DNA from: Jiangella alba
Lineage (GTDB): Bacteria > Actinomycetota > Actinomycetes > Jiangellales > Jiangellaceae
Direction of reading: 5' to 3'
Length of the DNA stretch: 64,000 nucleotides
Assembly: GCF_900106035.1 (NCBI RefSeq)
Contig: NZ_FNUC01000004.1
Location: forward strand, 1,364,001-1,428,000
Of the stretch, positions 1 through 64,000 are shown piece after piece. Below the pieces are notes generated by a model. It did no database searches. It was not told the DNA's origin and saw only the letters and a list, made by a program, of their open reading frames with translations. Numbering within the stretch: the first letter of the stretch is position 1; every line of letters begins with the position of its first letter. Both the position numbers and the translations under genes were made by a program.

Positions 1-662
1 AGCAGCGGCAGCGTCACGTGCCGCAGCGTCTGCCACCGGCTGGCGCCGTCGAGCCGGGCCGCCTCGTAGACGTCGTCCGGGATGGACTGCAGGCCGGCCA
101 GCAGGATCAGCATGTAGAACCCGGCGAAGCGCCAGGTCATCATGATGACCACCGACAGGAACGCCGTTCCTGGCTGACCCAGCCAGTCGATCGGCTTGTC
201 GATCAGCCCGAGGCCCGTCAGCGCGTCGTCCACCGGCGACAGCCCGGCGAAGTACAGCTCGTAGAACAGCAACGCCGCCGACGTCAGCCCAACCGCGGCC
301 GGCAGGAAGAACGCCGTCCGCAGCAGGCCGACACCGCGCCGCGGCCGCCGGACCAGCATCGCCAGCCCGAGTCCCACCGCGAGCAGGACGACCAGGATCA
401 CCGCCGCGTACTTCGCGGTGAACCCGAGCGCCTGGCCGACGAGGTCGTTGTCCGCGATGGCGCGGTAGTTCTCCAGGCCGGTGAAGGACGGCTCGCCCAG
501 CAGCGGCCAGTCCGACACCGACATCCGCGCCGCCAGCAGCAGCGGCACGACGAACAGGCCGACCGCGACCAGCAGTGCGGGGAGGACGAGCAGGAATCCG
601 GTGCGCGGACGGCGGATGCTGTGCCGCCGTCCGCGCCGCCGGGCCGGGGCGATCGCGCTCAC
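1..662 (-). CDS. Sugar ABC transporter permease (MalF/UgpA type), C-terminus beyond window edge
   Basis: Inner-membrane permease of a CUT1-type carbohydrate ABC importer. Read on the minus strand it starts with GTG 10 nt after the binding-protein stop, with a GGAG Shine-Dalgarno in the gap. After a basic N-terminus there is a first membrane segment (FLLVLPALLVAVGLFVVPLL), a periplasmic loop and several more hydrophobic segments. Near the edge is the EAA-type cytoplasmic loop (YEAARLDGASRWQTLRHVTLP) that docks on the ATPase. It is incomplete: the last part lies left of position 1. The partner lipoprotein and LacI regulator directly upstream point to one import operon; the sugar itself cannot be read from sequence. 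Confidence 0.93.
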   Translation of the reverse strand, partial: MSAIAPARRRGRRHSIRRPRTGFLLVLPALLVAVGLFVVPLLLAARMSVSDWPLLGEPSFTGLENYRAIADNDLVGQALGFTAKYAAVILVVLLAVGLGLAMLVRRPRRGVGLLRTAFFLPAAVGLTSAALLFYELYFAGLSPVDDALTGLGLIDKPIDWLGQPGTAFLSVVIMMTWRFAGFYMLILLAGLQSIPDDVYEAARLDGASRWQTLRHVTLPL

Positions 663-672
663 GTCGCTCCGC

Positions 673-1980
673 TCAGTTCCGCTGCAGCGAGTCGTTCACG
701 GCGCCGTTGAGGTCGGGCACCTCCGCCGCGGGATCGTCGCCGAACAGCCCGGCCCGCATCAGCGGCAGCCCCGGCCCGTTCGGGTCGTTGAAGGTCTGGA
801 AGAAGTTGCCCGCGTACGGCGTGCGGCCCTCGCCGACCAGCTCGTTCAGCAGCACCAGCCGCGGGTCCTGCTCGGAGTACTGGTTCGACGCGAGGTCGGT
901 GCGGACGGTGAGGTTCTTGTTCTTCGCCATGACCTCGAGCTGCGCCTCGTCGCTGAGCGTCCACTGGACGAAGTCCCAGGCGGCGTCCGCCTGCTCCGAC
1001 GACGAGCTGATGCCGAGGACGTCGCCGCCCACGAACGACGAGCGGCCGCCGTCGACGCCCGGGATCGGCACGACGCCGATGCTGAGCGCGTCCGACTCCG
1101 GGATCGTGGCCAGCGCCTTCGAGCCGAGCAGCGAGAACGCCGCCTGGCCGCTGGCGAACGGCTCGTTCTGCGTCGGGCCGGCCTCGTTGCGCGCGGCCTC
1201 CGGAATGGCGCCGTCGGCGAAGAGCTGGTTGTACGCCTCGAACACCTCGAGCGCCTCGGGCTGGTCCAGCAGCGACTCGGTGCCGTCCTCGTCGAGCACC
1301 TCGCCGCCGGAGGCCCAGATGGACGGCCAGACAGTGAAGACCAGGCAGCCGCCGCAGTTGCCGGCGAGGTAGAGGCCCTGGGTGCCCGGGCTCGCCGCCT
1401 GGATCGTCGCGATGTTGTCCGCGAGCGCCTGCAGCGTCGGCGCCGGGTCGGCCGGGTCGACGCCGGCCGCCTCGAGGATCTTCGTGTTGACGTAGAGCGC
1501 CGAGGTGTCGACCACGTGGGGGACGGCGTAGCGCTGGTCATCGACCGTGCCCGCGTCGATGTGCGACGGCGCCAGCGCGTCCGCGTAGTCCAGGGCGTCG
1601 ATGCGGTCGCCGATGTCCTGCCAGAGGCCGAGCTGCGCGTAGTTCGGCGCCTCGACCACGTTGGCCGCGAGCAGGTCCGGCAGTTCACCGCCGCCCGCCG
1701 CCGCCGTCACCTTCTGCAGGTAGCTGTCGAACGGGACGACGGTCAGCTCGATCTGGTTCTCGTGCGACGCGTTGTACGCCTCGACGAGGGCTTCGGTCTG
1801 CGGTGCGGTCACCGAGCGGGCCCACATCGTCAGGGTGGCGCCGGTGTCGCCGTCGCCATCGGCGCTCGTGCCGCCGCCGGTGCTGGTGGGCTCGTCGTCG
1901 GAGCCGCAGGCGGCCAGCAGCAGGGCGGTCGCCGCGATGGCCGCCGCGAGGCGGGTCGGGCGGGCTCGTCGTTGAGCCAT
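673..1980 (-). CDS. Sugar-binding lipoprotein of ABC importer (family 1 extracellular solute-binding protein)
   Basis: Extracytoplasmic substrate receptor for the adjacent permease, 435 aa. It has a twin-Arg-like basic start, a hydrophobic stretch and the lipobox LLAAC, so it should be lipid-anchored at Cys 25 or so. A Ser/Thr/Gly linker follows, then a MalE/UgpB-like mature domain (LTMWARSV, GIVPI-type hinge motifs, late ADAAWDFVQWTLS). The ATG is preceded by a strong GGAGGAG site, which fixes the start. It lies 66 nt behind the LacI gene and 10 nt ahead of the permease, so LacI, receptor and permease probably share one transcript. With the galactonate genes across the divergent gap, a sugar or aldonate of the galactose series is a reasonable but unproven ligand. 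Confidence 0.95.
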   Translation of the reverse strand: MAQRRARPTRLAAAIAATALLLAACGSDDEPTSTGGGTSADGDGDTGATLTMWARSVTAPQTEALVEAYNASHENQIELTVVPFDSYLQKVTAAAGGGELPDLLAANVVEAPNYAQLGLWQDIGDRIDALDYADALAPSHIDAGTVDDQRYAVPHVVDTSALYVNTKILEAAGVDPADPAPTLQALADNIATIQAASPGTQGLYLAGNCGGCLVFTVWPSIWASGGEVLDEDGTESLLDQPEALEVFEAYNQLFADGAIPEAARNEAGPTQNEPFASGQAAFSLLGSKALATIPESDALSIGVVPIPGVDGGRSSFVGGDVLGISSSSEQADAAWDFVQWTLSDEAQLEVMAKNKNLTVRTDLASNQYSEQDPRLVLLNELVGEGRTPYAGNFFQTFNDPNGPGLPLMRAGLFGDDPAAEVPDLNGAVNDSLQRN

Positions 1981-2046
1981 GTTCTCCTCCTGATGTGATC
2001 CTTAACATTTTCGTGATGCATGGGGTGTTCGCGGGTTCGGGGTGGA

Positions 2047-3081
2047 TCAGGCGGGCGGGGCCGTGCTGGCGCGCAGGATCAGGCTCGGCGGCGCGAGGGT
2101 CACGCTCTCGACCCCCTCGCGCGTGCCGGTCTCGATCTGCCGCAGCGCCAGCCGGACCGTGTGCCGGCCCAGCTCGGCGAAGTCCTGGCGCAGTGTGGTG
2201 AGCGCCGGCCGGTAGTACGCGGCGTCCGGCACGTCGTCGAAGCCGACGACGCTGACGTCCTCGGGGGTGCGGACGCCCCGCTCGGCCAGCGCGTGGAACA
2301 GACCCAGCGCCATCTGGTCGTTGGCGCAGAACACGGCGGTGACGTCGTCGCGGCCGGCCAGCGCCAGCCCGGCGGCGTGGCCGGAGCGCGCCGTCCAATC
2401 GCCCTCGATCGGCGCCGGGACCTCGCGGCCGGCCTGCTCGAGCGTGCGCTCCCAGACGCTGCGCCGGATGTCGGCCTCGGCCCAGCCGGCCGGCCCGGCG
2501 ATGTGGTGCACCGTCCGGTGGCCCAGGCCGAGCAGGTACTGCACCGCCTGGCGGACGCCGGGGCCGGAGTCGTACGACACGCTCGGCACGCCCGCCGAGC
2601 GCAGCCCGCCCACCGTCACCAGCGGCAGGTCGGACGGCAGCGGACCCAGCAGTGGCTGGTCCTCGGGGTGCGGGTCGACCACGATCACCGCGTCGACCAG
2701 CTGCTGGCGCAGCGACTCGACCGCTTCACGCAGCGTGCTGCGGGCCATCGGCGGCAGGTTGAGGATGCGCAGCCCGTAGCCGGCCGAGCGGGAGTCCTGC
2801 TCGACATGGCGCAGTGCCGACGCGGGGCCGTACAGCTCCTCGTTCAGCACCACCAGGCCGAGCGTCCTGGACCGCCGGGTGATCAAGGTGCGGGCGGCGA
2901 CGTTCGGGGTGTAGCCGAGCACGCGCATGGCCTCGCGGACCCGCTCGCGGGTCGCCGGACGGACCCGGGGGCTCTCGTTGAGCACCCGCGACACCGTCTG
3001 GTGCGAGACGCCGGCATGCCGGGCGACCGCGTGGATGTCAGGCGGGCGGTTCGCCCTGCCGTCTGCGGATCGCTCGGTCAT
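2047..3081 (-). CDS. LacI-family transcriptional regulator
   Basis: DNA-binding regulator of 344 aa. The N-terminal HTH reads DIHAVARHAGVSHQTVSRVLN and is followed by the hinge helix region (NVAARTLITRRSRTLGLVV) and a periplasmic-binding-protein-like effector domain that binds a sugar. It is the first gene of the minus-strand importer transcript and is divergent from the dehydrogenase/galactonate genes. A palindrome resembling a LacI-family operator lies only 9 nt upstream of the start codon, so autoregulation and control of both directions are plausible. Effector unknown. Confidence 0.95.
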   Translation of the reverse strand: MTERSADGRANRPPDIHAVARHAGVSHQTVSRVLNESPRVRPATRERVREAMRVLGYTPNVAARTLITRRSRTLGLVVLNEELYGPASALRHVEQDSRSAGYGLRILNLPPMARSTLREAVESLRQQLVDAVIVVDPHPEDQPLLGPLPSDLPLVTVGGLRSAGVPSVSYDSGPGVRQAVQYLLGLGHRTVHHIAGPAGWAEADIRRSVWERTLEQAGREVPAPIEGDWTARSGHAAGLALAGRDDVTAVFCANDQMALGLFHALAERGVRTPEDVSVVGFDDVPDAAYYRPALTTLRQDFAELGRHTVRLALRQIETGTREGVESVTLAPPSLILRASTAPPA

Positions 3082-3089
3082 GGGAGCAA

Positions 3090-3105
3090 ATGTGAACCAT
3101 CACAT
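3090..3105. promoter_or_regulatory. Probable LacI-family operator
   Basis: The sequence ATGTGAACCATCACAT is a perfect 6-bp inverted repeat around a 4-bp centre. Its core TGTGAACCATCACA differs at only two central positions from TGTGAACGTTCACA, a form typical of LacI-family operators. It sits between the divergent LacI and SDR genes, next to the LacI start codon. A related half site (TCACAT within GGATCACATCAG, minus strand) lies just upstream of the binding-protein gene. That the neighbouring LacI protein binds here is inferred. Confidence 0.7.
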
Positions 3106-3129
3106 CCGGTTCGTCAACCAGGCGTGAAT

Positions 3130-3158
3130 AGTCATACAAGATGACTGAATGCTAGGTT
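3130..3158 (+). promoter_or_regulatory. Candidate GntR/FadR-type operator overlapping a leaderless promoter of the SDR gene
   Basis: AGTCAT-ACAAG-ATGACT (3130-3146) is a perfect 6-5-6 inverted repeat. A TAGGTT hexamer (3153-3158) matches the actinobacterial -10 pattern TANNNT and ends 7 nt before the GTG chosen as start of the dehydrogenase, the usual geometry of a leaderless transcript. The repeat covers the place where the -35 element would be, so binding should repress. The FadR-type regulator encoded three genes downstream is the natural candidate. Confidence 0.5.
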
Positions 3159-3165
3159 GCCCCTC

Positions 3166-3951
3166 GTGAGTGAGAGCGACACCGTCCTCGCGCCCCGCTA
3201 CCGCGACCGGGTCGCGCTGGTCACCGGCGCCGGGTCCGGCATCGGCGCCGCGACCGCTGTGCGACTGGCGGCCGAGGGCGCGCACGTGCTGCTGGCCGAC
3301 GTCGACGAGGCGGCGCTCGGCTCGTCCGTTGCGGCCGCTTCGTCCGCCGCAGTCGGGACGGGGTTCGGTGGTGCGGCGGCCGGGGTGCCGCTGGACGTCG
3401 CGGACGAGGAGGGCTGGCCGCGGGTCGCCGGCCTGCTGCCCGGGCGGCTGGACCTGCTGCACTCGAACGCGGCGATCGCGGTGATCGAGCCGGCCGACCG
3501 CCTGTCCGTCGCCGACTGGCACCGTCAGCTCGACGTCAACCTCACGGCTTCCTTTCTTGCCGTGCACGCGCTGGCCGGGCTGCTGGTGTCGTCGCGCGGC
3601 TCGGTCGTCCTCACGTCGTCGGTGCACGCGATGCGCGGGCTGCCGGGCCGCCCCGCCTATGCGGCGTCGAAGGGCGCGCTGCTCTCGCTGGGGCGCCAAC
3701 TGGCCGCCGACTACGGCCCCGACGTCCGCGTCAACACCGTCGTCCCCGGCCCGATCATGTCGCCCGCCTGGGACGACGTCGCGGAACCGGACCAGCGGCG
3801 CAGTGTCCGCGCCACCACGCTGGCCCGCTTCGGCCGGCCGGACGAGGTGGCGGCCGCGGTGGCCTTCCTCGGCTCGGCCGACGCCTCCTACATCACCGGC
3901 GCCACCCTCGTCGTCGACGGCGGCTGGAGCGTGACGGCGGACTCCGCATGA
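3166..3951 (+). CDS. SDR-family NAD(P)-dependent dehydrogenase, probably a sugar dehydrogenase
   Basis: Classical short-chain dehydrogenase, 261 aa from the GTG chosen here; an in-frame TTG nine bases earlier is the alternative. The Rossmann motif is TGAGSGIGAA, followed by the NAA(I) motif (SNAAIAV), the catalytic Ser (LTSSVHAM), Tyr-x3-Lys (YAASK) and the late PGPI and ITGATLVVDGGW segments, all in canonical order. It leads the plus-strand group with a DgoR-like regulator and D-galactonate dehydratase. Oxidation of D-galactose or a related aldose to the aldonolactone/aldonate is therefore the likely role, by context only. Its stop overlaps the next frame (ATGA). Confidence 0.92.
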   Translation: MSESDTVLAPRYRDRVALVTGAGSGIGAATAVRLAAEGAHVLLADVDEAALGSSVAAASSAAVGTGFGGAAAGVPLDVADEEGWPRVAGLLPGRLDLLHSNAAIAVIEPADRLSVADWHRQLDVNLTASFLAVHALAGLLVSSRGSVVLTSSVHAMRGLPGRPAYAASKGALLSLGRQLAADYGPDVRVNTVVPGPIMSPAWDDVAEPDQRRSVRATTLARFGRPDEVAAAVAFLGSADASYITGATLVVDGGWSVTADSA

Positions 3952-4235
3952 GCGCCGCCTGCCTCCGCGCCGACCACGTCCGCGCGGCCGGCGCCGGGCG
4001 CCGGGGTGTGGGCGCCGTCGGGCTGCGTTCGGTGCGCGTTGGGCCGGGTTCGGTCCCCGCCCGGCTGGGAGGGAGTCCCACCCTACGGGCGGGCGCCGAC
4101 AACGTCCGCGCGATCGCCCCCCGCGCCACCGGCCTCCTGCGCCCGGCTGGCCTGCGCGCGACCGCCCCCCGCGCCACCGGCCCCCGCCGCCCGGCCGGCG
4201 TCCGCCCGGCCCCCGAGCTGGGGCGGCCGGCGTGA
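3948..4235 (+). CDS. Arg/Pro/Ala-rich 95-codon frame tiled between SDR and dgoR (uncertain gene)
   Basis: An open frame whose ATG overlaps the dehydrogenase stop (ATGA) and whose TGA overlaps the GTG start of the regulator (GTGA), so it tiles the 280-bp gap exactly. The product has no recognisable domain. It is rich in Arg, Pro, Ala and Gly and contains a 48-bp tandem repeat (4108-4155 and 4156-4203) giving an in-frame 16-residue repeat (RAIAPRATGLLRPAGL, then RATAPRATGPRRPAGV). The tiling argues for translation; the low-complexity content argues for GC-rich spacer that happens to stay open. I cannot decide. Confidence 0.3.
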   Translation: MSAACLRADHVRAAGAGRRGVGAVGLRSVRVGPGSVPARLGGSPTLRAGADNVRAIAPRATGLLRPAGLRATAPRATGPRRPAGVRPAPELGRPA

Positions 4236-4924
4236 GCGTGTTCCGCGGCATCCATGGCGCCGTCGTCGCGCATCTGGGCGAGCTGATCGTCCGTGGCGAC
4301 GTCGCGCCGGGGGCCGTCCTCGACCCGGTCAGGCTGGAGAACGAGTTGGGCGTCAGCCGCACGGTGCTCCGCGAGGCGCTGCGTGTCCTGGCCGCCAAGG
4401 GCATGGTCGACGCGCGGCCGAAGCGCGGCACGCTGGTCCGCCCGCGCGAGGAGTGGGCGCTGCTCGACGCCGACGTGCTGCGGTGGCAGGCGCAGAACCG
4501 CGCCGACGACGCGTTCCTGTCCGACCTCGCCGAGGTGCGCGACATCGTCGAGCCGGCCGGTGCGCGGCTGGCCGCGCAGCGTCGCACCGACGCCGACCTC
4601 GCCGCGCTCGGCGACGCGGTCGAGCGGATGACCGATCCCGACGCCGTCGTCGAGGCCGACCTCGCGTTCCACCGGGCGCTCTTGGCCGCCGCGCACAACG
4701 CGCTGCTGCGCCAGCTCGAGGAGGTCATCGCGACCGGTCTGCGCGCCCGTGACCTGCTGGTTCACGCCGACGGCGGGCACGACGACAGCGTGCCGGCCCA
4801 CCGCGCCGTCCTCGACGCCGTCACACGTGGGGACGCCGACGGCGCGGAGCGTGCGGTCCGCGAGCTGCTGGCGCGAGCCGACCGCGACGTCGGGGCGATC
4901 ACGTCCGGGAAGGAGCCCGAGTGA
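4232..4924 (+). CDS. GntR-family regulator, FadR/FCD subfamily (DgoR-like)
   Basis: Transcriptional regulator of 230 aa. The N-terminal winged helix (AVVAHLGELIVRGDVAPGAVL, LGVSRTVLREALRVLAAKGMV) is followed by an all-helical FCD ligand domain with metal-type residues (DLAFHRALLAAAHN, late HRAVLDAV). The segment ARPKRGTLVRPREEWALLDADVLRW closely resembles DgoR galactonate regulators. Its stop overlaps the dgoD start by four bases, so the two are translationally coupled. D-galactonate or a breakdown product is the probable effector, inferred from dgoD. Probable target: the inverted repeat in front of the SDR gene. Confidence 0.9.
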   Translation: MSVFRGIHGAVVAHLGELIVRGDVAPGAVLDPVRLENELGVSRTVLREALRVLAAKGMVDARPKRGTLVRPREEWALLDADVLRWQAQNRADDAFLSDLAEVRDIVEPAGARLAAQRRTDADLAALGDAVERMTDPDAVVEADLAFHRALLAAAHNALLRQLEEVIATGLRARDLLVHADGGHDDSVPAHRAVLDAVTRGDADGAERAVRELLARADRDVGAITSGKEPE

Positions 4925-6066
4925 AGATCACCGCCATCGAGACGTTCCAGGTGCCGCCACGCTGGCTGTTCTGCCGCGTCGTCACCGACGACGGGGTCGT
5001 CGGCTGGGGCGAGCCGGTGGTCGAGGGGCGCGCCGACACCGTCCGCGCCGCCGTCCACGAGCTGGCCGACTACCTCGTCGGGCAGGACCCGCTGCGGATC
5101 GAGGACCACTGGCAGGTGCTCTCCAAGGGCGGCTTCTACCGCGGCGGGCCGGTGCTCTCCAGCGCTGTCGCCGGGCTGGACCAGGCGCTGTGGGACATCG
5201 CCGGCCAGGTGTACGGCGCGCCGGTGCACGCGCTGCTCGGCGGGCCGGTGCGCGACCGCGTCCGCATGTACACGTGGGTCGGCGGCGACGAACCGGCCGA
5301 GGTCGCCGACGCGATCGCGGCGAAGGTGGCCGAGGGCTTCACCGCGGTGAAGATGAACGGCAGCGCCAAGCTCGGCCCCATCGCCACCCAGGCCGAGACC
5401 GACGACGTGCTCCGGCGGCTGGCCGCGGCTCGCGAGGTGCTCGGTCCCGACCGCGACGTCGCCGTCGACTTCCACGGCCGCGTCTCGCCGGCCAACGCGC
5501 GCCGGCTGCTGCCGCTCATGGCGCCCTTGCATCCGCTGTTCGTCGAGGAGCCGGTGCTGCCGGAGCTCGGCGCCCAACTGTCGTCGGTCGTCGCGGCGAG
5601 CTCGGTGCCGATCGCGACCGGTGAGCGGCTGTTCGGCCGGTCCGAGTTCACCGGACCGCTGGCCGCCGGCGTCAGCGTCGTCCAGCCGGACATCTCGCAC
5701 GCGGGCGGCATCTCCGAGGTACGCCGCATCGCCGCGCAGGCCGAGGTGACCGGCGCGACCCTGGCGCCGCACTGCCCGCTCGGCCCGATCGCCCTGGCCG
5801 CGAGCCTGCAGGTGGCGTTCGCGACGCCGAACTTCCTGATCCAGGAGCAGAGCCTCGGCATCCACTACAACGTCGGCAACGACCTGCTCGACTACCTCGT
5901 CGACCCCGCCGTCTTCCGTTTCGTCGACGGGTACGTGGAGCGGCCGACGGCGCCCGGGCTGGGCATCGCGATCGACGAGGCCGCCGTTCGCCGCGCCGAC
6001 GAGATCGGGCACCGGTGGCGTGGTCCGGTCTGGCGGCACCCGGACGGTTCCTTCGCCGAGTGGTGA
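4921..6066 (+). CDS. dgoD: D-galactonate dehydratase (mandelate racemase/enolase superfamily)
   Basis: Dehydrates D-galactonate to 2-keto-3-deoxy-galactonate in the De Ley-Doudoroff pathway. At 381 aa it is colinear with E. coli DgoD (382 aa): shared N-terminus (MKIT...PPRWLF, VVGWGEPVVEGRA), GFYRGGP, DFHGRVS, FVEEPVLPE, GERLF, QPDISHAGG, LAPHCPLGPIALAA and a final WRHPDGSFAEW. Metal ligands fall at Asp183, Glu209 and Glu235; catalytic His185 and His284 and the late Glu309 are present, so it should be active. The GTG start overlaps the regulator stop. No 2-keto-3-deoxygalactonate kinase or aldolase gene is visible in the window, so later steps must be encoded elsewhere. Confidence 0.96.
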   Translation: MKITAIETFQVPPRWLFCRVVTDDGVVGWGEPVVEGRADTVRAAVHELADYLVGQDPLRIEDHWQVLSKGGFYRGGPVLSSAVAGLDQALWDIAGQVYGAPVHALLGGPVRDRVRMYTWVGGDEPAEVADAIAAKVAEGFTAVKMNGSAKLGPIATQAETDDVLRRLAAAREVLGPDRDVAVDFHGRVSPANARRLLPLMAPLHPLFVEEPVLPELGAQLSSVVAASSVPIATGERLFGRSEFTGPLAAGVSVVQPDISHAGGISEVRRIAAQAEVTGATLAPHCPLGPIALAASLQVAFATPNFLIQEQSLGIHYNVGNDLLDYLVDPAVFRFVDGYVERPTAPGLGIAIDEAAVRRADEIGHRWRGPVWRHPDGSFAEW

Positions 6067-6074
6067 GCTGACGC

Positions 6075-6242
6075 CTACTCGACGGCGGACAGCCCGCCGA
6101 ACTCCTGCAGGTCGTCGCCCGGGGACCCGCCGAGGACGAGGATCGCGGCGATGGCAGCGGCGGCGACGGCGAGGCCGATGAGGATGACGACCGCCAGCTC
6201 CATCCGGTAGCGCCGTTCTTCCGTTGCCTTGTGCTGGCTCAC
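6075..6242 (-). CDS. Small single-pass membrane protein, unknown function
   Basis: A 55-aa product from a GTG start with a GGGGGG ribosome-binding stretch 4-5 nt upstream. A short charged N-terminus (SQHKATEERRYRM) is followed by one membrane helix (ELAVVILIGLAVAAAAIAAI) and an acidic tail. A longer version from an upstream ATG is possible but lacks a ribosome-binding site. It is convergent with dgoD, 8 nt apart, and shows no link to it. Not recognised. Confidence 0.6.
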   Translation of the reverse strand: MSQHKATEERRYRMELAVVILIGLAVAAAAIAAILVLGGSPGDDLQEFGGLSAVE

Positions 6243-6395
6243 GGTGCCCCCCGAGAAGTCCACGGTTCGAGAAGAATTGTCCCGAAACAAACCTTAAGGG
6301 TCTTGTCAACCGAATCGCGTAGATCGTTCCCGTTCCGTGGTCCAGCGAATCCTGGACGTGCCGACCTTGTCGGACCGCCGTGCCAGGATCGGACC

Positions 6396-7583
6396 GTGCT
6401 CACCATCAGCCCCGGCCAACGCCGGCTCCGGTTGCTGCGCCGGCACCACCTCGCCCGCGAGACGCCGGCCGGGTCGGTCGCCGGCGCGGCCGCCGGCATG
6501 GTCGTCCTGCACGCCACCGATCCCGCCACGGTGTACGTGTCGGCGCTGGTCAGAGTGCCCGAGGCCACCCTCGGCGACGTGTCGGCGGCGTTGTACGACG
6601 ACCGCTCGGTGGTGAAGCTCATCGCCATGCGGCGCACCATGTTCGTCGCGCCCACCGCGTTCGCCCCGGTCGTCCACAGCGCCGCCGGGCTGGCCATCGC
6701 TGCGAGGCTGCGCCGTCAGCTGGTCCAGCACCTCAGCACGTTGCCCACCGAACCACCCATCGACGGCGACGTCGCCGCGTGGCTGGCCGACGTCGAGACC
6801 GCCACCGAGAAGGCGGTCGACGAACGCGGCGAGGCGCTGGCCACCGAGCTGGCGAAGGCCGAGCCGCGGCTGCGCACCGCCATCCTGCCCACCACCGACA
6901 AGAAGTGGGACGTCAAGCAGAACATCACCAGCCGCGTGCTCACACTCATGGGCGCCGACGGCCGCGTCGTGCGCGGACGACCGGCGGGCACCTGGCTGTC
7001 GCGGCAGCACCGATGGGCATCGGTGCGCGGCCTCTGGCCCGACGGCCTGCCCGACGTCCCCGAGGCCGACGCTCGGGCCGAGCTGGCCCGGCGCTGGCTG
7101 CGTGCGTTCGGGCCGGCCACGGTGGCCGACGTGCAGTGGTGGACGGGGTGGACGCTCGGGGTCACGCGCACGGTGCTGGCCGGCCTCGACACCGCCGACG
7201 TCGACCTCGACGGCGAACCGGGCCTCGTCCTGGCCGACGACACCGAGCCCGAGGCCGACGTCGCACCGGTGGCCACGCTGCTGCCGGCACTCGACCCCAC
7301 GCCCATGGGCTGGCAGCGGCGCGACTGGTTCCTCGGCCCGCATCGCGACGCGCTGTTCGACCGCAACGGCAACATCGGGCCCACGGTGTGGTGGGGCGGA
7401 CGGGTGGTGGGCGGGTGGGGCATGCACGACGGCGCCATCCGGTGGCGGCTGCTCGAAGACGCCGGCGCCGAGGCCACGGCCGCCGTCGAGCAGGCGGCCG
7501 CCGAGCTCGAACCGCGGCTGGGCGGCGCGTCGATCATCCCGAGTTTCCGCACCCCGCTGGAGCGCGAGCTGGCCGGCGGCTGA
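6396..7583 (+). CDS. Winged-helix DNA-binding domain protein, HTH_42 family (AlkZ/YcaQ relatives)
   Basis: 395 aa, started at a GTG with AGGA upstream. The order of motifs (RLRLLRRHHLA near the N-terminus, YVSALVRVPEATLGDV, MRRTMFVAP, RPAGTWLSRQHRWA, LARRWLRAFGPATVADVQWWTGW, LGPHRDALFDRNGNIGPTVWWGGRVVGGW) is that of the HTH_42 superfamily, which includes the interstrand-crosslink glycosylases AlkZ and YcaQ. The catalytic QxQ/QxD motif of those enzymes is not seen: the matching place reads H39-A40-T41. It may have a different chemistry or only bind DNA. Stand-alone gene. Confidence 0.85.
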   Translation: MLTISPGQRRLRLLRRHHLARETPAGSVAGAAAGMVVLHATDPATVYVSALVRVPEATLGDVSAALYDDRSVVKLIAMRRTMFVAPTAFAPVVHSAAGLAIAARLRRQLVQHLSTLPTEPPIDGDVAAWLADVETATEKAVDERGEALATELAKAEPRLRTAILPTTDKKWDVKQNITSRVLTLMGADGRVVRGRPAGTWLSRQHRWASVRGLWPDGLPDVPEADARAELARRWLRAFGPATVADVQWWTGWTLGVTRTVLAGLDTADVDLDGEPGLVLADDTEPEADVAPVATLLPALDPTPMGWQRRDWFLGPHRDALFDRNGNIGPTVWWGGRVVGGWGMHDGAIRWRLLEDAGAEATAAVEQAAAELEPRLGGASIIPSFRTPLERELAGG

Positions 7584-7691
7584 CGCGCGGGGGCTGTCCC
7601 CACCACGGTGCACGGGCCTGCCGGATCGTCGTACCGGCCTGGGTACGACAGGGTCGAGACACCAGCCCATTCGACGAAGGGACCAGCCACC

Positions 7692-8792
7692 ATGCGCTCG
7701 TTGCCACGGGTTCTCGCCCTCTCCGCCGCCTCGGTGGTCGTCGCGGGCGCCTGCGCGGTGACCGTCGTGGCGACGGCGCTGGCGGCGGCCGGTGACTCCG
7801 TCGTGCGTGGCCTCGACCGGCGCGCGCACCCGCTCACCGGAGCACCCGGCGACGACGACCTGGCCCCGTTCGGCCGCATGATCGGCGCCGCCGGCGTCGT
7901 GGGCGTCGACGCCGCGGCGCCCGTCTCCTCGCCGGAGTTCGTCACGACCGAGCGGCGGCTGCTGCGCTACCTCGCCGAGCACCAGGGCTTCCGGACGTTC
8001 GCCCAGGAGGTCGGCTGGAGCACCGGCGTCCTGCTTGACGACTACGTCGTGCACGGAATCGGCGACCCGCGGGCGATCATCAGCCGCGAGCCGCTCGACT
8101 CCGGCGACCTGCTCGCCCTGGTCGAGTGGATCCGCGGCTTCAACCTGGACCACGACGAGCCGATCCGGTTCGTCGGCGTCGGGCTCGGCCACGCCGCAGC
8201 GGTGGCGTCCGACCGCGTCGTGGCCTACGCGGCCGGCATCCACCCCGACCTCGCGGCGCGGCTGACCGAGCTGTACGCCGTGCCGCCGGCCGAGCCAGAG
8301 CGCCGCCGCCACGGCGCCGTCGAGGCGTACGAACTGCTCGCGGCGCTGCCGGACGACGGCGGCGAGCATGTCTGGGCCGTGCAGCACGCCCGCAGCATCG
8401 TCCAGCACACGACGGCGCTCGCGTTCGACCTGGCGACGCCCGAGGGGCGCACCGCGCAGCGCGCGTACCGCGACGACGTGCTGGCCGCGACCATCGTCTG
8501 GTGGCAGCGGCAGACCGGCCACCGCATGGCGCTGACCACGCAGCACAGCGACGCCGGCGGCACGCTCCTGCGCGATTCCCTCGGCGCCGGCTACGTCAGC
8601 ATCGGCTTCACCGGCGCCGACGACGACGTCCTGGGCCGCGTGCGGTTCGACGACTACCTGATCGACCTCCGCCGGGTCACCGGTCCGGCCCGGCGCTGGC
8701 TGGCCGCGCAGGTCGCGCCGGGCCACGGGCATGACCTGCTGATCCACCTCGACGACGTTCGACAGTCGCGGCTACAGCCGTCGTCCGCCTAG
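7692..8792 (+). CDS. Exported erythromycin-esterase-like protein with degenerate active site
   Basis: 366 aa, ATG with AAGGGA upstream. A hydrophobic N-terminus (VLALSAASVVVAGACAVTVVATALA) looks like a signal or anchor. The rest follows the Ere fold pattern: FVTTERRLLRYLAEHQGFRTFAQE, DYVVHGIGDPRAII, LVEWIRGFNLDHDEPIRFVGVGLG, and a late LRDSLGAGYVSIGFT. The usual GE-x-THG motif with catalytic Glu and His is replaced by GVDAAAP around residues 71-77, while Glu106 of the FAxE motif is kept. Macrolide esterase activity therefore seems unlikely. Function unknown. Confidence 0.72.
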   Translation: MRSLPRVLALSAASVVVAGACAVTVVATALAAAGDSVVRGLDRRAHPLTGAPGDDDLAPFGRMIGAAGVVGVDAAAPVSSPEFVTTERRLLRYLAEHQGFRTFAQEVGWSTGVLLDDYVVHGIGDPRAIISREPLDSGDLLALVEWIRGFNLDHDEPIRFVGVGLGHAAAVASDRVVAYAAGIHPDLAARLTELYAVPPAEPERRRHGAVEAYELLAALPDDGGEHVWAVQHARSIVQHTTALAFDLATPEGRTAQRAYRDDVLAATIVWWQRQTGHRMALTTQHSDAGGTLLRDSLGAGYVSIGFTGADDDVLGRVRFDDYLIDLRRVTGPARRWLAAQVAPGHGHDLLIHLDDVRQSRLQPSSA

Positions 8793-8802
8793 GCTCGGAG
8801 AC

Positions 8803-9084
8803 ATGTGCCGCAACATCAGACCCCTCAACAACCTGGCCCCGCCCGCCACCAACGACGAGGTGTACGACGCCGCGCTGCAGTACGTGCGCAAGCTGGCCGG
8901 CACCCGCAGCCCGTCGCAGGCCAACCGTGAGGCGTTCGACATCGCCGTCGAGGAGATCGCGCACTCCACGCGCCACCTGCTCGACGCGCTGGTCACCCAC
9001 GCCCCGCCGCGCGACCGCGAGGTCGAGGCCGCCAAGGCGCGGGCCCGCTACGAGGCCCGTATCGCCGCCGGCGCGCCCCGCTGA
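8803..9084 (+). CDS. DUF2277 family protein
   Basis: A 93-aa protein starting MCRNIRPLNNLAPPAT, the signature opening of DUF2277, followed by EVYDAALQYVRKLAGTRSPS and a helical body (HSTRHLLDALVTHAPPRDREVEAAKARARY). Conserved in actinobacteria and some other bacteria; its biochemical role is not known to me. It begins 10 nt after the preceding gene, so it may share that transcript. A MITE-like element starts 6 nt after its stop. Confidence 0.9.
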   Translation: MCRNIRPLNNLAPPATNDEVYDAALQYVRKLAGTRSPSQANREAFDIAVEEIAHSTRHLLDALVTHAPPRDREVEAAKARARYEARIAAGAPR

Positions 9085-9089
9085 CACGC

Positions 9090-9256
9090 CTAGGGTGTGT
9101 CTCCCGGGTCCGTGGCCTACTGCGCGACGCCCAGGCGGCGCCTCGCGGCGTTCTCGTCAGTCGTCATAGAACCCCGCTATGACTCCTTCCTCGGCCTTGC
9201 GAGGCATCCACCTGGACGCCGCTCGCTACGGCCGAGACCCGGGAGACACACCCTAG
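9090..9256. mobile_element. MITE-like element with perfect terminal inverted repeats, inserted at TA
   Basis: A 167-bp unit bounded by 21-bp perfect inverted repeats (9090-9110 and 9236-9256, inner ends GGGTC/GACCC, outer ends CTAG). With TA taken as target duplication, the ends read TA-GGGTGTGTCTCCCGG...CCGGGAGACACACCC-TA, the style of IS630/mariner-type nonautonomous elements. Inside are nested arms: GCGGCG/CGCCGC (9135-9140, 9217-9222), GCCTCGC/GCGAGGC (9140-9146, 9199-9205) and GTCATAG/CTATGAC (9163-9183), so almost the whole unit can fold into one hairpin. No transposase is encoded. The right end contains the stop codon of osmC. Confidence 0.75.
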
Positions 9257-9675
9257 TCCAGCCGCATCGCGATCGGAGTGCCGAGCTCGACGGTGCGGCT
9301 CACGGTGCACAGGCGGTCGTGCGACTTCTTGACGGCGTCGGGCAGCACCTCGCGCGCGGCATCGCCGTCGGCGCCGTCGGGGAAGCGGATCCTGATCGAC
9401 ACCTCGATGTCCTCGAGCCGGTTGCCCTGGTCGTCGCGGATCTTGTTCGCGGTGGTCGTCAGCTCGAACGTCTCGGGCTCGGCGCGGCGCGAGGTGATGA
9501 AGTCGATGTCGATGGCCGAGCAGCCGGCGATCGCGGTCAGCAGCAACTCGACCGGGGTGAAGTCGCCGTCGTCGCCCTGCCCGAACGGCAGTTCGCCACC
9601 GCGGGCGTTGGTGGCGACGTAGCGGCGCTCGCCGACTCGTCGCAGGGACACCGTACGTCGTGCGTTCTCAGCCAT
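9253..9675 (-). CDS. OsmC-family peroxiredoxin-like protein
   Basis: 140 aa. The fold motifs FTPVELLLTAIAGCSAIDIDF and the late RLCTVSRTVELG carry the two redox cysteines, Cys52 and Cys123, typical of OsmC/Ohr-type hydroperoxide reductases. Which organic peroxides it acts on cannot be told. Its TAG stop lies inside the terminal inverted repeat of the adjacent MITE-like element, so insertion may have defined or slightly changed the C-terminus (ends ...IAMRLD). Confidence 0.92.
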   Translation of the reverse strand: MAENARRTVSLRRVGERRYVATNARGGELPFGQGDDGDFTPVELLLTAIAGCSAIDIDFITSRRAEPETFELTTTANKIRDDQGNRLEDIEVSIRIRFPDGADGDAAREVLPDAVKKSHDRLCTVSRTVELGTPIAMRLD

Positions 9676-9705
9676 GCCGACAGCCTGACACGCGGCGTCG
9701 GGCGG

Positions 9706-10701
9706 TCAGTGGGCGGCGTGGTGGTGCTCCAGCAACTCGCGCGCCAGCCGCCGTCCGGCGTCGGCGAGCGCGGGCGGGTCGGTGACGAACGCCAGCGGCC
9801 CGGCGCTCAGCAGCAGGATGCCCAGCCGCCGGTCGACCGGTGACAGCAGCCGGACCCGCACCTTCACCGACTCCTCGTCCTCGGCGAGCAGTTCGGAACT
9901 CTCGGCGAACCGGTCCACCGCCCAGCGCGCGTCCTGCGGCACCACCAGTTCGATCTGCCGCACGCGCCGGTGCCCGGCCAGCCGGTCCTCGACCTCCGGC
10001 GGCCGCTCGAACGTTTCTTCCAGCAGCGTCGCGTCACGGATGCCGGTGAGCAGGAAGCTGCCGACGACCCGGCCGTCGGCCGACATGCCCGCGTCGACCT
10101 CCCAGCCGCGGCGGGTGCGCAGCAGGCGATACGGCGCGATGCGGTGCTCCATGCTGTCGTCGTGCCACACCGGCGTGTACTCGACCCGCACCCAGCGCCG
10201 CCGCCGGATCGCGTCGACGAGGAGCTCGGCCAGCTCGGCCTTCCAGTGGTCGTCGACCGGGTGGATGCCGCGCAGCATGGTGTCGCCGAGCGCCCGCAGC
10301 GCGCCGTCGAGCACGTTGTTGTCCGGCTCCAGCGACAACAGGGCCTGCCCGGCACGATAGATGTGCGCGAGGTCGGCCGGCGCCGTGTGCAGCACGCCGA
10401 TCTCGGCGGCCGGGTGGTCGGTCGACGCGCGCACGACCTCGGCGGTCGCCGGGTCGACGTCGTCGGCCTCGCCGTCGGCATCGACGAACTCGATGCGCAC
10501 CTGGCGCAGCGGTCCGGTGTCGACGGCCGCGCTGTCGGCGCAGTAGAACGCCACGATCTCATCGCGCAGCGTCTGCTCGTCGACGTCCAGCTCGGCCGCC
10601 AGCCGGTGCAACGGGACGCCGTCGGGGTGCATGGTGAGGATGCGAAGCGCGTGCGTCACCCGCTCGAAGCGGCGGACGAACACGGGCGGAGGAACGCTCA
10701 T
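9706..10701 (-). CDS. WYL-domain transcriptional regulator (second of a pair)
   Basis: 331 aa. A winged-helix region (FERVTHALRILTMHPDGVPLHRLAAELDVDEQTLRDEI) is followed by the WYL core (RWVRVEYTP, HRIAPYRLLRTRRGWEVDAG) and a C-terminal extension domain. It follows another WYL regulator with a 3-bp gap, so the two are co-transcribed. The arrangement is like PafB-PafC, the mycobacterial DNA-damage regulators, but no proteasome (pup/prc/paf) genes are nearby, so I do not use that name. WYL proteins commonly sense nucleic acids or nucleotides. Confidence 0.88.
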   Translation of the reverse strand: MSVPPPVFVRRFERVTHALRILTMHPDGVPLHRLAAELDVDEQTLRDEIVAFYCADSAAVDTGPLRQVRIEFVDADGEADDVDPATAEVVRASTDHPAAEIGVLHTAPADLAHIYRAGQALLSLEPDNNVLDGALRALGDTMLRGIHPVDDHWKAELAELLVDAIRRRRWVRVEYTPVWHDDSMEHRIAPYRLLRTRRGWEVDAGMSADGRVVGSFLLTGIRDATLLEETFERPPEVEDRLAGHRRVRQIELVVPQDARWAVDRFAESSELLAEDEESVKVRVRLLSPVDRRLGILLLSAGPLAFVTDPPALADAGRRLARELLEHHHAAH

Positions 10702-10704
10702 GGC

Positions 10705-11619
10705 TCAGTCCAGAAGTGATTCCAGCTCCAGCAGGAGCTCACGGCGGATGGTCTCGGGAGCCAGCACCCGGACGCGCGGCCCGAGCTCGTAGACCCGGTT
10801 GCGGAACGCCGCCCGGTGCGTGACGCGGATGGTCAGCCGCACCACGTCGTCGTCGATCTCGTGATACGACGACGTGCCCAGCAGCGTCTCGACCTGGTTG
10901 CGGTGCGCGGGCGTCGTCTCGACCGTGACGTCGATTGGCTGGTCGACCGCCCACATCAGCGGATCGACCTCGTCGCGGAACGGCTCGTGCCGCGGGTCGG
11001 CCGTGCGGGGGAGGTCGACCCGGACGTCGGCCATGCGGTCCGTGACGAACTGCTTGTCCTTCTCGCTGCCGTCCTCGTGGCCGACCAGATGCCAGCCCGA
11101 CGTGCCCGGATAGACGAAGTGCGGGTGCACCAGCCGTTGCCGCCGCCTGTAGAGGAACCGCAGCCGGCAATGCCGCTCCAGCGCGTACAGCACCTTGTTC
11201 AGCGCGTCGTCATTGCGCTCGGCCAATGGCGCGGTGCGCAACTCCGGAATCGGCGGTGCGGCGGCGCCCTCGATGCCGGCCCGTTCCGCGAACGCCGCAT
11301 TGCCGGCGATCAGTGCCGCCCTCGCCAACTCGGTCTGTTGTTCCGGCGTCAGGGTCAGTCGCAGCCGATTGTCACCGGCGAACGCCCGATAGACCGCGGT
11401 CTGGCCGGGTGGTGCGGTGTTGCGGATGTCCCAGCCGACGCCGTTGAGATCCTCGATCAGCCGCTTCAACTGCCGTACATGATGGTCTTCTCCCCCACCG
11501 AAGGCCGCGATCTTCAGCAATCGCGGCGTCGGGATCCCCTTCGGCTCGGCCGCTACCAGCGCGACCAGCACCCGCGTCACCCGTTCCAAAGGACCCAGTT
11601 GGTCCCGTCCACCGGCCAT
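10705..11619 (-). CDS. WYL-domain transcriptional regulator (first of a pair)
   Basis: 304 aa from an ATG preceded by GGAGGGG; an ATG seven codons earlier has no ribosome-binding site. The N-terminal HTH (LERVTRVLVALVAAEPKGIPTPRLLKIAAF) precedes a WYL domain (CRLRFLYRRR, VHPHFVYPGTSGWHLVGHEDG) and the WYL C-terminal extension (YHEIDDDVVRLTIRV, ELGPRVRVLAPETI). It is paired with the following WYL gene and is likely to form heteromeric or co-acting regulators. Codon use is slightly less GC-rich in the first half. Confidence 0.88.
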   Translation of the reverse strand: MAGGRDQLGPLERVTRVLVALVAAEPKGIPTPRLLKIAAFGGGEDHHVRQLKRLIEDLNGVGWDIRNTAPPGQTAVYRAFAGDNRLRLTLTPEQQTELARAALIAGNAAFAERAGIEGAAAPPIPELRTAPLAERNDDALNKVLYALERHCRLRFLYRRRQRLVHPHFVYPGTSGWHLVGHEDGSEKDKQFVTDRMADVRVDLPRTADPRHEPFRDEVDPLMWAVDQPIDVTVETTPAHRNQVETLLGTSSYHEIDDDVVRLTIRVTHRAAFRNRVYELGPRVRVLAPETIRRELLLELESLLD

Positions 11620-11774
11620 GGCGCCCCTCCACAGCAACATCGGACGATCATGCTATGCCCGTGTCATGAGAAAGGCCAGACTAGTTCGTGAATTCTCATT
11701 TGGGGAGAATTACGAGGCGGTAGATTGCGGCAAACACCACTGGAACGCTTGGAATGGCTTAGGCACAAGGTGGT

Positions 11775-11798
11775 GATAGTTTCACTAGGTGAACTATC
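11775..11798. promoter_or_regulatory. Imperfect palindrome between HelD-like gene and WYL pair
   Basis: GATAGTTTCAC-TAG-GTGAACTATC pairs as 10 bp arms with one bulged T. It lies 17 bp beyond the HelD-type gene's stop codon and 155 bp upstream of the WYL pair. No T-run follows on either strand, so an operator for the WYL operon is at least as likely as a terminator. The surrounding 195-bp gap is clearly more AT-rich than its neighbours. Confidence 0.4.
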
Positions 11799-11814
11799 TG
11801 GCCGACGGGGCCGT

Positions 11815-13629
11815 TCAGTCGTCGCGTTCGAGGGAGTCGCGGAGGAGCCGGCGGATCAGCACCTCGACCAGCATGCGGTCATCGTCGCGCAGGAGCTTGA
11901 AGAGATCGTAGAGATCCTCGGTGCGTGCGGGGCGCGGACGGTGCTCGACCTCGGGCTCGCGCGACGGCGCCGGGCGCTCCAGGTGCTCCATGCCGGCGGG
12001 TAGCGGCGTGGCGTGGAAGACCGCCAGCGACTGCGTGCACCGCGTCATCGCGACATAGAGCAGCCGCCGGCCCAGCTCCGTCCCGTCGCCGATCTCGGCC
12101 GGCTCGACCAGCGCGATGGCGTCGAACTCGAGCCCGTTGACGAGGTCGGCCGGGAGCAGCGTGACCGGCTGGTCGAGGTCGCCGTCGCGGCCGTCGCCGG
12201 CCTTGACGCCGGCCGCCTGGCAGTAGCGCAGCGTCTCGTCGTAGCGGGCCGGCGCGACCACCACGCCGACCTTGAACCCCGTACCCGCCGCGGCCTCGCC
12301 GGCGGACAGCGCGACCGCCGCTTCGTCGCCGGGGTCGACCCGGCGGACCAGCGGCACGCCGAGGCCGTCGCGCAGCGAGTCGGGCACGTCGAGCGTGCCG
12401 CCGTCGGGCAGCTGCCGCCGCGACAGCTCGATGACGGGACGGGGGACGCGGTAGCCGATGCCCAGCGTTCCCTGGCTGAACTCGGACCCGAAGTAGCTGG
12501 TCAGCTCGCTCCAGTCGTCGTGCTTGCCGGGACCGGTCGAGCACTCGAGGTCGCCGGCGAGCGTGACGTCGCGACAGCGGCGGGCGATGGCGCGGGCCTG
12601 CATGGGCGACAGGTTCTGCGCCTCGTCGACGACGGCGTGCCCGTAGCGCGGCGCAGCGCGCCCGAGCAGGTGCGACAGCTCATCGAGCAGCACGAGGTCG
12701 TCGACGGTCCACGGCTCGTCGTCGATCGACGCCGTCGGCTCGCGGTACAGCACGTCGCGCTGGCCGGCCTTCAGGAGGTCGTCGGCCAGCCGCTCCAGCA
12801 GCGAGGGGTCGGCATACAGGCCGCGGAGCAGCTCTTCGGGGGTCGCCGGCGCGTCGGCGGCCTCGACCAGCCGGCGCAGCAGCATGGCCATGACGGCCGA
12901 CCCCTTGACCCGCGCGGCCTCGGGCCGGGTGTCGCGGCCGTTGCGGCGGGCCGGGCCGCCGTACAGCGCGGCGATGTCGGTGGTGACGGCATCGGCGCCG
13001 AGCCGCGGCAGGACGTCGGCGACGTAGCTGCGCAGCGGCGGCGTCGGTGCGACGACCAGCAGGCCGCCGGCCCGCACGGCGTCGTCGTGGGCGGCCAGCC
13101 ACGCGGCGCGGTGCAGCGCGGTGATGGTCTTGCCGGTGCCGGGCCCGCCCTGGATGACGAGGACGCCCCGGCCCGGCCGGCGGACGATGTCGTACTGCTC
13201 GGGCCGCAGGGTGGCGGTGGCCTCGGCGAGCGTGCCGGTGCGGAACTGCTCGAGCGCCGCGACGACGACCTTCCCGACGACGGGACGGTGGTCGTGTGCG
13301 CTGCTGACGTCGCCCGCGGAGCCGCCGGCGATCTCGTCGTGCACGGCGATGACCTGGCGGTCGCTGACCGTGACGACCCGCTTGAGCGTGACGCCGGCGG
13401 GGTCGGTGCCGCAGGACTGGTAGAACGCGCCGGCCTCGGGCGAGTGCCAGGCGACGACGACGGCGTCGCCGGATTCGTCGCGGACGTCGTCGAGACCCAC
13501 GTAGCGCGAGCCGCCGCCGTCGTCGACCCGCCCGAACAGCGGCGGCAGGTCAGGCGCGTCGTCGCCCAGAAGGGCGTACGAGCGGTCGAGCTGCTGCTGC
13601 TCGTCGTCGAGAGCAGGGTGTGTCGTCAC
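11815..13629 (-). CDS. HelD/HelR-like superfamily 1 ATPase (RNA polymerase recycling type), short N-terminus
   Basis: 604 aa from a GTG with GGAAGGA upstream. HelD-type motifs: RYVGLDDVRDESGDAVVVAWHSPEAGAFY (HelD dimension of the YIGR/DWRAP region), LRPEQYDIVR, Walker A GGPGTGKT (161-168), VVDEAQNLSPMQ Walker B, LGIGYRVPRPV, and late LYVAMTRCTQSL. HelD proteins bind and remodel RNA polymerase and in actinobacteria can protect it from rifamycins. Here the N-terminal coiled coil that reaches into the secondary channel is very short (about 25 residues before the YVGL motif). It may be a truncated paralog with altered polymerase interaction, or a UvrD-like helicase of other function. Confidence 0.8.
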   Translation of the reverse strand: MTTHPALDDEQQQLDRSYALLGDDAPDLPPLFGRVDDGGGSRYVGLDDVRDESGDAVVVAWHSPEAGAFYQSCGTDPAGVTLKRVVTVSDRQVIAVHDEIAGGSAGDVSSAHDHRPVVGKVVVAALEQFRTGTLAEATATLRPEQYDIVRRPGRGVLVIQGGPGTGKTITALHRAAWLAAHDDAVRAGGLLVVAPTPPLRSYVADVLPRLGADAVTTDIAALYGGPARRNGRDTRPEAARVKGSAVMAMLLRRLVEAADAPATPEELLRGLYADPSLLERLADDLLKAGQRDVLYREPTASIDDEPWTVDDLVLLDELSHLLGRAAPRYGHAVVDEAQNLSPMQARAIARRCRDVTLAGDLECSTGPGKHDDWSELTSYFGSEFSQGTLGIGYRVPRPVIELSRRQLPDGGTLDVPDSLRDGLGVPLVRRVDPGDEAAVALSAGEAAAGTGFKVGVVVAPARYDETLRYCQAAGVKAGDGRDGDLDQPVTLLPADLVNGLEFDAIALVEPAEIGDGTELGRRLLYVAMTRCTQSLAVFHATPLPAGMEHLERPAPSREPEVEHRPRPARTEDLYDLFKLLRDDDRMLVEVLIRRLLRDSLERDD

Positions 13630-13783
13630 GTCTGTCCTTCCATCACCTCGGTATGCCGGGTTCGATGTCGACAGCTGGCGACCTACCCCGCGGAACCTCC
13701 CGCGCCGTTGCGGTATTTGACCATGATTGCGCAGATCCACGCGTGGGTCAGGCGAACGACAGGAAAGATGCCTTCCAGTTACC

Positions 13784-14551
13784 TCAGTGCGACGGGGTCG
13801 CCCCGCCGGCGTGCTGCCCGAGCACGAACACGACGCGCTCCGCGTCTGCGTCGTGCCCGTCCAGCCGGAGCTCGACCGCCCACCGATGCACGGTGTCGAC
13901 GTAGGCACGGTAGCGGGCCGCGCGGCTGCGCGAGCTGGCCAGCCGGGCAGTGCCGCCGATCTGTAATGTCCGGTTGAGCGTCGCGTACACCTGCTCGTCC
14001 AGCACCAGCGGCTGCCACGCCCGTCCCACGACGTCGCCCGCGGCGGCCCACCACCGGCTGGCCGGCGACTGGCCGACCCCGCGCAGCGACCACGCCCGGT
14101 GGTTCGCCTCCAGGGCGCCGTCGTGCAGGGTCTCGGCGGACCGGAGCCGGCGCACCGAGTCGGCGAGGATGCGGTGCGCGCGGTCCGGGTCGCGCAGCCC
14201 GCGCGCCGTCGCCCGCAGCGTCGCGTTCCCCGCGCCCGCCGACGCCCAGGCCATCGTCAGCACGAACGCCTGCAGCACCTCGCGCTGGTTGCCGAGATCC
14301 ATCGCGTGGCAGGCCGACCGGACGGCGGCGAGCGTCACCACGCGGTCCTTCGCCTTCGATCCCGCCAGCGGTGCGGTGTGCTCGCGGCTGCGCAGCAACG
14401 CCGTCACGTTCAGCTCCGGCGGCACGCGATAGAGCACCGCCGTCCAGTTCGGCGGCCGGAACCGCACCGGCGGCGGTTGCGCGTCGCGGTACTTGTCGAT
14501 GAGCGCCGGAAGCGCGGCCGGCACGGCCGTGCCGTGGATGGTGCGCACCAT
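13784..14551 (-). CDS. OGG-fold DNA glycosylase-like protein, paralog 1
   Basis: 255 aa. The pattern WSLRGVGQSPASRWWAAAG (helix-hairpin-helix-like loop), QPLVLDEQVYATLNRTL and late AARYRAYVDTVHRWAVEL matches the actinobacterial group annotated as 8-oxoguanine DNA glycosylase OGG-fold proteins. It is clearly homologous to the next gene upstream (shared REQPVR-like opening, SK(A/T)xDR, HDGALE, GVGQ, R.RAYV.TVHRWAVEL). The N-terminal start uses an ATG behind a run of Gs. Substrate not known; a base-repair or DNA-binding role is inferred only from fold. Confidence 0.65.
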   Translation of the reverse strand: MVRTIHGTAVPAALPALIDKYRDAQPPPVRFRPPNWTAVLYRVPPELNVTALLRSREHTAPLAGSKAKDRVVTLAAVRSACHAMDLGNQREVLQAFVLTMAWASAGAGNATLRATARGLRDPDRAHRILADSVRRLRSAETLHDGALEANHRAWSLRGVGQSPASRWWAAAGDVVGRAWQPLVLDEQVYATLNRTLQIGGTARLASSRSRAARYRAYVDTVHRWAVELRLDGHDADAERVVFVLGQHAGGATPSH

Positions 14552-14624
14552 GGCCACCCCCCCGTGGGTCGCCGTCCTACTGACAACGACATTACGCCCA
14601 AAGGGGGACTGATGCTCAGGGGTT

Positions 14625-15377
14625 TCATCCTGCCGGTGGCGCACCTCCGTTGTGGTGGAACAGCACGAACTCGATGCGCCGGGCATCGACGTCGCTGCCG
14701 GCGAGCTGCAGCTCGACCGCCCAGCGGTGGACGGTCTCGACGTAGGCGCGGTAGCGGTCGGCCCGGCGCCGCGAGCCCGCCAGCCGCGTGGTGCCGCCGA
14801 TGCGCAGGGTGTCGTTGAGCGTGGCGTAGACGTGGTCGTCGAGGACGAGCGGCTGCCACTCGCGGCCGCGCCGGTGGCCGGCCAGCGCCCACCACTTGCT
14901 CGCGTAGGGCTGCCCGACGCCGGGGAGCGACCACCAGCGGTGCACCTCTTCCAACGCGCCGTCGTGCAGCGACCCGGCGTGGCGCAGCGCCTTCGCGGCA
15001 TCGCTGAGCACCCGGAACGCCCGCGCCGGTTCGACGATGGCCTTCGCCGTGTTGGCCTGGTACCGCCCGCCCGTCAACCCCGACGCCCACGCCATGGCCA
15101 GCACGAACGTGCGCAGCACCTCCTTCGTGTCGTCGACGTTCATGGCGGCGCAGGCCCGCTCGACCCCCTCGCGCCCCACGGTGCGATCGTGCGTCTTCGA
15201 CCCGGGGACGGCGCTGGTGAACCGGCGGCTGGTCAGCAGCCTGGTGACCTCGAGCGATTCGGGCACCCGGATGAGCGCGTTCTGCCAGGTGCTCGGCCGC
15301 AGGCGCACGGGTTGTTCGCGCACATCGGCGTACCGGTCCAGCAGATCGCGCAGCACCGGCGGCGGCGACGTGCTCAT
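14625..15377 (-). CDS. OGG-fold DNA glycosylase-like protein, paralog 2
   Basis: 250 aa, tandem paralog of the following gene, 73 bp away. The key segment WWSLPGVGQPYASKWWALAGH resembles the HhH-GPD loop with Lys following the hairpin, and QPLVLDDHVYATLNDTLRIGG is the conserved partner motif. In this copy the hairpin Lys (ASKWW) is present, whereas paralog 1 has Arg (ASRWW). In OGG1-type enzymes a hairpin Lys is the Schiff-base nucleophile, so this copy is the better candidate for lyase activity; that is inference. Confidence 0.65.
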   Translation of the reverse strand: MSTSPPPVLRDLLDRYADVREQPVRLRPSTWQNALIRVPESLEVTRLLTSRRFTSAVPGSKTHDRTVGREGVERACAAMNVDDTKEVLRTFVLAMAWASGLTGGRYQANTAKAIVEPARAFRVLSDAAKALRHAGSLHDGALEEVHRWWSLPGVGQPYASKWWALAGHRRGREWQPLVLDDHVYATLNDTLRIGGTTRLAGSRRRADRYRAYVETVHRWAVELQLAGSDVDARRIEFVLFHHNGGAPPAG

Positions 15378-15417
15378 GGGGTCACGCTACGGGCCGGGAC
15401 TGACATGATCGGGCCGC

Positions 15418-15828
15418 GTGACGGTGATCGCCTCGGCCCGCGCCCTCCTCCTCGACGACGCCGGGCGACTGGTGCTGATCAAGCGCACGAAGCCGGGCCG
15501 CCGTCCGTACTGGACGACGCCCGGCGGCCGCGTCGAGCCTTCCGATGCCTCGATCGAGTCCGCCCTGCACCGCGAGCTCATGGAGGAACTCGGCGCGACC
15601 GCCACCATCGTCGCCCAGATCCATGTCGTGGCGCCGACCGCCGCCCACCCCACCCGTCAGCACGTCTTCCTGGCGCGCCTGCTGACCATGGACCCGGCCC
15701 TGCGCTGTGGCCCGGAACTCACCGACGGCCACGCGCCCGAGCGCGTCCCGATCGACCGCCTCGACGAGATCGACCTGCGCCCGGCCGAGCTGGCGATCGT
15801 CGCCAAGCTTGTCCTGGGCGGATTATGA
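15418..15828 (+). CDS. Nudix hydrolase
   Basis: 136 aa. The Nudix box is a one-residue-longer variant: GGRVEPSDASIESALHRELM followed by EELGA, with the REL-x-EE-x-G core intact. The protein should hydrolyse a nucleoside diphosphate-X compound. It starts with GTG without a visible ribosome-binding site, so it may be leaderless. Its 3' end overlaps the convergent EVE-SRA nuclease gene by 6 bp. Substrate unknown; the neighbouring glycosylase-like genes make a nucleotide-sanitising role conceivable. Confidence 0.88.
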   Translation: MTVIASARALLLDDAGRLVLIKRTKPGRRPYWTTPGGRVEPSDASIESALHRELMEELGATATIVAQIHVVAPTAAHPTRQHVFLARLLTMDPALRCGPELTDGHAPERVPIDRLDEIDLRPAELAIVAKLVLGGL

Positions 15829-17160
15829 ATCGATCCGCTCGAAGCCACCCTCCGTGGTCTGCCAGATGCATGAGACGTCGTACTGCAGCAGCAACGCGAT
15901 AAGATCCGATCTCGGCTCGGTTGGCAGAAGCAATGCTTTCGAACGGTGGTCGACACGGCGTGAATAGTCGAGGATCTGTCCCAGCGCCATCCGAACAGAT
16001 TCGCGTGAGGACGAGCCTTTCGCTTCCACGAGTTCCTGAGCTTCATGGTCGTAAAGATCGCTGTACAGCGGCTTGGACTCGCCTGGTGGCGTGATGATGT
16101 TGCGACCCACGCTGTGGCCGCGCTGGATCAGCCAATCGCTGTAGCGCTTCACGAGTTCCGCCTCGACTCGTCGGCGCTCGACTGGTTCACCAGCGAGGTG
16201 AGCGGTATAGCTCTCTACGAGGTTGGCCTCGAGGGCGATGAACGCATGGGTCGGCCTCGGTGACGGCCGGAGGAGAGGCTCGCGCGGCGCGTAGAAGTCG
16301 CCTATTGGGGATAGCCGAAACTGGATAATTGAGCGATTGTTCAGATCGCGATCGATGGCGTCGGTAATCTCGAACGGTGGATTCGCCACCTGAAACTGTC
16401 CTACGTAAGTAGCCGAGGTCCCTCTCACTTCGAATAGTCGCAGGTTCTTCCCATTGTTGAGGTGGTCGCGCACTGCAAGATTACCGTCGCTAAATTTTTG
16501 GTCGCCGACCTGTCCCTCGCCTGTATACCGGTAGGTTCCGTCCGAATTCCAGCCGTCGTCATAGCCGAACTCTTCGCCTCGTTGAGAACCAGCGAAGATG
16601 AGGATAAAGGGCGAGTCACGAGAATGGCCGATGCCACGCTGGCGGTTGAGGCCGTAACGGTCGTGTAGGTGCTGACGCAGTAGGGTCTCGCCCACGGAGA
16701 TCGTCCAGTCAGGCCCCGTTGTGTCAGCGCCCGACCAGATGACGTCGGTCGTCAAGCTGTCAGTGAGTAGCGACTTGAGGGTGGCGACCCCTGCTGCCGT
16801 TGCGACCTTGATGACTCCGTTGTGTTCGAGTGCCCTGCTCCCGATGGCTTTCTGGATCTCAGCCCAGGTGAGCTGGCGGCTCGGCCCGCCTGGCATGTGT
16901 TGAAGATCGATGCGGTCAACGTAGTCGGACGTGTCGTGCTCGTCCCATGGACGAGAGGCGGAGCTGGAGATTTCGTAGGTGTCGCTGCGTGCCACTGCTC
17001 GACCCATGAGCCGCGCTTCCGGTCCGGATTGCCAGAAGAAGATCTCGTCGCCCTTTCTGATCGCACGGTTTTTCCGTCGGATGTCCCAGAAGCCATGCCG
17101 TCGTGAGATATCCCAATGGTGCGGAAAATTCCGACTGATCACGAAGATCCAACCGATCAT
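15823..17160 (-). CDS. EVE-SRA-PD-(D/E)XK protein, candidate modification-dependent (type IV) restriction endonuclease
   Basis: 445 aa from an ATG with AGGAGG 10 nt upstream (in-frame ATGs at 17169 and 17205 are alternatives). Three parts are visible. Residues 1-95 form an EVE/YTH-like module (GWIFVISRNFPHHW, FWDIRRKNRAIRKGDEIFFW), known to bind modified bases. Residues 160-265 form an SRA-like module of the ScoMcrA type (SPFILIFAGSQRGEEFGY, GTYRYTGEGQVGDQKF, NLRLFEV). Residues 330-440 form a PD-(D/E)XK nuclease with Asp368, Glu379-x-Lys381 and Gln395. Two base-reading modules plus a nuclease suggest cleavage of DNA carrying modified cytosines. GC content is well below the neighbours, a sign of transfer. 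Confidence 0.8.
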   Translation of the reverse strand: MIGWIFVISRNFPHHWDISRRHGFWDIRRKNRAIRKGDEIFFWQSGPEARLMGRAVARSDTYEISSSASRPWDEHDTSDYVDRIDLQHMPGGPSRQLTWAEIQKAIGSRALEHNGVIKVATAAGVATLKSLLTDSLTTDVIWSGADTTGPDWTISVGETLLRQHLHDRYGLNRQRGIGHSRDSPFILIFAGSQRGEEFGYDDGWNSDGTYRYTGEGQVGDQKFSDGNLAVRDHLNNGKNLRLFEVRGTSATYVGQFQVANPPFEITDAIDRDLNNRSIIQFRLSPIGDFYAPREPLLRPSPRPTHAFIALEANLVESYTAHLAGEPVERRRVEAELVKRYSDWLIQRGHSVGRNIITPPGESKPLYSDLYDHEAQELVEAKGSSSRESVRMALGQILDYSRRVDHRSKALLLPTEPRSDLIALLLQYDVSCIWQTTEGGFERIDS

Positions 17161-17190
17161 TAGGCGCATGCCTCCTACAGCGATGTCTGC

Positions 17191-17255
17191 TGCGGGTGGG
17201 GGCATGTCCGATGTGACTCGGAAGCCCGTCGGCCGCTGGTTCGTGATTAACTCTT
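17191..17255 (-). repeat. Leader repeat copy A (upstream of EVE-SRA nuclease)
   Basis: Matches copy B at 19177-19238. The first 20 bp agree at 17 positions (GGGTGGNGGCATNTCCG), then come TCGGAAGCCCGTCGG (identical), GGCCGC, GTGAT-AA and CTCT, with small insertions between. On the coding strand each copy contains ATGCCNCCACCCGC, an ATG encoding Met-Pro-Pro-Pro-Ala. Here that frame runs into the nuclease gene. It could be a shared promoter/operator, a leader peptide signal, or a footprint of duplication or insertion. Confidence 0.6.
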
Positions 17256-17257
17256 TG

Positions 17258-19144
17258 CTAGTGGCGTGTGAAGTTGGCGGGCGTACTCTCGACCAGCCGG
17301 GATAGGAACGTTCGGGTCATCGGATCGGCGGCATATATCACGGTTCCCACAAGCCCTCGTGTGAGGAGCACCCGGTACACCTGGCGCACGAGGCGATCGA
17401 AGTCGTGATCGGAAACAGCCTGATTCCGAAAAGCGGGGTCTCGGTTGGCTTGACGTACCGAGAATAGGTGACCGTCCCTAGCGACTAGGTCAGGGCCGAT
17501 AAGGACGCCGGACCAGTCGTACTCGAAGCCCTGGGCGGTATAGACGCAACCAACCTGACCGAAGCCAGCTGGGTCGGTGGCCCAGAAGGAGCGTCCGGGG
17601 GCTCCACCGACAGAGCGCTCACTCTTGACATTCCAAGGCCGAGCCCAGTCCTCAATTCTTACATCCGGGACGAGGGAGCCGTCCGCGCGTGGTTCGCTCC
17701 ATGACCAGCAGAACCCAGCGGACATTCGCGCCGAGTAGCCTTCGGTTTGCTTGTTTGCGAGGATTGATTCGAACTCCCATGGAGACTCGGCGATCATGAC
17801 CTCAAAACGATCATCGCCCTGCCAAACTCGAGGTGGTTCGGGGGCAAGGCCGAGGAGTCCGAGGACCCACCTCTCGTAGGCGGCGCTGCCGCCACAGCGG
17901 AATTGTCCCTCGAGGTCGATTTGGTGTACCCGAAATCCGCGTCGACGTGCCGCCGCACGGATGACTTCCACGTTTCCAGACTCGCCAGGCTTGACGACCT
18001 GGTGCTCGTCGAGCAGGAAGACTGGTACCCGCGCCGCTGACATGAGTTCGTCGACCTGTGGTCGGCCGGTGCGCAGGTGGGCCGGAGTGAAGCGATGAGC
18101 TGAGGTTTCGCGGATTCGATGTGCCTCGTCAGCTACGAGGACATCCAGGCTGTCGGCAGGGAGCTCGCCAAAGCTGTTGAAGTACTTGAACAGGTTCTTG
18201 ACCCGGGTTGAACCGCGGCCTGCGTAGCGCCGCATGGTCTCTGTGAAGGACTTCGAGCCGGTGGCATGAACGACGGCGCGCTCCTGCCGCGACAGTTCAC
18301 CGAGCAATGAGAGCGCAATGACGCTCTTCCCGCTACCCGGCCCACCTTTGACGATGATGACTTCCTTCGCCGCCTTGCTCGCCTGATCAGTTGCGTGCAG
18401 GACTAGCTCGTAGGCCAGCCGCTGCTCGTCCAGCAAGGTGAACTGTTCTCGGTTCTTGATCTCCTCGGCTGCCACTGAAAGGAGCTGCCGGCTCGGGCGA
18501 ACAGCGCTGGTCAGCAGTCGATCGGCTGGCTCGCTTCCAGACTGTGGGGAGATACGGTTCTGCAGGAACTCGACAAATGCGTCCCTGCTCTGCGCCGTGA
18601 ATGCTCGACCGAAATCGTCCGACTCACCGCTAAGGATGTCGCGAACAGCGTGATCGGTAGCGTTGTGGAGGTAGGCGACCCCGCGTACCGCATCTGGTTG
18701 ATTGTGAAGTGAGGAGGTGAAATCGACGAGATGCTGACAGTAGGAGCGCACCTGGGTGGTCGGGTGGAGCCGTGGACCGCCGAGAGTTCTTTCGACGAGG
18801 ACGAGGTGATCGTCATCCTCCCATGTTTCGGCCGAGCTCCATTGCTTGAGTTCCACGACGACGTAGGAGTCTTTGCCTGTCAGCGGGTGAAGGCCCGTAA
18901 TGATCACGTCGGCCCGCTTGCTTGTCAGGGGCAGCCGATACTCCACCAGGAGCTCTACGCCGCCAAGCCCCGCATCCACCAGGTCGTGAGCGAGGACAGG
19001 GAGGCTACGTCGCCACGCCCGAAGTTCGGAGTTCTGAGCTCGCGAGCCCATCTGTTCGCGGACATGCTCGGCGATCCGGACGTCCAGCGTCCCCTCGAGA
19101 GCGAGGACCGCAAGGCCCTCCGCTGAGTGACGAAACGCCGTCAC
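17258..19144 (-). CDS. PD-(D/E)XK nuclease-DUF2075 (Schlafen-3-like helicase) fusion protein
   Basis: 628 aa from a GTG with a GGGGG stretch upstream; an ATG 26 codons earlier is in frame. N-terminal domain: NSELRAWRRSLPVLAHDL, VEYRLPLTSKRADVII and VVVELKQW give Glu40, Asp79, Glu98-x-Lys100, a PD-(D/E)XK nuclease pattern. The helicase/ATPase part has Walker A GGPGSGKS (267-274), DEAH (339-342), a FRCGGSAAYERWVLG motif, and the late VYTAQGFEYDWSGVLIG and VYRVLLTRG motifs of DUF2075. Proteins of this design occur beside restriction and other phage-defence genes. Lower GC than flanking genes. Same orientation as the EVE-SRA gene, 97 bp upstream of it. Confidence 0.82.
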   Translation of the reverse strand: MTAFRHSAEGLAVLALEGTLDVRIAEHVREQMGSRAQNSELRAWRRSLPVLAHDLVDAGLGGVELLVEYRLPLTSKRADVIITGLHPLTGKDSYVVVELKQWSSAETWEDDDHLVLVERTLGGPRLHPTTQVRSYCQHLVDFTSSLHNQPDAVRGVAYLHNATDHAVRDILSGESDDFGRAFTAQSRDAFVEFLQNRISPQSGSEPADRLLTSAVRPSRQLLSVAAEEIKNREQFTLLDEQRLAYELVLHATDQASKAAKEVIIVKGGPGSGKSVIALSLLGELSRQERAVVHATGSKSFTETMRRYAGRGSTRVKNLFKYFNSFGELPADSLDVLVADEAHRIRETSAHRFTPAHLRTGRPQVDELMSAARVPVFLLDEHQVVKPGESGNVEVIRAAARRRGFRVHQIDLEGQFRCGGSAAYERWVLGLLGLAPEPPRVWQGDDRFEVMIAESPWEFESILANKQTEGYSARMSAGFCWSWSEPRADGSLVPDVRIEDWARPWNVKSERSVGGAPGRSFWATDPAGFGQVGCVYTAQGFEYDWSGVLIGPDLVARDGHLFSVRQANRDPAFRNQAVSDHDFDRLVRQVYRVLLTRGLVGTVIYAADPMTRTFLSRLVESTPANFTRH

Positions 19145-19176
19145 GCGCGACAACCCCCAGGCAGCACGAAGTAGTG

Positions 19177-19238
19177 CGCGGGTGGAGGCATATCCGTCAT
19201 TCGGAAGCCCGTCGGGCCGCATGGTGATCAACGACTCT
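19177..19238 (-). repeat. Leader repeat copy B (upstream of nuclease-DUF2075 gene)
   Basis: Second copy of the leader described for 17191-17255. On the coding strand it contains a short frame that begins ATGCCTCCACCCGC and encodes 16 residues (MPPPAHYFVLPGGCRA), with its TGA overlapping the GTG start of the nuclease-DUF2075 gene (GTGA). That is the geometry of a translated leader peptide coupled to the main gene. The repeat also contains GCCCG-T-CGGGC, a 5-bp inverted repeat. Confidence 0.6.
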
Positions 19239-19313
19239 AACGGACGGTCGTGACGAATGCCCGCGGTGGCAGTTGCTTGCTGCCCGCCCGTGACCACACC
19301 CGGGGTGAGCGAG

Positions 19314-19341
19314 TTGACGTGGTCGGCGCGCTGGGTAAACC
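19314..19341 (+). promoter_or_regulatory. Possible promoter for the AAA ATPase gene
   Basis: The 309-bp gap between the divergent nuclease-DUF2075 and AAA genes holds leader copy B on its left. On the plus strand there is TTGACG, a 16-bp spacer and TAAACC, a weak -35/-10 pair about 110 bp before the ATPase start. No gene was seen in the gap. Confidence 0.3.
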
Positions 19342-19453
19342 GATGGAGTTCGGGCGGCGGCCGCCCGTATCGTCGAGGCATGGACTCGAACCCCGCCACC
19401 ACCAGCGCCGTCACGGGAGGTGTCGCGTTCCGGCGCCCGAGGAGGTGACGCCG

Positions 19454-20764
19454 ATGGACGCCGCGCAGGCGGGTGCGCCCGTCGACGACGCGTTGCGGCG
19501 GATACCGCCCGGCGTCCGGGACACGCTGTCGTGGCTGGCGCACGTGCTCGACGCGACCGTGCCGCTGCGGACCGCCGAGGACCACGACGAGTTCGCCCGG
19601 CGGCAGCTGGGCGGCGACACCGCGGGGATCATCGCGGTGCGGGAGCGGCTCGGGCCGTTCACGGCGCCGCTGGTGGCCCGGGTGCTGGCCGAGGACATGC
19701 GCGCGCACCCGCCGGCCGACCTCGCCGGCCTGGAGAGCGACGAGAGCCCCCGCTGGGACCGCCTCCAGCTCGACGACACGGTCGAGACGGTGCCGACGTC
19801 GCTGGTGGCGGCGTTCGCGCCGGGCACGCTGAGCGCCACGCCGCTGGTCGTCGCCATCGACGCGCGGTGGGCCGACAAGGAGCTGATCGTCCACGCCCGG
19901 ACCGCCGACATCGAGGCGGCGGAGCAGTACCTGCAGGACGTCGTCGCCCGGGCCAGGGGGCCGCGGAACTACTTCAAGGGCCGCTGCCTGCACATCCGCG
20001 CCCGCCGCAGCGGCTTCGACGTCGTGCCGGTGGCGGTGCCCGACGAGACGCGCGACGGCGTCATCGTCCCGGCCGCGGTCTGGGCCGACGTCGACCTCAA
20101 CGTCGCCGGCCTGTTCCGCCGCCGCGAGCTGCTCGAACGGCTCGGCCTGGGCACCAACCGCGGGTTGCTGCTGCACGGACCGCCGGGCACCGGCAAGTCG
20201 GCGCTGTGCCGGGTGCTCGCCGCCGAGCTGGCCGGCGACATCACGGTGGTGTTCTGCGACGCCCGCAGCATCTCCGACGCCATCGAGGCGGTGTACGAGG
20301 AGCTGACGCGGCTCTCGCCGGCGCTGGTCGTGCTCGAGGACCTCGACCTCGTCGTCGGGCGGCGCCGGTTCGGCAACGACATCGGGCTGCACGGGTTCCT
20401 CGCCGCGCTCGACGGCGCCATGAGCCGGCACCAGGGCGTCGTCACCGTCGCCACCACCAACGAGCCACGGGTGCTCGACGACGCCGCGGTGCGGGCCGCC
20501 CGGTTCGACCGGACGGTGGAGCTGCCGCTACCGGACGGCGCGCAGCGGCGGGCGATCCTGCGGCGGTACTTGGGGCCGCTGGCGGCGGCGGTCGAGGTCG
20601 ACGCGATCGCCGACGGCACTGACGGCGCGTCCGGCGCTGACCTGCGCGAACTGGTGCGCCGCTCGGTTCTCGCCGACGGCGACGCGGTGACGACGGCGAC
20701 GCTGCGGCGCTTTGCCGGCGACGGCACGTGGGCCCCGGCGACGGGCGCGGGCCTGTACGTCTGA
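19454..20764 (+). CDS. AAA-family ATPase with N-terminal domain of unknown function (DUF5925-like)
   Basis: 436 aa; ATG behind GAGGAGGTGA. About 200 residues of unassigned N-terminal domain precede an AAA module with Walker A GPPGTGKS (242-249), Walker B LVVLEDLDLV, sensor VATTNEPRVLDDAAVR and arginine-finger-type ARFDRTVELPLP. It ends with a small AAA lid (GASGADLRELVRRSVL). The family is recognisable as the actinobacterial DUF5925-AAA group from memory. Role unknown; it may remodel proteins. High GC, unlike the two nuclease genes to its left, so probably resident. Confidence 0.85.
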   Translation: MDAAQAGAPVDDALRRIPPGVRDTLSWLAHVLDATVPLRTAEDHDEFARRQLGGDTAGIIAVRERLGPFTAPLVARVLAEDMRAHPPADLAGLESDESPRWDRLQLDDTVETVPTSLVAAFAPGTLSATPLVVAIDARWADKELIVHARTADIEAAEQYLQDVVARARGPRNYFKGRCLHIRARRSGFDVVPVAVPDETRDGVIVPAAVWADVDLNVAGLFRRRELLERLGLGTNRGLLLHGPPGTGKSALCRVLAAELAGDITVVFCDARSISDAIEAVYEELTRLSPALVVLEDLDLVVGRRRFGNDIGLHGFLAALDGAMSRHQGVVTVATTNEPRVLDDAAVRAARFDRTVELPLPDGAQRRAILRRYLGPLAAAVEVDAIADGTDGASGADLRELVRRSVLADGDAVTTATLRRFAGDGTWAPATGAGLYV

Positions 20765-21031
20765 GGCCGACGATCCGGCTACTGTATCCACGGAGGCTGG
20801 ACTCCGGCCGACCTGCCCGCACCCCCAAAGACCGAGCAGGTCGACCAGAGCGAGTGGACCGTACGACGACCCCCGGACAGAACGAGCGCGGCGCGAGGTT
20901 CGAGTGTGGCCGGCGCCGGTCCGGCGAGGCGGAGGAGGACGGTGCGATCGGGCGACGGCGACGCGGCCGGGCCGGCGGACGTTGACGGAGGCCGTGGGGA
21001 CGCCGATCCGCGACGGGGCCGGCCGGTGCCT

Positions 21032-21135
21032 CGGCGGCCGGTGATCCGGGCGGCCGGGTCGCGGGCCGACGGGTGCTGTGGGCGTTCGGGCACCAACCCG
21101 CAACGGGGCCGGCGGCCGGTGATCCGGGCGGCCGG
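21032..21135. repeat. Two 26-bp direct repeats in a 431-bp gene-free gap
   Basis: The gap 20765-21195 between the AAA gene and the MFS pair has no convincing gene. It is extremely GC-rich and contains two identical 26-bp copies at 21032-21057 and 21110-21135 (CGGCGGCCGG...GGCGGCCGG), 78 bp apart, each preceded by ACGGGGCCGG. The spacing is a multiple of three, so a lost or GC-inflated coding segment is possible. It could also be an upstream control region of the transporter operon. Confidence 0.5.
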
Positions 21136-21195
21136 TCCGCGACGCGGGCGGGCGGCGTCGGGGCCGAGGGAGGCTGCCGTCGTGCGGGAACGGCG

Positions 21196-22383
21196 TTGAC
21201 GGCGCGTCCGCGGACCGGCCTCTGGTCGATCGGTCCGTCGGTGTATCTGCCGTCGCTGCTGTTCGGCATCGGCCAGGGCGCGATCGCTCCGGTGATCCCG
21301 CTGTCGGCGCGGGACCTGGGCGGCTCGGTGGCGACGGCCGGACTGGTGGTGGCGCTGCTGGGCGTCGGCAAGATCGTGGGCGACCTGCCGGCGGGGATGC
21401 TCGCGATCCGGCTGGGGGAGCGGCGGGCGATGCTGTTCGCGCTCGCCGTCGTGCTGGCCGCGCTCACCGCCTGCCTGCTGGCGCCGTCGGTGCTCGTGCT
21501 GGCGGCGGCGGTGGTGCTGATCGGCATCTCGTCGTCGGTGTTCGGGCTGGCCAGGCACGCGTACGTCACGGAGGCGATCCCGTTCGAGCTGCGCGGCCGG
21601 GCGCTGTCGACGCTCGGGGGGATGCAGCGGATCGGGCTGTTCGCTGGCCCGTTCCTGGGCGCGGCGGCGATGAGCCGGCTGGGCCTCGACGGTGCGTACT
21701 GGGTGCACGTGGTGGTCGCGGTGGCGGCGGCCGTCGTGCTGCTGGTGGTGCCGGAGCCGCCGGTGACCGGCAGGACGGCGCCGGAGGCGGGGCGACCGGA
21801 CAGCACGGCCCGCATCATCCGCCGGCACCTGCCGGTGCTGCGCACGCTGGGCGTCGGCGCGTTGCTGGTGGGTGCGGCGCGGGCGTCGCGGCAGGTGGCG
21901 ATCCCGTTGTGGGGTGAGCACCTCGGCCTGGACCCGGCGACGGTGAGCCTGTTGTTCGGCGTCTCGGGCGCGATGGAGATGCTGATCTTCTACCCGGCCG
22001 GCTACGCGATGGACCGCCTCGGCCGCCGCTGGATCGTCGTCCCGTCGATGCTGCTGCTCGGCCTCTCGCTGGTGCTGCTGCCACTGACCGGCGGCGTCGG
22101 GACGTACACGGCGCTGGCGCTGCTGATGGGGTTCGGCAACGGACTGGGCAGCGGCATCATCATGACGATCGGCTCGGACGCCTCGCCGGACGTCGGCCGC
22201 GCGACGTTCCTGGGGGCGTGGCGGTTGTTCGCCGACGTCGGCAACGGCGTCGGGCCGGTGCTGGTGAGCGTGGTGACGGCGGTGGCGACGCTGGGCGCCG
22301 CCATCGCGACCGCCGGTGCCGTCGCCTTCGTCGCGGCGGCGCTGATGGCCCGCTGGGTGCCGCGGAACGGCGCCGCCTCATGA
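21196..22383 (+). CDS. MFS transporter
   Basis: Twelve-helix-type major facilitator protein, 395 aa from a TTG start with GGGAA upstream. Motif A-like segment GDLPAGMLAIRLGERRAM follows helix 2; LYPAGYAMDRLGRRW-like motif (FYPAGYAMDRLGRRWIVV) marks the second half. Similar proteins act as drug or metabolite exporters. Its stop overlaps the next MFS gene (ATGA), so both are made together. The start is uncertain because the frame stays open far upstream through the repeat-rich gap. Substrate unknown. Confidence 0.85.
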   Translation: MTARPRTGLWSIGPSVYLPSLLFGIGQGAIAPVIPLSARDLGGSVATAGLVVALLGVGKIVGDLPAGMLAIRLGERRAMLFALAVVLAALTACLLAPSVLVLAAAVVLIGISSSVFGLARHAYVTEAIPFELRGRALSTLGGMQRIGLFAGPFLGAAAMSRLGLDGAYWVHVVVAVAAAVVLLVVPEPPVTGRTAPEAGRPDSTARIIRRHLPVLRTLGVGALLVGAARASRQVAIPLWGEHLGLDPATVSLLFGVSGAMEMLIFYPAGYAMDRLGRRWIVVPSMLLLGLSLVLLPLTGGVGTYTALALLMGFGNGLGSGIIMTIGSDASPDVGRATFLGAWRLFADVGNGVGPVLVSVVTAVATLGAAIATAGAVAFVAAALMARWVPRNGAAS

Positions 22384-23738
22384 CGCAGCGACCTGGAGGC
22401 GTCTCCAACCGGCTGCTGCTGACGCTGTCGCTGGGCACGGTGCTGAATCCGCTGAACTCGTCGATGATCGCGGTCGCCCTGGTCAGCCTGCAGCGCGAGT
22501 TCGGTGTCAGCATCGCGACGTCGACGTGGCTGGCGTCCGGGTTCTACGTGGTCGCCGCGGTGTGCCAGCCGCTGATGGGACGGCTGGCCGACCAGCTCGG
22601 CGCGCGGCGGCTGTTCATCGGCGGGCTGGTACTGATGGGCGCCGCGTCGGCGCTGGCGCCGCTCGCGCCGGACTTCGGCTGGCTGCTGGTGGTCCGGCTG
22701 GTGCAGGCGGCCGCGACGTCGACGGCGTACCCGTCGGCGCTGATCCTGGTGCGCTCCGCCGGCGGTGACGGCATTGGGCCGCCCGCTCGCGCGCTCGCCG
22801 TCCTGTCCGTGGCCGCGTCGGGGAGCGCGGCGCTCGGCCCGGTGCTCGGCGGGCTGCTGGTCGCCGTCGCCGGGTGGGAGGCGGTGTTCCTGGTCAACGT
22901 GCCGGTGACGCTGGCCGGCATCGTGCTGGCGGTGCGGGTGCTGGCCGGCGTGCCGGTCGAACGGGGTCCGCGGATCGGGCTGCGCGAGCTGGACCTGCCC
23001 GGGATCGCGCTGTTCAGCGGCGCGCTGGTGGCGCTGATCTTCGGCGTGCTGTCGCTGGCGGACCGGCCGCTGTGGTGGCTCGCGCCGGTCGTCGTCGCGC
23101 TGGGGGCGCTGCTGGTGTGGCGGGAACGGTCGGTGGCCCAGCCGTTCCTCGACGTGCGCGGGCTGGTCGCGAACCGCGCGCTGCGCACCGTCCTCGCCCA
23201 GCAGGGCGGCATCAACCTGGTCTTCTACTGCATCTTCTTCGGCATGCCGATCTGGCTGGAGCAGGTCCGCGGTTTCGACCCCGCGACGGTGGGCCTGCTG
23301 GTGCTGCCGACGACGCTGCTCAGCATGCTGGTCACACCGATGACGGCGCGGGCGATCCGGCGGCACGGCTCGACCGGGCCGCGGCTGCTCGGGCTCGGCC
23401 TGCTGGTGGTCGCGGCGGCGGCACTGCAACTGCTCGGCGACGACACGTCCGTGGTGCTGCTGCTCGGCATCGCCGTCCTGCTCGGCGTGCCGAACGGCGT
23501 CACCAACCTCAGCCTGCAGACGGCGCTCTACGCGGCCGCGCCGGCCGGGCGGATGGGCGCGTCGGCGGGCCTGTTCCAGACCTTCCGCTACCTGGGCGCC
23601 ATCGCGGCCACCAGCATCCTCGGCGTCATCCTCGAACAGAACCTGTCGACCGGCGGCCTGCACGACGTCGGGCTGCTGATCACTGGAGTCGCGGTGGTCC
23701 TGTTCGTCCTGGGCCTGTTCGCCGCGCGGCGCCGCTGA
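22380..23738 (+). CDS. MFS transporter, DHA2-like (14-TM drug:H+ antiporter type)
   Basis: 452 aa. Opens LLLTLSLGTVLNPLNSSMIAVAL, then WLASGFYVVAAVCQPLMGRLADQLGARRLF (motif A), and GPVLGGLLVAVAGWEAVFLVNVP, the antiporter motif C region typical of DHA2 exporters. It is translationally coupled to the preceding MFS gene, an unusual tandem pair that could form a heteromer or handle related substrates. The gene is convergent with the amidase operon, stops only 4 bp apart. No regulator gene is adjacent. Confidence 0.92.
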   Translation: MTQRPGGVSNRLLLTLSLGTVLNPLNSSMIAVALVSLQREFGVSIATSTWLASGFYVVAAVCQPLMGRLADQLGARRLFIGGLVLMGAASALAPLAPDFGWLLVVRLVQAAATSTAYPSALILVRSAGGDGIGPPARALAVLSVAASGSAALGPVLGGLLVAVAGWEAVFLVNVPVTLAGIVLAVRVLAGVPVERGPRIGLRELDLPGIALFSGALVALIFGVLSLADRPLWWLAPVVVALGALLVWRERSVAQPFLDVRGLVANRALRTVLAQQGGINLVFYCIFFGMPIWLEQVRGFDPATVGLLVLPTTLLSMLVTPMTARAIRRHGSTGPRLLGLGLLVVAAAALQLLGDDTSVVLLLGIAVLLGVPNGVTNLSLQTALYAAAPAGRMGASAGLFQTFRYLGAIAATSILGVILEQNLSTGGLHDVGLLITGVAVVLFVLGLFAARRR

Positions 23739-23742
23739 CACG

Positions 23743-24990
23743 TCACTCGGTCGCGAGCGCGGCGACGGTCCGCAACAGGACGTCGGCTCCGCGCTCGACG
23801 TCCTCCCAGCTGCTGTGCTCGGCCGGCGAGTGGCTGCGCCCGCCGGTGCTCGGGATGAAGATCATCCCGGTCGGTGCGAGCCGGCTCAGGTTCTGCGAGT
23901 CGTGGCCGGCGCCGGACGGCAGCCGCATCGTCGTGCGCCCCAGGGCCGACGCCACCGACTCGATCAGGTCCTGGACGCGCGGGTCCAGCGGTGCGGGGTC
24001 GGTGATGCTGTCGCGGGTGTACCGGACCTCCAGGCCATGGGCGGCGGCAGCGCGCCGGGCCGCGTCGGCCAGTGCCTGTTCCAGGGCCTCGATGGACGAA
24101 CGCCGCACGTCGCGGAAGTCGAGCTGCAGCCGGGCGACGGACGGGACGACGTTGGCGCCGCCGGGCTCGACGGCGATGATGCCGCACGTCGCGACGGCGG
24201 TGTCGCTGATCGACGCGGTCACGTCCGGCAGCCCGGCCAGGAACGCGCCGGCTCCGCGCAAGGGGTCGCGCCGCATCGTCATCGGGGTGGTGCCGGCGTG
24301 GTCGGCCCGGCCGGTGAACTCCAGCGAGCCACCGCCCATCCCGACGATCGACGTGACGACGCCGATGTCCACGCCGGCCGACTCGAGGACGGCGCCCTGT
24401 TCGATGTGCAGCTCGACGAAGGCGTGGACGGACCCGGGCGCAACCGCCGTCCGGGTGGCCGCGCCGACGTCACGGCCGGCGGACCGGAGCGCGTCGACCA
24501 GCCGGTCTCCGTCGCGTCCGCGCAGCCGCTCCAGCTCGTCGGGACCATAGGACCGCACGAGGGCGGTGGAGCCGAGTAGATGGTGGTAGCAGCCCTCCTC
24601 GTCGGCGAACACCACCATCTCGACCGGACGGCGCAACGGCAGCCGCGACTCCGCCAGCCGGCGGGCGACCTCGAGCGCCGCCATGCTGCCCAGCGCGCCG
24701 TCGAAGCGCCCGCCGTCGGGCACGCTGTCGAGGTGCGAGCCGGTCCACACCGGCGCCGAGTCCGGTGCGTCCGGCGCGGGCACCGTCACGAACACGTTGC
24801 CGATGCCGTCGGTGCGCAGCCGCAGGCCGGACGCCTCGCACTGGTCGCGCAGCCACGCCCGCGCCGCGGTGTCGGCCGGGGAGAAGCTGGTGCGGCTCAC
24901 ACCGCCGGACGGCTCGGCGCCGAAGGTGGCCAGGGTCTCCAGTGTCTGGCGCAGGCGCGCGCCGTCGACGCTCAACCCGTCCGCGCTCAT
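23743..24990 (-). CDS. M20-family amidase: hydantoinase/carbamoylase (N-carbamoyl-L-amino acid hydrolase or allantoate type)
   Basis: 415 aa. Hydrolyses an N-carbamoyl or ureido compound with two metal ions. GSHLDSVPDGGRFDGALG supplies His87 and Asp97, FADEEG supplies Glu131/Glu132, and VELHIEQGAVLE, FTGRADHAGTTPM and late SGAGHDSQNLS complete the carbamoylase signature. It is the last gene of the minus-strand operon and its ATG overlaps the symporter stop (ATGA). Allantoate amidohydrolase and N-carbamoyl-amino-acid hydrolase cannot be separated by eye; the racemase in the same operon favours a hydantoin/carbamoyl-amino-acid pathway. Confidence 0.92.
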   Translation of the reverse strand: MSADGLSVDGARLRQTLETLATFGAEPSGGVSRTSFSPADTAARAWLRDQCEASGLRLRTDGIGNVFVTVPAPDAPDSAPVWTGSHLDSVPDGGRFDGALGSMAALEVARRLAESRLPLRRPVEMVVFADEEGCYHHLLGSTALVRSYGPDELERLRGRDGDRLVDALRSAGRDVGAATRTAVAPGSVHAFVELHIEQGAVLESAGVDIGVVTSIVGMGGGSLEFTGRADHAGTTPMTMRRDPLRGAGAFLAGLPDVTASISDTAVATCGIIAVEPGGANVVPSVARLQLDFRDVRRSSIEALEQALADAARRAAAAHGLEVRYTRDSITDPAPLDPRVQDLIESVASALGRTTMRLPSGAGHDSQNLSRLAPTGMIFIPSTGGRSHSPAEHSSWEDVERGADVLLRTVAALATE

Positions 24991-26441
24991 GCCTGCCCCC
25001 GGCCCTGGACCGCCGGTTCCGGCAGGTCGTCGCTGAAGTACGGGTCGGTGGCGCTGGCCGGCGGGGGCGCCGTGAGCAGGCTGACGACCACCATCAGCAC
25101 CAGCGAGGCGGCGAAGCCGGGCACGACCGGGTCGATGGAGCCGATGTCGCCCCACTGCCGCCAGCCCACCGTGCCGGCCAGCCCGCCGACCATCGCCGCG
25201 ATGGCGCCCTCGCGGGTGGCGCGCCGCCACAGCACTCCGGCGACCACCGGCACCAGGAACACGGCGCCCATGAGCGCGCTGAACAGGGCGACGATGAACT
25301 GCACCAGCTCGCCGGCGCCGAAGCCGGTGAGCACCATGACCATGGGCACGATGCCCACGGCGACGGTGCCGATGCGCCCGATGAGCACGCGCCGCTGCGG
25401 CGACCCACCCGGCCGGATGACGCCGTAGATGTCGTGCGAGAGCGCCGTGCCCGCGACCAGCAGCACGGACGAGATGGTGGACATCATGGCCGAGGCCACC
25501 GCGACCAGCAGCAGCGTGCCCAGGAAGACCGGCAGCGCGTGCACGGCGAGCACCGGCATCGCCTGGTCGGCGGTGCTGAGCGCCGGGAAGAGGGTCCGGC
25601 TGCCGAGCGCGAGCACGAACACCAGCGTGTGCGCGAGTCCGACCAGGACGATGACGAAGCCGATGCCCTTGCGGATGGTCGCCATGTCCTTCATCGCGTA
25701 GAAGCGGACCAGCTGTTCCGGCCGGGCCACCGCGCCGAGGAAGAACGCCAATGACAGCGTCAGCAGCAGCGACGGCGCCATGCCGTCCCAGGTGAAGGTG
25801 ACCGGATTGGCGCTGTCGACGAGGGCGATCATGGAGTTCAGGCCGCCGGTCTGGCCGAGCACCATCGGGATGGCCGCCGCGGCGCCGACGATCATGATCA
25901 TCATCTGGAGGAAGTCGGTGTAGACGACGGCGAACATGCCGCCGATGGCGGTGTAGGCCAGCACGACCAGCGTGAATCCGACCATCCCGGCCTTCACCGA
26001 GACGCCGAACAGCGCGTTGGCGATCAGCCCTCCGGCGATGACCTGGGCGGAGATGTACACGACGAAGGCGACCAGGATGATCAGTGCCGCGATGACGCGC
26101 GCGCCCCGGCTGTAGTAGCGGGCCTCGATGAAGTCGGGCAGCGAGATCTTGCGCTGCCGGGTGAAGCGGGGCGCGATGACCGCGACCATGATCCAGTAGG
26201 CGAGCGGGAAGACGAACACCACCCAGGCGAACGACCAGCCGACCGCGTACATGATGCCGATGGTGCCGATGAACAGCCCGGAGCTCATCTGGGTGGCGGC
26301 GATGCTCGCGCCGCCGACGGCCCAGCCCAGCCCGCCGCCGGCGATGTAGAAGTCCTCGTCGTTCTTCGTCATGCGCAGCCCGAAGTAGCCGAGCGCGAGG
26401 GTCAGGACGAGGTAGCCGAGGAGTACGACCCATTCGGTCAT
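24987..26441 (-). CDS. Sodium:solute symporter (SSS family)
   Basis: 484 aa, about 13 membrane helices. Opening segment VVLLGYLVLTLALGYFGLRMTKNDEDFYIAGGGLGW, then SLPDFIEARYYSRGARVIAA and ARPEQLVRFYAMKD are SSS hallmarks. It should import an organic solute with Na+, presumably the substrate of the amidase, racemase and amidohydrolase encoded in the same operon. It is preceded, 4 bp upstream, by a 46-aa membrane peptide gene, as often seen for small partner subunits of SSS carriers. Confidence 0.93.
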   Translation of the reverse strand: MTEWVVLLGYLVLTLALGYFGLRMTKNDEDFYIAGGGLGWAVGGASIAATQMSSGLFIGTIGIMYAVGWSFAWVVFVFPLAYWIMVAVIAPRFTRQRKISLPDFIEARYYSRGARVIAALIILVAFVVYISAQVIAGGLIANALFGVSVKAGMVGFTLVVLAYTAIGGMFAVVYTDFLQMMIMIVGAAAAIPMVLGQTGGLNSMIALVDSANPVTFTWDGMAPSLLLTLSLAFFLGAVARPEQLVRFYAMKDMATIRKGIGFVIVLVGLAHTLVFVLALGSRTLFPALSTADQAMPVLAVHALPVFLGTLLLVAVASAMMSTISSVLLVAGTALSHDIYGVIRPGGSPQRRVLIGRIGTVAVGIVPMVMVLTGFGAGELVQFIVALFSALMGAVFLVPVVAGVLWRRATREGAIAAMVGGLAGTVGWRQWGDIGSIDPVVPGFAASLVLMVVVSLLTAPPPASATDPYFSDDLPEPAVQGRGQA

Positions 26442-26445
26442 GGCG

Positions 26446-26586
26446 TCATCCGTTCTCGCGGTGGTCGCGGACCCGCCGTGACTCGCGGCGGTTGAGCGCG
26501 GCCATCCAGCCGAAGTAGGCGAGGGTGAGGACGATGTAGATGGCCAGGTAGCCCCAGAAGACGAAGCCGGCCTCGAAGATCGACAT
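26446..26586 (-). CDS. 46-aa single-pass membrane protein, probable accessory subunit of the symporter
   Basis: Too short for routine gene calling. It begins ATGTCGATCTTC, overlaps the preceding stop (TGATG) and ends 4 bp before the symporter start. The peptide is MSIFEAGFVFWGYLAIYIVL followed by TLAYFGWMAALNRRESRR and a short basic tail: one hydrophobic helix, then a positive, cytoplasmic C-terminus. The PanF/YhdT-like pairing of a tiny membrane protein with an SSS carrier is a known arrangement; here it is inferred from position and shape. Confidence 0.7.
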   Translation of the reverse strand: MSIFEAGFVFWGYLAIYIVLTLAYFGWMAALNRRESRRVRDHRENG

Positions 26587-27392
26587 CAGTGCCTCCGTCC
26601 GGCGGGCTCGGTGGCGGGTGTGGCGTCGTCGCGCTCCTCGGCCGCGCGGGCCCGTCCGCGGGTGAAGGAGAGGGCCAGGGCGGCGCCGCCGGCCAGCAGG
26701 GTCAGGAACAGCGCCAGGTTCACCCAGCCGCCCAGGGTCAGCAGCGGGGCGTCGCCCGTGGTCGCGACCGAGCGCAGCAGCGACGGCGCCGCCGGCAGCT
26801 CGTAGGCGATCTCGGTGCGGCCTTCGGACGCGGACACGCGTTCGGGGTTGGCGGGGAAGCCCTCGACGTAGTCGTAGCCGGGCGCCAGCCGCACCGTCGC
26901 GGCGAAGACGCCGGGCGCCGTCGTCGCGGCCGGCAGGTCGAACACCAGGACGGGCACCTCGGTGGTCATCCGGTCGCCGTCGACCACGCCGGCGTCGAGG
27001 GCGGTGTAGCGCAGCGTCAGCGTCGTCTCGGCGCCGGCCGCGAGCGGCTCGTCCAGCGTCACCGTCACGGTGGTCTTCAGGTCGGCGGTCTCGACGGACG
27101 TGTCCAGCTGCTCGCCGTCGGCGGACGTGACCTCGAGGTCGTCGACGGGGCCGGCGCCGTCACCGCCGAAGTCGAGCGCCGAGAACGACAGGCTCGTCGT
27201 GTCGTCGGGACCGTCTCCGCCGTCGACGACGTAGGTCAGCTCGACCTGCGCCGCGCCCTGCTCGTCCACCTCGACCGTCGCCGTGACCTCGCCGAGGGCG
27301 GGTGCTGCGGCCGCGGCCCCCGAGGCGGCCAGCGGCAGCACGGCGGCGGCGACACCGGCCGTGAGGGCGCGCCGGGCGGCCCGACGGGTCAC
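26586..27392 (-). CDS. Membrane-anchored extracellular protein of unknown function
   Basis: 268 aa, GTG start overlapping the racemase stop (GTGA). A basic signal peptide (TRRAARRALTAGVAAAVLPLAASGAAAAA) is followed by about 190 residues of beta-rich, Asp/Glu-rich sequence (VTATVEVDEQGAAQVELTYV, TVTVTLDEPLAAGAETTLTL), then one C-terminal helix (LGGWVNLALFLTLLAGGAAL) and a charged tail. Topology is therefore outside-facing with a C-terminal anchor. No family recognised. Its place inside a catabolic/transport operon suggests a surface or substrate-capture function linked to the symporter. Confidence 0.8.
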   Translation of the reverse strand: MTRRAARRALTAGVAAAVLPLAASGAAAAAPALGEVTATVEVDEQGAAQVELTYVVDGGDGPDDTTSLSFSALDFGGDGAGPVDDLEVTSADGEQLDTSVETADLKTTVTVTLDEPLAAGAETTLTLRYTALDAGVVDGDRMTTEVPVLVFDLPAATTAPGVFAATVRLAPGYDYVEGFPANPERVSASEGRTEIAYELPAAPSLLRSVATTGDAPLLTLGGWVNLALFLTLLAGGAALALSFTRGRARAAEERDDATPATEPAGRRH

Positions 27393-28198
27393 GGCCGGCC
27401 TCCGCCGCCGACGAAGAGCTCGCCGAGCTTCGCGCCGGCCGCGATCTTCGGTGGCGTCAGATAGGCGCGCCGGCTGTGCGTGAGGCCCTGCGCCACGGTG
27501 GCCTCCGCGGCGTGCAGGCCGGCCCGGGACGGGTTGATGACCGGGACGCCGAGCTCCTCGGTCAGCTGCTCCGCGACGTCGAGGAAGCCCATGCTCATGC
27601 ACCCGAGCACGAGGACGTCGGCGCCGTCGAGATCGACCGCCAGCCGGCCCTGCTCGCGCATGCGGCCCAGGGCGGCGCCGTGGTCCTTGTTCACGTCGAG
27701 CACGGACGTCTCGATGTACCGCACGGACGCGAGCGCGTCGGAGGCGCCGGCCTCCCACGCCAGCCGGCGCAGGGCCGGGACGATGCTGGCCGTCACGGTG
27801 ACGAAGCTGAAGCGGTGGCCGAGCGTCGTGGCGAGGGCGATGGACGCCGAGGCCGGACCGACGACGGGCATGTCGCTGATCTCGCGCAGCCCGTCGAGGC
27901 CGGGGTCGCCGAAGCAGCCGACGATCGCCGCGTCGAAGCCGTCGGCCTCGGTGGCGACCAGCAGTTCGGCCATGGCGGGGATGCTCAGGTACTCCTCGTA
28001 CATGGACTCGATGGAGGCCGGTCCGCGGTCGACGGCGCGGACCTCGACCTCGGTGCCGGGGAACGCCCAGTCGCGCAGCTTGTCCTGGCGGCGCTGCAGC
28101 TCGGCGGCGCCGAGCTCGGTCCGGTGCATCGGGCCGGGGACGAGATAGGCCAGGCGACGGGTGCGGTCGCGGGCCGGTACGCCGGTGTTCGCTGTCAT
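27389..28198 (-). CDS. Asp/Glu/hydantoin racemase family protein
   Basis: 269 aa. The two catalytic cysteine motifs are present: AAIVGCFGDPGLDGLRE and VLVLGCMSMGFLD, with VGPASASIALATTLG and VINPSRAGLHAAE in the expected places. These enzymes interconvert stereoisomers of hydantoins or acidic amino acids, and the same family includes maleate isomerase-like and AroE-like relatives. In hydantoin-utilisation operons a racemase stands next to a carbamoylase, as here, although no typical dihydropyrimidinase/hydantoinase is present. Overlaps the following gene by four bases. Confidence 0.88.
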   Translation of the reverse strand: MTANTGVPARDRTRRLAYLVPGPMHRTELGAAELQRRQDKLRDWAFPGTEVEVRAVDRGPASIESMYEEYLSIPAMAELLVATEADGFDAAIVGCFGDPGLDGLREISDMPVVGPASASIALATTLGHRFSFVTVTASIVPALRRLAWEAGASDALASVRYIETSVLDVNKDHGAALGRMREQGRLAVDLDGADVLVLGCMSMGFLDVAEQLTEELGVPVINPSRAGLHAAEATVAQGLTHSRRAYLTPPKIAAGAKLGELFVGGGGRP

Positions 28199-28218
28199 GT
28201 CTGCTCCTCGCGGGGGTC

Positions 28219-29421
28219 TCAGGAAGACGGTGCCGGGCGGGTGAGGCCATCGGCGTCGACGACGAGGCGGCCGTCGCGGTAGACGCCGGCCACCTCACGG
28301 ACGGCGTCGATGTCCTGGAGCGGGTCGCGTCTCAGCGCGACGAAGTCGGCGCGGCGCCCGGGTGCGAGCGCCCCGATGTCGGTGACGCCCATCAGCTCGG
28401 CGCCGCGGACGGTGCCGGCGAGCAGCGCCTCCTCGGCGCTCCACCCGTGCGCCACCAGCCACTGCAGCTCGTAGCCGAACAGGCCGTGCATGGAGTCGGT
28501 GCCCAGCGCGATGGGCAGGCCCGCGGCGCGGATGCGGCCCACGGCCGCCTCCATGGACGCACGGGCCTGCTGGACCTTGGCCAGGATGGCCGGCTCGGCG
28601 GCGTCGCCCTGCTCGATGCCGGTGGGGTGGAACAGGATGGTGCTGGTGAGCACCAGCCAGGTGCCGTGGGCGACCAGCGTGGCGATGTTCCGCTCCGTCA
28701 GCAGGGCGCCGTGCTCGACCGATCGGACGCCCGCCGCGGCGGCGAGGTCGACCCCGGCGCCGCCGTGGGCGTGCGCGGACACCATGAGCCCGAGCTCGGC
28801 GGCGGTCTCGACGATCGCGGCGATCTCGTCTGCGGAGTAGTTCGACTCCTCCAGCGAGGTGTCTGTCGAGGACACCCCGCCGGTGGTGAAGATCTTGATG
28901 TGGTCGGCGCCCTTCGCGGCGTTGGCCCGCACCGCCGCGCGGGCGCCGTCGGCTCCGTCGACGCCGCCGGCCGCGCTGCCGTGCTTGCCGGTGGGGCTGA
29001 GCCCGCGTCCGGCCACCCGCAACCGCGGACCGGCCACTTCGCCGGCGGCGACGGCCGCCTTGAAGTGCACGTCGATGTCGTGTTCCTCGGTCATGACGCG
29101 CGCGGTCGTGACGCCGGAGGCGAGCATGCGGCGCAGGTTGTCGACGCCGCGCACGGTCTGCCACGCGGCCGGACGCTGCAGCTGGCCGTGCTGGTCGCCC
29201 TCGCCGGGCCTGATGGTGACGTGGGTGTGCGCGTCGACGAACCCGGGCACGAGGTAGACGGCGCCGAGGTCGACCTGCCGCGCGCCGGGCGGGCACGCCT
29301 CGTCCGGCGGTCCCACGGCGGCGACGCGGCCGTCGCTCACCAGCAGGCCGGCCCCGTACACGAGCCCGGGCCGGACGGCGTCGAACACCCCGGCCGCTCG
29401 GAAGAACGTGGTGTCGGTCAT
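28219..29421 (-). CDS. Metal-dependent amidohydrolase (imidazolonepropionase/prolidase-like)
   Basis: 400 aa. Metal-site motifs in order: VDAHTHV (HxH), DHIKIFTTGG (carboxylatable Lys), VSAHAHGG, SVEHGALL and ALGTDS (Asp). The protein ends in the usual small beta-domain (GALAPGRRADFVALRRDPL, VYRDGRLV). This group includes Xaa-Arg dipeptidases/prolidase-like enzymes and cyclic amide hydrolases; it could act as the ring-opening hydrolase of the pathway. Its start overlaps the end of the CapA gene (ATGA) and it is followed by a 20-bp gap with a ribosome-binding site for the racemase. Confidence 0.92.
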   Translation of the reverse strand: MTDTTFFRAAGVFDAVRPGLVYGAGLLVSDGRVAAVGPPDEACPPGARQVDLGAVYLVPGFVDAHTHVTIRPGEGDQHGQLQRPAAWQTVRGVDNLRRMLASGVTTARVMTEEHDIDVHFKAAVAAGEVAGPRLRVAGRGLSPTGKHGSAAGGVDGADGARAAVRANAAKGADHIKIFTTGGVSSTDTSLEESNYSADEIAAIVETAAELGLMVSAHAHGGAGVDLAAAAGVRSVEHGALLTERNIATLVAHGTWLVLTSTILFHPTGIEQGDAAEPAILAKVQQARASMEAAVGRIRAAGLPIALGTDSMHGLFGYELQWLVAHGWSAEEALLAGTVRGAELMGVTDIGALAPGRRADFVALRRDPLQDIDAVREVAGVYRDGRLVVDADGLTRPAPSS

Positions 29422-30539
29422 GGTTCGAGCAGCACCTCACCGATCGTCGTGTCGGGCAGGACATCGGCCCGGGCGACGACGGTGCCGCCGTCGCTCAGCC
29501 GGTCGACGATCGCGCGTGCGCGATCGCCCGTGGCCAGGACCGGTTCGCCGGCGGACATGGTGGCCGGGACGAAGTGGACCGTCATGCCGTCGGCGCCGGG
29601 CGGGGAGACGAGGACGACCACGGAGTCGAGCGTGACGTCGGACCCGAACGCGCTGCGGTACGGCGCGGCCGGCACCCGCATGGGGAACTCCCCGGCGAGG
29701 TCGGACCACGCGTGGAACAGGAAGTTGCCGACGGAGTACGCGATCAGCCCGCCGCGGTGGCGTTCGACCGGGTGCAGTTCGTGCGGGTGGTGCCCGACGA
29801 CCAGGTGGGCGCCCGCCTCGATCAGGGCGTGCCCGGCCGGGCGCTGGTACTGCGCCAGCAGGCCGTAGGACGGCGCCGCGAACCCGTGCGGCACGCCCCA
29901 GTGGACCGCGACGACGACGAGGTCGGCCTGCGAGCGGGCGGCTTCGACGGCCGCGCAGGCGGCGTCGAGATCGGCGGCGACGGCCGACGTGTGCACGAAC
30001 GGCGCCATGCCCGGCTGCTCCGCCGCCAGGACCGGGTCGATCGACACCTGCTGGAGGACGCGCAACGGCGCCGCGCCGGGATGGCCGGGCGCCGCGGCGA
30101 ACCCCGGCGGGAGCGCGGCGGACAGGCCCAGCAGGGCCACGCGGCCCGATGCGGTGGTCCGCACGACCGGCGCCCGCGCGGCGGTGTCGTCGCGGCCGGC
30201 TCCGACGGCGGCGATGCCGGCCCGGTCCAGCGCGGCCAGGGTGTCGTCGAGGCCCTCGGCGCCGAAGTCGAGCACGTGGTTGTTGGCGAGCGTGGCGACG
30301 TCGATGCCGAGCGCCGCGAGGTCGGCCGCCCGGGCCGGGTCGGAGCGATGGACGAAGGCCTTCTCGGCCGGGACGCCGCGGATCGTGAGCGGCGACTCGA
30401 CGTTCGCGAAGGCGGTCTCCGCGGCACGGAGCAGGCCGGACAACCGTGGGTCGACGCCGGTGGGCGTGTCCAGGACGACGACGTCGCCGACGACGGCGAG
30501 CCAGGCGGGTTCGAGGACGTGCGTACCGAGATCGGTCAC
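29418..30539 (-). CDS. CapA-family metallophosphoesterase-like protein (poly-gamma-glutamate capsule type)
   Basis: 373 aa, GTG start with a very strong GGGAGGAGG site. Motifs: LAVVGDVV, ANVESPLTIRG, LATLANNH-like (VATLANNHVLDFGAEGLDDT), VVVAVHWGVPHG, and AHLVVGHHPHELHPVE plus GGLIAYSVGNFLF, matching the PGA_cap/CapA metallophosphatase fold. No signal peptide, so probably cytoplasmic, unlike true capsule CapA. First gene of the seven-gene operon; it may process a gamma-glutamyl or phosphorylated intermediate, which is speculation. Confidence 0.88.
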   Translation of the reverse strand: MTDLGTHVLEPAWLAVVGDVVVLDTPTGVDPRLSGLLRAAETAFANVESPLTIRGVPAEKAFVHRSDPARAADLAALGIDVATLANNHVLDFGAEGLDDTLAALDRAGIAAVGAGRDDTAARAPVVRTTASGRVALLGLSAALPPGFAAAPGHPGAAPLRVLQQVSIDPVLAAEQPGMAPFVHTSAVAADLDAACAAVEAARSQADLVVVAVHWGVPHGFAAPSYGLLAQYQRPAGHALIEAGAHLVVGHHPHELHPVERHRGGLIAYSVGNFLFHAWSDLAGEFPMRVPAAPYRSAFGSDVTLDSVVVLVSPPGADGMTVHFVPATMSAGEPVLATGDRARAIVDRLSDGGTVVARADVLPDTTIGEVLLEP

Positions 30540-30573
30540 GGATCCTCCTCCCGGTGGCGGTGTGCCTGGGAGC

Positions 30574-30686
30574 TTTGCAAGTTTCCATCGATCTGACAAG
30601 AGCTGATGGGCGATTGCCTCCGTTTCCGTGCGTCGAGAGCAGAATTCTGCGCGTGGACCCTTGATCGACCGAGGAGTCTTTGCAAA
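30574..30686. promoter_or_regulatory. Divergent control region with paired TTTGCAA boxes and a palindrome
   Basis: In the 148-bp gap between the CapA operon and the Lrp gene, TTTGCAAG (30574-30581) and TTTGCAAA (30679-30686) lie exactly 105 bp apart, about ten helical turns, one beside each start codon. Between them is the 12-bp perfect palindrome GCAGAATTCTGC (30639-30650), similar in layout to Lrp/AsnC sites. Wrapping by the adjacent Lrp-type regulator is a natural reading. Confidence 0.5.
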
Positions 30687-30687
30687 C

Positions 30688-31743
30688 ATGAGCGGCATGT
30701 CGAATGATTCGCCCGCCTGGCTGCCGGGTCGCTTGCCTTCTTGGTCATCGGGGAGCGGCCGGCTCGACGACCTCGATCGGGCGATCATCGCGTGCCTGCA
30801 GCTGAACGGACGGGCGACGTGGCAGCAGATCGCGGCTGTGGCGGGCGCCTCCGAGTCGACGGTGTCGCGCCGCGCCAACCGGCTGCTCGCCAACCGCGTC
30901 GTCTGCGTCTCGGCGGTGCCCGACCCCGCGCGGTGCGGCCTCGGCACGCCGGTGCTCATGCAGGTCGAGTGCGCCGTCGGCGCCACCACGGCCGTCGCCG
31001 GCGTGCTGGCCATGCGCTCCGACGTGCGATTCCTGGCGCTGCTGACCGGATCCCACGACCTCGTGCTCGAGGTCGTCGTCGGGTCCCGGGCGCACCTCGC
31101 CGACGTGCTGGTCGACCAGCTCCGCTCGATACCGGGCATCACCCACACCAGCACCGAGACCGTCGTGCGCAACTTCAAGACGTCCTACGACTGGAGCCGC
31201 GGTCTGCTCGGCGACCGCGCGGCGCTGCTGGAACGGCCTCCGGCGCCCGGCGGCGGACGGGTGACGCTCGACGCCACCGACCTGCAGATGGTGCAGATCC
31301 TCGCGGCCGACGGCCGCACGTCGATGTCCGAGGTGGCCGCGCGCGTCGGCATCGGCGAGGCCGCCGCCCGCCGCCGCCTCGACGTCCTGACGTCGAGCGG
31401 CGCGCTCTGGTTCGCCACCTTCGTCGACCCGCAGGCCATGGGCTTCCAGACCGAGATGTTCCTCTGGCTGGGCGTCGACTTCGCCCGGCTGGAGGAGGTC
31501 GCGGCCGAGCTCGCGCGGCATCCCGAGGTGCGCTACCTGTCCGCCACGGCGGGCTACAGCGACCTCGCCTGCGAACTCGTGCTGCGCGACCTCGACGACC
31601 TGTACCGCTTCAACACCGAGGTGCTGGGTTCGCTGCCCGGCATCCGCCGGGTCGAGATGGGCCAGGAGCTGCAGATCGCCAAGCGCGGGTTCCTGACCAG
31701 CTCGACCGTGCTTCCCGATATCGCCCCGTACGTGCCGCGCTGA
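30688..31743 (+). CDS. Lrp/AsnC-family regulator with duplicated domains
   Basis: 351 aa, about twice the usual length. Each half has an AsnC-type HTH (LDDLDRAIIACLQLNGRATW, and LDATDLQMVQILAADGRTSM) followed by a RAM/ligand half (DVRFLALLTGSHDLVLEVVV, and EVRYLSATAGYSDLACELVL). Such fused Lrp proteins act as pseudo-dimers. The start ATG follows GAGGAG by 11 nt; an ATG three codons later is equally possible. It faces the seven-gene operon across paired sites and is followed by dipeptidase and dehydrogenase genes, so it probably regulates amino-acid or peptide catabolism here. Confidence 0.9.
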   Translation: MSGMSNDSPAWLPGRLPSWSSGSGRLDDLDRAIIACLQLNGRATWQQIAAVAGASESTVSRRANRLLANRVVCVSAVPDPARCGLGTPVLMQVECAVGATTAVAGVLAMRSDVRFLALLTGSHDLVLEVVVGSRAHLADVLVDQLRSIPGITHTSTETVVRNFKTSYDWSRGLLGDRAALLERPPAPGGGRVTLDATDLQMVQILAADGRTSMSEVAARVGIGEAAARRRLDVLTSSGALWFATFVDPQAMGFQTEMFLWLGVDFARLEEVAAELARHPEVRYLSATAGYSDLACELVLRDLDDLYRFNTEVLGSLPGIRRVEMGQELQIAKRGFLTSSTVLPDIAPYVPR

Positions 31744-31784
31744 CCCCGGCGGCCAGGGGCGGGAGAGACAGATGAGGTAACCGC

Positions 31785-33014
31785 ATGACCGACACCGTCA
31801 AGCCGGCCACGCCCTATCGGTCCGGCCGTTACACCGGCTACACGTCCTTCTCCTATCTGGAGGAGGGCCGCGACTACGAGGCGTTCGCGCTGGCGCCCGA
31901 GCTCGGCCGGGTGCCGGCCTACGAGCTCGGGCTCGACGACGCGCAGGAAGAGCGCACCCGCCGCCTCGTCCAGGACAACGTCATCATCAGCCTGCACGAC
32001 CACCCGCAGGTCTTCCCCGACGACATGAACGAGGTGCGCGGCTACATCCGCACCGGCCGTGAGCGCACCGGCTACCTGGGCCTGTCGCAGTCGGGCATGA
32101 CCGCCGTCTTCGACAACATGATGGACGGCACGGCCTGCGTCACCAGCAAGTCCGGCTGGAAGTTCGACGACATCGTCTACGACATCGGCATGCGCACGTC
32201 CGACATCGCGCACCAGGACTACGTCACCATCGCGCTCGGGCTCGAGGACATCCGCTCCGCCCACCGCAACGACCAGCTGGCCATCGTCCTGTGTCTCGAG
32301 GCGGCCACCCCCATCGAGAACGAGGTCGACCGCATCGACCTGCTCTACGGCCTCGGCGTGCGCCAGATGGGCATCGCCTACTCCGAGGCGAACACGCTCG
32401 GGTCCGGGCTCAAGGAGGCCGGCGACGGCGGCCTGACGGTGTTCGGCCACCGGGCCGTCGAGCGCATGAACAAGCTCGGCGTCGCCATCGACGTCTCCCA
32501 CTCCGGCGACCGCACCTGCATGGACACCTTCGCGGCGTCGGCCAAGCCGGTGCTGATCACCCACGCGGGGGCGCGCGCCCTGTGGCCGACGCCGCGGATG
32601 AAGCCCGACGAGGTCATCCGCGGGTGCGCCGAGACCGGCGGCGTCATCGGCATCGAGGCGGCGCCGCACACCACACTGACGCAGGCGCACCTCGAGCACT
32701 CCATCGAGTCGGTCATGGAGCACTTCGAGTACTGCGCCGAGCTGGTCGGCATCGAGCATGTCGCCTTCGGCCCCGACACCCTGTACGGCGACCACGTCAC
32801 GCTGCACGACGTCTTCGCGTCGAACCTCGGCGTGCACGACGCGCACAAGGGACCGTCCTACCCGAAGATGCCGTACGTCGACGGGCTGGAGAACCCGACG
32901 GAGTGCTTCCACAACATCGTCGGCTGGCTGGTGAAGCACGGCTACAGCGACGAGGACATCATCGCGGTCACGGGCGGCAACATCATGCGTGCGCTCGGTG
33001 AGATCTGGGTCTGA
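31785..33014 (+). CDS. Membrane dipeptidase (peptidase family M19)
   Basis: 409 aa. M19 landmarks: VQDNVIISLHDHP, LAIVLCLEAATPIENEVDRI (bridging Glu), LYGLGVRQMGIAYSEANTLG, VAIDVSHSG and PVLITHAGARAL (His ligands), and late HVAFGPDTLYGDH (Asp). In typical M19 enzymes the first motif is HxD; here it is His71-Asp-His73, a variation seen in some subfamilies. It should cleave dipeptides or N-acyl amino acids, including D-residues. It lies 41 bp behind the Lrp gene and 6 bp ahead of the alcohol dehydrogenase, so these form one unit divergent from the amidase operon. Confidence 0.92.
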   Translation: MTDTVKPATPYRSGRYTGYTSFSYLEEGRDYEAFALAPELGRVPAYELGLDDAQEERTRRLVQDNVIISLHDHPQVFPDDMNEVRGYIRTGRERTGYLGLSQSGMTAVFDNMMDGTACVTSKSGWKFDDIVYDIGMRTSDIAHQDYVTIALGLEDIRSAHRNDQLAIVLCLEAATPIENEVDRIDLLYGLGVRQMGIAYSEANTLGSGLKEAGDGGLTVFGHRAVERMNKLGVAIDVSHSGDRTCMDTFAASAKPVLITHAGARALWPTPRMKPDEVIRGCAETGGVIGIEAAPHTTLTQAHLEHSIESVMEHFEYCAELVGIEHVAFGPDTLYGDHVTLHDVFASNLGVHDAHKGPSYPKMPYVDGLENPTECFHNIVGWLVKHGYSDEDIIAVTGGNIMRALGEIWV

Positions 33015-33020
33015 CCGCTC

Positions 33021-34070
33021 ATGCGTGCCGTCGTCCTCGACCGCTACGGCGGGCCCGAGGTGCTCGCCGTCCGCGACGTCGCCGAGCCCGAGCCCGGCCC
33101 GCACCAGGTGGTCGTACGGATGGCGGCGTCCGGGCTGAACCGGCTCGACGTGTTCGTCCGCCAGGGGCTCACCGGACCGGGCGTGCGGCAGCCGCGGGCG
33201 CTGCCGCACGTCATGGGCGCCGAGGGCGCCGGGACCGTGGTCGCGGTGGGCCCGGCGGCGCGCACGGACCTCGCGCCGGGCGACGAGGTCATGGTGTTCT
33301 CCGGCCTGTCGTGCGGGTCCTGCCGGTTCTGCCGCCGCGGCGAGACCAGCAGGTGCCCGCGATACGCGATCCTCGGTGAGGACGTGTGGGGCGTGCAGCG
33401 CGAGCTGGTCGCCCTCGACCCCGCGAGCCTGCTCCGGGTGCCGTCCGGCATGACGCTGACGGAGGCGGCCGCGGTCCCCACCACGTTCACCACCGCCTGG
33501 ACCATGCTCATGACGACGGGCCGGCTGCGCATGGGCGAGCGGCTGCTCGTGGTCGGCGCCAGCGGCGGCGTCTCGACCGCCGCCATGCAGCTCGCGGCGC
33601 AGGCCGGGGCCGAGGTCTGGGCCGCCACCCGCAGTCCGGACAAGGCCCGGTACCTCGGCGGGCTCCCGTACGTCCACGAGGTGGTCGACAGCAGCGCGCC
33701 GGGCTGGTCGGCGCAGGTGCGCGAGCGGACCGGGGGCGAGGGCGTCGACATGGTCGCCGACGCCGTCGGCGCGCCGACGTGGCCCGACGCCATCCGGTCC
33801 CTGGCCACGGGCGGCCGCCTGGTGATCTGCGGAGCGACCGGCGGCGACCGGCCCGAGATCAGCATCCGCGAGCTCTACCAGGCGCACCGGCAGATCCTGG
33901 GTGCGCCGTTCGGCGGCTGGAACGACTTCGTCGACGTCGTCGGCCTCATGGGCCGCACCGGCATCCGTCCGCTCGTCCACGCGACGGTGCCGATGGAGCG
34001 GACCGGCGACGGGCACCTGATCATCGAGCGCGACGAGCACATCGGCAAGGTGGTCGTCGACCTCACGTGA
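33021..34070 (+). CDS. Zinc-binding alcohol dehydrogenase / quinone-oxidoreductase-like (MDR) protein
   Basis: 349 aa. GroES-like N-terminal half with GAEGAGTVVAVG and the structural-zinc lobe CGSCRFCRRGETSRC (four cysteines), then a Rossmann half (LLVVGASGGVSTAAMQLA, DMVADAVGAPTW). The catalytic zinc Cys after the first strand is not evident (GLNRLDVFVRQG in place of GxCxxD), so it is closer to the NADPH:quinone reductase/threonine-DH-like MDR enzymes. Overlap-free but only 6 bp from the dipeptidase. Substrate unknown. Confidence 0.9.
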   Translation: MRAVVLDRYGGPEVLAVRDVAEPEPGPHQVVVRMAASGLNRLDVFVRQGLTGPGVRQPRALPHVMGAEGAGTVVAVGPAARTDLAPGDEVMVFSGLSCGSCRFCRRGETSRCPRYAILGEDVWGVQRELVALDPASLLRVPSGMTLTEAAAVPTTFTTAWTMLMTTGRLRMGERLLVVGASGGVSTAAMQLAAQAGAEVWAATRSPDKARYLGGLPYVHEVVDSSAPGWSAQVRERTGGEGVDMVADAVGAPTWPDAIRSLATGGRLVICGATGGDRPEISIRELYQAHRQILGAPFGGWNDFVDVVGLMGRTGIRPLVHATVPMERTGDGHLIIERDEHIGKVVVDLT

Positions 34071-34083
34071 CCGGATGCCGACC

Positions 34084-34098
34084 CGGCACATCGTTCCA
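34084..34098 (+). promoter_or_regulatory. Candidate operator motif, site 1
   Basis: CGGCACATCGTTCCA, 62 bp before the DUF4862 gene, matches CGGAATATCGTTCCA (35655-35669) at 12 of 15 positions. The second version is a GGAA-N5-TTCC inverted repeat. Both stand upstream of genes pointing toward each other in the same cluster. Shared regulation is possible. Confidence 0.3.
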
Positions 34099-34159
34099 TG
34101 TTGGCCCGACCTACGCTGAACGCGACCCGACTCGGTTCACAGCCAGCGAGGAGATCGGC

Positions 34160-35110
34160 ATGCCCTTCATCGTCGGTGCGTACGCGGCGGCCCCCCGTGG
34201 CCTCGAACCCGGCACCCCGTTCCGGAACTTCGTCGACGACGTGCTGGCGGTGCCGGCGGTCGACGGGCTGGAGGTGCCGTTCCAGGACAACGGCTCGCCC
34301 TGGAACGACCCCGCCTACCTGCACGCGACCGCCCCGGCGAGCGAGCACGTGCTGACGATGATCCCGGCCACGATGATGGCGCTGGGCGGTTCGCCGGCCC
34401 AGGGACTCGCGTCGTCCGACGACGGCGGCCGCAAGCAGGCGGTGGAACAACTGCGCCGCGCCTACGAGTTCGTCGTCGCGGTCGGCGAGGGGCCGGGCGG
34501 GCGGTTCACCGCGGTCGAGCTGCACCCGGCGCCGCGGCACCCGCACACGTCCGCCGACGCGTTCCGGGCCTCGCTCGACGAGGCGCTGAGTTGGGACTGG
34601 GGCGGCGTGCGGCTGACGATCGAGCACTCCGACGCGCACAGCGACACGTACGCGCCGTCGAAGGGGTTCCTGTCGCTGGCCGACGAGTTGGACGTCGCCG
34701 ACGAGCGCGGCATCGGGGTCGTGCTGAACTGGGCCCGCTCGGCCATCGAGACCCGCAGCGTCGACGGCCCGCGCGAGCACCTCGCCGCCGTCGTGGCGCG
34801 GGGGCGGCTCGGCGGGCTGGTGTTCTCCGGTGTCTCCGACGCCGCCACCCTGGACGGCGCGGCCTGGGCCGACCTGCACCTGCCGATCCGCGGCTGGTCC
34901 GACGCCCCGGTCGCCGCCGACGCCGCGGCCAGCCTGCTCACCACCGACGAGGTGACGGCGTGGCTGGCGGCGGCGGGCGGGCCGGACCTCGTCGGCGTGA
35001 AGATCACGTCACCGAGCAACGCCACCCCGGCCGAGTGCCGCGACCTCGTGCGGGCGCACGTCGCGATCGTCGCCGGAGCCGTCGAGGCGGACCGGGGTCG
35101 CCGCGGGTGA
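34160..35110 (+). CDS. DUF4862 family protein (TIM-barrel, sugar-isomerase-like)
   Basis: 316 aa; ATG behind GAGGAG. The opening MPFIVGAYAAAPRG, GLEVPFQDNGSPWNDPAYL, a central GGVRLTIEHSDAHSDTYAPSKGFLSL and late LVGVKITSPSNATPAECR fit the actinobacterial DUF4862 group, whose strands and acidic residues suggest a xylose-isomerase-like barrel. No reaction is established. Separated by 89 bp from the alcohol dehydrogenase and with its own candidate operator, so likely transcribed separately. Confidence 0.78.
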   Translation: MPFIVGAYAAAPRGLEPGTPFRNFVDDVLAVPAVDGLEVPFQDNGSPWNDPAYLHATAPASEHVLTMIPATMMALGGSPAQGLASSDDGGRKQAVEQLRRAYEFVVAVGEGPGGRFTAVELHPAPRHPHTSADAFRASLDEALSWDWGGVRLTIEHSDAHSDTYAPSKGFLSLADELDVADERGIGVVLNWARSAIETRSVDGPREHLAAVVARGRLGGLVFSGVSDAATLDGAAWADLHLPIRGWSDAPVAADAAASLLTTDEVTAWLAAAGGPDLVGVKITSPSNATPAECRDLVRAHVAIVAGAVEADRGRRG

Positions 35111-35115
35111 CGCCG

Positions 35116-35619
35116 TCACACCTCGGCGCGCTGGAGGTCGACCAGGAACAGCGGGGGTTCGTCCGGGCCGTCGGTGCGGTCGGTGAACCCCCGCACGTCG
35201 CGCAACTGCCACGTGGACGGGTCCGGGACCAGCGCGTCGTCGCGGCGCACGTACTCGACCAGGGCTTCGCGCACCCGCGTGATGCGGCCCGCGGTGAGCG
35301 GGACGGACTCGGGGACGAGCTCGTGATGGTCCTCGGCGAACCGGCCGGTCAGGCTGACGACCACGCCGGCCGGCCGCGGCGGGCCGAACGCCGTCACGCC
35401 GGCCGCGGGTCCGCCCTGGACGGTGAGGAGCGCTCCGTCGCCGTGGTGCTCGCTCGCGATCGGCTCGCCGCTCACGACGTCGACCGTCACCTGCGCCTCG
35501 GGCAGCGAGAAGTCGTCCTCGGTGAGCGACAGGCGCCAGTGCACCAGGTCGCCGACGGCGAACGGCTCTCCGCAGCAGGCGAACTGCCATTCCTCGACGA
35601 TCACCGGGAAGGTGTGCAT
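35116..35619 (-). CDS. Conserved hypothetical protein (DUF6578-like)
   Basis: 167 aa, beta-rich. It begins MHTFPVIVEEWQFACCGEPFAVGDLVHWRL; the WQFxCCGxPFxVGD opening is one I associate with DUF6578, but this is from memory. Two adjacent cysteines (Cys15, Cys16) are notable. No catalytic motif seen. Convergent with the DUF4862 gene (5-bp gap), and preceded by the 15-bp motif at 35655-35669. Confidence 0.7.
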   Translation of the reverse strand: MHTFPVIVEEWQFACCGEPFAVGDLVHWRLSLTEDDFSLPEAQVTVDVVSGEPIASEHHGDGALLTVQGGPAAGVTAFGPPRPAGVVVSLTGRFAEDHHELVPESVPLTAGRITRVREALVEYVRRDDALVPDPSTWQLRDVRGFTDRTDGPDEPPLFLVDLQRAEV

Positions 35620-35654
35620 GCCTCCATGATGCCCCCGCGGGCACCGTGCCCACC

Positions 35655-35669
35655 CGGAATATCGTTCCA
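35655..35669 (-). promoter_or_regulatory. Candidate operator motif, site 2
   Basis: On the minus strand TGGAACGATATTCCG, with GGAA-CGATA-TTCC symmetry, 36 bp before the DUF6578-like gene. See the related site at 34084-34098. No regulator gene adjoins it. Confidence 0.3.
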
Positions 35670-35679
35670 GGCCGGGCCG

Positions 35680-36021
35680 TCAGGCGCCGGGCGGGTAGCG
35701 CCGCTCCACCTCGTCCAGCTTGTGGTGCGCGTTCGCGACCAGGTCGACGTCCAGCGCCATCGCCAGGTGCACGAGGTAGGCGGTGACGTCGGCCAGCTCG
35801 GAGCGGATCCGCGCGGCCGCCTGCGGGTCCGCCGTCACCACGGCGGCGGACTCCTCCGGCGTCAGCCACTGGAACTCGGCCAGCAGCTCGCCGGCCTCGC
35901 CGGCCAGCGCCATCGCGAGGTTCTTCGGGGTGTGGAACGGCTCCCACTGACGGTCGGCGACGAAGCGCCGCAGCCGCTCGCGCAGGCCGTCCAGGCTCGA
36001 GGTGTCGGTCACGGGGGCCAT
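35680..36021 (-). CDS. MazG-like nucleotide pyrophosphohydrolase
   Basis: 113 aa. Single MazG/all-alpha NTP pyrophosphohydrolase domain: FHTPKNLAMALAGEAGELLAEFQW and RIRSELADVTAYLVHLAMALDVDL give the Ex2E and Ex2D metal-binding pattern (EAGE, ELADV). It should cleave (d)NTPs or a related nucleotide to the monophosphate. The ATG lies in a CATG shared with the start of the divergent TauE gene; a GTG three codons later is the alternative start. Confidence 0.9.
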   Translation of the reverse strand: MAPVTDTSSLDGLRERLRRFVADRQWEPFHTPKNLAMALAGEAGELLAEFQWLTPEESAAVVTADPQAAARIRSELADVTAYLVHLAMALDVDLVANAHHKLDEVERRYPPGA

Positions 36022-36745
36022 GATGCCGCCCATTGACGTGATGATCGTGCTCGCGGTCGCCGTGTTCCTCGGCGCCGCCGTCCAGGGCGCGATCGGGCTC
36101 GGGCTGGGCCTGCTGGCCGCGCCCGTCGCGACGCTGCTCGCGCCGGAGCTGATGCCCGGGACGCTGCTCTGGCTGTCGATGCTGCTGCCGGTGTTCACGC
36201 TGGCCCGCGAGTGGGCGCACGTCGACTGGTGGGGGCTGCGCTGGGCGTTCGCCGGCCGCGTCCCGGCCACCGTGCTGGGTGCGTGGATCGTCTCCGTCAG
36301 TTCGCCGCGGGTGCTGAGCGTGGTGGTCGGGCTGGTGATCCTGCTCGCGGTCGCGCTGACGGTGCGGACGATCCGGCTGCCGATGCGGCGCGGCGTGCTG
36401 GCCGCGGCCGGCACGGTGTCGGGCATCTCCGGGACGGCGACGTCGATCGGCGGGCCGCCGCTGGCGCTGGTGTACCAGGGTGAGCGGGGGCCGCTGGTGC
36501 GGTCGACGCTGGCCGTGTACTTCCTGATCGGCGCCGCGTTCTCGCTGGTCGCGCTGGCCGTCGTCGGGGAGCTGGGGCGCACGCAGACCGTCTCGGCGCT
36601 GTGGCTGATGCCGGCGATGGTGGCCGGGTTCGCGGCGGCGTCGACCCTGCGGGCGGTCGCCGACGGCGGACGGCTGCGGCCGGCCGTCATGGTGGTGTGC
36701 GCGGTGTCGGCCGTGACGCTGATCGTGCGTGCGGTCGTCGGATAG
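36020..36745 (+). CDS. TauE/SafE-family membrane protein (sulfite/anion exporter type)
   Basis: 241 aa, about eight hydrophobic helices. GAAVQGAIGLGLGLLAAPVATLL and the repeat-half motif AAGTVSGISGTATSIGGPPLAL are typical TauE/SafE signatures. Probably exports or imports a small organosulfur anion or sulfite. The first ATG is used; GTG at 36002 or an ATG at 36041 could also start. No sulfur gene is nearby, so the substrate is open. Confidence 0.9.
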   Translation: MMPPIDVMIVLAVAVFLGAAVQGAIGLGLGLLAAPVATLLAPELMPGTLLWLSMLLPVFTLAREWAHVDWWGLRWAFAGRVPATVLGAWIVSVSSPRVLSVVVGLVILLAVALTVRTIRLPMRRGVLAAAGTVSGISGTATSIGGPPLALVYQGERGPLVRSTLAVYFLIGAAFSLVALAVVGELGRTQTVSALWLMPAMVAGFAAASTLRAVADGGRLRPAVMVVCAVSAVTLIVRAVVG

Positions 36746-36820
36746 GCGCCACCTGATGTCGCGCCCCGATTCTGTCGGAGGCATGCGGCAGGCTTGGACC
36801 CGGAAGAGAGGAGGTGCGCC

Positions 36821-39800
36821 ATGTACGTCACCGACGGCCGGCTGGTCCTGAGCCCCACCGACCTCGTGGGCCACCTGGAGTGCGCCCACCTCACCACGCT
36901 GAACCTCGAGGTGGCGCTCGGGCAGCGGCAGCGGCCGTCCGGGGCCGACCCCGGCGCCGACGTCGTCCGCCGCCGCGGCGACGAACACGAGGCCGCCGTG
37001 CTGGCCGAGATGACGGCGGCGCACCGGGTGGTCGAGATCCCGCGCGGCACCGGCCCGGCCGACGCCGAGGACCGCACGCTCGCGGCCATGAAAGACGGCG
37101 CCGACCGCATCTTCCAGGCCACCTTCTTCGACGGGCGGTGGCGTGGGCACGCCGACTTCCTCGTCCGCAACGACCACCGCCCGTCCGGCCTCGGCTCATG
37201 GTCCTACGACATCGCCGACACCAAGCTCGCGCGGCACGTCAAGGCGGCGGCGCTGCTGCAGATGGCCGTCTACGCGCAGCGCCTGGAAGAACTGCAAGGC
37301 GTGCCGCCGCAGACGCTCACCGTCATCCTCGGCGACCGCCAGCAGGTCGCCGTCCCGTACGTCGACGTCGCCGCCTACGCGCGCCACGCCATGCGCCGGT
37401 ACGGGCAGTGGCTGGCCGAGCCGCCGCCCACGTACCCCATCCGGGTCGGCCACTGCGCCATCTGCCCGTGGAAAGAGCCGTGCGCGCAGCGGTGGCAGGC
37501 CGACGACGACCTCGTGCTGGTGCCGTTCCTGCGCCGCGACCAACGCGACGTGCTGCGCTCGGCCGGCATCACCACGGTCGAGCAGCTGGCCGCGGTGCCG
37601 CCGGCCGACCTCGACGCCGTCACCCGGGTCGGTCCCGGCGCCAGGCGCAAGCTGTCCACGCAGGCCCGGCTGCAGGTCGGCGCGCGCACGCGGGAGCTGC
37701 CGCCGTACGAGCTCATCACGCCGGTCGAGGTGCGCCGTGGGCTGGCGCTGCTGCCCGCGCCCGACGACGGCGACCTCTTCTTCGACCTCGAGGGCGACCC
37801 GTTCTTCGGCGACCACGGCCTGGAGTACCTGTGGGGCGTGTCCGACACCCGCGACGGGTTCACGTCCTGGTGGGCGCACGACCCACCCGCCGAGCGGCGC
37901 GCGTTCGAGCACGTCGTCGACCACCTCATGGCCGCCTGGCGGCAGCGGCCGGGCATGCACGTCTACCACTACGCGCCGTACGAGCCCAACGTGCTCAAGC
38001 GGCTGTCGCAGCGCTACGGCACCCGGGTCGACGACGTCGACGCACTGCTGCGGGGCGAGCGGCTGGTCGACCTCTACGCCGTCGTCAAGCAGGGCCTGCT
38101 CATCGGCACCGAGTCCTACTCCATCAAGGCGCTGGAGCGGTTCTACTCACCCGACGGCCGGGCCGGCGCCGCCGTCAAGGACGCCGGGTCCAGCATCGTC
38201 GAGTACGAGCGCTGGCTGGCCGAGCGCGACCACCGCATCCTCGACGACATCGAGTCCTACAACCGCGACGACTGCGTCAGCACCCGGCAGTTGCGCGACT
38301 GGCTGGAGGGCCGCCGCGACGAAGCGCTGGCCGCCGGGCTCGCCGTCCCCCGTCCCGACGACGCCGACGACCAAGCCGACTACCTGAAGGAACGCGACCC
38401 CGAGCTGGTGGCGGTCGAGCAGCGGCTGCTCCACGACGTCCCGGCCGACCCCGACGCGCGCACCCCCGACCAGCAGGCCCGGGCGCTGCTGGCCGGGCTG
38501 CTCGAATGGCACCGGCGCGAGGCGCGGGCGGAGTGGTGGGAGTACTTCCGGCTGCGGCGGCTCACGTCCAGCGAGTTGGTCGACGACGTCGCGCCGCTGG
38601 GCGGACTCACCGCCCCGCGGCTGTTGCGCACCGAGCGGCGCTCCGGCGTGTGGCGCTACTCCATCCCGGTGCAGGACTGCCGGGTCCGGGTCGGCGAGCG
38701 GGTCGAGCATGCCGGGCAGGAGGGCCGGTCGAGCGTCGTCGTCGGGCTCGACCTCGAACACGGCCACGTCGACCTCAAACGTGCGCTGGCCAACGAGCAT
38801 CCGCACCCCACCGGCGTGCTGAACGTCGGGCCCATCCCGGCCGGTGTGCAGGAGAAGGCGCTGGTCCGGGTCGGCGGGTGGGTCGCGGCACACGGCTTCG
38901 CGGGCGACGGGCCGTTCCGCGGCGTGCGCGACCTCCTGGCCGGTGCGGCGCCGGGACTGGCCGGGGTGCCGCTGCGGCTGGCCGGCGAGTCCGGGTCCGA
39001 CGCGCTGCGCCGGGTCGCGCCGTCGCTCGACGGCGCCCTTCCGGTGCAGGGACCGCCCGGCGCGGGCAAGACGTACGCCGGCTCGCACGCCATCGTCGAG
39101 CTGCTGCGGGCGGGGAAGACGGTCGGCATCACCGCGCTGAGCCATCGGGTCATCACCCACCTGCTCGACGCGGTCATGGCCGCCGACGGGTCCGGGCTGG
39201 TGCGGGCCGTCCAGAAGGCCGACGACGGCAACGGCAGCCGGCACGCGTCGGTGCTGGTGACGAACTCGAACGACCAGGTCGAGCTGGCCATCGCGACCGG
39301 CGCGGCCAATCTCGTGGCCGGCACCGGCTGGCTGTTCGCCCGCCCCGACATCCATGTCGACGTGCTGGTGGTCGACGAAGCCGGGCAGTTCTCGCTGGCC
39401 AACGCGGTCGCAGCAGGTGCCGCCGCCGGCTCCGTCATCCTGCTCGGCGATCCGCGCCAGCTGCCGCAGCCGGCCAAGGGCCACCACCCCGACGGCGCCG
39501 GCGTCTCCGCGCTCGACCACGTGCTGGGCGAGCACGACACCGTCCCGCCCGAGCGCGGCCTGTTCCTCGACACCACGTGGCGCATGCATCCCGACGTGTG
39601 CGCGCCGGTGTCCGAGCTGTCCTACGACTCCCTGCTGGTGCCGCGGGACGGGCTGTCCGCGCAGCTGGTCGGCGGGTCCGGCGAGCTGGCCGGCGCCGGG
39701 GTGCGCTGGGTGCCGGTCGAGCACGCCGGCTGCTCGGTGCGCAGCGATGCCGAGGTGGCCGTGGTGTCCGACCTGGTCACGTCGCTGACCGGCCGCCCCT

Positions 39801-40186
39801 GGACGGCCGCCGACGGCACCACCCGTCCACTCGGCCCCGACGACCTCCTGGTGGTCGCGCCCTACAACGCGCAGGTCGGTCAGCTGCTCGGCGCCCTCGA
39901 CGGCCGGGCCCGGGTCGGCACCGTCGACAAGTTCCAGGGCCAGGAGGCCCCGGTCGTCATCGTCTCCCTCACCACGTCCTCGGCCGCCGACGCTCCGCGC
40001 GGCGTCGACTTCGTCGCCAACCGCAACCGCCTCAACGTCGCGGTGTCGCGGGCCCGGTCGCTGGCCGTGCTGGTCGGCAGCCCGGCGCTGCTGAGCGCCC
40101 CGGTCCGCAGCCTCGACCAGGTCCAGGGCATCAACACGTTGTGCCGCCTGGTCGAGTACGCGACCCGTCCCGCGGTCGGTGGTTGA
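36821..40186 (+). CDS. TM0106-type RecB-like nuclease fused to SF1 helicase
   Basis: 1121 aa; ATG behind AGAGGAGG. The N-terminal third is a Cas4/AddB-like nuclease: Asp112 (HADFLV), Asp133-x-Lys135 (DIADTK) and a likely 4Fe-4S cluster from Cys21 plus Cys212, Cys215 and Cys221 (CAICPWKEPC). A predicted RNase H/3'-5' exonuclease-like middle follows (LFFDLEGDPFF, YNRDDCVSTRQL). The C-terminal helicase has GPPGAGKT (744-751), VVDEAGQFSLANA, DTTWRMHPDVC, VDKFQGQEAPVVIVSLTTSS and VAVSRARSLAVLVG. This combination can degrade or process DNA ends; it is found in many bacteria without a fixed role. Stand-alone gene. Confidence 0.9.
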   Translation: MYVTDGRLVLSPTDLVGHLECAHLTTLNLEVALGQRQRPSGADPGADVVRRRGDEHEAAVLAEMTAAHRVVEIPRGTGPADAEDRTLAAMKDGADRIFQATFFDGRWRGHADFLVRNDHRPSGLGSWSYDIADTKLARHVKAAALLQMAVYAQRLEELQGVPPQTLTVILGDRQQVAVPYVDVAAYARHAMRRYGQWLAEPPPTYPIRVGHCAICPWKEPCAQRWQADDDLVLVPFLRRDQRDVLRSAGITTVEQLAAVPPADLDAVTRVGPGARRKLSTQARLQVGARTRELPPYELITPVEVRRGLALLPAPDDGDLFFDLEGDPFFGDHGLEYLWGVSDTRDGFTSWWAHDPPAERRAFEHVVDHLMAAWRQRPGMHVYHYAPYEPNVLKRLSQRYGTRVDDVDALLRGERLVDLYAVVKQGLLIGTESYSIKALERFYSPDGRAGAAVKDAGSSIVEYERWLAERDHRILDDIESYNRDDCVSTRQLRDWLEGRRDEALAAGLAVPRPDDADDQADYLKERDPELVAVEQRLLHDVPADPDARTPDQQARALLAGLLEWHRREARAEWWEYFRLRRLTSSELVDDVAPLGGLTAPRLLRTERRSGVWRYSIPVQDCRVRVGERVEHAGQEGRSSVVVGLDLEHGHVDLKRALANEHPHPTGVLNVGPIPAGVQEKALVRVGGWVAAHGFAGDGPFRGVRDLLAGAAPGLAGVPLRLAGESGSDALRRVAPSLDGALPVQGPPGAGKTYAGSHAIVELLRAGKTVGITALSHRVITHLLDAVMAADGSGLVRAVQKADDGNGSRHASVLVTNSNDQVELAIATGAANLVAGTGWLFARPDIHVDVLVVDEAGQFSLANAVAAGAAAGSVILLGDPRQLPQPAKGHHPDGAGVSALDHVLGEHDTVPPERGLFLDTTWRMHPDVCAPVSELSYDSLLVPRDGLSAQLVGGSGELAGAGVRWVPVEHAGCSVRSDAEVAVVSDLVTSLTGRPWTAADGTTRPLGPDDLLVVAPYNAQVGQLLGALDGRARVGTVDKFQGQEAPVVIVSLTTSSAADAPRGVDFVANRNRLNVAVSRARSLAVLVGSPALLSAPVRSLDQVQGINTLCRLVEYATRPAVGG

Positions 40187-40213
40187 GTCCGAGCCTCCCG
40201 GCATGCTCGGCCC

Positions 40214-40848
40214 ATGCGGTTCGTCGTCAGGGGAGTCGAGGTCGACCTGACCCGCGAGGACGTGATGCGTGCCCTCACCGGCGTGGAGCAGCCCGCCTGG
40301 GTCCAGAAGTACGGCTTTCGCATTGGCGCTGCCGACCTTCCCCGTCGAGCATGTGCACCAACTGGTCACGGGGCTGCCGCGCGCGGTCAGTTCAGCAGCG
40401 CGGTGGCCCGGCGGCACCCCTGCGGTCCCTGGGGTTCGAGATCGTCGGTCCCGAGCCGGCGCCACCACCGTCTGGCCGTGGGAGGGCGAGGTGCAGTCCC
40501 TGTTCACGGCGTACCTGCACGACCACGGCTGGCGGCTGGTCTCGATGACCGGCACCGTCCGCGAGCACGCGGCGTCGACGTGGTCGCACGCAAGGACGGC
40601 CGCCAGCTCGGCGCCGAGGCGAAGGGCTGGCCGTCGGCCGGCCATGCCACGTCGGGCCACTGGCTCGCGCAGGTTGCTGAAGGTGGTCATGCTCCTCGAC
40701 TCATCCCGGGCACGAGCCCCTGGTGGTGCTGCCTGACGTGCCGCGCCACCGTGACCTTGCCGAGCGCACCCGCCGCACCGCCGCGGGCGTCCATGTGCTC
40801 CTCGTCGCCGACACCGGCTCCGTCGACACGGCCGACTGGGCGCCGTAG
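40214..40848 (+). pseudogene. Frameshifted remnant of a PD-(D/E)XK nuclease-like gene
   Basis: Coherent protein pieces appear in all three frames in order: MRFVVRGVEVDLTREDVMRA...WVQKYGFRI, then TFPVEHVHQLVTGLPRA, then QFSSAVARRH, LRSLGFEIVG, SLFTAYLHDHGWRLVSMTGT, then VDVVARKDGRQLGAEAKGWPS (the D-x(n)-ExK nuclease core), LLKVVMLLDSS, and finally PDVPRHRDLAERTRRTAAGV followed by HVLLVADTGSVDTADWAP and a TAG. At least five frame changes separate them, so the gene is well decayed. It has lost GC-skewed codon phase but not composition. It stands between a nuclease-helicase and another nuclease gene. Confidence 0.8.
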
Positions 40849-40872
40849 ACCAACATGACAGGGAGGGAACCC

Positions 40873-41955
40873 ATGCCAGTGGAGTTCGGCATCTGGAGGA
40901 TCGACAACGGCCTTGCGCCGGTCGCGTTCAGTCGGCTGGACACCGAGTCGAGACTCGAGAGTCTGCTGGAGCAGGCCGTCTCGATTCTCGGACTCGACAT
41001 CATGGTGTTGGCCCGGCAGGTGCCGACCTCATTCGGTAAGCGGATCGACCTGCTGGCCATCGACGCCGAAGGTGATCTTTACGCTATCGAGCTGAAACGC
41101 GATCGCACGCCGCGCGATGTGGTGGCGCAGGCGCTCGACTACGGGTCCTGGGTCAAGGACCTCGGCCACGTCGACCTCACCGAGTTGTACTCCGAGCGCC
41201 ATCCGGGAGAACAGCTCGAGGTGGCCTTCGAGGAACGGTTCGGCGGTACCTTGCCTGATGCCCTGAACCAGAACCATCACTTGATCATCGTCGCGTCTGA
41301 ACTCGACAACAGCACCGAACGCATCGTCCGGTACCTGTCCACTGACTTCGCGGTTCCCATCAGTGTGCTGTTCTTCCGCTACTACCAGGACGACGGGCGC
41401 GAGTACCTGGCGCGGACCTGGCTCAACGCGCCGACGGAGGCTGACGCTGCCGCCAGCGCGTCACGCCAGTCGAAGAAGACACGTGAGCCGTGGAACGGTC
41501 AGGACTTCTACGTCACCGTGGGAGAGGGCGACCACCGCAACTGGGAGGATCAGCAGGAGCTGGGCTACATCTCAGCCGGCGGCGGTAAGAGGTACTCCAG
41601 TCCGCTCAACCAGCTCTTCGTCGGCGCGCGCGTATTCGCGTACATCCCGGGTCGCGGATATGTTGGCGTCGGCCAGGTGACAGAACCCGCGCAGGCAGTC
41701 ATCGACTTCACGGTCGACGTCGACGGGGAACGGGTGAACCTCTTGGATGTTCCCACTCTGCGTGCTCCGGCTCTGAAGGAACACACGTTGCCAGAGACCA
41801 TGGAGTACGCCGTTCGGGTCCAGTGGATCACGACCGTCCCGCGGGAGCGTGCCATCAAGGAGCAAGGGCTGTTCGCCAATCAGAACAGCGCCTGCAAGCT
41901 GCGCAATCAGTTCACCATCGACCGGCTCACCGCGCGGTTCGGGCTCGATCAGTAG
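40873..41955 (+). CDS. NucS/DUF91-like PD-(D/E)XK nuclease domain protein
   Basis: 360 aa; ATG with GGGAGGGAA upstream. Residues ~20-110 form a DUF91/NucS-like nuclease: LEQAVSILGLDIMVLARQV, then GKRIDLLAIDAEGDLYAIEL-KRDRT with Asp and ExK, and a conserved Gln/Tyr (VAQALDYGSWV). The C-terminal 170 residues (WNGQDFYVTVGEGDHRNWED, GYVGVGQVTEPAQ) are probably a separate nucleic-acid-binding module, possibly EVE/PUA-like. Such stand-alone proteins are often called DUF91 domain proteins. Slightly lower GC than neighbours. Role in repair or defence is inference. Confidence 0.8.
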   Translation: MPVEFGIWRIDNGLAPVAFSRLDTESRLESLLEQAVSILGLDIMVLARQVPTSFGKRIDLLAIDAEGDLYAIELKRDRTPRDVVAQALDYGSWVKDLGHVDLTELYSERHPGEQLEVAFEERFGGTLPDALNQNHHLIIVASELDNSTERIVRYLSTDFAVPISVLFFRYYQDDGREYLARTWLNAPTEADAAASASRQSKKTREPWNGQDFYVTVGEGDHRNWEDQQELGYISAGGGKRYSSPLNQLFVGARVFAYIPGRGYVGVGQVTEPAQAVIDFTVDVDGERVNLLDVPTLRAPALKEHTLPETMEYAVRVQWITTVPRERAIKEQGLFANQNSACKLRNQFTIDRLTARFGLDQ

Positions 41956-41986
41956 CCTGACCGGACCGATCGCTGAGGGAGCCCGC

Positions 41987-42634
41987 ATGGACACCGCCGT
42001 CACCGACCACCTGCTCAGTACCACGCGCGCGGTCCGGCGCAAGCTCGACCTCGACCGCGAGGTCGAGCCCGAGGTCATCACCGCGTGCCTGCGCCTCGCC
42101 GTGCAGGCGCCCACCCCGGGCGCGGCGCAGAGCTGGCGCTGGCTGGTGGTGCGCGACCAGCAGCTGCGCAACCAGCTCGGCGCTCTCTTCCGCGAGGTCG
42201 GCTCCGAGTACATGCGCCGCCGCCGCGAGGCCGCCGGTTCGGCCGCCGAGCAACAGCCGATGAAGCGCATCCTCGAGTCCGGCCAGTACCTCGTCGACGT
42301 CATCGAGCGGGTGCCGGTGTTCGTCATCCCGTGCGTGCAGGGCCGGCCGCACGGCACCAACGCCGCCGACTCCGTGTTCTACGGCGGCATCTTCCCGGCG
42401 GTGTGGAGCTTCCAGCTGGCGCTGCGCTCCCGCGGCCTCGGCTCCACCCTCACGTCGTACCACCTGGTCAAGGAGGCCGAAGCGGCCCGCATCCTCGGCA
42501 TCCCCGACGACGTCACCCAGGTCGGTCTGCTGCCGGTCGCGTACACGACGACGCAGGACTTCAAGCCCGGCACCCGCCAGCCGGTCGAGGACCTCAGCTA
42601 CCTCGACTACTGGGGCGAGCCGCTGGTCTCCTAG
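41987..42634 (+). CDS. Nitroreductase-family FMN enzyme
   Basis: 215 aa; ATG behind GAGGGAG. FMN/NAD(P)H-dependent reductase fold: TTRAVRRKLDLDREVEPEVI, APTPGAAQSWRWLVV (FMN-phosphate region) and late SRGLGSTLTSYHL and GIPDDVTQVGLLPVAY. Reduces nitro or quinone compounds; natural substrate unknown. Its TAG shares the CTAG with the convergent cupin gene, so the ends overlap by 4 bp. Confidence 0.92.
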   Translation: MDTAVTDHLLSTTRAVRRKLDLDREVEPEVITACLRLAVQAPTPGAAQSWRWLVVRDQQLRNQLGALFREVGSEYMRRRREAAGSAAEQQPMKRILESGQYLVDVIERVPVFVIPCVQGRPHGTNAADSVFYGGIFPAVWSFQLALRSRGLGSTLTSYHLVKEAEAARILGIPDDVTQVGLLPVAYTTTQDFKPGTRQPVEDLSYLDYWGEPLVS

Positions 42635-43026
42635 GAGGTCAGCGCTGTGCCGATGGTGCGGGTGATGTGGTCGGGCACCTCGCCCTCGTGGTCGCCGGTG
42701 TTGAGCGTCCCGGCGGGCTCGAACATGAGGATCGAGGCGCCGGCCGACGACGGGCGGTGCTGGAGGCCGCGGGGGACAACGAAGACATCGCCGCGGTGGA
42801 GCGTGACCGAGGTCTCGGGGGCGGCGGCGGGGCGCAGGCCGATGGTGAGTTCGCCGTCGAGGACGAGGAAGAACTCGTCGGTGTCGTCGTGGGCGTGCCA
42901 GACGAACTCGCCGGCCACCTTGGCGATCCGGACGTCGTAGTCGTTGACCCGCGTGACGATGCGCGGGCTCCACAGGTCATCGAACGAGGCGAGGGCGGCG
43001 TCGAGGTTGATGGCGTCGTGACTCAT
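42631..43026 (-). CDS. Cupin-domain protein
   Basis: 131 aa single cupin. Motif 1 is GEFVWHAHDDTDEFFLVLDG (two His, Glu metal ligands) and motif 2 GDVFVVPRGLQHRPSS (His). A short N-terminal helix (AINLDAALASFDDLWSPRIV) precedes it. It could be a small-molecule dioxygenase or isomerase, or bind an effector. Divergent from the GlxA-type regulator (52-bp gap), which probably controls it. Confidence 0.9.
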   Translation of the reverse strand: MSHDAINLDAALASFDDLWSPRIVTRVNDYDVRIAKVAGEFVWHAHDDTDEFFLVLDGELTIGLRPAAAPETSVTLHRGDVFVVPRGLQHRPSSAGASILMFEPAGTLNTGDHEGEVPDHITRTIGTALTS

Positions 43027-43078
43027 GACGTCCAGCCTCGCCGCGGCACAACGGCCCGACGAGTAGTAGAAATGGCGT

Positions 43079-44041
43079 ATGTCGCAAGGATCCTCGCACC
43101 GCGTCGCGCAGATCGTCGCGCCCGGCTCGAACCCGTTCGAGATGGCCATCGGCATGGAGCTGTTCGGCATCACCCGGACGGAGCTGGACGTCGACTGGTA
43201 CGACTTCGTCGCCTGCTCAGCCGGTGACGGGCTGACGGTGCGCGAGGGCCTGTTCACCATGCACTGCCCCGGCACGCTCGACGACGTCGCGACGGCGGAC
43301 ACGGTGATCGCGCCGAACCGGCCCGACCCGGAGGCCGGCTACGGCGACGACGTCCTGGAGGCGCTGCGCGCGGCCGCGGCCAGGGGCGCGCGCATGGTCA
43401 GCTTCTGCACCGGGGCGTTCGCGCTGGCCGACGCCGGTCTGCTCGACGGGCACACGGTGACGACGCACTGGCGCTGGGCCGACCAGTTCCGCCGTCGCTA
43501 CCCCGACATCGACCTGCGGCCGAACGTGCTGTTCGTCGACGACGGCCAGGTGCTGACGGCGGCCGGCAGCGCGGCGGCGATCGACCTGGGGCTGCACATC
43601 ATCCGCGCCGACTTCGGAGCCTCCGTCGCGACGACGGTCAGCCGCCGGCTGGTGTTCCCGGCGCACCGGGAGGGTGGCCAGCAGCAGTTCATCGAGCGGC
43701 CGGTGCCGCGGCCCGGGGAGGCGACGCTGGCCGGCGCGATGGAGTGGGCGACGGCGCACCTCGACCGTCCGCTCACCGTCGCCGAGCTGGCCGGCCGCGC
43801 CGCGATGAGCCCGAGCACGTTCCACCGCCGCTTCCTCGCCCAGACCGGCACGACACCGTTGCGCTGGCTGCACCACGAACGCATCGACCACGCCCGCGCG
43901 CTGCTCGAGACCACCGCCCTGGACGTCGCCGAGATCGCCCGTGCGGCCGGCTTCGGCACCGCCGCCAACCTGCGGCAACACTTCCGCCGGCACACCGGTC
44001 TCGCGCCGACGGCGTACCGGGCCGCGCACGCTGTCGGGTAG
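43079..44041 (+). CDS. GlxA-family AraC-type transcriptional regulator
   Basis: 320 aa. N-terminal DJ-1/PfpI-like amidotransferase domain with nucleophile-elbow Cys (ARMVSFCTGAFALADAGLLDG) and THWRWADQF; C-terminal AraC double HTH (LTVAELAGRAAMSPSTFHRR, then EIARAAGFGTAANLRQHFRR). These regulators usually respond to small metabolites (the named relatives control choline/carnitine or aldehyde genes). Likely target: the divergent cupin gene. Not linked by transcription to the giant protease that follows 151 bp later. Confidence 0.92.
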   Translation: MSQGSSHRVAQIVAPGSNPFEMAIGMELFGITRTELDVDWYDFVACSAGDGLTVREGLFTMHCPGTLDDVATADTVIAPNRPDPEAGYGDDVLEALRAAAARGARMVSFCTGAFALADAGLLDGHTVTTHWRWADQFRRRYPDIDLRPNVLFVDDGQVLTAAGSAAAIDLGLHIIRADFGASVATTVSRRLVFPAHREGGQQQFIERPVPRPGEATLAGAMEWATAHLDRPLTVAELAGRAAMSPSTFHRRFLAQTGTTPLRWLHHERIDHARALLETTALDVAEIARAAGFGTAANLRQHFRRHTGLAPTAYRAAHAVG

Positions 44042-44100
44042 CCGCCACTGGCAGCAACCGGTCACACGATCGTCATCGACCGGTCTTTACATCGCACCTA

Positions 44101-44116
44101 ACTGGTCTATACCGTT
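44101..44116 (+). promoter_or_regulatory. DasR-type (dre-like) GntR operator upstream of the giant subtilase
   Basis: ACTGGTCTATACCGTT agrees at 13 of 16 positions with the DasR responsive element consensus ACTGGTCTAGACCACT and keeps the HutC-type core GT-N-TA-N-AC exactly (GTCTATAC). A perfect 10-bp palindrome ACCAATTGGT lies 15 bp downstream (44131-44140). Both are within 92 bp of the protease start codon. No DasR gene is in the window; regulation by an N-acetylglucosamine-type signal is inferred. Confidence 0.5.
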
Positions 44117-44192
44117 ACGCACCACAATGCACCAATTGGTCCGGATCGTTCGGGCCGTCGAGGTGCTGACTTCGTGGTGAAGGGCGGTCACC

Positions 44193-47100
44193 ATGCCAGT
44201 GCGCACCCTGTTCGGGCGCTCATCCGCGGTGCTCCTGGCGCTGCTGCTGGCCTTGGGGGTGGTGCCGCCGACGGCGATGGCGTCGGCATCACTCCCGGTG
44301 CGGGCGGCAGTCACGAAGGCCGCCGACGCGACTGACGGCGTCCCCGCCGACCTGACCGCCGGCCTGCCGATCGATCCGGCCGGCTTCGGCGCCGGCCCGG
44401 ACACCGACGCCGCGTCCGGTGGCAGCACGGCGGACGGCGAGAGCGCGGCACCGGCGGGCGTCGAGGAGGCCGTCCGCACGGCCGCGGCCGACGGCGGCGC
44501 CGTGCCGGTGATCATCCGGCTGCGCGACCAGGCCGACCTCGCCGCCGTCGCCGAGCGGGCCGACGACGCGGCGACGGCGGCGGCGGAGGACGCGCGGGCG
44601 AGCCTGCGGTCCGCCGGACCCGAGGCGGAACGCGACGTCGCCGAGCGGGCCCGGGCCGCCCGCGCCGAGACCGTCGTCACCGAACTCCAGGACACCGCCG
44701 GCGCGACGCAGCCGGCCGTCCTCGACCTGCTCGCCGGCCGCGGCGCCACCGCCGTCACCCCGTACTGGATCTTCAACGGCATCGCCGCCACGGTCGACGC
44801 CGCGACGCTGGCCGCGCTGGAGGGCCACCCCGACGTCCAGAGCGTCGAGCTGGACGAGGAGATCACCCTCGAGGAGCCGATCGAGCCCGGTCCCGGCGAG
44901 CCGCTGCTGCCGAGCTGGAGCCTGGAGAAGATCCACGCGCCGGACGTCTGGGGCGAGTACGGCGTGCGTGGCGAGGGCGTGGTCGTCGGGATCATGGACG
45001 GCGGCGCGGACGGCGGGCACCCGGCGCTCAGCGCGTCGTGGCGGGGCACGACCGGCGACCCCGCACAGAGCTGGTACGTCCCGACCGGCGAGAACTACCC
45101 GGCGCCCGGTGACGGCGGCGGCCACGGCACGCACGTCACCGGCAGCATCGTCGGCACCGCGCCCGGCGAGCTGACCGGCGTCGCGCCCGGCGCCACCTGG
45201 ATCGCGGCGAAGATCTTCCGCGACTCCGGCAGCACCACCGAGTCGATCATCCACGACGGCTTCCAGTGGATGCTCGCGCCCGGCGGCGACCCGGCCGCCG
45301 CGCCCGACGTCGTGAACAACTCGTGGGGCTCCGACGCCGGTGGCGCGACGACCTTCTGGGACGACGTGGCCGCGTGGGAGGCGGCCGGCATCGTGCCCAT
45401 CTTCGCCAACGGCAACAACGGCCCGGCGCCCGGCACGGTCGGCTCGCCGGGTAGCTTCCCGCACGCCATCGGCATCGGCGCCACCGACGTCAACGACGTG
45501 GTCGCGAGCTTCTCCAGCCGCGGCCCGGCCGTCTGGGACGGCGAGCGATACCGGAAACCGCAGGTCAGCGCTCCCGGCGCGCAGATCCGCTCGACCTGGC
45601 CGCGGGACCTCCCCGACGGCGAGGACGGCTACCACACCATCTCCGGCACCTCGATGGCCACGCCGCACGCCACCGGCGTCGTCGCGCTGATGCTGTCGGC
45701 CAACCCGGACCTGTCCATCGACGACGTCCGCGCGCTGCTCGAGGACACCGCGCGCACCGAGCCGCACATGGGCGACCTGCCGAACGACACCTACGGCGCC
45801 GGCATCGTCGACGCGTTCGCCGCGGTCACGCGGGCGGCCTACTCGGGCACCATCGCCGGGTCGGTCACCGACGGCGACGGCGACCCGCTCGGCGGCGTCA
45901 CGATCACCGCGGGCGGCGACACGACCACGACCGCCGACGACGGCACGTACGCGCTGCCCACGGCGGCCGGCGACCACGACGTGACGGCGGCGGCGTACGG
46001 GTATGTGACGGCGACCGCGCAGGTCACCGTCGCGATCGGCGAGACCACGACGCTCGACCCGCGGCTGGACACCGCCGCGACGCACGCCTTCACCGGCACC
46101 GTCACCGGACCCGGAGGGCCGGTCGCGCACGCCCGCGTCACGCTCGGCGGCACCCCGCTCGACCCCGCGGTCACCGGCGCCGACGGCGGCTTCGGCTTCG
46201 ACGACGTCGCGGCCGGCACGTACACCGTGCGGGTCACCGCCGCCGGCCACCAGCCGCGCACCCACGAACTGACCCTCGACGGCGACGCCCGCCTCGACAT
46301 CGCCCTCGACGCTCTCGACCAGCCCACCGATCCGGGCTGGACGCAGTACCAGAACAACGCCACCCGCAATGGCATGAGCGGCGACGCCCTGGCGGCGGAG
46401 ACCCTGCGGCCGAGCTGGACCGCTGCTGCCGGCAGCGCCGTCACGTTCGCGTCGCCGGTCATCGCCGGCGGCCGGGTGTTCCTCGGCTCCGACGCCGGCC
46501 GGTTGTCCGCCTACGACGCGGGCACCGGCGAGCGGCTGTGGTCGCACCAGACCGGCGACGCGCTGCGGGGTACGCCCGCGGTGGCCGGCGACCTCGTCGT
46601 GACCGGCGGCGGGCTGGACGGCGGGCTCGTCGGGCTCGACGCGGCCACCGGGCAGCAGCGCTGGGCGGTCCCGACACCGGGCCGGCTCACCGTCTACACC
46701 GCGCCGAGCGTCGTCGACGGAGTCGTCTACGCGGCCACCGGCCCGTCGCAGGATCGCGAGGACACCGTGTTCGCGCTGGACGCGGCCACGGGGGAGCAGC
46801 TCTGGGCCACCGACGTGGGCACCTCGGTGTTCGCCGGTCCGGCCGTCGGCGAGGGCCTGGCCATCGTCGGGAACGCCGACGACGGAGAGCTGATCGCGCT
46901 CGACGCGGCCACCGGCGCGGTCCGCTGGACGCTGGCCCGCGAGCGCGACTACTTCATCGGCGGCGCGAGCATCGTCGACGGCACCGTGTTCGTCCCGACG
47001 ACGGACGGCGACGGCGGTGGCAGCCTGCTCGCGGTCGACGCCGCCACCGGCACGCTGCGCTGGGAGGCCGCGACGCACGGCGACGGCCAGGGCAGCACGC

Positions 47101-50100
47101 CCGCCGTCTACGGCGACCTGGTGATCGCCGGGTCGCACGGCCTCGGGCTGGTCGTGGCGTACGACCGCGAGACCGGCGACCAGGTGTGGCAGTACGCGGT
47201 GTCCGGGGCGGTCAGCGCGTCGGTCATGGTCACCGACGACGGGTTCGTGGTCGGCGGCTCGCAGCTGGACTTCCGCATCTGGGCGCTCGACGCGTCGACC
47301 GGCGAACTGGCGTGGGAGGCCACGGCCGGCGGCAACGTGACGACGTCGCCCGCCTACGCCGACGGGCTGCTGGTCAGCGCGGACGTCCGCGGCAGCGTGT
47401 TCGCGTTCCACCCGACCGGCGCCATCCGCGGCACCGCCACCGGGCCGGACGGGCCGGTCGCCGCGACGGTGCGGATCGAGGAGACCGGCGCCGAGACGAC
47501 GGCCGACCCGGACACCGGCGCGTTCGAGCTCACCGAACCGCCCGGCACGTACACCGTCACGGTCGCGTCCTACGGCCTCAGCACGCACACCGAGAGGGTC
47601 GAGCTGGCCGCCGGCGCCACCGTGACGATCGACGCCGCGCTGACCGCCGTCGAGACCGGTGCGGTCGGCGGGATCGTCCACGACGAGGCGGGCGCCGCGC
47701 TGGCCGGCGTCACCGTCACGCTGGCCGGCACCCCGCTCGACCCGGCCACCACCGGCGACGACGGCGGCTACGGGTTCGACGAGGTGGCGGCCGGCACGTA
47801 CACCGTCACGGCCGAGCTGCCCGGCTACGCGCCGCTGCGCCAGCGCGTCACCGTCGCCGCCGGCCAGACCGCGACCGCCGACCTCACGCTGACGAGGTAC
47901 GAGGTGGCCGTCGTCGGCGACGACCGCGGCCGCATCCTCGCCGTCCTCGAGGACCTCGGCTTCGCCGCGCAGGCCACCGACTACGCCGACGTCACCGCGC
48001 GGCCGGGTGACTTCGAGGTGGTCGTGGCGAACGGCGCCGACGGCACCGAGCCGGGCCAGGAGGCGTTCGACGCGTTCCTCGCCGCCACGGACGCCGCCGG
48101 CACCAGCGTCGTCTGGCTGGACCAGTGGTCGCTGGGCTGGGGCGCGATCAACCACCTCATCGACTACACCGGCGACCCGCAGGACGCGCCGGACGAGCTC
48201 AGCGGCAGCGGCCGGGTGTCGCTGCTGCCGACCGCGGAGCACCCGCTGACCGCCGGGCTTCCGCTCGGCGAGCGGACGGAGCTGCTGGTCACGGGCTCGG
48301 CGTGGTCGGCGTTCAGCGGCTACTCCGGCGTGACGGTCGCGGAGCTGCACACCGACGAGACGGGCGCGGCCGGCGGCGGCATCGGCTACGCGCCGCGCGG
48401 CACCGGCAGCGCGCACGTGCTGCTCGGCTCGCTGGCCGCGGCCGCCAGCTGGGGCGTCCCGGACGACGACTGGCTGCCGCCCGCGTTCACCGTCCTCGGC
48501 AACGCGGTGCGCTACGCCGCCGACGCGCGGTTCGGCGCGGTCACCGGCACCGTCTCCGACGAGACCGGCGCGCCGCTCGCGGGCGTCACTGTCGCGGCCG
48601 GCGGGCAGGACGCCACCACCGGCGACGACGGCGGCTACCGGCTGCTGCTCGAACCCGGCGACCACACCGTCCGGTTCACCCGGCCCGGCAGCACACCCGT
48701 CGAGCAGAACGTCACCGTCACCGCGGGCGGCACGCTCACCGTCGACGCGACGCTGGCCGGCTCCGGCCTCGGCGCGATCCGGGGCACCGTCACCAGCGGC
48801 CGCGACGGCGCCCCGGTCGCGGACGCGCAGGTGGCCGTCACCGGCACCGGCCTGACCACCAGCACCGACGCGGCCGGGACGTACGCCCTGGCGGACGTGC
48901 CGGGCGGGACGTACGAGTTGCGGGTGTCGGCCGCCGGGCACTTCACCGCCACCGCCGCCGTCGAGGTCGTCGCCGGTCAGGAGGCCGTCGCGGACGTCGA
49001 GCTGGCGCCGTCGCCGCGGGTCGGCGTCATCGGCGACTACGGCGGTGACGGCATCGTCGCCCTGCTCACCGCGGCGGAGATCGCCGCCGAGCCGATCGCG
49101 TTCTCCGACGCCGCCCGTGTCGGCGAGTTCGACCTCGTCGTGTTCAACGACCCGCCCGACCCGGGCGCCGCGACGTTCCTCGGCTTCCTCGACGCGATGG
49201 ACGCCGCGCAGGTCAGCGGCCTGTTCCCGGACGACCGGTTCAGCTCCGACGGCGGCGTCCGGCTGCTGCGCAAGTACCTCGGCGACCCGGCCGGCACCAC
49301 GCCGATCAGCGACGAGGGCCTGGTCTCGTTCGCGCCGACGCGCCCGGACCACCCGCTGTTCGCCGGCCTGTCCGCGCAGCCGGAGATCCTGCTCGCCGAC
49401 CGGTTCAGCGCCGCCATCGTCGGCTACTCCGGCACGCCGCTCGCGCACACCGTCACCGAGACGGGCGGCGACCGCGGCGTCGGCGCCGCGTTCACCGCGC
49501 GCACCCCGGGCAGCGTCCACCTGCTGCTGTCCGGCCTGGCCGCGACGGTGCTGCAGAGCCCGGCCGAGGACTGGACCGACGAGGGCCGCGCGCTCTACGT
49601 CAACGCCGTGCGCTGGGCCGCCGCGCCCGGGCTGGGCAGCGTCGAGGGCACCGTCCGCGGCGCCGACGGCGTCCCGGTGCCGGCCACGATCGGGGTGGCG
49701 CAGACCGGCCGGACGGTGACCGCCGACGCCGCCGGGGCGTACGTCGTCCCGCTGGAAGCCGGCGACTACACGCTGCGGATCAGCGCGTTCGGCTACAAGC
49801 CGGCCGAGCACGCCGTCACCGTCGCCCGCAACGGCGTCACCACCCTCGACGTCGAGCTGACCCCGGCCGACACCGGGACCATCCGCGGCCGGATCACCGG
49901 CGAGGCGGACATCACCGGCCCGTCGGCGCTGGGCGACCCGATCGCCGGCGCGACGGTCGCGCTGCTCGGCACGTCGCTGACCACCACGACCGCCGACGAC
50001 GGCACGTACGCGCTGGGCCTGGTCGAGCCGGGTGACTACGAGCTCGAGGTGGTCGCCGACGGGCACGTGCGCACGCGCGTGGACGTGACGGTCGAGATCG

Positions 50101-53100
50101 GCGCGGAGACCGCCGCCGACGCCGAGCTGCGGTCGTCGCCGTCGGTCGGTGTGCTGGACGACTACCAGGGCCGGTTGGCCGCGTACCTGACCTACTGGGG
50201 GTACGAGCCACGGGCGCTGACCTGGGCCGACACCGCCGCCGTCGGCGACCTCGACCTCGTGGTCGGCAACTTCGCCTCGTTCTCCGGGTTCGACCCCGGC
50301 GCCGCGGGCTGGGCCGCCTTCGACGACGCGCTGAACCGGGCCAGCGTCCCGGCGATCTGGCTGGACCAGTACGGCCGCGGCGCGTTCCGGTACCTGTCCG
50401 GCTACGACGGCGACCCGGGCGCCGAGGGCGAGGGCCGCGACGACGGCGCCGTCACGGCCTCCGCCGCGGTGCCCGAGCACCCGCTGCTGGCCGGGCTGCC
50501 GGGGACGTTCCCGCTGGTGGAGGCGGACGCGGAGTACTCCTGGTTCGACGACTTCAGCGGCACGACGGTCGCGACGGTTCGCGGCGACGATGGGTCCGGC
50601 GGCGGGCTCGCCGGGGTCCGGCACCGTGGCGCACGGGCGGTCGACGTGCTGCTCGGCACGCTGTCGGTGAGCTCGTACGGCTACCCGGCCTACGGCACGC
50701 AGGCCGGGCTGGCGTGGGCGCCGGAGGCGGAGCGGCTGCTGCGCAACGCGCTCGGCTACGCGCTGGACGGCGAGCGGCTCGGCGCCGAGGTGCGCGGCAC
50801 CCTGACCGACGCCGCCGGCACGGCGCTGACCGGCACCGTCACGGTCGCCGAGACCGGCGAGACGGTGCCGGCGCGGTCCGGCGACGGCAGCTTCGTCGTC
50901 CCGCTGGCCCCGGGCAGGTGGACGCTGCGCGCGGAGAGCTTCGGGCACGTCACGGCGGAGGCGCCGGTCACCGTCGCCGCCGGCCAGGTGCTGACCCGCC
51001 CGATCGCGCTGGCCGCCCGCCCGGCCGGCACCCTCGCGGGAACGGTCGTCGGGCCGGATGGCGCGGCGGTCGGCGGTGCGCGGGTCGAACTGCTCGGCAC
51101 CCCGCTGGCCACGACGACCGCCGCCGACGGCACCTTCACCGTGCCCGGCGTGCCGGCCGACACGTGGACGCTGCGGGTCACGGCCCCCGGGTTCCAGGCG
51201 GCCGAACGGCCGGTCACGGTGCCGGACGGAGCGACGGCGACGGTCGACGTCCGGCTGCGGGCGTCGCTGCCGATCGCCGTCGTGAAGGACCTGTCGGCGT
51301 CGATCACCGGGCTGCTGCAGGGCGAGGGGTACGCCGTCGAGCAGGTCAGCGGCGCGCAACTGGCCGGGCTGGCCGAACGCGTCGGCGACTTCCGGCTGAT
51401 CGTGTTCAACGGCACCGTCCTCACCTCCGAGCGGGCGGCGTTCGGCGCCGTCGCCGACGCCGCCGAGGCGGCCGGGGTGTCGGTGGTCTACGCCGGGCAG
51501 TGGGGCGGGTACGCCATCGGCGCGCTGTCCGGCCTGCGCGGCGACCCGGCCGAGGTGGCGTACGACTTCGTGCCCGAGACGGTCGAGGTCGTGCCGTCGG
51601 CCGCGCACCCGATCTTCGCCGGGTACGCGCCCGGCGAGCCGATCCCGCTGCTGGTCAACCCCGGCGGCAACCAGCAGTACCTGACCTGGTCCGGGTACAG
51701 CGGGACGACCGTGGGGTCGCTGCGCGCCGCCGACGGCACCGCGCTGGGCGACGCGTTCGGCTACCGGTTCACGTCCGGGACCAGCGTCGAGATCCTGCTC
51801 GGCGGGCTCGCTGCCAGCTCCTACGGCCGGCCCGGCGACCGCTGGACCGACGCCGCCGCGGACCTCTATCTCAACGCCGTCGCGTGGGCGACCGAGGCAC
51901 GGCAGGCCCAGGTCACCGGCGTGGTGACGGCGGACGGCGCGCCCGTCGGCGGCGCGACGGTGACGGCGGCCGAGGCCGCGGTCTCGACGACGACGGCCGC
52001 CGACGGCGCGTACGTACTCGGGCTGGCGGCGGGGACGCACACCATCCGGGTCGAGGCGTTCGGGTATGCGCCCGCGACGCAGACCGTCGAGGTCCCGGCG
52101 TCGGGGACGGTCACCCTGGACGTCGCGCTGACGCCGCTGCCGCGGGGGAGCGTCGCCGGCGTGGTCACCTCAGGCGGCGAGCCGGTGGCCGGCGCCGTCC
52201 TCACCGCGACCGGACCGGACGGCTGGACCGCCACCACCGGCGACACTGGCGCCTACACCGTCGACGACCTGCTCGAAGGCGCCTACACGGTGACGGTGAC
52301 CGCTGACGGGCACCTGCCCGCCACCGCGTCCGTCACCGTGACCGCCGACGCCACCGCCACTCTGGACGTCACGCTGGAGCCGCTGGACGTCGGCGTGCTC
52401 GGCGACGTGGGTGGCGCGGTGACCGGCTTCCTGCGTTCGGAGGGTGTGGCGGCCGCGCCGCTGGACTGGACCGTGGCCGCCGGGAGCCTGGACGGCTACG
52501 AGGTGGTCGTGGTGAACGGCGGCGAGCCGGACCGCGCGACCTTCGACGGCATGCTGACCGCGGCCGACGCCGCCGAGACCAGCCTCGTCTTCACCGGCAC
52601 CTGGGGCGTCGGCCAGGGCGGCGTCCGGCTGCTGGAGGCGTACACCGATCGGGTCGTGGTCGGGGCGCACGGCTACGGGGACGGCCCGGTGACGATCACC
52701 GGCTTCGACCCGGCGCACGACCTGTTCGCCGGACTGTCCGACCCGGCGACGCTGATCACCGACGGCGGCTACTACAGCGCGCTGGCCTCGTATGCGGGCC
52801 GGCCGCTGGCGTCGCTGGCGTCACCGGTGGACGGCATCGCCGCCGGGTACGACTGGCGCACCGCCCGCAGCGTCGAGGTCGTGCTGTCCGCGAGCGCCGT
52901 CACCGGCGCCGTCGGGCCGGGACTCGGCTGGACGGACGACGGCGAGCGGCTGCTGCTCAACGCCGTCGACTGGGCCCGCGACGCGACCCTGACGGCGCCC
53001 GGCGCGCCGTCGCTGACCGCGCCCGCCGTCACGGTGACCGGGACGGTCGAGGCGAGCGGCGCCGCCGACTGGCCGTCGACCGTGACGGTGCTGGCCGGCG

Positions 53101-53531
53101 GCGAGCCGGTCGCGACCGCCGTCACCGCGGTGGACGGCAGCTGGCACGCGGCCGTGCCCGTCGCCGTCGGCCCGAACGAGCTGACCGCCGTCGCCGCCAA
53201 CGCCGCCGGCGAGTCTGCCGCGTCCGCACCGGCCGCCGTCGAGCGGTGGGAACCGGAGTGGAACGTGCAGGGCAGCGGCCGGGTCCGGCCGGTCACGCTG
53301 GCCTTCGACGGCCCGTCCGCGTCCGGTGCGCCCGCCGACGCCGCCGTCCTCGTCGTCCGCGACGCGACCGGCGCCGAGGTGGCCCGGCACGACCTGCGCT
53401 GGGCCGGCGTCCGGTACCTGCACGTGCTGTCCGGACTAGCCGGCGGCACGTACACGCTGAGCGCCGAACTCGACGTCGACGGACTGCCGCTCCTCGTGCC
53501 CGGCCCCGACGTGTCTCTCCCGGGCCCTTGA
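44193..53531 (+). CDS. Giant secreted subtilase with PQQ-like propeller and five tandem ~373-aa repeats
   Basis: 3112 aa. Signal peptide ends near AMASA (residue ~31). Residues ~85-215 form a propeptide; ~250-545 a bacillopeptidase F-like S8 domain with Asp269, His311 and Ser487 (ISGTSMATPHATG). Residues 550-705 hold two carboxypeptidase-regulatory-like (CarD) domains, 710-1075 a seven-bladed PQQ-like propeller (seven LDAxTGxxxW-type motifs), 1077-1235 two more CarD domains. Then five Rossmann-like modules start at residues 1237, 1609, 1984, 2360 and 2732, the first four each followed by two CarD domains. An Ig-like domain (~2929-3015) ends the protein. No LPXTG or other sorting signal. ATG with an AGGGCGGT site. 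Likely an extracellular or surface protease; its target is unknown. Confidence 0.92.
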   Translation: MPVRTLFGRSSAVLLALLLALGVVPPTAMASASLPVRAAVTKAADATDGVPADLTAGLPIDPAGFGAGPDTDAASGGSTADGESAAPAGVEEAVRTAAADGGAVPVIIRLRDQADLAAVAERADDAATAAAEDARASLRSAGPEAERDVAERARAARAETVVTELQDTAGATQPAVLDLLAGRGATAVTPYWIFNGIAATVDAATLAALEGHPDVQSVELDEEITLEEPIEPGPGEPLLPSWSLEKIHAPDVWGEYGVRGEGVVVGIMDGGADGGHPALSASWRGTTGDPAQSWYVPTGENYPAPGDGGGHGTHVTGSIVGTAPGELTGVAPGATWIAAKIFRDSGSTTESIIHDGFQWMLAPGGDPAAAPDVVNNSWGSDAGGATTFWDDVAAWEAAGIVPIFANGNNGPAPGTVGSPGSFPHAIGIGATDVNDVVASFSSRGPAVWDGERYRKPQVSAPGAQIRSTWPRDLPDGEDGYHTISGTSMATPHATGVVALMLSANPDLSIDDVRALLEDTARTEPHMGDLPNDTYGAGIVDAFAAVTRAAYSGTIAGSVTDGDGDPLGGVTITAGGDTTTTADDGTYALPTAAGDHDVTAAAYGYVTATAQVTVAIGETTTLDPRLDTAATHAFTGTVTGPGGPVAHARVTLGGTPLDPAVTGADGGFGFDDVAAGTYTVRVTAAGHQPRTHELTLDGDARLDIALDALDQPTDPGWTQYQNNATRNGMSGDALAAETLRPSWTAAAGSAVTFASPVIAGGRVFLGSDAGRLSAYDAGTGERLWSHQTGDALRGTPAVAGDLVVTGGGLDGGLVGLDAATGQQRWAVPTPGRLTVYTAPSVVDGVVYAATGPSQDREDTVFALDAATGEQLWATDVGTSVFAGPAVGEGLAIVGNADDGELIALDAATGAVRWTLARERDYFIGGASIVDGTVFVPTTDGDGGGSLLAVDAATGTLRWEAATHGDGQGSTPAVYGDLVIAGSHGLGLVVAYDRETGDQVWQYAVSGAVSASVMVTDDGFVVGGSQLDFRIWALDASTGELAWEATAGGNVTTSPAYADGLLVSADVRGSVFAFHPTGAIRGTATGPDGPVAATVRIEETGAETTADPDTGAFELTEPPGTYTVTVASYGLSTHTERVELAAGATVTIDAALTAVETGAVGGIVHDEAGAALAGVTVTLAGTPLDPATTGDDGGYGFDEVAAGTYTVTAELPGYAPLRQRVTVAAGQTATADLTLTRYEVAVVGDDRGRILAVLEDLGFAAQATDYADVTARPGDFEVVVANGADGTEPGQEAFDAFLAATDAAGTSVVWLDQWSLGWGAINHLIDYTGDPQDAPDELSGSGRVSLLPTAEHPLTAGLPLGERTELLVTGSAWSAFSGYSGVTVAELHTDETGAAGGGIGYAPRGTGSAHVLLGSLAAAASWGVPDDDWLPPAFTVLGNAVRYAADARFGAVTGTVSDETGAPLAGVTVAAGGQDATTGDDGGYRLLLEPGDHTVRFTRPGSTPVEQNVTVTAGGTLTVDATLAGSGLGAIRGTVTSGRDGAPVADAQVAVTGTGLTTSTDAAGTYALADVPGGTYELRVSAAGHFTATAAVEVVAGQEAVADVELAPSPRVGVIGDYGGDGIVALLTAAEIAAEPIAFSDAARVGEFDLVVFNDPPDPGAATFLGFLDAMDAAQVSGLFPDDRFSSDGGVRLLRKYLGDPAGTTPISDEGLVSFAPTRPDHPLFAGLSAQPEILLADRFSAAIVGYSGTPLAHTVTETGGDRGVGAAFTARTPGSVHLLLSGLAATVLQSPAEDWTDEGRALYVNAVRWAAAPGLGSVEGTVRGADGVPVPATIGVAQTGRTVTADAAGAYVVPLEAGDYTLRISAFGYKPAEHAVTVARNGVTTLDVELTPADTGTIRGRITGEADITGPSALGDPIAGATVALLGTSLTTTTADDGTYALGLVEPGDYELEVVADGHVRTRVDVTVEIGAETAADAELRSSPSVGVLDDYQGRLAAYLTYWGYEPRALTWADTAAVGDLDLVVGNFASFSGFDPGAAGWAAFDDALNRASVPAIWLDQYGRGAFRYLSGYDGDPGAEGEGRDDGAVTASAAVPEHPLLAGLPGTFPLVEADAEYSWFDDFSGTTVATVRGDDGSGGGLAGVRHRGARAVDVLLGTLSVSSYGYPAYGTQAGLAWAPEAERLLRNALGYALDGERLGAEVRGTLTDAAGTALTGTVTVAETGETVPARSGDGSFVVPLAPGRWTLRAESFGHVTAEAPVTVAAGQVLTRPIALAARPAGTLAGTVVGPDGAAVGGARVELLGTPLATTTAADGTFTVPGVPADTWTLRVTAPGFQAAERPVTVPDGATATVDVRLRASLPIAVVKDLSASITGLLQGEGYAVEQVSGAQLAGLAERVGDFRLIVFNGTVLTSERAAFGAVADAAEAAGVSVVYAGQWGGYAIGALSGLRGDPAEVAYDFVPETVEVVPSAAHPIFAGYAPGEPIPLLVNPGGNQQYLTWSGYSGTTVGSLRAADGTALGDAFGYRFTSGTSVEILLGGLAASSYGRPGDRWTDAAADLYLNAVAWATEARQAQVTGVVTADGAPVGGATVTAAEAAVSTTTAADGAYVLGLAAGTHTIRVEAFGYAPATQTVEVPASGTVTLDVALTPLPRGSVAGVVTSGGEPVAGAVLTATGPDGWTATTGDTGAYTVDDLLEGAYTVTVTADGHLPATASVTVTADATATLDVTLEPLDVGVLGDVGGAVTGFLRSEGVAAAPLDWTVAAGSLDGYEVVVVNGGEPDRATFDGMLTAADAAETSLVFTGTWGVGQGGVRLLEAYTDRVVVGAHGYGDGPVTITGFDPAHDLFAGLSDPATLITDGGYYSALASYAGRPLASLASPVDGIAAGYDWRTARSVEVVLSASAVTGAVGPGLGWTDDGERLLLNAVDWARDATLTAPGAPSLTAPAVTVTGTVEASGAADWPSTVTVLAGGEPVATAVTAVDGSWHAAVPVAVGPNELTAVAANAAGESAASAPAAVERWEPEWNVQGSGRVRPVTLAFDGPSASGAPADAAVLVVRDATGAEVARHDLRWAGVRYLHVLSGLAGGTYTLSAELDVDGLPLLVPGPDVSLPGP

Positions 53532-53535
53532 GCCG

Positions 53536-53587
53536 CTTTGCAATGAGCACCGATACGCACCGGTGCCTATCGGTGCTCATTGCAAAG
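53536..53587. terminator. Long perfect hairpin after the giant subtilase gene
   Basis: A 20-bp perfect inverted repeat (53536-53555 with 53568-53587, arms beginning CTTTGCAATGAGCACC) encloses a smaller palindrome GCACCGGTGC. It begins 4 bp after the stop codon. No T-run follows, so it may be an intrinsic terminator of the actinobacterial, U-less kind, or a mobile repeat. The next gene starts 65 bp later in the same direction. Confidence 0.6.
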
Positions 53588-53652
53588 GCCCGTCGCCCAC
53601 CCCGGCCAGGGGCGCAGACATCGCAGCCGGCCGGCAGGGTAGGAATGGAGGC

Positions 53653-55119
53653 ATGAGTGCGGACAGAGAGCGTGCCGTGGTGTCCGGGGTGCCGACCGAC
53701 CTGCTGATCGGCGGGCAGTGGCGAGCCGCGTCGTCGGGCGAGCGGTTCCCCGTGGAGGACCCGTCCACCGGCGAGGTCGTCACCACCGTCGCCGACGCCA
53801 CCGTCGACGACGGCCTGGCGGCGCTGGCCGCGGCCGCCGAGGCGCAGGCCTCGTGGGCCGCCACCCCGCCCCGCGAACGCGGCGAGCTGCTGCGTCGCGC
53901 CTTCGAGGCCGTCACCGCGCAGTCCGACGATCTCGCGCTGCTGATGACGCTGGAGATGGGCAAGGCGGTCAAGGAGTCGAAGGCCGAGATCGCCTACGCC
54001 GCGGAGTTCCTGCGCTGGTTCTCGGAGGAGGCCGTGCGGGTCAGCGGCGGCTACTCGGTCGCGCCCGCGGGCGGCAGCCGGCTGCTGACGATGAAGCAGC
54101 CGGTCGGGCCGTCGTTCTTCATCACGCCGTGGAACTTCCCGATGGCCATGGGCACCCGCAAGATCGCCCCGGCCATCGCGGCCGGCTGCACCATGGTGGT
54201 CAAACCGGCGCACGAGACGCCGCTGTCCATGCTGGCGCTGGCCCGCATCCTGCAGGAGGCAGGCCTGCCCGACGGCGTCCTCAACGTCATCCCGACGTCG
54301 TCGAGCGGCGCGGTGTCCGAGCCGATCATCCGCGACCCGCGGCTGCGCAAGCTGTCGTTCACCGGGTCCACGGCGGTCGGGCGCACGCTGATCGAGCAGT
54401 CCGCCCAGCAGGTGCTGCGCGTCTCGATGGAGCTCGGCGGCAACGCGCCGTTCCTCGTCTTCGCCGACGCCGACCTCGACGCCGCCGTCGACGGCGCCAT
54501 GCTGGCCAAGATGCGCAACGTCGGCGAGGCGTGCACCGCGGCCAACCGCTTCCACGTCCACGAGTCCGTCGCCGCCGAGTTCACCGACAAGCTGGCCGAG
54601 CGGATGGCGGCACTGCGGGTCGGCCGCGGCACCGACGACGGCGTCGACGTCGGCCCGCTGGTCAGCGAGAAGCAGCGCGGCACCGTCGAGGAACTGGTCG
54701 CCGACGCCGTCGACCGCGGCGCGAAGGTCGTCACCGGCGGCGGCCGCACCGGCGACGCCGGCTACTTCTACCAGCCCACCGTCCTCGCCTCCGTCTCCGA
54801 CGACGCCCGGCTGCTGACCGAGGAGATCTTCGGCCCGGTCGCGCCCGTCACCACCTTCTCGACCGACGACGAAGCGGTGGCCCGCGCCAACGCCACGGAG
54901 TACGGGCTGGTCGCGTACGTCTTCACCCGCGACCTGCAGCGCGCCCTGCGGGTCAGCGAAGGGCTCGAAGCCGGCATGGTCGGCCTCAACGCCGGCATCG
55001 TCTCCAACCCGGCCGCCCCCTTCGGCGGCGTCAAGGCCAGCGGGTTCGGCCGCGAGGGCGGCGCCGAGGGGATCGAGGAGTACCTCGAGACCAAGTACGT
55101 GGCGATCAGCCTTCCCTGA
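53653..55119 (+). CDS. NAD(P)-dependent aldehyde dehydrogenase, succinate-semialdehyde type (GabD-like)
   Basis: 488 aa; ATG behind GGAGGC. Catalytic motifs MELGGNAPFLVFADADLD (Glu) and GEACTAANRFHV (Cys), NAD-binding FTGSTAVGR, and the GabD-like PSFFITPWNFPMAMGTRKIAPAIAAGC. The C-terminus ends in the usual GREGGAEGIEEYLETKYVAI. Oxidises succinate semialdehyde or a related aldehyde. Isolated from other GABA genes, so the physiological aldehyde is uncertain. Confidence 0.93.
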   Translation: MSADRERAVVSGVPTDLLIGGQWRAASSGERFPVEDPSTGEVVTTVADATVDDGLAALAAAAEAQASWAATPPRERGELLRRAFEAVTAQSDDLALLMTLEMGKAVKESKAEIAYAAEFLRWFSEEAVRVSGGYSVAPAGGSRLLTMKQPVGPSFFITPWNFPMAMGTRKIAPAIAAGCTMVVKPAHETPLSMLALARILQEAGLPDGVLNVIPTSSSGAVSEPIIRDPRLRKLSFTGSTAVGRTLIEQSAQQVLRVSMELGGNAPFLVFADADLDAAVDGAMLAKMRNVGEACTAANRFHVHESVAAEFTDKLAERMAALRVGRGTDDGVDVGPLVSEKQRGTVEELVADAVDRGAKVVTGGGRTGDAGYFYQPTVLASVSDDARLLTEEIFGPVAPVTTFSTDDEAVARANATEYGLVAYVFTRDLQRALRVSEGLEAGMVGLNAGIVSNPAAPFGGVKASGFGREGGAEGIEEYLETKYVAISLP

Positions 55120-55134
55120 CGTCCCGGCCGCGGA

Positions 55135-55650
55135 TCAGGTGCCGACGGTGCCGTCGATGGCCTCGCGGAGGAGATCGAGGTGGCCGCAGTGCCGCGCGGT
55201 CTCCTCGACGAGTTGCAGGACGGCGTAGCGCAGGTCGAACTCGTGTCCCTCCCGGCGGGCGACGTCGTCGAGGGAGTGGGTGGCGATGAGCTCGTTGGAG
55301 CGGGCGCACTCGGCGAGGTAACTGCGGACGATGGCGGCCAGCGTCTCGCCCGGCTCGAGCTCGAACCCGCCGTCGTCGCCGGCCCAGGGGTCGGTGACCT
55401 CGGGCAGCGCCGCGAAGGTGAACGCGAACCACCACCGCTCGACGCCCATGAGGTGGCGGACGATGCCGGCCGGGGTGAGCGTGCTGGGCGGGACGGGTGC
55501 CGTGGTGGCCTGCGCCAGGCTCAGCCCGGCCACCTTGTTGACGATGGTCTCGCGCAGGAAGTCGAGGCGCAGGACCAGAGCTTCACGCTCGCCCGCATGC
55601 AACGGCGGCACGACACGCTCGAGCGGCACCACCGAATCGGCGTCGGTCAT
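55135..55650 (-). CDS. DinB-family protein (DUF664-like)
   Basis: 171 aa; ATG behind GAGGTGAGG. Four-helix-bundle DinB motifs with metal-binding histidines: GIVRHLMGVERWWF (first His) and LQLVEETARHCGHLDLLREAIDG (two late His). These proteins include mycothiol- or bacillithiol-dependent transferases and uncharacterised DNA-damage relatives. Convergent with the aldehyde dehydrogenase (15-bp gap). The specific thiol or substrate cannot be told. Confidence 0.9.
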   Translation of the reverse strand: MTDADSVVPLERVVPPLHAGEREALVLRLDFLRETIVNKVAGLSLAQATTAPVPPSTLTPAGIVRHLMGVERWWFAFTFAALPEVTDPWAGDDGGFELEPGETLAAIVRSYLAECARSNELIATHSLDDVARREGHEFDLRYAVLQLVEETARHCGHLDLLREAIDGTVGT

Positions 55651-55729
55651 CGGCCTCACCTCGTGAGACGACCGTAGCGGACGTCGGGGACAGAAGACCG
55701 GCGAAGCGCCCGGCAACTCACATCACGAT

Positions 55730-55745
55730 TTGAAGAATTCTTCAA
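55730..55745. promoter_or_regulatory. Probable ArsR operator
   Basis: TTGAAGAATTCTTCAA is a perfect 16-bp palindrome, AT-rich in a GC-rich setting, ending 8 bp before the first possible ATG of the ArsR gene. It lies where a repressor would block transcription of the ArsR-SulP pair and possibly the divergent DinB gene. Similar AT-rich dyads with ...TTGAA/TTCAA arms are known for SmtB/ArsR proteins. Confidence 0.75.
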
Positions 55746-55753
55746 TTGCGCAG

Positions 55754-56107
55754 ATGATGTACTTCATGCCGGTCCCGCTACACCACGCCAAGGCGGAGTT
55801 CTTCCGCATGCTCGGCCACCCGGTCCGCATCCGGGTCCTCGAGCTGCTCCAGGACGGCCCCGTGCCGGTGCGCGAGCTGCTCGACGAGCTCGACGTCGAG
55901 CCGTCGAACCTCTCGCAGCAGCTGGCGGTGCTGCGCCGCTCGGGCATCGTCACGTCCACCCGCGAGGGCTCCACCGTCGTGTACGCCATGGCCGGGCCGG
56001 ACGTCGCCGACCTGCTGCGCGCGGCCCGCCGCATCCTCACCGAGCTGCTGGCCGGGCAGCGCGAGCTCCTGCAGGAGCTGGAAGAGGAAGCCGCCGCCGC
56101 CCGATGA
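55754..56107 (+). CDS. ArsR-family transcriptional regulator
   Basis: 117 aa from the first of several close ATGs (55754, 55757 and 55766; no clear ribosome-binding site, possibly leaderless). Winged helix: AEFFRMLGHPVRIRVLELLQDGPVPVRELLDEL, recognition helix PSNLSQQLAVLRRSGIVTS and wing REGSTVVYAMAG. No CVC metal motif or other cysteines, so a metal sensor is unlikely. A charged helical tail (ELLAGQRELLQELEEEAAAA) follows. Its stop overlaps the SulP gene (ATGA), so it probably represses its own operon through the adjacent palindrome. Confidence 0.93.
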   Translation: MMYFMPVPLHHAKAEFFRMLGHPVRIRVLELLQDGPVPVRELLDELDVEPSNLSQQLAVLRRSGIVTSTREGSTVVYAMAGPDVADLLRAARRILTELLAGQRELLQELEEEAAAAR

Positions 56108-57774
56108 GCCGGGTGTGGTCCCGGCTGCGGTCGGTCCTGCCCACCCGCGCGGACCTCGTCAGCATGCGCCGCCAGCCCCGGCGCGACCTGCTGGCCGGCG
56201 CCACCGTCGCGATCGTGGCGCTGCCGCTCGCGCTCGGGTTCGGCATCTCGTCCGGGCTGGGCGCGGCCGCCGGCATCGCGACGGCGGTGGTCGCGGGCGC
56301 GGTCGCGGCGCTGTGCGGTGGCTCGAATCTGCAGGTCTCCGGGCCGACCGGCGCGATGACGGTGGTGCTGGTGCCGATCGTGCACCAGCACGGCGCCGAC
56401 GGCGTGCTGATGGTGGGCCTGCTGGCCGGGCTGTTGCTCCTGGCGCTGGCGCTCGCGCGGGCCGGACGGTACATGGCGTACGTGCCGGCGCCGGTGGTCG
56501 AGGGGTTCACCATCGGCATCGCCGCGGTCATCGCGCTGCAACAGGTGCCGGCCGCGCTCGGGGTGCCGGTGCCGGACGGCGACCGCGTCGTCCTGGTGGC
56601 CGTCGAGGCGGTGCGCGACTTCGCCGCCGCGCCCGACTGGGTCGCCGCCGGCCTGGCCCTCGGCGTCGCGGCGCTCATGCTGGCGGGTGCGCGCTGGCGG
56701 CCGTCCGTCCCGTTCTCACTGCTCGCCGTCGTCGTCGCCACCACGGTCGCCGAGCTGGCCTCGTTCGACGTCGCGCGCATCGGCGCGCTGCCGTCGGGGC
56801 TGCCGGCGCCGTCGCTGGGCTTCGCCGATCCCGCGATGCTGCCCGACCTGCTCGCCCCGGCCGTCGCGGTGGCGGCGCTGGCCGCGCTGGAGTCGCTGCT
56901 GTCGGCCACCGTCGCCGACGGCATGAGCGTCGGCCAGCGGCACGACCCGGACAAGGAGCTGTTCGGCCAGGGCCTGGCCAACGTCGCGGCGCCGCTGTTC
57001 GGCGGCGTCCCGGCGACGGCGGCCATCGCCCGGACGGCGGTGAACGTGCGCTCCGGCGCGGCGTCGCGGCTGGCGGCGCTCTCGCACGCGGTGCTGCTCG
57101 CCCTGGTCGTCTTCGTGGCCGCGTCGGTGGTCGGACGGATCCCGCTGGCGGCGCTCGCCGGGGTGCTGCTGGCGACGGCGGTGCGCATGGTCGAGGTCGG
57201 CTCGGTGCGGGCGATGCTGCACGCGACCCGCGCCGACGCCGTCGTGCTGGTGCTGACCGCGGTCGCCACGCTCGCGCTGGACCTCGTGCAGGCCGTCATC
57301 CTCGGCCTGGTCGTGGCCGGCGCGCTCGCCCTGCGCGCCGTCGCCCGCAACGTCCGTCTCGACGAGGTCCCGCTGCACGACGACATCCCGGACGATCACG
57401 GCGAGGAGGAGCGGGCGCTGCTGATGTCGCACGTCGTGGCGTACCGGCTGGACGGCCCGCTGTTCTTCGCCGCCGCGCACCGCTTCCTGCTGGAGCTGTC
57501 CGAGGTCGCCGACGTGCGGGTGGTGATCCTGCGGATGTCGCGGGTCACGACCATCGACGCCACCGGCGCGCTGGTGCTCAAGGACGCGATCGAGCGGCTG
57601 GAGCGCCGGCACGCCGTCGTGCTGGTGTCGGGCCTGCGCGGCGGCCACGCCCGGCCGCTGGACCGGCTGGGCGTCATCTCCCGGCTACGCGACCAGGGCC
57701 GGGTGTTCGCGACGACGCCCGAGGCGATCGGGTACGCGCACGGACTGCTGGCCGCCGGTCAGAGCAGCCGGTAG
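56104..57774 (+). CDS. SulP-family inorganic anion transporter with STAS domain
   Basis: 556 aa. About 12 membrane helices with SulP marks: RRDLLAGATVAIVALPLALGFGI, GLLAGLLLLALAL, and GGVPATAAIARTAVNVRSGAASRLAAL (conserved N-terminal-domain half). The cytoplasmic STAS domain is at residues ~435-545 (RVTTIDATGALVLKDAIERLE). Transports sulfate, bicarbonate or another anion. Expressed together with the ArsR regulator, and overlapping the convergent HAD gene by 16 bp at its 3' end. Confidence 0.93.
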   Translation: MSRVWSRLRSVLPTRADLVSMRRQPRRDLLAGATVAIVALPLALGFGISSGLGAAAGIATAVVAGAVAALCGGSNLQVSGPTGAMTVVLVPIVHQHGADGVLMVGLLAGLLLLALALARAGRYMAYVPAPVVEGFTIGIAAVIALQQVPAALGVPVPDGDRVVLVAVEAVRDFAAAPDWVAAGLALGVAALMLAGARWRPSVPFSLLAVVVATTVAELASFDVARIGALPSGLPAPSLGFADPAMLPDLLAPAVAVAALAALESLLSATVADGMSVGQRHDPDKELFGQGLANVAAPLFGGVPATAAIARTAVNVRSGAASRLAALSHAVLLALVVFVAASVVGRIPLAALAGVLLATAVRMVEVGSVRAMLHATRADAVVLVLTAVATLALDLVQAVILGLVVAGALALRAVARNVRLDEVPLHDDIPDDHGEEERALLMSHVVAYRLDGPLFFAAAHRFLLELSEVADVRVVILRMSRVTTIDATGALVLKDAIERLERRHAVVLVSGLRGGHARPLDRLGVISRLRDQGRVFATTPEAIGYAHGLLAAGQSSR

Positions 57775-58349
57775 GTCTTGCACGCGTCGGTGAGGTCGCT
57801 CGCCGACGTGAACAGGTGCGCCCGCATGCCCACCGCCGCCGCGCCGCGCACGTTCGGCGCGGCGTCGTCGAGGAACAGCACGGACGACCGGTCGACGCCC
57901 AGCACCCGCAGCACGTGCATGAACACCCGCAGGTCGGGCTTGGCCACCCCGATCTCGGCCGAGTTGAACACCTGGTCGAAGTCGTCGGCGATGCGCAGTT
58001 CGGCCAGTTCGGCGCCGACGCGGTCGGTGCCGTTGGTGAGCAGGCAGACCCGCAGGCCCGCGACCCGCAGCTTGCGCACGATGCCGAGCACCTGACGGTC
58101 GACGGTCGGGCGCTGCGTCGACCACGCGGTGGCGGCGACCGGGCCGATGGTGGCGGCGACGTGGTCGACCCACTGCGCGCGGGTGATGCCGCCGGTGACG
58201 ACCTTCTGCAGCAGCCGCGGCTCGAACGCCGTTTCGTACAGCTTGCCCGGCGGCAGCCCGGATCCCTTCTCGATCGCCTCCGTCGCCGCCTGGTCGTAGT
58301 GGCGCACCACACCGTCGAGGTCGAGCAGAAGGACGTCGATCAGACCCAT
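57759..58349 (-). CDS. HAD-superfamily hydrolase (haloacid-dehalogenase-like phosphatase)
   Basis: 196 aa. Motif I DLDGVV (two Asp), motif II VCLLTNG, motif III/IV with Lys (GVAKPDLRVF) and VLFLDDAAPNVRGAAAVGM. A subfamily I small cap is present between motifs I and II. Likely hydrolyses a phosphorylated metabolite. Overlaps the SulP gene's 3' end by 16 bp in the opposite orientation; a short gap of 61 bp separates it from thiG upstream. Confidence 0.92.
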   Translation of the reverse strand: MGLIDVLLLDLDGVVRHYDQAATEAIEKGSGLPPGKLYETAFEPRLLQKVVTGGITRAQWVDHVAATIGPVAATAWSTQRPTVDRQVLGIVRKLRVAGLRVCLLTNGTDRVGAELAELRIADDFDQVFNSAEIGVAKPDLRVFMHVLRVLGVDRSSVLFLDDAAPNVRGAAAVGMRAHLFTSASDLTDACKTYRLL

Positions 58350-58410
58350 GTGGACGAATCGTGCCAGGAACGATCATCCGGCGACAGCCGGACTCCGGTA
58401 CCCGGGACGG

Positions 58411-59418
<1,008 letters not shown>

Positions 59419-59422
<4 letters not shown>

Positions 59423-60576
59423 GTGGGTCCTCCCGTCACAGTCGCGGCGAACCGGCGCGGGTCCGCGGCCGCGGCCCACTCGGGCACCGTTCCCGCACCG
59501 TATCGAGCCGCGAGCGCCGACGCGGTGAGCGGCGCGAGCAGGATCCCGTTGCGGTAGTGACCGGTCGCCAGCAGCAGGCCCGGAATGCCGGAATCGCCGA
59601 TGAGTGGCAGGTTGTCGGGGCTGCCGGGACGGGCCCGCGCGGTCAGCTCCGTCAGCGGCAGCTCGTCGATGCCGGGGACCAGCGCCCGCGCGTCGCGCAG
59701 GACGGCGAACGTCCCGCCCGCGGTGACCTGGCGGTCGTCGGGCTGCTCCTCGCTGGTGGCGCCGACGACGACCTCGCCACCGTGCCGCGGCACCAGGTAG
59801 ACGGCGCGCGCCTGCACGAAGCCGCGGACCACGCGGCCGAGCGCGAACCCCGGCTGCCCCGACGCGTCGAGCCGCAGGATCTGCCCCTTGACCGGGCGGG
59901 TCGGCACGCCGGCGAGGCCGGGCAGCGCGCGGGCCAGCTCACGGCTGGCCCAGCCGGCCGCCAGCACCACCGACCCGGCCCGGTGCCGCGTGCCACGGTC
60001 GTCGACCACGCCGCCCACCCCGCCCGACGGCGTCAGGCTCAGCTCGGCGACCCGGCGGCGCACGACCGCCACGCCCCGGTCGGCGAGCACGGCCAGCAGC
60101 GCCGCGTGCACCCGCCGTGGGTCGACCTGGTGCTCGTCGGCCGTCCACGTGGCGCCGGCCAGCCGCGGGCCGAGCAGCGGCTCCATGCGCCGGGCGTCGT
60201 CGACCGAGATCTCCTCGATCGGCAGTCCCAGGCCACGGCGCAGCGTCAGCAGCCGGCGCAGCTGCTGCCGGTCGCCGGAGTCGTACGCGACGGTCAGCGT
60301 GCCGGTGCGCCGGAACGCGAGGTCGGCGCCGGTGGCGTCGGACAGCTCGGCGGCGAACTCCGGCCACGCCCGCGCGGACGCCACGTTCAGCGCCGTCAGG
60401 TGGTCCTCGCCGAAGTCGGCCTCGGTGACGTCGGCCAGCATGCCCGCGGCCGCGTGGGTGGCGCCGTCGCCGGGCGCGGGGTCGAGGCACGCGACCCTCA
60501 GGCCGAGCCGCGACAGCCGCCACGCGACGGCGGCGCCGATGATGCCGCAGCCGACCACGGCCACGTCGACACTCAC
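59419..60576 (-). CDS. thiO: Glycine oxidase, thiamine biosynthesis
   Basis: 385 aa from GTG with a GGAGGGAG site that lies in the 3' end of the riboswitch. FAD-dependent oxidase of the DAO family that makes dehydroglycine for ThiG. N-terminal VAVVGCGIIGAAVAWRLSRLGL (GxGxxG), THAAAGMLADVTEADFG, ADEHQVDPRRVHAALLAV, and the C-terminal GLLLATGHYRNGILLAP. It is the first gene of the thiOSG operon and is controlled by the TPP riboswitch. Confidence 0.95.
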
Positions 60577-60582
60577 GATGCT

Positions 60583-60663
60583 CCCTCCGCTGGCATGACC
60601 CAGTTCAGGTTCGACGGTCGGCCCGCTGGCCCTCTCAGCCCTGCCGTCAGGGCTCCCGTGCGC
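60583..60663 (-). ncRNA. TPP riboswitch (THI element) before thiO
   Basis: Read on the minus strand: CACGGGAGCCCUGACGGCAG, then GGCUGAGAGGG, then ACCGUCGAACCUGAACUGG and GUCAUGCCAGCGGAGGGAG. These are the conserved P3/P4 CUGAGA and GAACCUGA blocks of the thiamine pyrophosphate aptamer in the right order. The thiO ribosome-binding site (GGAGGG) is part of the terminal block, so TPP binding should close it and stop translation. This puts thiO-thiS-thiG under feedback control. Confidence 0.92.
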
Positions 60664-60697
60664 TTCCACGGTACCCCGCCCGTGGCAGACTCCGGCT

Positions 60698-61339
60698 GTG
60701 ACCCCCGACCCGAGACAGCGGCTGGCCGACGCCCGGCTCTACCTGTGCACCGACGCCCGGCGCGACCGCGGCGACCTCGAGTCGTTCCTGCACGCGGCGC
60801 TGTCCGGCGGCGTCGACATCGTCCAGCTGCGCGACAAGTCGCTGGACGCGCGCACCGAACTGGAGCTGCAGCCGCTGGTGGCGCGGGTCGCGGCCGAGCA
60901 CGGCGCGCTGGTCGCCGTCAACGACCGCGCCGACCTCGCCGAGCTGGCCGGAGCGGCCATCCTGCACACCGGCCAGGAGGATCTCCCGGTCGCGGCGAGC
61001 CGGCGGCTGCTCGGGCCGGACGTGCTGCTGGGCCGGTCGACGCACTCCGCCGAGCAGGCCGCGGTGGCCGAGGCCGACCCCGACGTCGACTACTTCTGTG
61101 TCGGCCCGGTCTGGCCGACGCCCACCAAGCAGGGCCGCCCGGCCGTCGGCGTCGAGACCGTGAAGGCCGTGGCCGCCACGGCGCCGGCCACGCCGTGGTT
61201 CGCCATCGGCGGCATCGACGAGCGCAGTGTCGCCGAAGTGGTCGACGCGGGCGCCCGCCGGGTGGTCGTCGTCCGCGCCATCACCGCCGCGGACGACCCG
61301 CGGGCCGCCGCCCGGCGGCTGCGTGCCGCCGTGGGCTAA
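60698..61339 (+). CDS. thiE: Thiamine phosphate synthase
   Basis: 213 aa. Joins HMP pyrophosphate and thiazole phosphate to thiamine monophosphate. TIM-barrel motifs: [62 protein letters not shown] and [12 protein letters not shown] start without a visible ribosome-binding site, in a short divergent gap with the thiO riboswitch, so it may be leaderless and outside the riboswitch. It overlaps the end of the convergent GNAT gene by 4 bp. Confidence 0.96.
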
Positions 61340-61611
61340 CCGGCCCGCAGGTCGGCGTACTCGGGATGCTTGTCGAGGTAGCCGGCCACGAACGGGCACT
61401 GGGGTACGACCTCGAGGTCGCCCTCCCGGGCGTCGTCGAGCAGGGCCCGGGCCAGCGCGCCGCCGACGCCCTTGCCCTCGGCGGCCTCCTCGACCACGGT
61501 GTGCAACGCCACGATCTCGTTGTCGCGGCGGGTGTAGGTGAGTTCGCCGACCCGGAGTCCGTCCAGGTAGGCGGCGTAGCTGCGGGCGGTCCTGGTGATC
61601 TCGATGCTCAC
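61336..61611 (-). CDS. GCN5-related N-acetyltransferase-like protein (YidJ/YjdJ type)
   Basis: 91 aa from a GTG behind GGAGG. Short one-domain form with [46 protein letters not shown] and the small [10 protein letters not shown] helix, then the C-terminal [17 protein letters not shown] block that defines this minimal GNAT group. A longer product from an upstream ATG is possible. Acetyl-CoA substrate partner unknown. Confidence 0.85.
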
Positions 61612-61802
61612 GCGCAGTCGCCTCCAGGTGCGCTGGATCGATGCCACAGATGCTGCATGATCATGTCTACTCGTGCCGGTGACCCTTCGTACCGATCTTC
61701 CCGATTCGCAGTGATCACCGATCTGCAACGTTAACGCACCCGGCGGGCCGCCCGGAGGGCCTCGGCTCGCCAAACCGGTCCGGAGACTGCCACGATGCAC
61801 GG

Positions 61803-62438
61803 ATGCGCCTCGATCACCTCTCGTACGCGGCCGGACCGGACGGACTCGACGCCACCGCGCAGCGGCTGGCCGGTGAGCTGGGGGTCGACCTCGTCGACGG
61901 CGGCCTGCATCCGCGCTTCGGCACCCGCAACCGGGTCTTGCCGCTGGCCGGCGGGCACTACCTCGAGGTGGTGGCGGCGCTGGACCACCCCGTCGTCGAC
62001 AAGGTGCCGTTCGGCCAGGCGGTCAAGGCACGGTCCGAGGCCGGCGGCGGCTGGCTCGGCTGGGTCGTCGCGGTCGACGACCTCGCGCCCATCGAGGAGC
62101 GGCTGGGCCGGCCCGCCGTCGGCGGCCACCGGGTGCGCCCTGACGGCTACGACCTCGTGTGGCGGCAGATCGGCGTCATGGGCCTCATGAACGACCCGCA
62201 GCTGCCGTTCTTCGTGCACTGGGAGTCCGACGCCGCCGAGCACCCGTCGAAGGGCGGCCACGACGTCGAGCTGCTCAGCCTCGACATCGCCGGCGACCCG
62301 CACTTCGTCACGGCGTGGCTGGGCGAGCCCGAGGACCACCCGCTCGACGACGTCGACGTGCGCTGGCTGCCGGCGAACGGCGGCCCGGGCGTGCGCTCGG
62401 TGCGGTTCCGCACCGCCCACGGAGAGGTCACGGTCTGA
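61803..62438 (+). CDS. VOC-family protein (glyoxalase-like, Glyoxalase_3 type)
   Basis: 211 aa. Begins MRLDHLSYAAGPDGLDATAQ, with GLHPRFGTRNRVLPLAGGHYLEVVAALD and a second half SKGGHDVELLSLDIAGD, the two half-sites of a VOC fold. His and Glu residues could bind a metal (HLSYA, LEVV). No reaction is assigned. Separated by 1 bp from the SIMPL gene downstream, so co-transcribed. The 191-bp gap before it has no gene. Confidence 0.85.
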   Translation: MRLDHLSYAAGPDGLDATAQRLAGELGVDLVDGGLHPRFGTRNRVLPLAGGHYLEVVAALDHPVVDKVPFGQAVKARSEAGGGWLGWVVAVDDLAPIEERLGRPAVGGHRVRPDGYDLVWRQIGVMGLMNDPQLPFFVHWESDAAEHPSKGGHDVELLSLDIAGDPHFVTAWLGEPEDHPLDDVDVRWLPANGGPGVRSVRFRTAHGEVTV

Positions 62439-62439
62439 G

Positions 62440-63099
62440 ATGGTCACCATCACCGTCGCCGGTACGGCGCACCGTCTGGTGCCGGCCGAGCGCGGTACCG
62501 TCCACCTGCGCGCCACCCGCGAAGCGCGCCGCTCGGCCGACGTCGTCCCGTTCGTCGCCGACCTGCACGCCCGGCTGTCCGCCGACGCCGAACGCTACGT
62601 CACGGCGGGCGCGGCCACGCGGTGGTCGGCCGACCAGGTGTACGTGTCGACGGTGCAGCGCTACCGCCGCGACTCCGACGTCGCCGAGACGTTCCAGGTG
62701 GCCGCCGCCGGGGTGGCGGTGCGGTTCTCCGACTTCGCCGCGCTGTCGACGTGGGTCACCGACGCCGGCGCGGTCGACGGCGTGGTGGTCGACGGCGTCG
62801 ACTGGGAGCTGACCGACGACCACCGCCGCGAGATCGAGCGCGAGGTGCGGGCCGAGGCCGTGCGCGACGCCCAGGAGCGGGCGGCCACCTACGCCGCCGC
62901 GCTCGGTCTCGCGAAGGCGGACGTGACAGCGCTGTACGAGCCGGGCCTCCGGTCGCACGATCAGCCGGGGTTCGAGGGTGCCAGGGTGGTGCAGTTCGGC
63001 CACGCGGCGTCGGCCGACCACGGCGGTCCGTCGGTGTCGCTGCGCCCGGAACGGATCGAGGTGTCGGTGACGATCTCCGCCGACTTCACCGCATCCTGA
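62440..63099 (+). CDS. SIMPL (DUF541) domain protein
   Basis: 219 aa, without a signal peptide. Alternating strand/helix pattern with ITVAGTAHRLVPAERGTVHL, VSTVQRYRRDSDVAETFQVA, VDGVDWELTDDHRREIEREVRAEAVRDAQERAATYAAALGL and the final RPERIEVSVTISADF, matching SIMPL/DUF541. Family members are secreted in other bacteria; this copy seems cytoplasmic. Function unknown. Directly follows the VOC gene. Confidence 0.88.
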   Translation: MVTITVAGTAHRLVPAERGTVHLRATREARRSADVVPFVADLHARLSADAERYVTAGAATRWSADQVYVSTVQRYRRDSDVAETFQVAAAGVAVRFSDFAALSTWVTDAGAVDGVVVDGVDWELTDDHRREIEREVRAEAVRDAQERAATYAAALGLAKADVTALYEPGLRSHDQPGFEGARVVQFGHAASADHGGPSVSLRPERIEVSVTISADFTAS

Positions 63100-63117
63100 T
63101 CCGGGCGCAGCCGGCCG

Positions 63118-63894
63118 TCAGGCGTCGCGTTTCTTGAACAGGTACCAGGCGACGGCCAGGATGATTGCGACGAACGCCGCGAAAACACCACCGGACTCCC
63201 AGCGGCTCAGGTAGTCGAAGTCGGGACCGCCGTTGGCCTCGTATGGGCTGGTGGCCAGCAGCCGGGCCCCGGCCGAGAACGGCAGGAACTTCAGCGCCGG
63301 CTGCAGCCAGTCCAGCGCCGGCACCAGCGACAGCCCGGAGATCAGACCCTCGACCAGCAGCGGCGTCACCAGCAGAACCACGATGGCGCTGGGCACGCCG
63401 CGGAACAGCTGAGCCAGCGCCAGGCCGCAGATGGCGTACAGGATGACCAGCACGAAGTAGCCGGGGATGACCTGGTCGATCGGGCTGCCGAAGGACGGCA
63501 TCTCGCCCCAGAAGATCAGCCCGAGGCCGAGGTTGACGGCCAGCGACACCGCGACCACCACCGCCGACCAGATGCTGACCATGATGATCTTCGCCAGCAG
63601 CAGCCGGGACCGCTGCGGGATGGCCGTGAGCGTCGGCTGGATGGTGCCGTGGCGGTACTCGTGGCCAGTGGAGAAGACCCCGATGATCGACATGAACACC
63701 GGGATGAAGGTGGCGAACTCGGCGCCGCCGGTGAGGACCTGGGCGGTGATGTCGTCGTCGAGCGGGTCGTTGCGGGTGGCGTAGGCGATGATGAACGCCA
63801 CGCCGGCGGTGATGAGGACGCCGATGCCGCTCAGCCAGTAGGTCGAGCGCAGAGTGCGGAGCCGCACCCATTCGAAGCGGAGCGCGCTGCTCAT
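63118..63894 (-). CDS. ABC-2-type exporter permease
   Basis: 258 aa with six hydrophobic segments (WLSGIGVLITAGVAFIIAYA, VFMSIIGVFSTGHEYRHGTIQ after the first pair, and C-terminal FVAIILAVAWYLFKKRDA). GHEYRHGTIQPTLTAIPQR is characteristic of actinobacterial ABC-2 permeases. Its ATG overlaps the stop of the upstream gene (ATGA), which is the probable ATPase partner. Exports a lipid, peptide or antibiotic; not further known. Confidence 0.9.
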   Translation of the reverse strand: MSSALRFEWVRLRTLRSTYWLSGIGVLITAGVAFIIAYATRNDPLDDDITAQVLTGGAEFATFIPVFMSIIGVFSTGHEYRHGTIQPTLTAIPQRSRLLLAKIIMVSIWSAVVVAVSLAVNLGLGLIFWGEMPSFGSPIDQVIPGYFVLVILYAICGLALAQLFRGVPSAIVVLLVTPLLVEGLISGLSLVPALDWLQPALKFLPFSAGARLLATSPYEANGGPDFDYLSRWESGGVFAAFVAIILAVAWYLFKKRDA

Positions 63895-64000
63895 GCCGCA
63901 CCTCCCGGGGTCGGGCCGCCGGGTTGCGATGGCGGGACGGGTGGCGCGGCGGGCGGGCCGGCCGCGGGGACCTCCGCGGCGCCGGGCGCGCTGCCTGCCG
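63891..64000 (-). CDS. C-terminal tail of the ABC-exporter ATPase gene (partial)
   Basis: Only the last ~36 codons are in the window. They read AAEVPAAGPPAAPP then VPPSQPGGPTPGGAA-stop, a Pro/Ala/Gly-rich tail with no Walker motifs. Position directly upstream of and overlapping the permease gene makes an ATP-binding subunit with a disordered tail the best guess. Confidence 0.5.
   Translation of the reverse strand, partial: AGSAPGAAEVPAAGPPAAPPVPPSQPGGPTPGGAA

Follow-up and report, generated by a model that had tools for sequence, protein, structure and literature searches.

A low-GC two-gene insert in Jiangella alba pairs an EVE-SRA-PD-(D/E)XK reader-nuclease with a DUF2075 nuclease-helicase, a candidate modification-dependent restriction system

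The window analyzed here is a stretch of 64,000 nt from Jiangella alba (contig NZ_FNUC01000004.1, positions 1,364,001 to 1,428,000). An inserted segment of about 3.53 kb (15794..19324) contains exactly two genes, both on the minus strand, which are listed with their domains and neighbors in Table 1. In another genome of the same genus (G007, locus L188), the flanks match the window up to position 15793 and from position 19325, with 28 bp between them. Neither gene has a match at E≤0.001 in 11 other genomes of the genus.

Table 1 Features of the insert and its neighbors (window coordinates)
Feature	Position	Strand	Remarks
Left neighbor, NUDIX hydrolase	15418..15828	+	outside the insert; adjoins the AAA gene in G007
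Gene 1, EVE-SRA-PD-(D/E)XK reader-nuclease	15823..17160	-	445 aa from the probable ATG
C-terminal PD-(D/E)XK nuclease domain, gene 1	15826..16188	-	limits approximate; conserved residues and model
ScoMcrA/AspBHI-type SRA domain, gene 1	16261..16728	-	limits approximate; structure model and Foldseek
EVE domain, gene 1	16750..17160	-	limits approximate; Pfam EVE and profile-profile match
Gene 2, PD-(D/E)XK nuclease fused to SLFN-g3/DUF2075 helicase	17258..19222	-	654 aa
SLFN-g3 (DUF2075) helicase domain, gene 2	17324..18367	-	PF09848, E=3.2e-79
N-terminal PD-(D/E)XK nuclease, gene 2	18518..19045	-	limits approximate; E94, D105, E124, K126
Right neighbor, AAA+ ATPase	19454..20764	+	outside the insert

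The GC content of the insert is 60.8%, compared to 73.9% in the flanks. In 1-kb bins it amounts to 59.9-61.4% at 16-19 kb, whereas most other bins of the window lie at 69-77%. At third codon positions, the two genes reach 68.5 and 69.3% GC, against 95.0 +/- 2.7% (lowest value 82.2%) for 46 other genes of the window; these 46 are the calls of a codon model that had learned from GC-rich genes and that missed both insert genes. A sequence-only reading of this DNA had described a low-GC island of two genes running in the same direction; both statements hold, and the genes are atypical for the window in the composition check it proposed. Its island end at 19238 is out of frame with gene 2, which is taken to start at the ATG at 19222, in agreement with the homologues; a TTG at 19231 is also in frame. 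Low GC content was rejected as a hallmark of the system. It is peculiar to the window insert, as the GC content of 11 comparable pairs elsewhere differs from that of their flanks by up to 5.5 points in either direction and the same type of pair is near or above flank GC in several other genomes.

The NUDIX, OGG-like and AAA/IetA-like neighbors were rejected as parts of the system: they are GC-rich and located outside the insert, and the AAA+ ATPase gene has matches at ≥82% identity in 8 of the 11 other genomes of the genus. The interpretation of the site as a defence hotspot is weakened, with six of eight relatives carrying other stretches of normal GC content (72.4-74.4%) between the same flanks. 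By eye, some open reading frames of these stretches resemble the WYL-type regulators of the window.

The reading frame of gene 1 is open to 17205 (15823-17205), and the ATG at 17160 is the probable start, since an AGGAGG lies 10 nt upstream and the resulting 'MIGW' aligns with a 'MTAW'-like start of the homologues. The Pfam EVE model (PF01878) matches the whole protein at E=0.0041 (17.6 bits) and the EVE domain alone at E=0.00034 (21.1 bits), both under the cut-off of 23; it matches only three of eight members of the EVE subfamily of gene 1 at E≤0.1. A profile-profile comparison with bona fide EVE domains (hhalign) gave a probability of 92.7, with an E-value that refers to a single comparison. 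Among solved structures, the EVE profile found the UPF0310 protein PH1033 (1wmm), which we take to be an EVE protein, at E=0.024 among RuvB-like matches likely due to chance, so this is a weak test. The structure model is unusable for the EVE part (block pLDDT 29-68), but reaches mostly 85-96 for the SRA domain and mostly ≥95 for the C-terminal nuclease. Although Pfam SAD_SRA matches below its cut-off (E=0.011), the modeled SRA-nuclease part has AspBHI (4oc8) as its best Foldseek match (E 7.6e-8), followed by ScoMcrA SBD-SRA (9.5e-8), and reaches a TM(target) of up to 0.69 with the SRA domain of SUVH5. Judged by this model, gene 1 has the SRA fold of SRA-PD-(D/E)XK modification-dependent endonucleases. 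The predicted catalytic residues of its PD-(D/E)XK domain are intact: an alignment of 19 sequences that includes the window protein shows no variation at D383, E394, K396 and Q410 (460-aa numbering). The architecture is not unique to gene 1: in P0052 (metagenome) and P0064 (Streptomyces sp. NPDC020983), a more distant EVE is likewise combined with an SRA-type domain and, at the C-terminus, a nuclease-like part. In PADLOC, gene 1 has no strong match to a named system (mREase_IV, 18.9 bits).

In gene 2, the helicase domain matches PF09848 (SLFN-g3_helicase) with 267 bits against a cut-off of 24. Its Walker A motif GGPGSGKS is invariant in 18 sequences except for S/T at one position. The four PD-(D/E)XK residues of the N-terminal nuclease (Table 1) are invariant in the same number of sequences and in a set of 31, window included in both, and the helix-strand order of the domain is visible in the structure model. 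A Pfam scan of the protein at E≤0.1 detected no Schlafen core (RNA nuclease) domain. The domain content predicted for both genes from the letters alone is borne out. The best Foldseek match of gene 2 is the DNA helicase RecD2; the nuclease-helicase Dna2 also scores high, and Dda and SLFN14 are listed. PADLOC yields no strong match to a named system, with PDC-S41 at 50 bits (E=3.3e-14) and Nhi, AbiO, mad8 and GajB matching weakly. The DUF2075 helicase family is widespread: of 7997 candidates that were scored, at least 5032 proteins match.

Linkage of the two genes was surveyed in 393 genomes (E≤1e-8 for gene 1, E≤1e-30 for DUF2075). Gene 1 matches 26 other genomes, 25 of them through the SRA/nuclease part only. 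In none of these 25 is a DUF2075 gene located on the same contig as the match; three (G272, G316, G390) encode one on other contigs. The 26th genome (G313) matches through the EVE part alone; there, a DUF2075 nuclease-helicase gene is followed after 54 bp by an EVE-HNH gene. In the family of this genome, which is not that of the window, 11 of 106 genomes have the EVE subfamily of gene 1, which is fused to HNH_2 in relatives. In nine of these 11, an EVE-HNH gene lies directly downstream of the DUF2075 nuclease-helicase on the same strand; two of the nine contribute rows to the search model, and excluding model rows, 7 of 9 matching genomes are linked. In G435 and G225, the EVE has no helicase nearby. 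The conserved two-gene linkage expected from the sequence-only reading is therefore rejected for the complete gene 1 (0/25) and upheld for the EVE module with the helicase (9/11). Through this module, and with an exchangeable nuclease half, a two-component pairing is supported. Seen from the helicase, which occurs in 60 of the 393 genomes, this EVE subfamily is a neighbor in only three. Other reader-nuclease genes adjoining the helicase are SBD-HNH, including a relative at L083 above the NCBIfam cut-off, YTH-like-PD-(D/E)XK and an unnamed reader-HNH. An EVE-HNH pair is present at L175 of Ornithinimicrobium pekingense.

On a FastTree phylogeny of 158 helicase sequences, the EVE-linked state undergoes at least 7 changes, and the pairing of helicase and EVE seems to have been gained more than once. 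Rather than next to the EVE-HNH groups, the helicase of the window lies nearest to three MazG-linked relatives. With the window left out, the distances of EVE and helicase correlate across 10 pairs (r=0.65, Mantel p=0.0002), a value confounded by host relatedness; once the window is added, the rank correlation for all 55 pairs is weak (Spearman 0.20, p=0.15). A search of a viral collection with the EVE-HNH and helicase alignments returned 16 loci, 15 of which match the HNH part only, while the match at L197 covers residues 32-272; one marginal helicase locus was also found. Helicase relatives occur in 26 plasmid records. The EVE-HNH protein matches 700 plasmid records, with none of the 30 matches listed covering 80% of the protein.

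Base modification lets phages escape restriction, to which bacteria respond with readers of modified DNA. To our knowledge, most descriptions of a nuclease fused to an EVE or SRA reader have the enzyme acting alone. In the MspJI/AspBHI family of modification-dependent restriction endonucleases, an SRA reader is followed by a PD-(D/E)XK nuclease. Gene 1 shares these two domains, with AspBHI as its nearest structural match, but differs in the additional N-terminal EVE domain and the helicase partner. Its SRA domain is nearest by sequence, among solved structures, to that of the phosphorothioate-dependent type IV enzyme ScoMcrA (E=0.0034), whereas neither a sulphur-binding domain nor HNH was detected in gene 1 by domain scans. 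Gene 2 resembles the PADLOC candidate PDC-S41 as a distant relative only, the match falling in two stretches and being best in the C-terminal helicase region. EVE-HNH endonucleases such as VcaM4I, as described in parts of PMC7897488, likewise fuse an EVE reader to a nuclease, but have HNH where the window protein carries SRA-PD-(D/E)XK; a word search of that paper found no mention of operon, neighbor or helicase. Restriction enzymes of the EVE-PD(D/E)XK and EVE-HNH types are described in passages of Bell et al. 2020 (PMC7641849), as are helicase-nuclease neighbors. The EVE partners named there are McrB, SWI2/SNF2-nuclease-DUF499 and the UvrD-like helicase-Cas4-like nuclease paralogues of Nocardia and relatives, the last of which might overlap with DUF2075. 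The terms Schlafen and MazG do not occur in the paper. No paper on a DUF2075-EVE pairing was found in the literature searched, where subscription papers are thinly covered, and the pairing is absent from passages of PMC7641849, PMC12839542, PMC13092281, PMC12923530 and PMC7897488. The pairing, which recurs in other actinobacteria, has the appearance of an anti-phage defence system not yet described.

With a probability of roughly 60%, the two genes represent a mobile two-component modification-dependent restriction system. Gene 1 would flip out and sense modified bases, most likely 5-substituted cytosines, through its EVE and SRA domains, and its PD-(D/E)XK domain would cut nearby. Gene 2, which combines an SF1-type helicase with a PD-(D/E)XK nuclease and may be a physical partner of gene 1, would then act on the cut modified DNA by unwinding and degrading it, leaving the phage unable to repair the break. 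The host genome has no match to the C5-cytosine methylase family PF00145, the only methylase family searched, compared to 10 of 14 control genomes with a match, which would fit a need to spare the DNA of the host.

An unlikely alternative is that two stand-alone defence genes travel together, their adjacency reflecting co-selection in mobile islands and not cooperation. Gene 1 would then be a complete type IV enzyme of the MspJI/AspBHI kind and gene 2 a separate nuclease-helicase for defence or DNA processing. SRA-nuclease relatives of about 300 aa are indeed found without gene 2 nearby, no reader-nuclease match lies within 1.2 kb of the helicase in 116 of 136 de-duplicated loci (20 have one), and the helicases at L157, L159 and L166 lack a downstream reader although they are close to EVE-linked ones. 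The same-strand, directly downstream position of EVE-HNH in nine of 11 genomes and the apparently repeated gain of the pairing argue against it. So does the steep decay of reader-nuclease matches with distance: their density is 32 per 100 kb in the first 150 bp next to the helicase gene, but 0.2-0.8 per 100 kb at distances above 1.2 kb in the same 136 loci, using profiles built in part from genes adjoining the helicase.

A MazG-like gene is a commoner neighbor of the helicase than reader-nuclease genes, being present within 3 kb in 71 of 141 loci (67 matches within 150 bp, 5 farther out), which suggests another or wider job for the helicase. Gene 2 could accordingly belong to a nucleotide-pool or DNA-repair module that, with MazG, handles DNA with unusual nucleotides built in, reader-nucleases being optional. 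The human MazG-like protein DCTPP1 binds dCTP and modified dCTP derivatives with high affinity, as reported in the abstract of PMC7162842. This explanation is nevertheless improbable for the window: the insert has no MazG gene, and the patchy occurrence of the helicase (60/393 genomes), the lack of matches in 11 genomes of the genus and arrival in a low-GC insert are unlike housekeeping repair. Finally, RNA targeting or host shutdown, as proposed for some Schlafen nucleases and EVE-associated systems, is suggested by the Schlafen group 3 family of the helicase, by SLFN14 and RNA helicases such as Ighmbp2 and Upf1 among its Foldseek matches and by the title of the CoCoNuTs paper, which predicts RNA targets for one type IV branch, but is very improbable given the PD-(D/E)XK motifs at the N-terminus of gene 2, its closest structural likeness to DNA helicases and the match of the SRA-nuclease half of gene 1 to DNA enzymes.

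Extending the two-component restriction reading beyond the window, we tentatively consider DUF2075 nuclease-helicases as a shared effector of plug-in restriction systems in actinobacteria. They would have been joined repeatedly with interchangeable readers (EVE-HNH, EVE-SRA-PD-(D/E)XK, SBD-HNH, YTH-like-PD-(D/E)XK and the unnamed reader-HNH), often together with a MazG that may clear modified dNTPs, so that modified phage genomes might be attacked at both the DNA and the nucleotide-pool level. The compact two-gene pairs are suited to plaque tests. A recurring partnership with one conserved nuclease-helicase would give a testable role to a widespread, unexplained helicase family, and would point to a common degradation engine on which different reader domains are exchanged.

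Genes 1 (an EVE–SRA–PD-(D/E)XK reader–nuclease, i.e. a modified-DNA reader joined to a nuclease) and 2 (a PD-(D/E)XK nuclease fused to an SLFN-g3/DUF2075 helicase) are both read on the minus strand, within a stretch at 16–19 kb of the window with 59.9–61.4% GC per 1 kb; the rest of the 64 kb mostly has 70–77%. The sequence-only reading described two genes of the same direction that are richer in A/T third positions than their neighbors, and this is confirmed: third-position GC is 68.5 and 69.3% compared to 95.0 ± 2.7% (minimum 82.2%) in 46 other window genes, a set from a codon-model caller that is biased to GC-rich genes and itself overlooked genes 1 and 2. A further gene with reduced third-position GC (82.2%), located at 40879–41955 in a 63.4% GC bin, has no Pfam match at E ≤ 0.001.

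Genes 1 and 2 arrived as one insertion. Neither has a match in 11 other genomes of the genus. In the same-genus genome G007, the match to the window stops at 15793 on the left and resumes at 19325 on the right, the two flanks being 28 bp apart; in the window, 3.53 kb of 60.8% GC, filled by the two genes, separate these flanks. The site was inspected in eight same-genus genomes. Spacing is also short in G009, but most of the NUDIX gene is missing there, and six of the eight carry 1.8–5.0 kb of DNA with normal GC. No tRNA gene is found in the 64-kb window. WYL-like genes are located between the flanks in several same-genus genomes (judged by eye), and two adjacent WYL-domain genes at 9706–11640 of the window. 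The window also encodes a HelD/UvrD-like helicase (11815–13740; partial matches to models of RNA polymerase recycling motors, far under cut-offs) and two adjacent genes with an OGG-like putative 8-oxoguanine glycosylase domain (PF21790; 13784–15377), adjoined by a NUDIX hydrolase gene.

Gene 1 consists of three parts, EVE, SRA and a C-terminal nuclease. Its probable start, in agreement with homologues, is the ATG at 17160, which AGGAGG precedes by 10 nt; residues are numbered from the 460-aa reading that begins at 17205. The EVE part scores 17.6 bits in Pfam, under the cut-off of 23, and reaches an hhalign probability of 92.7 against a profile built from four accepted EVE domains. The SRA and nuclease parts yield a good structure model with AspBHI (4oc8), ScoMcrA SRA and SUVH5 SRA domains as Foldseek neighbors, the SRA–nuclease fold resembling AspBHI. 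All 19 aligned sequences share the nuclease residues D383, E394, K396 and Q410. Proteins of about 300 aa that consist of the SRA–nuclease part also occur (at least 87 matches, several named from actinobacteria). In gene 2, the N-terminal PD-(D/E)XK residues E94, D105, E124 and K126 do not vary across two sets of aligned sequences (18 and 31, window included in both), and the helicase domain matches PF09848 at E=3.2e-79. The proposed domain contents, two putative modified-base readers plus a nuclease in one protein and a nuclease plus an SLFN3-like helicase in the other, both hold.

Features of the helicase gene and its reader–nuclease partners (L, loci whose DNA was read)
Feature	Position or loci	Strand or placement	Remarks
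Gene 2	17258–19222	minus	654 aa
EVE–HNH partner	L068, L164, L175, L178, L187	directly downstream of helicase	
EVE–HNH partner	L102, L171	divergent from helicase	
SBD–HNH partner	L083	67 bp downstream of helicase	NCBIfam phosphorothioated-DNA restriction enzyme model, 265.6 bits (cut-off 180)
HNH partners with other N-termini	L173, L140, L167		
YTH-like–PD-(D/E)XK partner	L096		YTH-like is the analyst's own label; no Pfam match
~320-aa family, HNH-like C-terminus	L074, L076, L092, L093, L103, L169, L177		

Relatives of gene 2 are widespread (at least 5032 proteins matched, 7997 candidates scored). Counting the window's genome, gene 2 matches in 60 of 393 class genomes at E ≤ 1e-30 and gene 1 in 27 at E ≤ 1e-8. 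Of the 26 other genomes matching gene 1, 25 do so only in the SRA/nuclease part, and none of the 25 has a DUF2075 gene on the same contig; in this survey the complete gene 1 is linked to gene 2 only in the window. The remaining one, Tsukamurella sp. M9C (G313), matches only in the EVE part, which belongs to a 302-aa EVE–HNH_2 protein whose gene follows a DUF2075 nuclease–helicase gene of the same strand at a distance of 54 bp. Since gene 1 was the sole query, this match was not selected for the helicase. A BrxC/BrxD-family ATPase gene and a DEAD/DEAH helicase gene adjoin the pair (L068, 3600–7002), and similar genes adjoin DUF2075 in L057.

Five EVE–HNH proteins used as query matched in 73 of the 393 genomes; coverage extends to the EVE part in just G313, G389 and the genome of the window, the other matches listed being in the HNH part. 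An EVE model of eight rows, with the window's genome, G313, G389 and G473 among the sources, gave four matches in these 393: the first three, themselves model rows, and a weak one in G225. G389 has a frameshift in its EVE–HNH gene, and a MazG gene between that gene and the helicase. Within the family of G313, 11 of 106 genomes match the model, nine of them (G313, G473, G459, G406, G461, G432, G476, G472, G417) with EVE–HNH directly downstream of DUF2075 on the same strand, spaced about 30–110 bp where the start is clear; excluding the model rows G313 and G473, seven of nine are linked. The overlapping frames in G461 and G417 are probably ORFs extended upstream, and the helicase frame of G432 is split into two ORFs. 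The unlinked genomes are G225 and G435; the latter has a MazG gene nearby, and the 10.4 kb inspected there, which stop at a contig end 1.9 kb upstream of EVE, contain no helicase. Absence of conserved linkage, named beforehand as evidence against a two-component system, therefore applies to the complete gene 1 but not to its EVE module. That the two genes are independent and merely travel together would fit the former result and is made less likely by the latter.

A helicase-alignment scan added 80 named loci (the best 80 of at least 531); together with those of the survey and the one in the window they make 141, or 136 without duplicates. Reader–nuclease genes lie within 1.2 kb of the helicase in 20 of the 136, counts that are partly selected, as several profiles were built from genes first met beside a helicase. 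Thirteen loci fall below 150 bp (32 per 100 kb) and seven at 150–1200 bp (2.6 per 100 kb), with seven matches beyond (0.2–0.8 per 100 kb). The ~320-aa family has a weak HNH_2 match in L092 only (E=0.018); its six-member profile can be aligned to EVE–HNH along most of its length (probability 92.6). A 576-aa protein in L171 (4664–6394) has an EVE N-terminus, an HNH C-terminus and, by eye, an SBD-like stretch between. In L093, L103 and L177, the ~320-aa gene stands between or beside two DUF2075 paralogues; such paralogues form adjacent pairs in L052, L055, L072, L078, L079 and L085, the second being 38–43% identical to gene 2.

The commonest helicase neighbor is a MazG-like gene (≤3 kb in 71 of 141 loci; five confirmed with Pfam). 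The helicases nearest to that of the window are three MazG-linked ones from its own family (71% identity in two alignment rows). L157, L159 and L166, with helicases similar to EVE-linked ones, have no reader gene downstream. The human MazG-like enzyme DCTPP1 binds dCTP and its modified derivatives with high affinity (PMC7162842), and MazG appears among the domains in systems that DefensePredictor predicts as defensive (PMC13092281). A MazG-linked repair role is improbable for the pair; no MazG-like gene is present in the window. A FastTree tree built from 158 helicases, taken by topology alone, requires at least seven changes of the EVE-linked state, gains and losses lumped together. Grouped by tree distance, the EVE-linked helicases fall into those of the G313 family, those from Ornithinimicrobium, Serinicoccus and Janibacter, and a pair from Geodermatophilus and G389. 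For ten EVE–helicase pairs outside the window, the distances of the two partners are correlated (Mantel r=0.65, p=0.0002). When the window pair is included, the Pearson value is 0.60, but by rank the correlation is only 0.20 (p=0.15). Host relatedness is another possible source of this signal.

The structure model of gene 2 (mean pLDDT 82.5) matches the helicases RecD2 and Dda, the nuclease–helicase Dna2 and SLFN14. RNA helicases, e.g. Ighmbp2 and Upf1, are also among the matches, and RNA targeting is hardly credible.

Every component of the pair is of a known kind; no description of a DUF2075–EVE pairing was found in the literature searched. Passages of Bell et al. 2020 (PMC7641849) report EVE–HNH and EVE–PD(D/E)XK enzymes as well as other helicase neighbors, including UvrD-like helicase–Cas4-like nuclease paralogues in Nocardia and related genera, which might overlap with the DUF2075 nuclease–helicase family. 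No C5-cytosine methylase match was found in the host genome, the same search being positive in 10 of 14 control genomes. SRA–PD-(D/E)XK enzymes such as AspBHI cleave near a modified cytosine. In VcaM4I, a pocket of the EVE domain takes up the flipped-out 5mC or 5hmC (PMC7897488). In the most probable mechanism, the product of gene 1, which combines both types, would cut beside modified bases, of which it may require or favor two. Gene 2 would then attach at the cut and break the DNA down, an order of events that we infer.
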